Shown: in pieces, positions 1 to 23,122 of the stretch | Layout of the letters: the number at the start of each line of letters is the position of its first letter | Numbering within the stretch: position 1 is the stretch's first letter | Virus record (IMG/VR): IMGVR_UViG_3300037104_000377 | Location: 1-23,122 of that record | DNA: 23,122 nucleotides | Strand: one strand, 5' to 3' | Origin: a virus | Notes under the pieces: model-generated | Databases searched by the model: none | What the model was told of the DNA's origin: nothing | Seen by the model: only the letters and a program-made list of their open reading frames with translations | Translations under genes and position numbers: made by a program

Positions 1-71
1 GCCGCACCTTGGTGTGCGTACCAGGCGTTGGCCTCGCGGGGATGTTGAGGCCCCGCCGCCCCGCAACTCAC
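1..71 (-). CDS. Start of the next tail/baseplate gene, truncated by the window edge
   Basis: A GTG at 71-69 overlaps the TGA stop of the upstream gene (70-68) in a GTGA arrangement, like many junctions in this module. The frame stays open to the window edge and begins MSCGAAGPQHPREANAWY. About 23 residues are visible, too few to assign a family. By position after a tape measure and a Dit-like protein, a baseplate or tail-hub protein is expected, but that is inference from phage gene order. Another start or frame is possible. Confidence 0.45.
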   Translation of the reverse strand, partial: MSCGAAGPQHPREANAWYAHQGA

Positions 72-832
72 GGGCCAGACCCAAAGTTAGTCGAGACAGG
101 CGGAGCGGCGCCGGCCAGCGTTCCGGTCGCCGATCCGCCGAAGATTTGCCCGATACCGCTGGTCAAAGAACTGACCCCGCCACTGACCGCGTTAGAGATG
201 GAGGACCAGGATGGGATGCCACTGATCTGCGTCCCACCGGCGATCTTGCTCAACAGTCCGCTATAGGCTTGTTGCGCCGCCTGGAGGGTCACCAGAGGCT
301 GCTCAAAATCGAACTGCCATTGGTATTGCACCTGGGCCGAGCCGGCCCCCGAGATGTCCGTGAGTTCGCGCATGATGCAGTTCGTATAAATGAACGATGG
401 TGTGGCGATGGTGTAAAGACCGCCAGCCGCGTTGTGCGCGCTGAGCGCGGCCTGAAGCGCGGTCAGGACCGCCAGTTTCGAGAGGTAATCGCCAGGGTTC
501 TTGGCTGGGCAGTCCATCCGTACCGAAACCGTCAGCGGCTCCGTGATGACGGCGTTCGCGGCGACGGATTGATTGGCGAAGGAGTAATGTCCGATCTGCT
601 GCGAGATCAGTTTGCCAGACGGGATGACGGTGAATTGGGCAAAGAATTGATCGAGGGTGGTGGGGAATGTGCCTCCGACCAGGCCCGTCAGAAGACTCAC
701 GCCCTCGGTCAGGGCGATGATGGGCAGAATGCCTCCCACGCTCTGTGCCAGACCTCCTACGAGGATGATCGGACTGATGGAAAAACCCAAAGCGAACGCG
801 GAAGAAAGGACGCTGGTTATCGCGCCGCTCAT
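68..832 (-). CDS. Probable Dit-like / baseplate tail protein
   Basis: A 254-residue protein encoded directly after the tape measure gene, whose stop it overlaps in ATGA (832-829). The N-terminus (residues about 5-50) is hydrophobic and glycine-rich. The middle (about 60-185) is a well-folded-looking region containing VRMDCPAKNPGDYLSKL and FIYTNCIMRELTDIS. The last 50 residues are low-complexity Ser/Gly/Ala. The central pattern and the gene position resemble the Dit-like tail proteins that follow tape measure genes in contractile phages and form the hub joining tail tube and baseplate. The family call is from pattern memory. The hydrophobic N-terminus might instead be a packing helix of a baseplate subunit, since it is not a typical signal peptide. 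Confidence 0.6.
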   Translation of the reverse strand: MSGAITSVLSSAFALGFSISPIILVGGLAQSVGGILPIIALTEGVSLLTGLVGGTFPTTLDQFFAQFTVIPSGKLISQQIGHYSFANQSVAANAVITEPLTVSVRMDCPAKNPGDYLSKLAVLTALQAALSAHNAAGGLYTIATPSFIYTNCIMRELTDISGAGSAQVQYQWQFDFEQPLVTLQAAQQAYSGLLSKIAGGTQISGIPSWSSISNAVSGGVSSLTSGIGQIFGGSATGTLAGAAPPVSTNFGSGP

Positions 833-2715
833 TGCCGCACCGCATTCGCCGTTATCGCGATATTCGCACCGGTTTGGTTGAGGACTGAAACGCTAATGTT
901 CATCCGGTGCGCGACTTCATTTACATACTTTTTAACCCCGGCTGGCGCATAGGTGAACCAATCGCCACCTTTGCGTCTCGCCTCCTCAATTTGCCGGTCC
1001 ACACCGGTAGGTCCTTCGTTCTGAGCCGCGATGACCTCAGCCAGGTTACCCTTAAACTTTTGCATGTAATTTTGAAGGGCGATCGCTTCACCTTTCGCTG
1101 CCTCCTCTGGAGAAGGGGGGCTGGTGATACCGAACTGTTTTTGAAAGTCAGTGGATTGCTGAAAAATCCCCTCATGAGCCTGCTTAGGGGTTCCGTCCCA
1201 CGTCGTTGCGACATTGGGATTGAGCCTCGATTCTTGCATACCGATCGCGCGGAGTAATCCAGGTGGAAGGCCCGTCTTCTGTTCCAACCCAGTGAAGTCC
1301 ATGTCCTGGCCGGGTTGGAGCGCGGCGCCGTGGAGTCCTTGCATGATCTGTTCGCGGTTCGCGTAGATGGAAGGTAGGGCCTGGACGGCCTGTCGGTTCG
1401 CGGTTGGTGCTATGATTCCAAGCGCCTGCAAAATGTTTCCGATCCGGTCCGCCGCATAGGCAATTCCGTCAACAAACCCTTTGACGTCGGTTTCGAACTT
1501 CTCGGAACCCAAATAGTCACCAAAGACACTGATCCCTTTAGCGAAGTCGTCAATCCATTCCTTCATGTGCGGGTTGCCGAGGAAGCCCGCCAGGACATGC
1601 TCGACCGCCGCTGACAATTTCGGCAGAGCGTCCGAGCGCACCAGAGGCTCCAGGCCCTCGACGAATATCTTCTGGATCTGTTCGCCGGCACGATGCAATT
1701 GGGTGATGAAATCGACCCATTCCTTTTGCACCGGATCAGATGCGCCCATGGTGCGGGCATCACGTTGGTACTGCGCAGACCAACGGTTTATGTCGCCAGG
1801 CGATTGCGCGCCGATGGCCTGCCACTGGTTGAGCGACATGGAACTCAGCCCATGCGCTTCCATCCACTGGTGATTGTGCCCTTGCGGTCCAGCCTCCCTC
1901 CACATCTCATGGGCGCGCTTGATGACATCGGTCGAGAGCGCGGCGTCATCTTCGGTTTGCCACCGCTGGGCTGGTATCCCCATGGCGGTGAATTGCCATT
2001 GCTTACCGAGGTCCGATTTGATGTCCTGGACTGAACCAAGGAAATCAGCGCCCAGACCAAGCCGCTCGCCGAAATTGACATTGAACGCCTGTAGTTCGCC
2101 GGCTGATATACCGAATCCTTGGGCCTGACGCCGCGTGCTGGCCACGTCCTCGCCGAGCCGATCAATTCCGAACAAGCCAGCGCCGCCGCCGATCAGCCCC
2201 GCCCCAAGCGACAGGATGGCCCATTTCGCAACCTTCTCGGTAATGGCGAAAACATTCCTCGCCACCGTCGCGGTCAGGCCAATGGAATCCTGATAGAACT
2301 CCTTGAGTCTCTTTTGATGCTCTTCTGAGGACTTTTCTTTCTCTTGCTGGATCTTCAACGACTCGCGTTCAGTGTCTCTTTGCTCGCCGGCTGCTTTCGC
2401 GGCAGCTTTATCGGCGTCGCTCTGCCTGGTTTTATGCTCGGTGATCAACGTTGTCGAAGCCGCGATCGCAGCGATGACGGCCGCCATTGACTCAGAGGTC
2501 TTCGTGGCGGCTTCAGTCTTTTCGCCGATATCAGCCGTAGCCTCGCCGACCTTCGAGGCGGCATCGGCGGCACCTTCGATTGCCTTTTCCGTATCGACCC
2601 AAAGACCCTTCATCCCGGCGAGGTCTTTTTGGTATTGGTCGTATAGCGCGAGAAATGCCTTGAACTTTTCGTCGCGGACATCAATGTCGAGAATTGAGCG
2701 GGGAGCCGTCGCCAT
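829..2715 (-). CDS. Tape measure protein with C-terminal lytic transglycosylase-like domain
   Basis: A 628-residue protein that sets tail length during assembly and is ejected with the DNA. The start is ATG at 2715 with GGAGG just upstream, 2 bases after the chaperone T stop. Residues about 15-160 are charged and Ala-rich (predicted coiled coil). A Gly-rich hydrophobic stretch follows at about 165-185 (LSLGAGLIGGGAGLFGI). Residues about 476-600 look like an SLT lysozyme-like domain: GMQESRLNP carries the likely catalytic Glu495, and AAQNEGPTGVD (about 564-574) matches the usual 'N-x-GP' motif. Such domains locally cut peptidoglycan at infection. By the general rule of about 1.5 angstrom per residue, the tail would be near 90-95 nm (inference). 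The C-terminus after 600 may bind the hub. Confidence 0.85.
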   Translation of the reverse strand: MATAPRSILDIDVRDEKFKAFLALYDQYQKDLAGMKGLWVDTEKAIEGAADAASKVGEATADIGEKTEAATKTSESMAAVIAAIAASTTLITEHKTRQSDADKAAAKAAGEQRDTERESLKIQQEKEKSSEEHQKRLKEFYQDSIGLTATVARNVFAITEKVAKWAILSLGAGLIGGGAGLFGIDRLGEDVASTRRQAQGFGISAGELQAFNVNFGERLGLGADFLGSVQDIKSDLGKQWQFTAMGIPAQRWQTEDDAALSTDVIKRAHEMWREAGPQGHNHQWMEAHGLSSMSLNQWQAIGAQSPGDINRWSAQYQRDARTMGASDPVQKEWVDFITQLHRAGEQIQKIFVEGLEPLVRSDALPKLSAAVEHVLAGFLGNPHMKEWIDDFAKGISVFGDYLGSEKFETDVKGFVDGIAYAADRIGNILQALGIIAPTANRQAVQALPSIYANREQIMQGLHGAALQPGQDMDFTGLEQKTGLPPGLLRAIGMQESRLNPNVATTWDGTPKQAHEGIFQQSTDFQKQFGITSPPSPEEAAKGEAIALQNYMQKFKGNLAEVIAAQNEGPTGVDRQIEEARRKGGDWFTYAPAGVKKYVNEVAHRMNISVSVLNQTGANIAITANAVRQ

Positions 2716-2717
2716 CG

Positions 2718-3421
2718 TCAGCCCCTCCTTTGAAGCGCGGCCATCAAATGCCGCTGCCGAAACGCCAGAGCGTCAGGATACTTCCTCTGGCCGTTCCGCA
2801 GCATGAGTTCGAAGAACCCTTCGGTCGCGGCCCAGTCTAATGTGGCAGTAATGACGCTGTCGGGCTCACGCCAATAGTCTCGGCCGGTATCGAGATCGGC
2901 AAGGAAGCGGCGAACGCCATAACATCCAATGATGAACTCCGCGCACCCCACAGGTGGTCGATCATCATCAGGATCGCTTCCAGTTTCGTCCTCTGATTCC
3001 TGCCGCGCAAAACCGCTGACGCACAGATAAAAAAAACGATTGCGCCTTCAATCTGTTCGATATCTTCCGGATCGATCAACTGGCGCGAGAGCGCAACCTC
3101 ATATGGCACCGTCTCCCATCCCTTGCCGGTCGGCAGCACGATATTTGTCAGGCGGCGGATTTCGTTAAGCAGACCCTGTTGGACACCGCTCTCGCCTTCC
3201 CATACGCCATCTATTCGAGCCAAACGTTCCAGCATGAGACAAGCCACCGATGGCCCGGCGATCGAGTGAAGTCCCTGAGCGAAGATCTGGGAGTATGTCT
3301 TCGCCAGAATCAGGAAATAATTGCGCCAAACCTCCAATGAGACCGGCATGGAGTGAATGTGTATGATTCCTGACTCGGTTTCGATTGATTGGACGAGGAA
3401 AAGCCTGCGGTCGATTTTCAA
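2718..3421 (-). CDS. Tail assembly chaperone GT fusion made by -1 frameshift
   Basis: Predicted long product of the chaperone pair. Codons 1-131 are shared with the short form from 3421. The ribosome slips back one base on T_TTT_TTT (3035-3029) and continues with TAT at 3029, giving YLCVSGFARQ and an acidic linker, then the frame ending at 2718. That adds 103 residues, for about 234 in total. The downstream frame has no convincing start of its own: a GTG at 2951 lacks a Shine-Dalgarno. It is closed upstream by a TGA at 3050-3048, so the slip must lie below 3048, and the T run sits exactly there. In phage lambda and many other tailed phages, G and GT-type proteins coat the tape measure during tail assembly. 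An alternative is a sequencing indel in the T8 run, which would make one plain gene. Confidence 0.75.
2837..3421 (-). CDS. Tail assembly chaperone, short (G-like) product
   Basis: The zero-frame product, 194 residues, begins with TTG at 3421, one base after the TAA of the tail tube gene (3425-3423). A weak GACGGTG lies upstream. Met25 (ATG at 3349) is an alternative start but lacks a Shine-Dalgarno. Residues 1-131 are shared with the frameshifted form, and the remaining 63 residues are unique to this form. I recognise no motif. The call rests on position between tube and tape measure genes, on the size and on the slippery heptamer with an overlapping -1 frame. In the family the short form is made in excess and the fusion in small amounts. 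Confidence 0.7.
   Translation of the reverse strand: MKIDRRLFLVQSIETESGIIHIHSMPVSLEVWRNYFLILAKTYSQIFAQGLHSIAGPSVACLMLERLARIDGVWEGESGVQQGLLNEIRRLTNIVLPTGKGWETVPYEVALSRQLIDPEDIEQIEGAIVFFICASAVLRGRNQRTKLEAILMMIDHLWGARSSSLDVMAFAASLPISIPAETIGVSPTASLLPH
3029..3035 (-). promoter_or_regulatory. Slippery heptamer T_TTT_TTT for -1 ribosomal frameshifting
   Basis: On the minus strand the zero-frame codons are ATC GTT TTT TTT ATC (3040-3026). The heptamer uses the last T of GTT and both TTT codons, so it is in the exact X_XXY_YYZ phase. The T run is 8 bases (3036-3029). No strong downstream stem-loop is obvious by eye. A weak GCG...CGC pairing follows about 10 bases later. Confidence 0.75.
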
Positions 3422-3422
3422 A

Positions 3423-3881
3423 TTACACCGTCAGTGCCCAAAGGTTGTTGTTTACGATATACGTGCCGCCGACTGTAACAAAATACTCAGTCGATTTCCC
3501 GTTCGATACGATCTCAGCGACATTCTCGATCGCGCAGTTCGTGAAGGCGTAGCTTGGCATCAGCGCGGTATCGGTGAACGCCAGCAGGTTGCCGATCGTG
3601 GTCAGCGAGATGCGCTGCGATTCCCACTGCCCGGCCAGGGTCTGGGATTTCACAAGATGCAGCCCGACCGTAACAGACTGGAACGGCTCGGGCGCGATGA
3701 CGCGTCCGGTCAACGTGTTGATGAACGTCGTGGCCGGAGAACCCCACGAGATCGACATACCGCCAGCGCCAAGATACGAGGCCGTCACGTTCAGTTGTGG
3801 GAAGTTTGGCACCTGCACATTGACGCGGGTGAGATTGAGAATCCCTTGCGGGATCTGGGGATTGCCGATTGTCTGAGACAC
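3423..3881 (-). CDS. Probable tail tube protein
   Basis: A 152-residue protein starting with GTG at 3881, preceded by AAGGGGAC at a good distance. It lies 12 bases after the sheath gene and directly before the chaperone gene, the standard sheath-tube-chaperone-tape measure order of contractile phages. The sequence is beta-rich with little charge, as expected of tube subunits that stack into hexameric rings around the DNA channel. Segments such as SYAFTNCAIENVAEIVSNGK and YFVTVGGTYIVNNN suggest beta strands. No catalytic motif is visible. The call is from context plus size. A tube-like baseplate initiator is less likely given its place beside the sheath gene. Confidence 0.75.
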   Translation of the reverse strand: MSQTIGNPQIPQGILNLTRVNVQVPNFPQLNVTASYLGAGGMSISWGSPATTFINTLTGRVIAPEPFQSVTVGLHLVKSQTLAGQWESQRISLTTIGNLLAFTDTALMPSYAFTNCAIENVAEIVSNGKSTEYFVTVGGTYIVNNNLWALTV

Positions 3882-3893
3882 GGTTCAGTCCCC

Positions 3894-5333
3894 TTATATG
3901 AAGTTCGAAACGCTGACGTTGTAGATGATCTGCCGGAACCCGAGTTGCACCGTGTAGGCGACGGCCAGCCCGGCGTAGATGCCTTCGGCGTAATCGCCCG
4001 ATTCCAGCGTCACGAAAGATACAAATGGGATCGCGTTGACGACCACCTGACCTGCGAACTGGTTCAGGGCGTAAGCCTGGGCGAACGCGGTCCCGGTCAG
4101 TTGTGTGTAGACCAATTGTCCCAGCGCGAGACCAGTGGCGATCTCGGTTTGCATCGTATTGCCAGCGACGCTTTGCAGCGTGTTGATGCCGGCCTGATTG
4201 TAATTGAGCGGTGCGAGTGGGTTGTTCGACCCGTTGATGACCGCGTTGCTGGTGTTAAGGTCCAGGGTCAACTGGACATTATCGACCGAATACCAGTATT
4301 TATTGAAGTCGTTGCCGTCCAGCGTCGTGCCGTATAGTTCGATCGCGGTTGTGATACCGCCCTCCGCTCCGGTGCCGACGATGTTGATATTGGCGGTCTC
4401 CATCGAGACGAACAGCGCCGAATTGCCGACGACAGGATATGGCGTGACCCCAAATAGGTAGGAGAACGCCGCCTGCGTGACCTGATTACCGGGCGATGGG
4501 TTGAGATTCAGCGTGACGTAGAAGAACGCGGCCGCGCTGAATTCGGTCGGCGTGCCGGCGACGAAGGCTACCGCGACGGCGGGCGCCTCGATGCTGACAA
4601 CCAAACATTTGAGCGTGGCGGCGAACACCGTCGGGTTGGCCTGCCAATAGGCCAAAGTCGTGGTGACATGGAAATAGGTTTTTGCCGTATCGCTCGTAAA
4701 GTTAATGGCGAAGGCGGAGTAAAATGTTGGGGCAATACCCCAATCGTGGGGCAAGAGATAGGAATAGAATTTGTTCGGATTGGCGGTGATGAAGGTCGTC
4801 AGCGCGGCGATGCCGTGCACCGCGTCACCCAGGCCAAGTTCAAGGACATAAACCCCGACCCCCGAGCCCTGCGCGAAGAACGTTGTCGTCATGGCATTCA
4901 GTTCGGCGACATCCTCTGGGGTATAGGTCAGGCTGCTCGCGGTTGTCGCGGGGGTTGGGGTGCCCGTCGGAACCGCGTAGGTAAATGTCGTGGCGGACGC
5001 GACAGTGCAGGTGAACGTCCCGTTGTACGCCGTCGTGCCGCCGCTGGCGCCCATGACAGTAAGGATCAGCGTCTCCCCGGTGGGAAGCGTTCCGGTCGAC
5101 AGCGTGGCGGTCGCGGTGCCAGCGGTTTGCACGATACCCGACAAAGTCGCCACGCCGCTCAGCAATGATGTCAGGCTGGAAGGCTGTGTTAGCAACGAGT
5201 ATGTTCCGGGAGTCAACGTGGTGCCGCCTTGTGACACCACAGCTCCGGTTCGCTGCAACTGGTTCGGCAGCGGCGCGTTCTGCTGCGAAACATTAACCTT
5301 CGTGATCGGATTGTAGCCGCTCGAACCGCTCAT
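3894..5333 (-). CDS. Tail sheath protein, DUF3383 type
   Basis: A 479-residue protein, a usual length for DUF3383 sheaths, which polymerise around the tube and contract at infection. The N-terminus carries the family look (VNVSQQNAPL, GGTTLTPGTYSLLT). Residues about 61-137 form an Ig-like, Thr/Gly-rich beta domain (ILTVMGASGG, YNGTFTCTV) inserted before EDVAELNAMTTTFFAQG. Similar insertions are common in this family and would project outward. The C-terminal part (FVTLESGDYAEGIYAGLAVA, FRQIIYNVSVSNFI) looks like the conserved sheath core. ATG at 5333. The tube gene follows immediately. Confidence 0.85.
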   Translation of the reverse strand: MSGSSGYNPITKVNVSQQNAPLPNQLQRTGAVVSQGGTTLTPGTYSLLTQPSSLTSLLSGVATLSGIVQTAGTATATLSTGTLPTGETLILTVMGASGGTTAYNGTFTCTVASATTFTYAVPTGTPTPATTASSLTYTPEDVAELNAMTTTFFAQGSGVGVYVLELGLGDAVHGIAALTTFITANPNKFYSYLLPHDWGIAPTFYSAFAINFTSDTAKTYFHVTTTLAYWQANPTVFAATLKCLVVSIEAPAVAVAFVAGTPTEFSAAAFFYVTLNLNPSPGNQVTQAAFSYLFGVTPYPVVGNSALFVSMETANINIVGTGAEGGITTAIELYGTTLDGNDFNKYWYSVDNVQLTLDLNTSNAVINGSNNPLAPLNYNQAGINTLQSVAGNTMQTEIATGLALGQLVYTQLTGTAFAQAYALNQFAGQVVVNAIPFVSFVTLESGDYAEGIYAGLAVAYTVQLGFRQIIYNVSVSNFI

Positions 5334-5382
5334 ACGGATGCTCCGGTATCAGATCGAATGTGAGGGCGCCCGGCGGATCGGG

Positions 5383-5703
5383 TCACTTGAACGCGATCGT
5401 CGCGTCCAGCGTGCCGGCGGTGACCACGACAAGGCCATTTTTGAAGTTTATGCCGCCGTAGCCCGGTCCATAAGGAACGCGAAGTGGCAACACGTCCGCC
5501 GTTCCGAAATTCAACGCCCCGATCAGGACTGTGCCGATCGTCGTGCTGGTCTGGTCATACAGCGTGAGCGTCGCTCCGGCGGTTCCGCTGTTGATGTTGA
5601 TCGTGTACATCGCACCAGGATTGGCTTTGACGACGGTCGTGCCGGCGTTGGCGATGTGCGTATATGCCACGCCAATCGGCGTCCCATATGGAGTCTGGGG
5701 CAT
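5383..5703 (-). CDS. Small beta-rich phage structural protein, unknown role
   Basis: A 106-residue protein with ATG at 5703, between the 313-residue gene and the sheath gene, with 49 bases separating it from the sheath start. It is rich in Gly, Thr and Val and low in charge (ANAGTTVVKANPGAMYTINI; GGINFKNGLVVVTAGTLDAT), which suggests a compact beta-sandwich such as a decoration or fibre-adaptor protein. The ending 'GLVVV..GTLDATIAFK' resembles small virion proteins I have seen in phage and prophage structural modules, but I cannot name a family. No signal peptide or membrane segment is present. Confidence 0.7.
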   Translation of the reverse strand: MPQTPYGTPIGVAYTHIANAGTTVVKANPGAMYTININSGTAGATLTLYDQTSTTIGTVLIGALNFGTADVLPLRVPYGPGYGGINFKNGLVVVTAGTLDATIAFK

Positions 5704-5712
5704 TTGTTGTCC

Positions 5713-6654
5713 TTACTGAATGATGTAAGTGATCGGCGCGGATTTTATGAGCTTCAGCGCGACGCTCGGCATGGCTTCCTGGAGATAGTCCACCTCGAAC
5801 GCGAAGCTCTTTTTCATCGCGATTACGCCAAGTTCGGTCTGAGTGCGCTTCTCGTCGCGCGCCACGGCGGCACTCATGATGCCGATCGCGTCCGTGTCCA
5901 TGCTGTATTGATTGACCAGATCGAGGAACGCCATCGCCTCGGCATTGGTCGCGCCATAGAGCGTGATCAGGACGCGGTCGCACGCCAGTTGTGAGTGCAA
6001 CCCATTTTGACTGATCAACGGAAGACCGGCCATTGGCTCGGTCGCGTCGGGCGGGATATGCACCGCGCCATAAGGCGGCCGCAGGTTGTCCGGCACCAGG
6101 AATGATGGATAGAGCGTGATGCATGGGTTTGGCGCCACCAGCCACGGCGGAGAGTAACTTTTCAGCGTCAGCCATGATGGAAGGCTGTTGGAGACGATCA
6201 ACGTCTTGTCCGACAGTTCCGAGCCGACATCGACAAGCTGTGTCTCCATCGCCGGATACACGGCATCGCCACGGTAGTGATAGACTCCTGATGGGCCGTA
6301 AAACGGCGCCTGTTGGGAGAATGCGAATTTCAACCCAGCCGCTTCGCCGATCCAGATTGTATCGGGGTCGATCTCGTCGAACTGCTTGACCATGGTTCCG
6401 GTCGTGAAGACAACGCGACGGATCGCGAACGATTCATCGTAGTTTTGCTGCTCTTGTGCCGCGTAATGCAAAGAACCTGGAATCAGGGTTTGCATCGTTT
6501 TTAGCCAGAACACGTACCCGTCCAGCGGCAGAACATGGCGGATGTATTGCGCGAAAACGATCTGCGCGTCACTGGAGAGGAGTTTGAGCCCGGCCAGGAG
6601 ATTGGCCTGAAACTGGCCTCCGGTCTGGCCGGCGGCTTCGTTGACGCCGCTCAC
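5713..6654 (-). CDS. Conserved-looking phage neck/tail protein, unknown function
   Basis: A 313-residue protein. The start is GTG at 6654, overlapping the previous stop as GTGA. It sits between the putative completion protein and the genes leading to the sheath, where tail terminator or head-tail joining proteins are usually encoded. The N-terminal half contains LPLDGYVFWLKT and a region of alternating strands. The C-terminal half contains LACDRVLITLYGATNAEAM, QYSMDTDAIGIMS and FAFEVDYLQEAMPSVALKLI. The last part recalls tail-terminator-like proteins (LIC_12616 / gp12-like neck proteins), which end in a strand-rich domain describing a ring. This link is weak. It is a confident gene with uncertain function. 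Confidence 0.65.
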   Translation of the reverse strand: MSGVNEAAGQTGGQFQANLLAGLKLLSSDAQIVFAQYIRHVLPLDGYVFWLKTMQTLIPGSLHYAAQEQQNYDESFAIRRVVFTTGTMVKQFDEIDPDTIWIGEAAGLKFAFSQQAPFYGPSGVYHYRGDAVYPAMETQLVDVGSELSDKTLIVSNSLPSWLTLKSYSPPWLVAPNPCITLYPSFLVPDNLRPPYGAVHIPPDATEPMAGLPLISQNGLHSQLACDRVLITLYGATNAEAMAFLDLVNQYSMDTDAIGIMSAAVARDEKRTQTELGVIAMKKSFAFEVDYLQEAMPSVALKLIKSAPITYIIQ

Positions 6655-7157
6655 TCAGACATCCACGCGACGAAACTGTCGCGAAATAAGCCAGTGTCAC
6701 GGAAAGAAGGTCTGGGTGGATTATTCTTGGAATAAGGATGCAAAAACGAATGGTTCACCCCCCGCAACGACGCCCGCGTGGGAACGCCAGGATATCCGAG
6801 GCTGTCCATCTCCTTGCTGTTGATGAAGGTGTTGAACAGGGTCTTGGCTTCACTCTCGGCCGCGATGAATGTCGGCTTATTCCGACCGGAGCCGGACATT
6901 CTGTCGTCAAGGAAGTCTCGCATATCCTCGGTTATGGTGTCGGCAATCTCCTGGCCGTGGAGTTCCCAGAATATCTCGATGATATGATAACGAGCCTCCA
7001 GGATCTGCGCGACTTCATAGGTAGTTCCGTGCTGTTCCGCCTCGCCGAACGCCGCTCGGATATCGTTGCGCTTCTGGCGGCGCTTCTGGCTAAATGTTTT
7101 CGCGGGGGAAGGATCGTGCGTATAAGGAATATCCACGACGCCCAGACTGAGAATCAT
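6651..7157 (-). CDS. Probable tail completion / neck protein
   Basis: A 168-residue protein. I choose ATG at 7157 because it overlaps the upstream stop as ATGA (7157-7154) and has GGGGAC 8 bases upstream; a longer TTG start at 7169 is less likely. The middle is helical and charged. The C-terminus, NPPRPSFRDTGLFRDSFVAW, resembles the ending of HK97 gp10-like and other tail-completion proteins, where a 'RPSF-x-DTG' loop is seen. Such proteins join the head portal complex to the tail. Position just after the connector gene fits. The family assignment is tentative. Confidence 0.6.
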   Translation of the reverse strand: MILSLGVVDIPYTHDPSPAKTFSQKRRQKRNDIRAAFGEAEQHGTTYEVAQILEARYHIIEIFWELHGQEIADTITEDMRDFLDDRMSGSGRNKPTFIAAESEAKTLFNTFINSKEMDSLGYPGVPTRASLRGVNHSFLHPYSKNNPPRPSFRDTGLFRDSFVAWMSE

Positions 7158-7969
7158 GAAAGTCCCCAAACCGAGGGACCATAATCTTGGTTATAAGAGA
7201 GGAAATCCCGACCCCAAGGCGTGGTCATAAACCCCAGATCGCTCAACGTGAGTTGCTTTAGCGAGTCTGGCACCGCGAAGGTTGATGACGTGTCCACGTT
7301 GGAAGTCGCCTGCACCAGGCCAACGGACATCTTCAGCATACCGAACGTGGCGCGGCTTTCCTTGAAGAACGTGCGCCCATCTTCATCCGGCGTGATCCTG
7401 ATCTGGATGTGGCCGGCGCAGTTGTAGACCGCCAGCGTGTACCCGATGCCAGCGCTCCCTGGTCCGCGCGCGAAGCCCCACGGGGCGCTCCCGCCAGGGA
7501 TCAAGACGAGATCGCGGGCCTGATCGAACGCATAGGTGATCCATGGCGAGCTTGCGGTATCGTCCGTTGGAGGAGATACGCCAGACATCAAGGTCGTGAT
7601 GCTGTAGTTCGTCCCGATCGCGACTGGGGCGGTGTTCTGAAGCGTTTCGGCATTGGGCGCCGGAGCCGCGTAGATGCTGTATCCTGTGGCCCCTGTGACC
7701 GCCGGGGGACTTGTCACCTGGACCGAGCCTGATGGACCCGTGACAGCGATCTGAGCTTCCGGAGAGCCCACGGTCTCACCCAGGGCGGAGACATACGTCG
7801 TCCTGACGTAGACCGCCCCAGTAGCCAGTGACCCGCTGGAGCCAGCCGTCAGCGCCGGCGTGGCGGGCGTGGCGACGCTGGGTAACAGAAGGGGGTCAAT
7901 GTCCATCACTTGCTGCACGAACAGGATGTAGTCCGGCAGATTGGGACGGGTAGGATTGGCCCAGGGCAC
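7154..7969 (-). CDS. Head-tail connector-type protein with inserted Ig-like domain
   Basis: A 271-residue protein. Residues 1-31 (MPWANPTRPNLPDYILFV) and about 142-271 (YTLAVYNCAGH, FFKESRATFGM, TTPWGRDFLSYNQDYG, ending VWGLS) match a phage virion protein type I remember as a single domain of about 150 residues. Between them, residues about 32-140 form a Thr/Ser/Pro-rich Ig/fibronectin-like domain (YVRTTYVSALGETVGSP; VTGATGYSIYAAPAP). The core probably forms part of the head-tail connector, as suggested by its place between capsid and neck genes. The insert would be displayed on the particle and may bind the host surface weakly (inference). No enzymatic motif. Confidence 0.6.
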   Translation of the reverse strand: MPWANPTRPNLPDYILFVQQVMDIDPLLLPSVATPATPALTAGSSGSLATGAVYVRTTYVSALGETVGSPEAQIAVTGPSGSVQVTSPPAVTGATGYSIYAAPAPNAETLQNTAPVAIGTNYSITTLMSGVSPPTDDTASSPWITYAFDQARDLVLIPGGSAPWGFARGPGSAGIGYTLAVYNCAGHIQIRITPDEDGRTFFKESRATFGMLKMSVGLVQATSNVDTSSTFAVPDSLKQLTLSDLGFMTTPWGRDFLSYNQDYGPSVWGLS

Positions 7970-7972
7970 AGG

Positions 7973-8479
7973 TCAGACTGGAAGGTTCACGTCTGAGCGG
8001 CCCTCAGGGTCGACGGTGAGATCGAAGTCCACCTCGGTCCCGCGGCGCTTCGTGCCGGGCGCCACATCCTGCAACACCTTCGTTTCCGTCACGAGGGCCG
8101 AGGGGCGGTTCCTGGATCTGGCGCGAACCGTGTGGTCGAACGCCAGCGCGCCGGTGGTCGCGGCGGCGACGGACCGCTCTTCGCGCGTCTGCATCTCGGC
8201 CTCATGCGCCATCTCGATTTCGTTCTCTTCGATGGCACCGCGGTCACGGTAAAGCAGGCCGTTGAACTTGCCCATCTTGCCATGTGCTTCCGCTGCGTCG
8301 CGCGCGCCGAAACGCACCAACTGCTCGATAACCTTTGCCTGCTGTGATGGATCCCAGCCGTGACCGATTTCGGTTTGGCGCCCCGAGCCCAACATCACCA
8401 CATTGATGAGGTTGTTCACCGGCTCGCGGAAATGGAAGTGATGCGTCTGGGTCGATGGGTTGGCGACGTAAAGGGTCAT
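7973..8479 (-). CDS. Phage head-module protein, unknown function
   Basis: 168 residues with ATG at 8479, preceded by AAGAGG; the open frame extends further upstream to 8578, but that overlaps the capsid gene and lacks a binding site. The N-terminus MTLYVANPSTQTHHFHFREP is followed by a charged helical middle (residues about 60-110, rich in Glu and Ala) and an Arg-rich, probably flexible C-terminus. The 'ANP..Q.H.FHFR' opening resembles small proteins encoded after the major capsid gene in similar phages. It may sit at the vertex or connector. I do not recognise a named family. Confidence 0.65.
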   Translation of the reverse strand: MTLYVANPSTQTHHFHFREPVNNLINVVMLGSGRQTEIGHGWDPSQQAKVIEQLVRFGARDAAEAHGKMGKFNGLLYRDRGAIEENEIEMAHEAEMQTREERSVAAATTGALAFDHTVRARSRNRPSALVTETKVLQDVAPGTKRRGTEVDFDLTVDPEGRSDVNLPV

Positions 8480-8489
8480 GCGCGGCCTC

Positions 8490-9518
8490 TTAATAAGGCA
8501 TTGACAAAAGGTACAGTCCTTGCGGGCGGATGCCCCACCCGCTGGTGATCCGCAGCTCATAGATCTGCGTGATCGCACCGTCGGGGGTTGGGGTGGGGAT
8601 CTTCATCGGTGCGTCCATGTCGGCGTACATCAGATTGACCGCCTTCAGTTGCGGCCGAATGTCCGATCCGAAAATGTTGGTGTTGATGCCTGGAAAGTCT
8701 GGCGCTTCGATCTCCGGCATGGTCAGGAGGACGATGTCATTTCCGCCGGCGCCCTGCCCGATGAGCGTGTCATCGAAATACCATTCGAACTGATCGCCGC
8801 TCTCGGTCAGCGTGCCCTTGATGACCTCGGCGATCGTCGATGTGCCGGCGCCGGGACGCTGATACGACGTAACCTGCACGATGCCGGACGTGGCGAAGGC
8901 GAGGAATTCACGTTGCGGCGAGATGACCACGATTTTGTTGTGGATGTTCCCGCCAGACTGCCACATGCCGCTTTTCAACGCGACGATCTCGCCGAGGATC
9001 CAGAGCGCCATCTGACCGTTGTCGTAGTTCCGGACCGTCGTGTTGCCGAACGAATCCGGAGGCAAAGCAACCGTCGTGGCACCGGTGGTATTGAGCAACC
9101 CCTCGCCATTGGCCGGATTGAATCCGGTCAGCAGCGCGGTGCGCATCTGTTGGAAGATGCCCTGAAACGCGGCCAGGTCGAGCCCTGTCGGGACGCTGAG
9201 GGCATATTCGCTGCCGCGCGCCACGTCGTGATGATCCCAGATCGCGCGAGTGCGGATCAGATAGGTCGGGGTCGTATCGTAATTCACGATCAGCGTGGCC
9301 GAGGGCAGCATGTTGCTGGGCGACTGGCCAGCAATGACATCGGTGCGCAGATCGAGGCGATTGATGTAAACCGCCATGTCTTCGGAACCGATCTTGACAC
9401 GCGGCTTACCCCCGGCCAGAGCGGCGAACGCACCGGATGCCTGCGCATAGGTGACGACAAAATCCGGCTCGGAAAAACTCGGCGTGACTTTCGCCTGAGT
9501 TGGAAACATCACGGGCAT
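8490..9518 (-). CDS. Major capsid protein, DUF2184 type
   Basis: A 342-residue protein beginning with ATG at 9518. Composition and motifs fit the HK97-fold DUF2184 family: an N-arm, then LIRTRAIWDHHDVARGSEYA, a helix with QGIFQQMRTALLTGFNPANG, NKIVVISPQREFLAF, LLTMPEIEAPDFPGINTN, and a C-terminal strand region ending GIRPQGLYLLSMPY. The protein forms the icosahedral shell. It follows the protease/scaffold and decoration genes, as expected. A second ATG three codons in could serve, with little effect. It is the most solid head assignment after portal and terminase. Confidence 0.8.
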   Translation of the reverse strand: MPVMFPTQAKVTPSFSEPDFVVTYAQASGAFAALAGGKPRVKIGSEDMAVYINRLDLRTDVIAGQSPSNMLPSATLIVNYDTTPTYLIRTRAIWDHHDVARGSEYALSVPTGLDLAAFQGIFQQMRTALLTGFNPANGEGLLNTTGATTVALPPDSFGNTTVRNYDNGQMALWILGEIVALKSGMWQSGGNIHNKIVVISPQREFLAFATSGIVQVTSYQRPGAGTSTIAEVIKGTLTESGDQFEWYFDDTLIGQGAGGNDIVLLTMPEIEAPDFPGINTNIFGSDIRPQLKAVNLMYADMDAPMKIPTPTPDGAITQIYELRITSGWGIRPQGLYLLSMPY

Positions 9519-9531
9519 GGGGCTGGGTCTT

Positions 9532-10152
9532 TCAGATCAAAAGGAGCGCGGCGTCGCCAGCGATCCACGTTACGGTGCCGGCATTGTAGTTCACGACCTG
9601 ACTGTTCGTGTTCGTGCTGTCCAACCGATATGCGGTGGGAAGCGCGAAGTTGCCGCCAGTCGTTGTGAGAGTGATCTGATAATTCGTCACATCCCAGTAA
9701 AGCGCCGGAGCATTGATCAGTTCGCCAGACGTTAGCGCGGCGATCAGCGCGGCATCACACTTCACGGCGATACGCACCTGACCGCTGCCGCCCATGTAGA
9801 ACGAGACGTAGTTCCCGACCCCGGCCAAAGGCACGCTGTTGCCTGGCACGATCACCATGCTCGATGCCTGATTGAAGACGCTGAAACCGGTCACGCTGGC
9901 CTGGGTCGTGGCGCGCTTGACCGCCGGGCCAAGCCCCTCGGAGCCGGTGCCGTTGTTGTGGATCTCCTGGGAGATCGGGATGCCGCCCCACATCGTCAGC
10001 GTTTCGTTGACATCCAGCGTGCCGCCGCGAAGCCATAGGCGTGAGGACGGTTCGTCCATCGCGAAACCCTGATAATAGCCCTGGGTCTGCTGAACGAATG
10101 GGTTGCGCGGCGTGGTCGTGGCGTAGGGGTTGAAGGTGATGCTACCGGACAT
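9532..10152 (-). CDS. Probable capsid decoration / cement protein
   Basis: 206 residues, ATG at 10152, placed between the protease/scaffold gene and the major capsid gene with only 13 bases to the latter. It is beta-rich with few charges (TLTMWGGIPISQEIHNNG, FSVFNQASSMVIVPGNSVPL, YVSFYMGGSGQVRIAVKCD). Genes at this place in DUF2213/DUF2184 phages usually encode structural cement proteins that bind the shell after expansion. I recognise the general type but not a specific name. No export signal, so it acts in the cytoplasm during assembly. Confidence 0.65.
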   Translation of the reverse strand: MSGSITFNPYATTTPRNPFVQQTQGYYQGFAMDEPSSRLWLRGGTLDVNETLTMWGGIPISQEIHNNGTGSEGLGPAVKRATTQASVTGFSVFNQASSMVIVPGNSVPLAGVGNYVSFYMGGSGQVRIAVKCDAALIAALTSGELINAPALYWDVTNYQITLTTTGGNFALPTAYRLDSTNTNSQVVNYNAGTVTWIAGDAALLLI

Positions 10153-10155
10153 CTA

Positions 10156-11811
10156 TCAGGCTCCCTTGTTGGGGTTGCGCACGATTTTGCCGACCTGGGC
10201 ACCCGTCATGAAATGTTGGAGCCATGCCATGCTGTCGCCGTGGTACGTCGTGATCGTTCGGCCCGCCGCGTCGCGATGCTCGCGGGCCAGGAGCAGGCCG
10301 GCCCGCGCCTGGGCGGGATGGCGCGCCGCCGTGACCGCGTCGGCGTAGACGATGTCCTCGATCGGCGAGAGCATGGCGCTGTCGAGGCTGTCGAACCGGG
10401 ATTCCTTGAAGCGCTCAGAATGCTGCTTGAACCGGCCTAGCAGGCGCTTGCGGTAGTCGATGGACAATTCGCCGGGGTAAGGTGGTGGGGCATGCTCTCC
10501 AAACATCGCGGCGGCGCTGTCAGCCCGGCTCTGGGTGGCGGCGAGGGCGTCTCGCTCCCCGGGCGCAACCTCCGCCGTCATGGTCCTCATGAAGGATTCC
10601 ATGGCCGCGACACGCTCTTTCAGCGCGGCATTCTCCTGATTCATGGCGGCATCCTTCCGCGCGGCATCGGCCTTCTCCTCGTGCTCTTTCTCTTCGGCGT
10701 CCTTGCGGGCCTTATCGTCCTTGTGCTCTGGCTCCCTGGCCTCTTCCTTGGCCCACTTCTCGAAGCCCTCGCCGCCCTCTTTCTTCTCGCCTTCCTCGGC
10801 ATCGGCGCGGCAGTCCTTCGCGTCCTTGCGGGCCTTGTCAGCCTCGGCGCCGCCCTTCTCCAACGCGTCGCACATCGCGGCCTCGTCGGCGTCGTGACGC
10901 TTGCCCCAGTCCTTGTAGGACTCACCATCCTTGCGGGGGCCGAAACGATCCTTGCGCGCGGCGTCGTGCCGGGTCTTGTCTTCGCGTTCTTTGTCATCGG
11001 CGTCGCGGCGCGCCTTATCGGCCTCCATCGCATCAACGCGTTTCATCAACGCGTCGAACTTATCGTTCGCGTCTTTCCGGGCCTTGTCGGCCTCGGCCTT
11101 TTCCTCTTCGGTCATGCCGACAATTTCCTTGATGAGAGTGTCGTTAAGTACGCCAGTTGGCGGGCCGCCCTTGTCCCAGACGCCGGCCCCACAAACGGCC
11201 AAATGATCCAGCGTTGAAGGATCGCCTTCGATCAGAAACGTTTCGCCGTTCAACTCAATCTTTTGATTGCCATCACCGGGTAAGAACACCACGGCCGGCG
11301 ACGTCGAGAGCTGTCCGTCCGTCATCAGGCCAATGGCTTCGGCGTCGTACAAACGGCAGATCGCCCAGACCTCGTCACCCTTCAGATAGGGCAACATCAC
11401 TGTTCCGATCGCGCGATCTCCGAATTCCTCTGAATTCAGATTGGACTTTTCCGGATGCTCCCAGATGATCGGGAGCCCGTTGCATCGTGCGAGGAACTCG
11501 TCGTTCAGATAGATCGAGGCGTCGCGCCATACGAATTCATCGTGGCCGCTGCGGTAACTCAGGCCAGTGCCAGTGACGCGGAGGGCGAACAGTGTCATCC
11601 CGCCAAGTGGCCACGGCGACGGAAGCAACCCGTCCCGCACCTGCCGGGCCGCGTCCAGTTCGGTCATTCGTGGCTTCTGAGGCTCCTCGTCGTCGCCTCG
11701 AGCCACTCTTTCGGCCGCCGCTTCCGCCTGTTTGGGTGGATGACCGGCGCGGATCATTTCGGCTATGTTCGCTGAAATTGTCTCCTGAGAAGAACCGGCC
11801 GCGAGGGGCAT
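10156..11811 (-). CDS. DUF2213-type prohead protease with scaffold-like charged tail
   Basis: 551 residues from ATG at 11811, chosen because AGGAGG (11824-11819) lies 7 bases upstream; the open frame runs further to 11934, but that part is Arg-rich and not convincing. Residues about 45-240 form the DUF2213-like domain (FVWRDASIYLNDEFL, GLPIIWEHPEK, RAIGTVMLPYLKGDEVWAIC, LDHLAVCGAGVWD). Residues about 245-425 are an extreme charged helix with repeated ADKARKDA-like units. The C-terminal 100 residues fold again (SIDYRKRLLGRFKQHSERF). DUF2213 proteins are head maturation proteins, here probably a protease fused to the internal scaffold. The His of WEHP and the Ser of STSPAVV are candidate catalytic residues, which is a guess. 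Confidence 0.75.
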   Translation of the reverse strand: MPLAAGSSQETISANIAEMIRAGHPPKQAEAAAERVARGDDEEPQKPRMTELDAARQVRDGLLPSPWPLGGMTLFALRVTGTGLSYRSGHDEFVWRDASIYLNDEFLARCNGLPIIWEHPEKSNLNSEEFGDRAIGTVMLPYLKGDEVWAICRLYDAEAIGLMTDGQLSTSPAVVFLPGDGNQKIELNGETFLIEGDPSTLDHLAVCGAGVWDKGGPPTGVLNDTLIKEIVGMTEEEKAEADKARKDANDKFDALMKRVDAMEADKARRDADDKEREDKTRHDAARKDRFGPRKDGESYKDWGKRHDADEAAMCDALEKGGAEADKARKDAKDCRADAEEGEKKEGGEGFEKWAKEEAREPEHKDDKARKDAEEKEHEEKADAARKDAAMNQENAALKERVAAMESFMRTMTAEVAPGERDALAATQSRADSAAAMFGEHAPPPYPGELSIDYRKRLLGRFKQHSERFKESRFDSLDSAMLSPIEDIVYADAVTAARHPAQARAGLLLAREHRDAAGRTITTYHGDSMAWLQHFMTGAQVGKIVRNPNKGA

Positions 11812-11836
11812 GTTGCGCCTCCTGGGCGGTTCGAAT

Positions 11837-12046
11837 TTAAGTCGGCGAACCCAATTGATGCACCGCCGCCACGGCCGCGTTGAACGCGATATGCGCCTGC
11901 TCAACCGCTGTCGTGGCCGCTGTATAGGCAGCAAGAGCCGTGGTGTAGGCTGGCGTCGCGGCTGTTACCTGGGTCTGCGCCTCGGTCAGTGTCGTGTACG
12001 CGGCCAGCATGGTGTTGACCGACGTCGTCATGGCGGAACCGCTCAT
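11837..12046 (-). CDS. Small Ala/Thr-rich helical protein, unknown
   Basis: 69 residues, ATG at 12046 overlapping the upstream stop as ATGA (12046-12043). The sequence is almost only Ala, Thr, Val and Gln with a heptad feel (YTTLTEAQTQVTAATPAYTT), suggesting one or two amphipathic helices. It lies in the head operon between two short genes and the protease/scaffold. It may be an internal head or assembly protein. Coupling to its neighbour and the in-module position support a real gene. Low complexity makes any homology claim unsafe. Confidence 0.55.
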   Translation of the reverse strand: MSGSAMTTSVNTMLAAYTTLTEAQTQVTAATPAYTTALAAYTAATTAVEQAHIAFNAAVAAVHQLGSPT

Positions 12047-12267
12047 TCCTCGATCTCGCCTAATTCAATCTCGGCCAGATACGCAGCGGCATCTTCCGCC
12101 TCGCTCGCATCCCCATTACCGAAGTCGGTCAGTTCCAACCGCGCCATATACTCCGCAGCATCCCTCAGCGCCGCAGCCTTGGCCTCCTCGGTTTCTGCCA
12201 CCTGTGCGGCCTTGCGCTCAGCATAAGCCCGCGTGTGAGCCGCCATGGCCTCGGCGTATCCGATCAT
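12043..12267 (-). CDS. Small acidic helical protein, unknown
   Basis: 74 residues from ATG at 12267, which overlaps the minor head gene stop as ATGA (12267-12264) and has AAAGGAGA upstream; an earlier start at 12300 is less likely. It is rich in Ala and Glu with two near-repeats, 'AAEYMARLELTDFG' and 'AAAYLAEIELGEIE', so an internal duplication of about 14 residues is visible. No motif that I know. Position suggests an accessory head-assembly role. It is translationally coupled to the genes on both sides. Confidence 0.6.
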   Translation of the reverse strand: MIGYAEAMAAHTRAYAERKAAQVAETEEAKAAALRDAAEYMARLELTDFGNGDASEAEDAAAYLAEIELGEIEE

Positions 12268-13115
12268 CGGGGTCTCCTTTGCGCACCAAGCGCGATCCAT
12301 TCCTGGCCTTTTTTGGTCAGGAAACCGTCAGGAAGCCGTCGAGGCGAAGTAATGTACTTGTACCAACAGCGGCAGCTCACGGCTTGTCCGACCATTTCAT
12401 ACTCATCGACAAAACCATTTGGCGCTCGTACTAATCCTTGTTGGTGCGCCCATGAATTCCGGATCAGATATGTTTTACCGGCCCGCGCCATGTGCTCCTT
12501 GCGGGCGTCATAACTCGGGTCGTGCTCGCCGTGATCGTGCCACACGCCAGCGATGGCGCCCGCGTCCGTCGCGACGATATCGGCGATGTTCGCGATCAAC
12601 TTGTGACCTTGATCACGATCCACCAACGCTCGTTCATACCTCACCCGCGCGACGCTCTTCCCGATCTCGGTCCGCGTCTCGATCTTGTCGATCGTGTCAT
12701 CACCGCCGGCCGGGATCGAGGTTGACCATCCCTGAAACCGGCTTAGCGTGCGATCAACCGCCTCGCGCCGGTTCAGTTTGATCTTGTTCACGGATGCCGC
12801 GATGCGCCGGTCGAGCTCCGCGTGAAGTTTTGGCCGGATAATCGCCAGGGTGAAGCGTGAAACCTCAGGCACGTATTCGAAGATCTTGCCGCGTTCTATG
12901 AGGCGATCGAAGATTGTTTGGAGCGAGCGGTTCACTTCCGCGTCGATCTTGCCTTCGGGGCCCAGGTCCTGCTCGGCGGCGTTGCGGAGACGGGCGATCC
13001 ACATTTCGATCTGATCAGAGCTGACGTATCCGGCCTCGGATATTTCCGCGATGGCCTGGGCCAGGAGGCGGCGGAACGTTATTCGGCCGCTGAAGCCTTC
13101 ATAAGGTGGGGGCAT
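12264..13115 (-). CDS. MuF-like minor head (head morphogenesis) protein
   Basis: 283 residues, ATG at 13115. The first 180 residues are helical and charged. The C-terminal half has the pattern of the Mu F / SPP1 gp7 domain: HDPSYDARKEHMARAGKTYL, then IRNSWAHQQGLV, then DEYEMVGQAVSCRCWYKYI with the typical C-R-C ending. These proteins bind the portal in a few copies and help form infectious heads. The gene lies downstream of portal, as is usual. The 17-base overlap with the preceding small gene suggests coupled translation. No toxin domain is fused to the C-terminus. Confidence 0.75.
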   Translation of the reverse strand: MPPPYEGFSGRITFRRLLAQAIAEISEAGYVSSDQIEMWIARLRNAAEQDLGPEGKIDAEVNRSLQTIFDRLIERGKIFEYVPEVSRFTLAIIRPKLHAELDRRIAASVNKIKLNRREAVDRTLSRFQGWSTSIPAGGDDTIDKIETRTEIGKSVARVRYERALVDRDQGHKLIANIADIVATDAGAIAGVWHDHGEHDPSYDARKEHMARAGKTYLIRNSWAHQQGLVRAPNGFVDEYEMVGQAVSCRCWYKYITSPRRLPDGFLTKKGQEWIALGAQRRPR

Positions 13116-13302
13116 CGTTAATTCTTGAGGTAGTCCTCACCATCTCTACGACAACGGCGTCTGGAAGGCCATGAAGAGGTTCGCCGGGCCGCTGGTCGCG
13201 AAATATTCCGACAAGCAGGTCGTCGCTGTTCCGGTCATAGACCACCGTCAGTCGCGCGTTACTTCCGTTGTGGTCATGCGCGGTGAACCGACGGCGGCCC
13301 AT
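13099..13302 (-). CDS. Small conserved-looking protein between portal and minor head gene, unknown
   Basis: 67 residues, ATG at 13302, 2 bases after the portal stop, with a strong GGGAGG in the 3' end of the portal gene. The sequence (GRRRFTAHDHNGSNARLTVV; DDLLVGIFRDQRPGEPLHGL) looks like a small alpha/beta protein. It overlaps the minor head gene by 17 bases. No named family is recognised. The strong binding site and location make it a likely real gene. Confidence 0.6.
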   Translation of the reverse strand: MGRRRFTAHDHNGSNARLTVVYDRNSDDLLVGIFRDQRPGEPLHGLPDAVVVEMVRTTSRINDAPTL

Positions 13303-13304
13303 AT

Positions 13305-14783
13305 TTAGGCCCTCCCAGAAAACGTCGGGGGCGCTTCCTCTTTCTCTTCCGTCAGCGGTTCGGGCGGCACATACGCGGCCAGGGCCGCCTCATCGATATT
13401 CAATTGCGCGGAGAACAAATCTCGCCGCGAGTTCACCTCATCCGCGACCCATGCGACGACGGCCGCCTTATTCACCGGATCGAGCAGAGGTGCCATGGAT
13501 TCCAACACTGCGACGGCCGACTTAAACCGGATCTCCTCAGTCTTGACTTTTTCGCTGTCCGGCTCGGCCAGCAGGTTCGGCCACGTCGCGTTGAAAGAAT
13601 TGGTCCACTGATAGAACGCCGTTTCATATGGCACGTTGCGATATTCCGCGATGTCACGCTGGATCGTCTTGTAGAAGTCCGGCGACCATGCTCGGCGCTG
13701 AACGATCTTGTCCATGAACGCGTAGCTCGGCCCCATCTCAATGCGGACCCGATCGATGTAGCGCGCGATCTGTTTCGCGTCCTCGGTGCCCTCCGCCATG
13801 CCGCCGATCATCTCTTCCTGTTCGAGCAGCTTAGCCGGCATCGAGGCGGCCATGGCGATGTTCTTCAGCGAATTATCGCGGGCGAAGCGGGCCGGCCCTT
13901 CCAGGTTCTGGAAATTGAGGCTGGAGATATCCTCCTCGGCTCCAATTGTCAGCACATTACCGGTGATACCGGCCTTCAGCGCGGACCGCTTGATCCCGAA
14001 GAAACTCATGATCCGGTTGTTGATGACCGGGCCGGGAGACTTCATCTTCGCGACCAACAACCCGACCTTTTGGGTCACGTACTGGTCGGTAATCATGCTC
14101 TGGATGAATGTCTTCATCGGGAACAATGCCCGCTGATAGACGCTGCGTCCGACAAATCCAAAGGCGGAACTGGTGAATTCGATGTAAATCGGCTGCTCAT
14201 TCATGATCGTGATCGAGCGCGATGGATGGTAGACCTGATTACCGACCCGGATCGCTTGGACTTTTTGAAACTCGGGTGAGTTCGGATCCTGGTTCAGCAC
14301 CAACGAGCCCGCCGTGTTGAGCGGGTCCAGCACGTTATAGGTCAGATCCAGTTCGTGCAGTTTCTCAATCGGCAAGGGTTGCGCGGTATTGCCGCCCTTG
14401 CCGCGCTCCATCACGGCCAGACTGGCAATGCCGTAGATTCTGGCGGTGCGGTGCAGGTTGTGGGTGATCGTATCCGCGCCGACCCGGCCGGCCTGCTGCC
14501 ATTCCCGCTGGAACGCTGGGATCAGGCGACTCTCGGGGCCACCGGGAATCGTGATTTCCCGCTGTTGCGACTGCGCCATATTGATTGGCGCCTCGGCCAT
14601 TTTCGCGCCGAGCGGGTGCGCGATGTAGATCTCCTTGCATAGCTGGTAGGAGGCGGGGGAGCCCGGGACGATGTCTTCGGCTGAGAGCAGGCGCAGCAGG
14701 ACGGAGCCGATGTTGGCGGTCGTACCGAACTCACTGAATCCGACACCGCCCTCTGTGGTGTTGGCGCCCTGAAAACCTGACAC
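13305..14783 (-). CDS. Portal protein, DUF1073 type
   Basis: 492 residues beginning with GTG at 14783; an in-frame TAA lies just upstream, so this is the only good start. It forms the dodecameric ring at one head vertex through which DNA is packed and ejected. Family features include the N-terminal IVPGSPASYQLCKEIYIAHP, THNLHRTARIYGIASLAV, SITIMNEQPIYIEFTSSAFG, SVYQRALFPMKTFIQSMI and EEMIGGMAEGTEDAKQIARY, where the 'G.AEG..D' region precedes the long crown helices. Length is normal. The Pfam entry for DUF1073 is linked by name to the anti-CBASS protein Acb1, but no paired phosphodiesterase HxT motifs occur at the C-terminus, so I read this as portal only. Confidence 0.85.
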   Translation of the reverse strand: MSGFQGANTTEGGVGFSEFGTTANIGSVLLRLLSAEDIVPGSPASYQLCKEIYIAHPLGAKMAEAPINMAQSQQREITIPGGPESRLIPAFQREWQQAGRVGADTITHNLHRTARIYGIASLAVMERGKGGNTAQPLPIEKLHELDLTYNVLDPLNTAGSLVLNQDPNSPEFQKVQAIRVGNQVYHPSRSITIMNEQPIYIEFTSSAFGFVGRSVYQRALFPMKTFIQSMITDQYVTQKVGLLVAKMKSPGPVINNRIMSFFGIKRSALKAGITGNVLTIGAEEDISSLNFQNLEGPARFARDNSLKNIAMAASMPAKLLEQEEMIGGMAEGTEDAKQIARYIDRVRIEMGPSYAFMDKIVQRRAWSPDFYKTIQRDIAEYRNVPYETAFYQWTNSFNATWPNLLAEPDSEKVKTEEIRFKSAVAVLESMAPLLDPVNKAAVVAWVADEVNSRRDLFSAQLNIDEAALAAYVPPEPLTEEKEEAPPTFSGRA

Positions 14784-14794
14784 GAATTATCCGC

Positions 14795-15373
14795 TCACGG
14801 GCTAGGCGGGGAAGGCTCTTCCGTCTCGGCTGCGCCCATATCCAGCGCCAACGAGACCGGCACCGGTTCAGTCTCAACGGCGGGTTCCGGCGGCGTTACA
14901 ACGGATGGAACTGGCGCGACCACGTCAAACCGTCCCACCACCTGCCGCAGCCCCTTGGCATCCGTGACGAAAGCCAGAACGCGAACCGCCGCCCTAAGCC
15001 CCTGCACGATCAGCGCGGGGCCACCACCTTTCGCGGCGCCGATCCCCGCCTTGAGCGACAACGGATCGCTGGACCGGGCCATGAATGTGTCGCCGGCCAG
15101 GAGCGGCTTGACCGCCTGTTGCGCGTCCTCCGCCGTGATCGGGATCGTCATGGTGTCGCCAACCTGGATCTGTTGGTTGACCTCGGGCGGTCCGCCGAAC
15201 ACGTGTAGTTCGAGGGCGGTGATACGATCCTCCGGGGTAAGTTTGGCTGGCACCGGAACCGGCGTAACTGGCCGCGTGACGGGACCAGGCATGGTGGGCG
15301 GGACGGGGTGTGGAACAGGCTCAGGCGTGAACCCAGGGGCCGGTGGCGTCGGGGTTGGGGTTGATCCGCTCAT
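14795..15373 (-). CDS. Proline-rich protein between terminase and portal, unknown
   Basis: 192 residues from ATG at 15373 with AGAGGG at 7 bases; an ATG at 15433 is an alternative start. The N-terminal 50 residues and C-terminal 35 residues are Pro/Thr/Val-rich and probably disordered (PTPTPPAPGFTPEPVPHPVP). The centre (about 55-155) is ordered: LTPEDRITALELHVFGG, a beta region, then PALIVQGLRAAVRVLAFVTD. I know no family with this plan. It might be a head accessory or a late-expressed host-directed protein. It diverges from the HTH gene at 15483 across 109 bases, so promoters probably lie there. Confidence 0.55.
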   Translation of the reverse strand: MSGSTPTPTPPAPGFTPEPVPHPVPPTMPGPVTRPVTPVPVPAKLTPEDRITALELHVFGGPPEVNQQIQVGDTMTIPITAEDAQQAVKPLLAGDTFMARSSDPLSLKAGIGAAKGGGPALIVQGLRAAVRVLAFVTDAKGLRQVVGRFDVVAPVPSVVTPPEPAVETEPVPVSLALDMGAAETEEPSPPSP

Positions 15374-15482
15374 CGTGGCCCTCTCAGTGTGGTGGAGTAG
15401 ATTTCTCTTGTATTTTGCCGCATTCTGCTGCATACCACCCTTGCGGCGACGGGGATCATCCCAGCCGGACCAAGGACGCATC

Positions 15483-15707
15483 GTGACCCCTGCCGTCCGC
15501 TTCCGAGCCGCCCGCGAGACATTGCGCTGGTCGATCCGTGGCCTTGCTAAAGTCCTGGGTCAGGATGAGCGTAAGGTCCGCCGATGGGAGTCTGGCCAAT
15601 ACGAGCCTCCGACCGAAGTGCTGGAATGGCTGGAGACATTGGCCGCGTTCCATGACGAGAACCCGCTGCCGGGCACTCAACTGGCTAAGATTGGAGCATT
15701 TTGGTAA
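15483..15707 (+). CDS. Small helix-turn-helix DNA-binding regulator (Xre-like)
   Basis: 74 residues on the strand opposite to the head genes, from GTG at 15483 with AAGGA upstream. The helix-turn-helix is at about residues 15-42: LRWSIRGLAKVLGQDERKVR followed by RWESGQYEPP, the classic 'RRWESG...P' recognition-helix ending of Cro/C1-type domains. The C-terminal helix (EVLEWLETLAAFHDE) could dimerise. Its stop overlaps the next start as TAATG, so it is co-translated with the adhesin-like gene. It likely controls this two-gene unit or the divergent promoter, and could act in the lysogen when late genes are silent. Confidence 0.75.
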   Translation: MTPAVRFRAARETLRWSIRGLAKVLGQDERKVRRWESGQYEPPTEVLEWLETLAAFHDENPLPGTQLAKIGAFW

Positions 15708-16246
15708 TGTGGATCATCTTCGTTCCGGGCGCGATCGTCGCGGCTCTGATCATGTTCCGATGGGCCAGAACGTTGGCCTGCTATCTGATCATCGCGGCGA
15801 TGGTCTACTTCTACGCCATCACGCAGGGGTGGGCACAGGACAGGTCGGCACCGCCGCGATGGGTAGTAGTCACGCAAGACCGCATCCACACGGATTATGT
15901 CGATATGGCGAACATCGTCAGAACGGGCGATATAGATCACGGCGAAGGGTCGGCTACGATTTGGGTAGTTCAGGATTTCCATAATTTCTATGAGGGAAAA
16001 CCAGTCCCTCTGGTGCTTCATGGGAAGTCGGCGCTATCGATCCGGTATCAAGTTGAAATTCAGTGCATTGGCGGCCCAAACCAACCTGCAAAAGGTCTGT
16101 TTTACGCGTATTACTCAGGCCACATGGGGAGCGGGTCTATCGTCGATGGCGGCCCCATGGTCACTTCGGGAGACGTGAAGGCCGGAGAGCAGGTGGCGTC
16201 TTTCGCCTGTCTGCCTATCCAATTCCCTCTGAATTTCCTAAAGTGA
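15707..16246 (+). CDS. Surface-adhesin-E-like exported protein (probable moron)
   Basis: 179 residues, ATG at 15707 inside the previous stop (TAATG); a TTG at 15701 is possible but less likely. Two hydrophobic segments lie at about 2-18 and 22-40, followed by GWAQDRSAPP, so it is either a long signal region or two membrane spans. The rest (about 52-172) fits the surface-adhesin protein E type: WVVVTQDRIHTDYVD, ATIWVVQDFHNF, a Cys in VEIQCIGG, YYSGHMGSGS and a final Cys in SFACLP. In Haemophilus influenzae protein E binds laminin and vitronectin, but many bacterial homologues have no known role. It does not belong to virion assembly, so lysogenic conversion is likely. It overlaps the terminase 3' end tail-to-tail by 32 bases. 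Confidence 0.7.
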   Translation: MWIIFVPGAIVAALIMFRWARTLACYLIIAAMVYFYAITQGWAQDRSAPPRWVVVTQDRIHTDYVDMANIVRTGDIDHGEGSATIWVVQDFHNFYEGKPVPLVLHGKSALSIRYQVEIQCIGGPNQPAKGLFYAYYSGHMGSGSIVDGGPMVTSGDVKAGEQVASFACLPIQFPLNFLK

Positions 16247-17549
16247 TCGCAATGGCATATGTCGCCGTGTCAAGCAAATCGTCGGCCCGCTTGTAGCCTT
16301 GCTTGTCGGCGATCCGAAAATCCACGACCTGGCGCCACATATGGTTGCGCTCCTGCCCTTTGAAATTAGTGGATTTGTTGTGAGCGTGTCGGGAGAACTT
16401 CACGTAACCCTGATATATCTGGGGTGAGGCGTTAAGCGCGCGTTGGTCCTTACCAGCAGCCGTCAACTCCGACGGAAGCGCCTCTGCCGGCAGGCCGCGT
16501 GTCGCGCATTGCTGAAGCAGAATGGTTCCAGAAGAGGCGTCCTCGATATATGCACCGATCGAACCACCCCTGGCATGACACTCACGGGCCAATTCTTCGG
16601 CGCGAGCAAATACACCAGGTATCCACTCGATAAGATAGGCCCCTTCAACCTGTACATACTCCCAATCAAGGCAAACCAATTCGCGAGAAAACGCCGTCCA
16701 CGCCCAGTAACTCGCGCCTGTGCCATCGTGGGCTTGGCCATCCTTCATGGCCGAGTCAATAATGACGAAGACAACATCACAGAACTTCGGATATTCGACC
16801 CCTTCGCCATTCACCAGCAAATGCTCGGCGGCAAAGATCGGGACTCCCGCCCAGCTGACGAACTGCGCCAGATACTCTTGCGCGTAGACCAGTGGCGGGC
16901 GCGTCTTGATCAGATTAGCGAACGTTTCCTCGCGCCGCGCCAGATAATCCACTTCCGTCTCTCCGGCGATGCGCCGTGGCATGTCCGGATTGTCGGTGGT
17001 CGGAGCGTAGTATTCGAGGAATCCGTGCTCGGGCTCATTGCAGAGCCGCCAGAAGAAGTTCTCGGGGCTGTTGCCGTTGGTGTTGCTTAGAACGTAGGCA
17101 TCGCCGTTGAGATCGAGCAGTGTCGGCTCGATGTTGCGTTGCCAGATATCCATCGCGTTTTGCTTCGCGAAGGCACCCTCGTCGATGAATATCTTTTTGT
17201 AGTGCCGCGACCGGCCCGCCAGGTCGTTTTCGAGGGACCAAAAGTCAACGCGCCCGCCCGTTGTGGTGCGGATCACACCTTCGACCTTCGATGAGGCGCT
17301 TTTGACCGGAGCCAGCGCCTGGGCAATCTCGTTGTAAGCCTCGGCGATAAACTTGTGCTCAGGAGCGAACCAGCCGATCGGCTCGCCTTTGATCGCTCCG
17401 TCGCAAGCGATGACGGAACCGAACGTCGTTTTACCCCACCGCCTGCCGCACCGGACCGCCTTGCGCTTGACCTTGCGACCATCCGGCCAGCGCGCGACCC
17501 ATGCCGCGATCTGGCCGGCGTGGAATGTCGGCAGCGTAATGACCGGCAT
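16215..17549 (-). CDS. terL: Terminase large subunit
   Basis: 444 residues, the DNA-packaging motor ATPase and headful or cos nuclease. Walker A is CGRRWGKTT (34-42), Walker B is KIFIDEGAF (119-127, Asp123 and Glu124), and the coupling motif is SNTNG (155-159). The nuclease domain shows acidic residues in FVIIDSAMKDG (Asp265), YIEDASSG (Asp337) and RADDLLDTATYA (Asp423/424/427). All key residues appear present. The ATG at 17549 shares one base with the small-subunit stop (TGATG). Its 3' end overlaps the opposite-strand adhesin-like gene by 32 bases, so that gene constrains the last codons. Confidence 0.9.
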   Translation of the reverse strand: MPVITLPTFHAGQIAAWVARWPDGRKVKRKAVRCGRRWGKTTFGSVIACDGAIKGEPIGWFAPEHKFIAEAYNEIAQALAPVKSASSKVEGVIRTTTGGRVDFWSLENDLAGRSRHYKKIFIDEGAFAKQNAMDIWQRNIEPTLLDLNGDAYVLSNTNGNSPENFFWRLCNEPEHGFLEYYAPTTDNPDMPRRIAGETEVDYLARREETFANLIKTRPPLVYAQEYLAQFVSWAGVPIFAAEHLLVNGEGVEYPKFCDVVFVIIDSAMKDGQAHDGTGASYWAWTAFSRELVCLDWEYVQVEGAYLIEWIPGVFARAEELARECHARGGSIGAYIEDASSGTILLQQCATRGLPAEALPSELTAAGKDQRALNASPQIYQGYVKFSRHAHNKSTNFKGQERNHMWRQVVDFRIADKQGYKRADDLLDTATYAIAITLGNSEGIG

Positions 17550-18013
17550 CAGTCGGGGAGACCGCCCTTGATGGTGATGGCTTTCTCTCCGTCCGGGTCC
17601 GCGTCCTTTGGCTTGTTGTCGCCGTAAACGTGCCGCGCGAGTCGAGCCAGAAGCCAGTTGCGTTGGCTTACGCGCAGGGTGGATCGAAGAACATGTTCGC
17701 GATCAAGCGCCGTTTCTTTCGAGCCATCGCGGCGAGTACGCTCGACCCAATCATTTGTTCCATCGTCTGCGATTTCGAGCGTTTCGTCGGCCATCGCCTG
17801 AAGGCCAAGCTCCCGCGCACGCGCGAATTGGACGGATATGCCATCGCGATCATCGAGGACCCATCCGGCTACCGTGGTGCGCGCCGGCATCTCTTCATCG
17901 CGGCAAATTTCCCGGAGCGTTTCGCCTTCGCTCATCCTGGCGCATATTTGATCGAAGGTGGTCCGATCGAAGGTGCTCGGCCTGCCTACGGAGCGGCGTT
18001 CCTCCTCCGACAT
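17549..18013 (-). CDS. terS: Terminase small subunit
   Basis: 154 residues, ATG at 18013, directly before the large subunit. The N-terminus has SVGRPSTFDRTTFDQICARM and a helix-turn-helix GETLREICRDEEMPARTTVA (about 30-49), then GWVLDD. This is the typical DNA-recognition domain of small terminases in proteobacterial prophages. The middle helices (FARARELGLQAMADETLEIA) form the oligomer core, and the C-terminal part would touch the large subunit. It recognises the packaging site, which is not identifiable here and may lie within or near this gene. A weak GAGG precedes the start. Confidence 0.85.
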   Translation of the reverse strand: MSEEERRSVGRPSTFDRTTFDQICARMSEGETLREICRDEEMPARTTVAGWVLDDRDGISVQFARARELGLQAMADETLEIADDGTNDWVERTRRDGSKETALDREHVLRSTLRVSQRNWLLARLARHVYGDNKPKDADPDGEKAITIKGGLPD

Positions 18014-18099
18014 GCCAGATACCTCTATTTACTCCGCTGAATGGATTGGAGTGGCCCGGGAATCACCCTCCAGGCGCGGCTTCGCCTAGCATAATAAAT

Positions 18100-18837
18100 C
18101 TAAGGGGCGTTCCCGTTGGCCATGTCAAGCGGTATTTCACGCCATCGCCCAAATCTTTCCGCCGGCAACCCCCCCACCACCGCGGACGGCAGTTCCTTGC
18201 CCCTATCAAGTTCGCGCCGGGTTGGCGGCCTGTAGTGCTCCAGCAGCCGGTCAAGCGCGGCGCACACCCGCCCGGAGGTCTTTTGGCTGTTGATGCCCAT
18301 GATGCCCGCGATGTATTCCAGCGGACGATTATCGATCACCGCCATCAGCAGCACCTGCGTGGCTGTCTCGCCCAATGCCAAAATGGCGTCTCTGAACCGA
18401 TCGGCGGCCTGGAATCGCATATGCAACGCATCGACCGCTGGTTCGCTCTCACCATCCACACGCTCACGAATTTTTCCGCCAGACGCGTAGCCCTGGCTCT
18501 TTTCGAAGTCGTTCAGCCACCGCGTCGCTGCCTTGACATGCTTCTCCGTCACATCAGACGGACATGTCACATGGAGACGATCGATCGTCCACGTCCGCTT
18601 ATACCCCCGAATCATCTTCGCCCCGTCACGCCCACCCGGACGATCAGCACGGCGCAGGTGCGCCTGAGCATCGTCTGGATCGCGCCACTCGGTGCGGGTC
18701 ACAAGGGAGTCGCGTAGGACGACGCCCAAGGATGTTTCAACCGCCCCCCGCTGGATAGTCGGCGGCCCATCCTGATGCTGGTCGAGCACCAGGGGTTCTG
18801 ATCCGGACGCGCCGGGGATTTGTTTGAGGCGGGGCAT
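18100..18837 (-). CDS. DUF6456-like helix-turn-helix regulator upstream of terminase
   Basis: 245 residues from ATG at 18837 with GGAG at about 8 bases. Residues about 70-92 are basic. The C-terminal part (about 148-202) is a sigma-70 region-4-like HTH: DAILALGETATQVLLMAVID then RPLEYIAGIMGINSQKTSGR and a helix ending DRLLEHY. This layout, with 'R..E.IA..M......T.GR....L..L..HY', resembles DUF6456 proteins of alphaproteobacteria. It sits right before the terminase genes, where many phages encode a late-gene activator, so control of the packaging/head/tail operon is a reasonable inference. It is not a clear Q antiterminator. Confidence 0.65.
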   Translation of the reverse strand: MPRLKQIPGASGSEPLVLDQHQDGPPTIQRGAVETSLGVVLRDSLVTRTEWRDPDDAQAHLRRADRPGGRDGAKMIRGYKRTWTIDRLHVTCPSDVTEKHVKAATRWLNDFEKSQGYASGGKIRERVDGESEPAVDALHMRFQAADRFRDAILALGETATQVLLMAVIDNRPLEYIAGIMGINSQKTSGRVCAALDRLLEHYRPPTRRELDRGKELPSAVVGGLPAERFGRWREIPLDMANGNAP

Positions 18838-19019
18838 GGCTAACTCCAACGGCAGTCGTGGTTATCGGGCGGTTTGTGGATTCTGTCCACGCCAGCCCGC
18901 CTGAACCTCCCCATGGCTGAAGCGAGGGGCTTGCGCGCCGTTTTCGGTCAAGGTGGATGGCCTCGCGTGCTCGGCCCGGTTGGCTTCTTCCTGGGAAATT
19001 TCCTTGCTACAAATATCCC

Positions 19020-19082
19020 GGGGAGTTTGAGGGGCAGCGCCCCTCTGGGGAGTTTGAGGGGTGTCCCCTCATTGGGAGTTTG
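19020..19082 (+). repeat. Tandem repeat units each with a GC-rich hairpin (REP-like)
   Basis: The 15-mer GGGGAGTTTGAGGGG occurs at 19020-19034 and 19047-19061, and a partial third copy TGGGAGTTTG lies at 19073-19082. The period is about 27 bases. Each full unit runs into a hairpin: GAGGGGC-AGC-GCCCCTC (19029-19045, 7 bp) and TGAGGGG-TGT-CCCCTCA (19055-19071, 7 bp). The two hairpins differ in loop and one base pair but keep pairing. Alphaproteobacterial chromosomes often have similar GGGG...CAGCG...CCCC intergenic palindromes. There is no T-run on either strand, so a simple terminator is unlikely. Confidence 0.75.
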
Positions 19083-19234
19083 TTCAGGCTCCGAAGTTTC
19101 CGATCGACGGGCCGTGGTCTTGGTACCTCAGGTCACACGGAGATAGGGCTCTTGATTGAGGCGCGCGCGCGATTGGTCCTGTTCGTTTCCGTGTATGTCA
19201 ATGGGGGTCTGAGATATCGGCCATTTGCGCGGGG

Positions 19235-19254
19235 ATTAACCACTTTTGGTTAAT
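19235..19254. promoter_or_regulatory. Perfect inverted repeat ATTAACCA-CTTT-TGGTTAAT, operator-like
   Basis: Two 8-base arms (19235-19242 and 19247-19254) around CTTT, standing out as AT-rich in a GC-rich stretch. It lies 65 bases upstream of the ATG at 19319. The arm TTAACCA resembles the half-site of CtrA-type regulators of alphaproteobacteria, though the spacing is not the canonical one. A phage repressor operator is equally possible. Confidence 0.5.
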
Positions 19255-19292
19255 TCTCTTTTGTCTCATGTGGTGAGGAAGTGTCAGCACGA

Positions 19293-19306
19293 CCGGAATG
19301 TTCCGG
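19293..19306. promoter_or_regulatory. Palindrome CCGGAA-TG-TTCCGG just before a start codon
   Basis: Perfect 6-base arms with a 2-base spacer, ending 12 bases before the ATG at 19319 and next to its Shine-Dalgarno (AAGGGGAG). Suited to autoregulation of the disrupted gene by a dimeric repressor, or to an mRNA hairpin limiting translation. Both roles are inference. Confidence 0.4.
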
Positions 19307-19318
19307 GAAGGGGAGACT

Positions 19319-19363
19319 ATGTTCTCATCGCAACGAGCGTGGAATTTGCCTGTCTACCTTGAC
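19319..19363 (+). pseudogene. 5' fragment of a small regulator gene split by the IS element
   Basis: Starts with ATG at 19319 behind AAGGGGAG, and reads 15 whole codons (MFSSQRAWNLPVYLD) up to TTGAC at 19359-19363, the likely target of the IS element. Past the junction the frame enters the IS left end and meets a TAA 16 codons later. Removing the IS (19364-21119) joins it in frame to the fragment at 21120-21311, making a 78-residue frame. The junction YLD-RKAGYPISPATL fits a helix-turn-helix protein of the excisionase/MerR-like type, where a short N-terminus precedes 'Y/F-P-I-S-P-A-T-L'. Confidence 0.5.
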
Positions 19364-19380
19364 CGAAAATCGGCCGCAAG

Positions 19381-19400
19381 CCCCGTCGTTCAGGGCGGGG
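19381..19400 (+). repeat. IS left-end hairpin
   Basis: CCCCGTC (19381-19387) pairs with GGCGGGG (19394-19400) around GTTCAG, with one T-G wobble. It sits 17 bases inside the proposed left cleavage site, the normal place for the hairpin that TnpA binds as single-stranded DNA. Its loop region matches the right-end hairpin (TTCAGGG), which supports pairing the two as ends of one element. Confidence 0.7.
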
Positions 19401-19433
19401 TAAGGCCGTAAGGCGCGTCTGCGCCGACCTGAA

Positions 19434-19847
19434 TCAATCGGGCGTCCGCTGCTGTTCGACGTATTGGCGCACGATGCTGAGTGGCGCACCGCCGCAGGAG
19501 GCGGCGAAGTAGGACGGGGACCATAGGACGCCTTTCCAGTAGCGGTGCGCGATGTCGGGCCGGGCTTGGCGCAACAGGCGGGAGGACACGCCCTTGAGGC
19601 TGTTCACTAGCGCCGAGATGGCGACTTTTGGCGGATACTCGATCAGCAGATGCACGTGGTCGTCTTCGCCGTCGCACGCGCGAAGCTCGGCTTCGAAATC
19701 GGTGCAGACTTTGGTGAAGATGTCCCGCAGCGTCTCTATGGCGCGGCCGTCGAACACGTGGCGTCGGTATTTCGCGACAAAGACCAAGTGGACATGGAGC
19801 GCTGAAACGCAGGAACGGCCTCGCCGTATGTCGCTTGCATTCGTCAT
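19434..19847 (-). CDS. tnpA: IS200/IS605 transposase TnpA (Y1 HUH)
   Basis: 137 residues, the normal length. The HUH metal-binding motif is H64-V-H66 in DDHVHLLIEYPP, and the catalytic Tyr is Tyr129 in IVRQYVEQQ. Other family features are ALHVHLVFVAKYRR near the N-terminus and YWKGVLWSPSYFAASCGG. It cuts and joins single-stranded ends next to the hairpins through a 5'-phosphotyrosine link. The ATG at 19847 lies 22 bases from the tnpB start, so the two genes are divergent and share a promoter region of only those bases plus the gene starts. No damage is visible. Confidence 0.93.
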   Translation of the reverse strand: MTNASDIRRGRSCVSALHVHLVFVAKYRRHVFDGRAIETLRDIFTKVCTDFEAELRACDGEDDHVHLLIEYPPKVAISALVNSLKGVSSRLLRQARPDIAHRYWKGVLWSPSYFAASCGGAPLSIVRQYVEQQRTPD

Positions 19848-19869
19848 AGACCAACTGTATCATTGCGGC

Positions 19870-21075
19870 ATGGTTATCCGCAAGGCCAACACCTACCGGC
19901 TCTACCCGACGCCCGAGCAAGCGCAGCAGATGGCGCAGATCGCGGGTTCGTGCCGGTTCGTGTTCAATCTTGCGTTGGAACAGCGGCGCGACTGGTGGAA
20001 GCCGGGGCGGACATTCAACTTCGCCAGCCAATGCCGCGAAGTCACCGCGCTGCGTGCCGAGGTTGATTGGCTGAAAGCGGCACCAGTCCATACGTTGCAA
20101 CAGGCGCTCAAAGATTTGGACCGGGCCTATCAGAACTGGTGGGCAGGCCGCGCGGACTATCCGACGCCGCGCAAGAAGGGCCTGAACGACAGTTTCCGGT
20201 TTCCCGACCCGGTTTCGATTAAGGTTGAGCGCACGGGCACATCGTCCGGCCGAATCAAGCTACCGAAGCTGGGCTGGATCAGGCTTCGAGCCTGGTATGC
20301 CATCCCCGGCGAAATCTGCAATGCGACCGTCTCGCGCCGCGCTGGGCTATGGCGTGTCGCGGTCCAGTGGCAGCGCGAGGTAGCCGATCCGGTGCCGTCC
20401 ATCCTGCCAGCGGTCGGCATAGATCGTGGCGTGGCAGTATTCGCGGCACTGAGCAACGGCACGATGATTGCGCCGGTTAATCACGGCAAGAAGGCACTCC
20501 GGGCACTTCGGAAGGCGCAACGCAACCTGAGCCGCAAGAAACGTGGCGCGGCCAACAGGCGCAAGGCTATCCGCCGCGTCGCGAAAATTCAGATGCGGGT
20601 TGCGAACGCCCGCAAAGACTTCCTCCACAAAACAACTACCGACATTGCCAAGAACCACGGCACAGTCGTTGTGGAGGCGCTGAAGGTGCGGAACATGGTC
20701 CGCTCTGCGAAGGGCACCGTGGCCGAGCCGGGCAAGAAGGTCCGCCAGAAAGCCGGTCTGAACCGCGCCATTCTCGACCAAGGTTGGGGCGCATTCCGCA
20801 CGATGCTGAACTACAAGCTGGCGGATCGCGGCGGCAAGCTGATCGAGGTTCCGGCTGCCTATACCAGCCAAACATGTGCCGTATGCGGCGTGGTGGATGC
20901 GGCGAGCCGCCAAGATCAGGCGCGGTTCGTCTGCACGTCCTGCGGCCACGAGGCCAATGCCGACACGAATGCGGCGATCAACATTCTACGGCGTGCGGAT
21001 TGCGCGTCGAAGCCTGTGGAGGGGCACCGCTCTAAGCGGCCCGTTGAAGCAGGAAGCCTTCGGAGGGCTGCTTGA
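19870..21075 (+). CDS. tnpB: TnpB, RNA-guided RuvC-like nuclease of the IS605 element
   Basis: 401 residues from ATG at 19870; the frame is open further upstream, but that part is the complement of tnpA. The N-terminal domain opens with MVIRKANTYRLYPTPEQAQQ. The RuvC residues are Asp185 in AVGIDRGVAV, Glu269 in TVVVEALKVRNM and Asp365 in NADTNAAINI. The zinc ribbon is C336-x2-C339 and C355-x2-C358. All are present, so the nuclease looks active. TnpB proteins use an RNA from the element's right end to cut DNA next to a target motif, which helps the element persist after excision, and they are the ancestors of Cas12. The 3' end probably overlaps the RNA gene. Confidence 0.93.
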   Translation: MVIRKANTYRLYPTPEQAQQMAQIAGSCRFVFNLALEQRRDWWKPGRTFNFASQCREVTALRAEVDWLKAAPVHTLQQALKDLDRAYQNWWAGRADYPTPRKKGLNDSFRFPDPVSIKVERTGTSSGRIKLPKLGWIRLRAWYAIPGEICNATVSRRAGLWRVAVQWQREVADPVPSILPAVGIDRGVAVFAALSNGTMIAPVNHGKKALRALRKAQRNLSRKKRGAANRRKAIRRVAKIQMRVANARKDFLHKTTTDIAKNHGTVVVEALKVRNMVRSAKGTVAEPGKKVRQKAGLNRAILDQGWGAFRTMLNYKLADRGGKLIEVPAAYTSQTCAVCGVVDAASRQDQARFVCTSCGHEANADTNAAINILRRADCASKPVEGHRSKRPVEAGSLRRAA

Positions 21076-21119
21076 TGCAGCGCACCGGAACCTCGGTCCT
21101 TCAGGGCCGAGAGCATGTC
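20980..21119 (+). ncRNA. Predicted omega RNA (reRNA) at the IS right end
   Basis: In IS605 elements with tnpB, the guide RNA covers the end of tnpB and the right end, and its guide is the flanking DNA. Here the scaffold would include the strong hairpin CTCGGTCC-TTCA-GGGCCGAG (21092-21111, 8 bp with one wobble) and end near 21119. The guide would start at about 21120 with AGAAAGGCTGGATATCC. Existence and 5' end are inferred from the family, not seen directly. Confidence 0.5.
21092..21111 (+). repeat. IS right-end hairpin
   Basis: Perfect 8-base stem with one T-G wobble around a TTCA loop, 8 bases before the proposed right cleavage site. The loop and 3' arm (TTCAGGG) match the left-end hairpin. 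This is the TnpA recognition hairpin and also part of the predicted guide RNA scaffold. Confidence 0.75.
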
Positions 21120-21311
21120 AGAAAGGCTGGATATCCGATCAGTCCCGCGACGTTGGCCTCCGCAGTCACACGCGGACATTCCCCGGTGTTCAGGGGAAGT
21201 CGGCTCGGTGGTGAGGCGCCGGGGTGGCGGAAACATTCCAGGGAGCTCGCGGTGGCGGCGCGGCAGCCGTCTGCCGCCTTCTTTGACATTGGTTTTTCCT
21301 TTTCAGAGTGA
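21120..21311 (+). pseudogene. 3' fragment of the regulator gene split by the IS element
   Basis: 63 codons ending with TGA at 21309-21311, in frame with the 15 codons left of the IS once it is removed. It begins RKAGYPISPATLASAVTRGH, which looks like the recognition part of a small excisionase/AlpA-like helix-turn-helix ('G-x-P-I-S-P-A-T-L ... R-G-x-x-P-x-F'). The remainder (ELAVAARQPSAAFFDIGFSF) is less typical. As it stands it has no start codon of its own and is translated only if read through from the IS. The alternative is that this is non-coding and the frame is chance. Confidence 0.45.
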
Positions 21312-21360
21312 AATGATGGCGTATTTCCGCCGTTTGTGTTGTGTGAATTGACTTTTGAAT

Positions 21361-21492
21361 AGGTGGGTTAGGTGGCTTTGGTGGGTTTGTTTTGGCAAAC
21401 GTGCAAAAACTGTCATGGCATTACGATATAGCAACGGTGACAGTTTACAGGAGCGCGCCGAAAGTAACCCACCGAAGCCACCAAACCCACCC
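21361..21492. repeat. 132-base nested inverted repeat with three 9-base repeats in each arm
   Basis: The outer arms, 21361-21396 and 21457-21492, match at 30 of 36 positions when one is reversed and complemented. Inside are perfect inner arms, AAACTGTCA (21407-21415) and TGACAGTTT (21438-21446). Both pairs share the same centre (between 21426 and 21427). The left arm reads as tandem 9-mers GGTGGGTTA, GGTGGCTTT, GGTGGGTTT, and the right arm on the other strand reads GGTGGGTTT, GGTGGCTTC, GGTGGGTTA. Iterated, symmetric binding sites like this suit a replication origin, a partition site or a repressor operator. Which one cannot be told here. I see no gene in 21312-21526. Confidence 0.8.
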
Positions 21493-21526
21493 ACTCATCG
21501 GGCTTCTTTGTGTTAGTGCGGTTAGT

Positions 21527-21688
21527 TCAGCGCTTGTATTGCTCCTGGTGTCGCTCCATTGCGTGGAGCATGGCGTCACTGTCGTGCCATCCCGCGGCCC
21601 AGCTCCACGCAAAGGGGCCTTTCAAATAAGGATTTTCAGACAGTTGTAGTCCATTGTAGCGGGCTTCACGTCCTTCAGTGTATGCCAT
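21527..21688 (-). CDS. Rmf/CrpP-like small protein
   Basis: 53 residues from ATG at 21688, chosen because AAGGAG lies 8 bases upstream; a longer frame to 21751 overlaps the preceding gene more and lacks a site. The pattern EGREARYNGLQLSENPY ... FAWSWAAGWHDSD resembles the ribosome modulation factor / CrpP fold, with 'EG..A...G....NPY', a short loop and 'W..GW'. Rmf causes ribosome dimerisation in resting cells, and CrpP-like relatives are common on phages and plasmids with mostly unknown roles. The resemblance is short, so function is open. It is the last gene of the right-hand run. Confidence 0.6.
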   Translation of the reverse strand: MAYTEGREARYNGLQLSENPYLKGPFAWSWAAGWHDSDAMLHAMERHQEQYKR

Positions 21689-21717
21689 CGTGAGGGCTCC
21701 TTCAGGCGTAGGTAATT

Positions 21718-21942
21718 TCAGCGGGCATCCATGGGGATACGGCGCTCGCACTCCTCTGCCGACAGTGACGGAGCCGCGAGGCTAGGCATGCGTCCAGCCG
21801 CGTTTTGCTTCTTGATCCGATCTATCCAAAAGGTTTCTTCCGGTGTCGCTTCCCGGATAGCAGTGGGGGAAAATGGGATTGCTTCCCCCTCATCCCACCA
21901 CTGGTTGAAGCCACCGCTATTCGTCGCCACGCGATAGGTCAT
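21718..21942 (-). CDS. Small phage protein, unknown
   Basis: 74 residues, ATG at 21942 overlapping the upstream stop as ATGA (21942-21939), with GGGGAG immediately before it, so translation probably depends on coupling. The sequence shows TYRVATNSGGFNQWWDEGEA, then ATPEETFWIDRIKKQNAAGR and a Pro/Ser/Ala-rich tail. No family recognised. The two Trp next to Asp-Glu may mark a protein-binding patch. It belongs to the small-gene run. Confidence 0.55.
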   Translation of the reverse strand: MTYRVATNSGGFNQWWDEGEAIPFSPTAIREATPEETFWIDRIKKQNAAGRMPSLAAPSLSAEECERRIPMDAR

Positions 21943-22433
21943 CTCCCCACCATGCGGCGATCGTTCGGGAACTCGCGGAACGGGTTGTGCTCCGGCTTCT
22001 CATTGGGGTCGGTGAATGCCGCCGGACGCTTCGCCAGCGCCTGCGCCAGCGCGTCGTGGAGACCCATTATTTCAACCTGAAGCAGGATAACATATGCGAG
22101 TCCGGTATCCCGCTCCGCCTCCATCGCCTGAGCCATATCCAATGCCGCCGAGAGCGCGGCTTTCAGTTGCACGGCCCGGATATCGGCCCTGGAGGCCCGT
22201 TCTTGCCATCCCCGGCCAGCGCTCGACCAGGTGTCGCGCTCGTCTTTCAGTTGCTCGACCAACCCCTCTGCCTTAGAGGCCCGATCCCCCTTGACCCGCG
22301 CATCCTCACTCGCCGCATCGCGTTGCGCGGTCAGTGCCGCAAGCTGCCGGGCGTGAATGCTGTCCGACGAACGGCCCCACGTCGCCGCCGGCGGATGGGG
22401 GATTTCGTAAATCTCTTTTGTCAACTCACTCAT
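21939..22433 (-). CDS. Coiled-coil phage protein, unknown
   Basis: 164 residues, ATG at 22433 overlapping the upstream stop as ATGA (22433-22430). After an N-terminal Pro-rich stretch (IYEIPHPPAATWGRS), residues about 28-115 are strongly helical and charged, likely a coiled coil (HARQLAALTAQRDAASEDAR; KAEGLVEQLKDERD). The C-terminal part ends NPFREFPNDRRMVG. No signal or membrane segment. No family assigned; such proteins in early phage regions often act in complexes with other small proteins, but this is general. Confidence 0.6.
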   Translation of the reverse strand: MSELTKEIYEIPHPPAATWGRSSDSIHARQLAALTAQRDAASEDARVKGDRASKAEGLVEQLKDERDTWSSAGRGWQERASRADIRAVQLKAALSAALDMAQAMEAERDTGLAYVILLQVEIMGLHDALAQALAKRPAAFTDPNEKPEHNPFREFPNDRRMVGR

Positions 22434-22741
22434 GTCGCCGTCCCTCCATGTTCATGACTTACCTCGCTCCCAGCCGCCATGCCGCCAATCCCAAAGCCCG
22501 CCGCTATCCGCGTGGCATTCGAAATCCTGACGTCCTCAAGCAGACGCTCAGCCCCGATCTGATCGGCTTCCGCCGCATTTAATTTTGCGATGTGTGCAAT
22601 ATCCGGCTTGTCGACGTCCACCCTTGTCGCGTTGCGAATATCCGCCCACCTGCGGAAACAGACTTCCCCGCCTGGAAGCAAACCAACACACGCGCGACCA
22701 AGGTGCGTTTCCTCAAAGGTGTGCCCAGCTATCAATGCCAT
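22430..22741 (-). CDS. Small phage protein, unknown
   Basis: 103 residues from ATG at 22741 with GGGAGG at 7 bases; an upstream start at 22780 would overlap the preceding gene. The start follows the preceding stop by 1 base. It begins MALIAGHTFEETHLGRACVG and holds two Cys about 12 residues apart (GRAC, GEVC) without the pattern of a zinc site. An internal echo RNATRV / SNATRI is visible. A helical middle follows (IAHIAKLNAAEADQIGAERL). Function unknown. Confidence 0.55.
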   Translation of the reverse strand: MALIAGHTFEETHLGRACVGLLPGGEVCFRRWADIRNATRVDVDKPDIAHIAKLNAAEADQIGAERLLEDVRISNATRIAAGFGIGGMAAGSEVSHEHGGTAT

Positions 22742-22742
22742 C

Positions 22743-22922
22743 TCAGTTCCTCCCGAGCGTAAAGAAGGCCAGCGCTCCAATGACCGTGAACCATATCGCC
22801 AGCACGATTATGAGCCGATTACGTATCCTGCGCCTCTGGCGGTACATCTCAAAGTCGTGCCGCGCGCGCTCGACCGCGTCATGGTACGAGTCCAGGCGAC
22901 CCGGCGGGGGCGGAGCTTTCAT
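22743..22922 (-). CDS. Small single-span membrane protein
   Basis: 59 residues from ATG at 22922, which overlaps the stop of the previous small gene as ATGA (22922-22919). An N-terminal Pro and charged helix (SYHDAVERARHDFEMYRQRR) is followed by one membrane span, LIIVLAIWFTVIGALAFF, and a short tail. The positive residues before the span suggest a cytoplasmic N-terminus. A longer GTG frame to 23012 only shadows the upstream gene. It might work with the 50-residue membrane protein encoded just before. Holin or superinfection-exclusion roles are possible, but no motif supports either. Confidence 0.55.
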   Translation of the reverse strand: MKAPPPPGRLDSYHDAVERARHDFEMYRQRRRIRNRLIIVLAIWFTVIGALAFFTLGRN

Positions 22923-23071
22923 GCCAGCCACGAGAATATACAGCCGAGAATCCCACCAAAGAAAAGCATAAACCCTCGTCGCCAATGGTACCGGAACGTG
23001 CGGTCTTCCCACGCCGTGCGGCGGTCGTGGTACGGCATTCCCATGGGAAACAGGTTTATCGGGGTACGCAT
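22919..23071 (-). CDS. Tiny membrane protein, 50 residues
   Basis: ATG at 23071 with a perfect AGGAGG about 9 bases upstream. The 50-residue frame begins MRTPINLFPMGMPYHDRRTA and ends with one hydrophobic segment, GFMLFFGGILGCIFSWLA, that reaches the C-terminus. The TGA stop is inside ATGA with the next gene. The strong ribosome binding site and exact overlap are better evidence than length. The single Cys in the span is notable. No family is recognised. Confidence 0.55.
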   Translation of the reverse strand: MRTPINLFPMGMPYHDRRTAWEDRTFRYHWRRGFMLFFGGILGCIFSWLA

Positions 23072-23075
23072 GGCG

Positions 23076-23122
23076 TTATTCCTCCTGTCTGATTTCCAGC
23101 GCGGCTGTGGCGAGCTTGTAGA
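23076..23122 (-). CDS. C-terminal end of an upstream gene, cut by the window edge
   Basis: A frame entering from the window edge and stopping with TAA at 23078-23076, reading YKLATAALEIRQEE at its end. Its last codons include the AGGAGG for the next gene, which fits the tight gene packing here. Only 14 codons are visible, so neither function nor reading frame can be verified further. Confidence 0.4.
   Translation of the reverse strand, partial: YKLATAALEIRQEE

Follow-up and report, generated by a model that had tools for sequence, protein, structure and literature searches.

A mirrored iteron element in a phage genome fragment is a putative replication origin separated from its primase-helicase initiator gene

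We analysed a 132-bp inverted-repeat element in a virus record of 23,122 bases (hereafter the window, meaning the whole stretch of DNA analysed, which is itself a fragment). Judged from its sequence and that of its relatives, the element is very likely an origin for a self-loading primase-helicase initiator, separated here from the initiator gene. An origin with iterons was among the readings offered in the first-pass annotation of this DNA, and it is strongly supported by our analysis, as many phage and bacterial genomes carry the same element at the 3' end of a primase-helicase initiator gene. We read it as a SaPI/P4-like iteron origin because the dyad follows primase-helicase genes in the relatives, and because the helicase is predicted to have a D5/SaPI5-like fold.

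The repeat structure noted at first pass was confirmed in full (Table 1). The two 36-bp outer arms match at 30 of 36 positions and share a centre, at 21426.5, with the perfect 9-base inner arms, and each outer arm contains three tandem 9-mers of the pattern GGTGGNTTN. Within these 9-mers the outer arms mismatch only at iteron position 9, which is degenerate, and all six iterons carry a perfect 8-base core, GGTGGNTT, found in only three further copies in the remainder of the 23 kb. The earlier claim that this order exceeds chance also held. In a scan for 36-bp arms with gaps of 0-150, the best pair in the window had 30 matches, against 22-25 in dinucleotide shuffles of the window (n = 30) and 24 in the window with the element removed. 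The iteron triplets, three per side, flank a spacer of ~78-80 bp, as do the two iteron sets of SaPI/PICI-type origins, and this spacer is 46% GC against 57-61% in the flanks, which is lower but not strongly AT-rich.

Table 1. Positions of the parts of the element and of neighbouring features in the window.
Feature	Position	Strand	Remarks
TnpA Y1 transposase (IS605-type)	19434-19847	-	beside the element
TnpB (IS605-type)	ORF 19552-21075	+	domains begin near residue 107
Segment missing from related contig L128	19116-21498		contains the IS605-type insertion and the origin-like element
Left outer arm	21361-21396	+	three direct 9-bp iterons GGTGGGTTA/GGTGGCTTT/GGTGGGTTT at 21362-21388
Inner dyad, left half AAACTGTCA	21407-21415	+	recurs in relatives
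Spacer between inner arms	21416-21437		45% GC, against 57-61% in the flanks; putative melting site
Inner dyad, right half TGACAGTTT	21438-21446	+	followed by ACAGGAGCGCGCCGAAA
Right outer arm	21457-21492	-	three inverted 9-bp iterons, - strand GGTGGGTTT/GGTGGCTTC/GGTGGGTTA

We identified relatives of the element by its DNA pattern. When we looked for runs of three GGTGGNTTN units, 105 viral stretches were returned, many of which were single arrays, probably coding for Gly-rich repeats, and were set aside as they had no inverted copies. The remaining loci share a layout of forward iterons, ...TGTCA...TGACAGTT...CAGGAGCGGGCCGAAA..., and inverted iterons, and the ACAGGAGCGCGCCGAAA motif to the right of the inner dyad is common to elements of the L014, L033 and L054 type. 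A direct search for the inverted pair recovered 8 viral stretches and 12 bacterial genome contigs, the latter from Kiritimatiellae, Lentisphaerae, Burkholderiales, Azonexus, Limnohabitans and Candidatus Adiutrix. The search of related phages for the 9-mer and arms, as proposed at first pass, therefore recovered the same dyad in viral contigs. Comparison of the element's DNA with named phages and plasmids gave nothing useful, and the whole window had no match among phages and plasmids.

In the relatives, which carry phage terminase and portal genes, the element lies tens of bases past the stop of a long open reading frame or overlaps its last codons. The scanned neighbours at full-dyad loci were primase-helicases, of either the Prim-Pol/PriCT_2 plus helicase type (PHROG 29234) or the CHC2/Toprim type, except at L262 and at the weakly dyadic L028. 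Although contigs L114 and L126 end near the element, the C-terminus of an initiator is still visible in both, and in L114 there is also a match to the A2 profile 203 bp from the element. With L042, L064 and L028 left out of the count of exceptions (contig end or weak dyad), the full dyads without an initiator neighbour are clearly that of the window, and possibly that of L262. In loci of the Kiritimatiellae type, the iterons form part of the 3' coding sequence of the initiator gene (translated as Gly-Gly-Phe or Asn-Pro-Pro), and since they lie inside its last codons this sequence is both coding and presumably origin. Toprim/CHC2 primase-helicase genes whose final codons contain the inverted iterons were observed at L111-L113, L115, L119, L122 and L265.

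The association was also examined in reverse, from the initiator genes. An alignment of seven initiator proteins led to 79 loci, 75 of them with a usable 3' end. In the 450 bp 3' of the stop, 45 of these 75 genes had GGTGGNTT in at least one orientation and 30 had it in both, compared with 2 of 1210 random windows that had both. At many of the other genes the mirrored layout is kept but the iterons differ (examples are AGGGGTTT, TGCGGGT, GTCGAT and GGGGGGATT). A sequence-blind test of PHROG-29234-type genes, within 330 bp of the stop, identified a tandem 8-mer with an inverted copy 3' of the gene in 25 of 35 non-redundant genes, against 4 of 1929 random windows and none of 34 5' flanks; for 8 of the 35, no iteron pair was detectable in a 7-mer test. 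Among the Pseudomonadota genomes sampled, 33 of 398 have the initiator family, and the 8-mer pattern was found at 10 of 19 loci (two of which are not independent, having been found by the iteron pattern itself) against 68 of 666 control windows, which were larger. The iteron sequence varies between lineages. These loci provide a sequence handle by which the origins of uncultured phages could be located, and a natural series in which to follow the joint change of initiator domain and iterons.

We modelled the helicase and C-terminal part of one such initiator, from L075, with AlphaFold2 (535 residues, 36 sequences, pLDDT 92). The model matched vaccinia D5 (VIA; Z 14.2, 316 aligned, 5.5 A) and the SaPI5 primase-helicase (Z 14.0), as well as PriRep1 with dsDNA, NrS-1 and other D5-type primase-helicases, and the modelled L075 helicase thus resembles vaccinia D5 and SaPI5 PriRep. 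The isolated C-terminal domain, a helix-strand-helix, gave weak matches, mostly to winged-helix DNA-binding proteins, with none above Z 5.0 among the matches listed, where an absent match excludes nothing. A correspondence between iteron sequence and C-terminal domain beyond overall relatedness was not significant (partial Mantel p = 0.37).

We infer the following course of initiator binding, melting and priming in both directions, and with it any activity of the element in this phage. The initiator would be a D5/SaPI5-type helicase with a C-terminal DNA-binding domain, through which its subunits would contact each triplet of 9-bp iterons. The inverted iterons would seat two hexamers face to face on the ~80-bp lower-GC spacer, the spacer would melt at the inner dyad, and the fused primase would prime both strands, leading to bidirectional replication. 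In the window, recombination, the IS605-type insertion or both may have split the origin from its initiator gene, and it would then depend on an initiator supplied in trans by another part of the genome, or else be a leftover. The GC-skew analysis suggested at first pass was run on the fragment, where it was too weak to inform and gave no usable turning point.

The element is intergenic, in agreement with the first-pass annotation, and lies between the TnpB transposon and a small minus-strand gene (21527-21751). Short open reading frames overlapping it, at 21303-21494 (-) and 21392-21649 (+), are without support, and the latter had no PHROG match. The TnpA (-) and TnpB (+) genes are divergent, with the 507-aa TnpB frame overlapping TnpA; the true TnpB start is probably near 19860, given where its first domain begins. 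Minus-strand genes of the window encode portal, small terminase, SLT-domain and DUF6456 proteins, and a large terminase gene is also present. The related viral contig L128 matches the window on either side of the segment that it lacks (18947-19115 and 21499-21731, 86-96% identity). The right junction falls 7 bp from the outer arm and, in the window, interrupts an intrinsic terminator hairpin of which L128 has an intact copy. The small gene at 21527-21751 weakly resembles ribosome modulation factor, at a level below the cutoff (PF04957, E 1.6e-4), and has a match to PHROG 10492. The right end of the window (22753-23122) matches a ~170-bp repeat with two copies in L128 (1775-1944 and 2282-2451, 98% alike), so the window contig probably ends at this repeat.

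The element is very probably an origin of a known general kind, following the logic of SaPI/PICI and pRN1 origins, here in phages. PICI origins consist of two iteron sets around an AT-rich stretch, 3' of rep (PMC6092414). The SaPI/PICI pri-rep-ori arrangement is similar to that described here in that two short-iteron sets flank a lower-GC spacer (PMC6092414, PMC7581432), and in that the element of the relatives is directly 3' of a primase-helicase gene, whose helicase fold model matches SaPI5. It differs in that we find 3+3 strictly inverted 9-mers together with an inner ACTGTCA/TGACAGT dyad, and in that the window element has no adjoining initiator gene. In contrast to satellites without structural genes, the window has portal, small and large terminase and SLT-domain genes, and since portal and terminase genes are present, as they are in the relatives, it is not a PICI. 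With neither an adjacent initiator nor a PICI context, this copy is best described as working like those origins, and not as a member of their class.

The pRN1 (ORF904) origin of Sulfolobus plasmids, which has also been proposed for Bordetella phage BIP-1, is likewise an inverted-repeat element of ~100-130 bp 3' of a gene combining primase, SF3 helicase and DNA-binding domain. However, pRN1 keeps structure over sequence, with no iterons identified as the origin, whereas here the 9-mer is kept within a lineage. In BPP-1, no obvious inverted iterons were seen by eye 3' of the primase gene bbp29. The P4 alpha protein with ori-crr is a fused primase-helicase initiator with iteron sites, and our system is likened to it by that description. 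Alpha and its cognate site are mentioned in PMC6092414. In SCCmec, the C-terminal domain of the Cch2 helicase binds short repeats situated downstream of the gene that encodes it (PMC7581432); this putative origin shares the position of its repeats downstream of a helicase gene, but has three 5-nt direct repeats in place of two mirrored triple 9-mers. The distinguishing features here are the strictly mirrored triple 9-mers and the extra conserved inner dyad, and a similar layout, with many iteron sequences, extends across terminase-bearing phages and across loci from groups that include Pseudomonadota, Kiritimatiellae and Lentisphaerae.

We found no PHROG-29234-type initiator gene in the 23-kb window, either with the PHROG model or by tblastn with 16 initiators, and no initiator-gene remnant when we looked to the left of the element. 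The position immediately 3' of an initiator gene, observed in the relatives, is thus not shared by the window copy, whose neighbours are the IS605-type transposon and small genes of no known function. As the right half of the element is asymmetric, the initiator gene would be expected to its left, on the side taken up by the transposon, and the absence of this gene suggests that the origin has moved or been borrowed. As the window covers a fragment, an initiator could be encoded beyond its ends, and as a working reading we take the origin to be displaced and served by such an initiator. Displacement is plausible because the pRN1 origin, 3' of a primase-SF3 gene, still works when moved on its plasmid (PMC4234260), and because the iterons of L186 sit 473 bp downstream of the initiator gene. 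It is possible, if somewhat unlikely, that the element is a dead relic, that is, the origin of another replicon which was recombined in, or left behind after its initiator was replaced or lost, and which no longer fires. The lack of an initiator in 23 kb is consistent with this, as are the location of the element in the segment absent from L128, with a junction so close to the arm that it cuts the terminator hairpin, and the use of other replication genes by phages whose terminase is related (the primase of L108 is a different one, PriCT_2/AAA_25, L110 had no PHROG-29234 match, and L128 itself has a DnaB-like frame, recognised by eye). However, the six perfect cores and perfect inner dyad argue against long decay, since drift should have mutated the cores unless the event were very recent. 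We consider it improbable that the element is a captured origin acting in trans, either copied by the primase-helicase of a co-resident or superinfecting phage (hitch-hiking) or serving as a decoy that titrates that initiator. A copy without an adjacent initiator raises the question of whether such origins move between phages alone.

The displaced iteron origin has also to be weighed against readings in which the 9-mers play another part. In a pRN1-like structural origin, the initiator would recognise a cruciform-extruded stem-loop and the iterons would be incidental, which we regard as hardly likely. The single-stranded element is predicted to fold strongly (-38.8 kcal/mol, z = -7.8) into a long stem-loop of the pRN1 type (loop of roughly 60 nt), and pRN1 uses a stem-loop of ~100 bp that lies 3' of the primase-SF3 gene (PMC4234260). 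Yet pRN stem-loops keep structure and not sequence, whereas the iteron core is kept at 45-50/50 positions in the GGTGG class; the arms differ at the degenerate ninth base without compensation, so that position-9 pairing is not kept in the window; and L014 and L149 have unequal arms but retain their GGTGGNTT copies. The large cruciform envisaged at first pass could be extruded, but with mismatches at the degenerate ninth base and unequal arms in relatives, the arms appear to be kept as putative 9-mer binding sites, not as a paired stem. A regulatory role, as phage operator, partition centromere, transcription terminator or RNA element, is highly improbable. Inverted 9-mer arrays would also fit repressor or ParB binding, and an intergenic position is compatible with such a role, but the recurrent partner in relatives is a primase-helicase gene. 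An Rfam search of the element returned no RNA family, a scan inside it identified no terminator or promoter, and there was no repressor or Par match among the window frames scanned with Pfam or PHROGs, which are part of those in this fragment record. For the partition centromere and main phage operator put forward at first pass, we accordingly found no evidence.

The inner dyad, A[C/G]TGTCA...TGACA[C/G]T, was identified in 13 of 35 non-redundant relatives against 3 of 1909 control windows, and recurs with several different iteron sequences. We rejected the idea that it tracks primase type, as it occurs with both Prim-Pol/PriCT_2 (L174, L212) and CHC2/Toprim (L214) genes. In L198, L203 and L218, another inner dyad, TTTnGCA...TGCnAAA, replaces ACTGTCA/TGACAGT; the helicase frame of L198 and L203 spans only ~530 aa, so a separate gene may encode the primase in these two.

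We additionally noted two further repeat arrangements. L262 contains another GGTGGATT dyad (6858-6995), a second candidate orphan origin, with no A2-family initiator gene in its 67-kb record. In L108, a cluster of GGGACAT/ATGTCCC repeats (2720-3010) lies directly behind the PriCT_2/AAA_25 primase gene, and is probably another origin built on the same logic with a different iteron.
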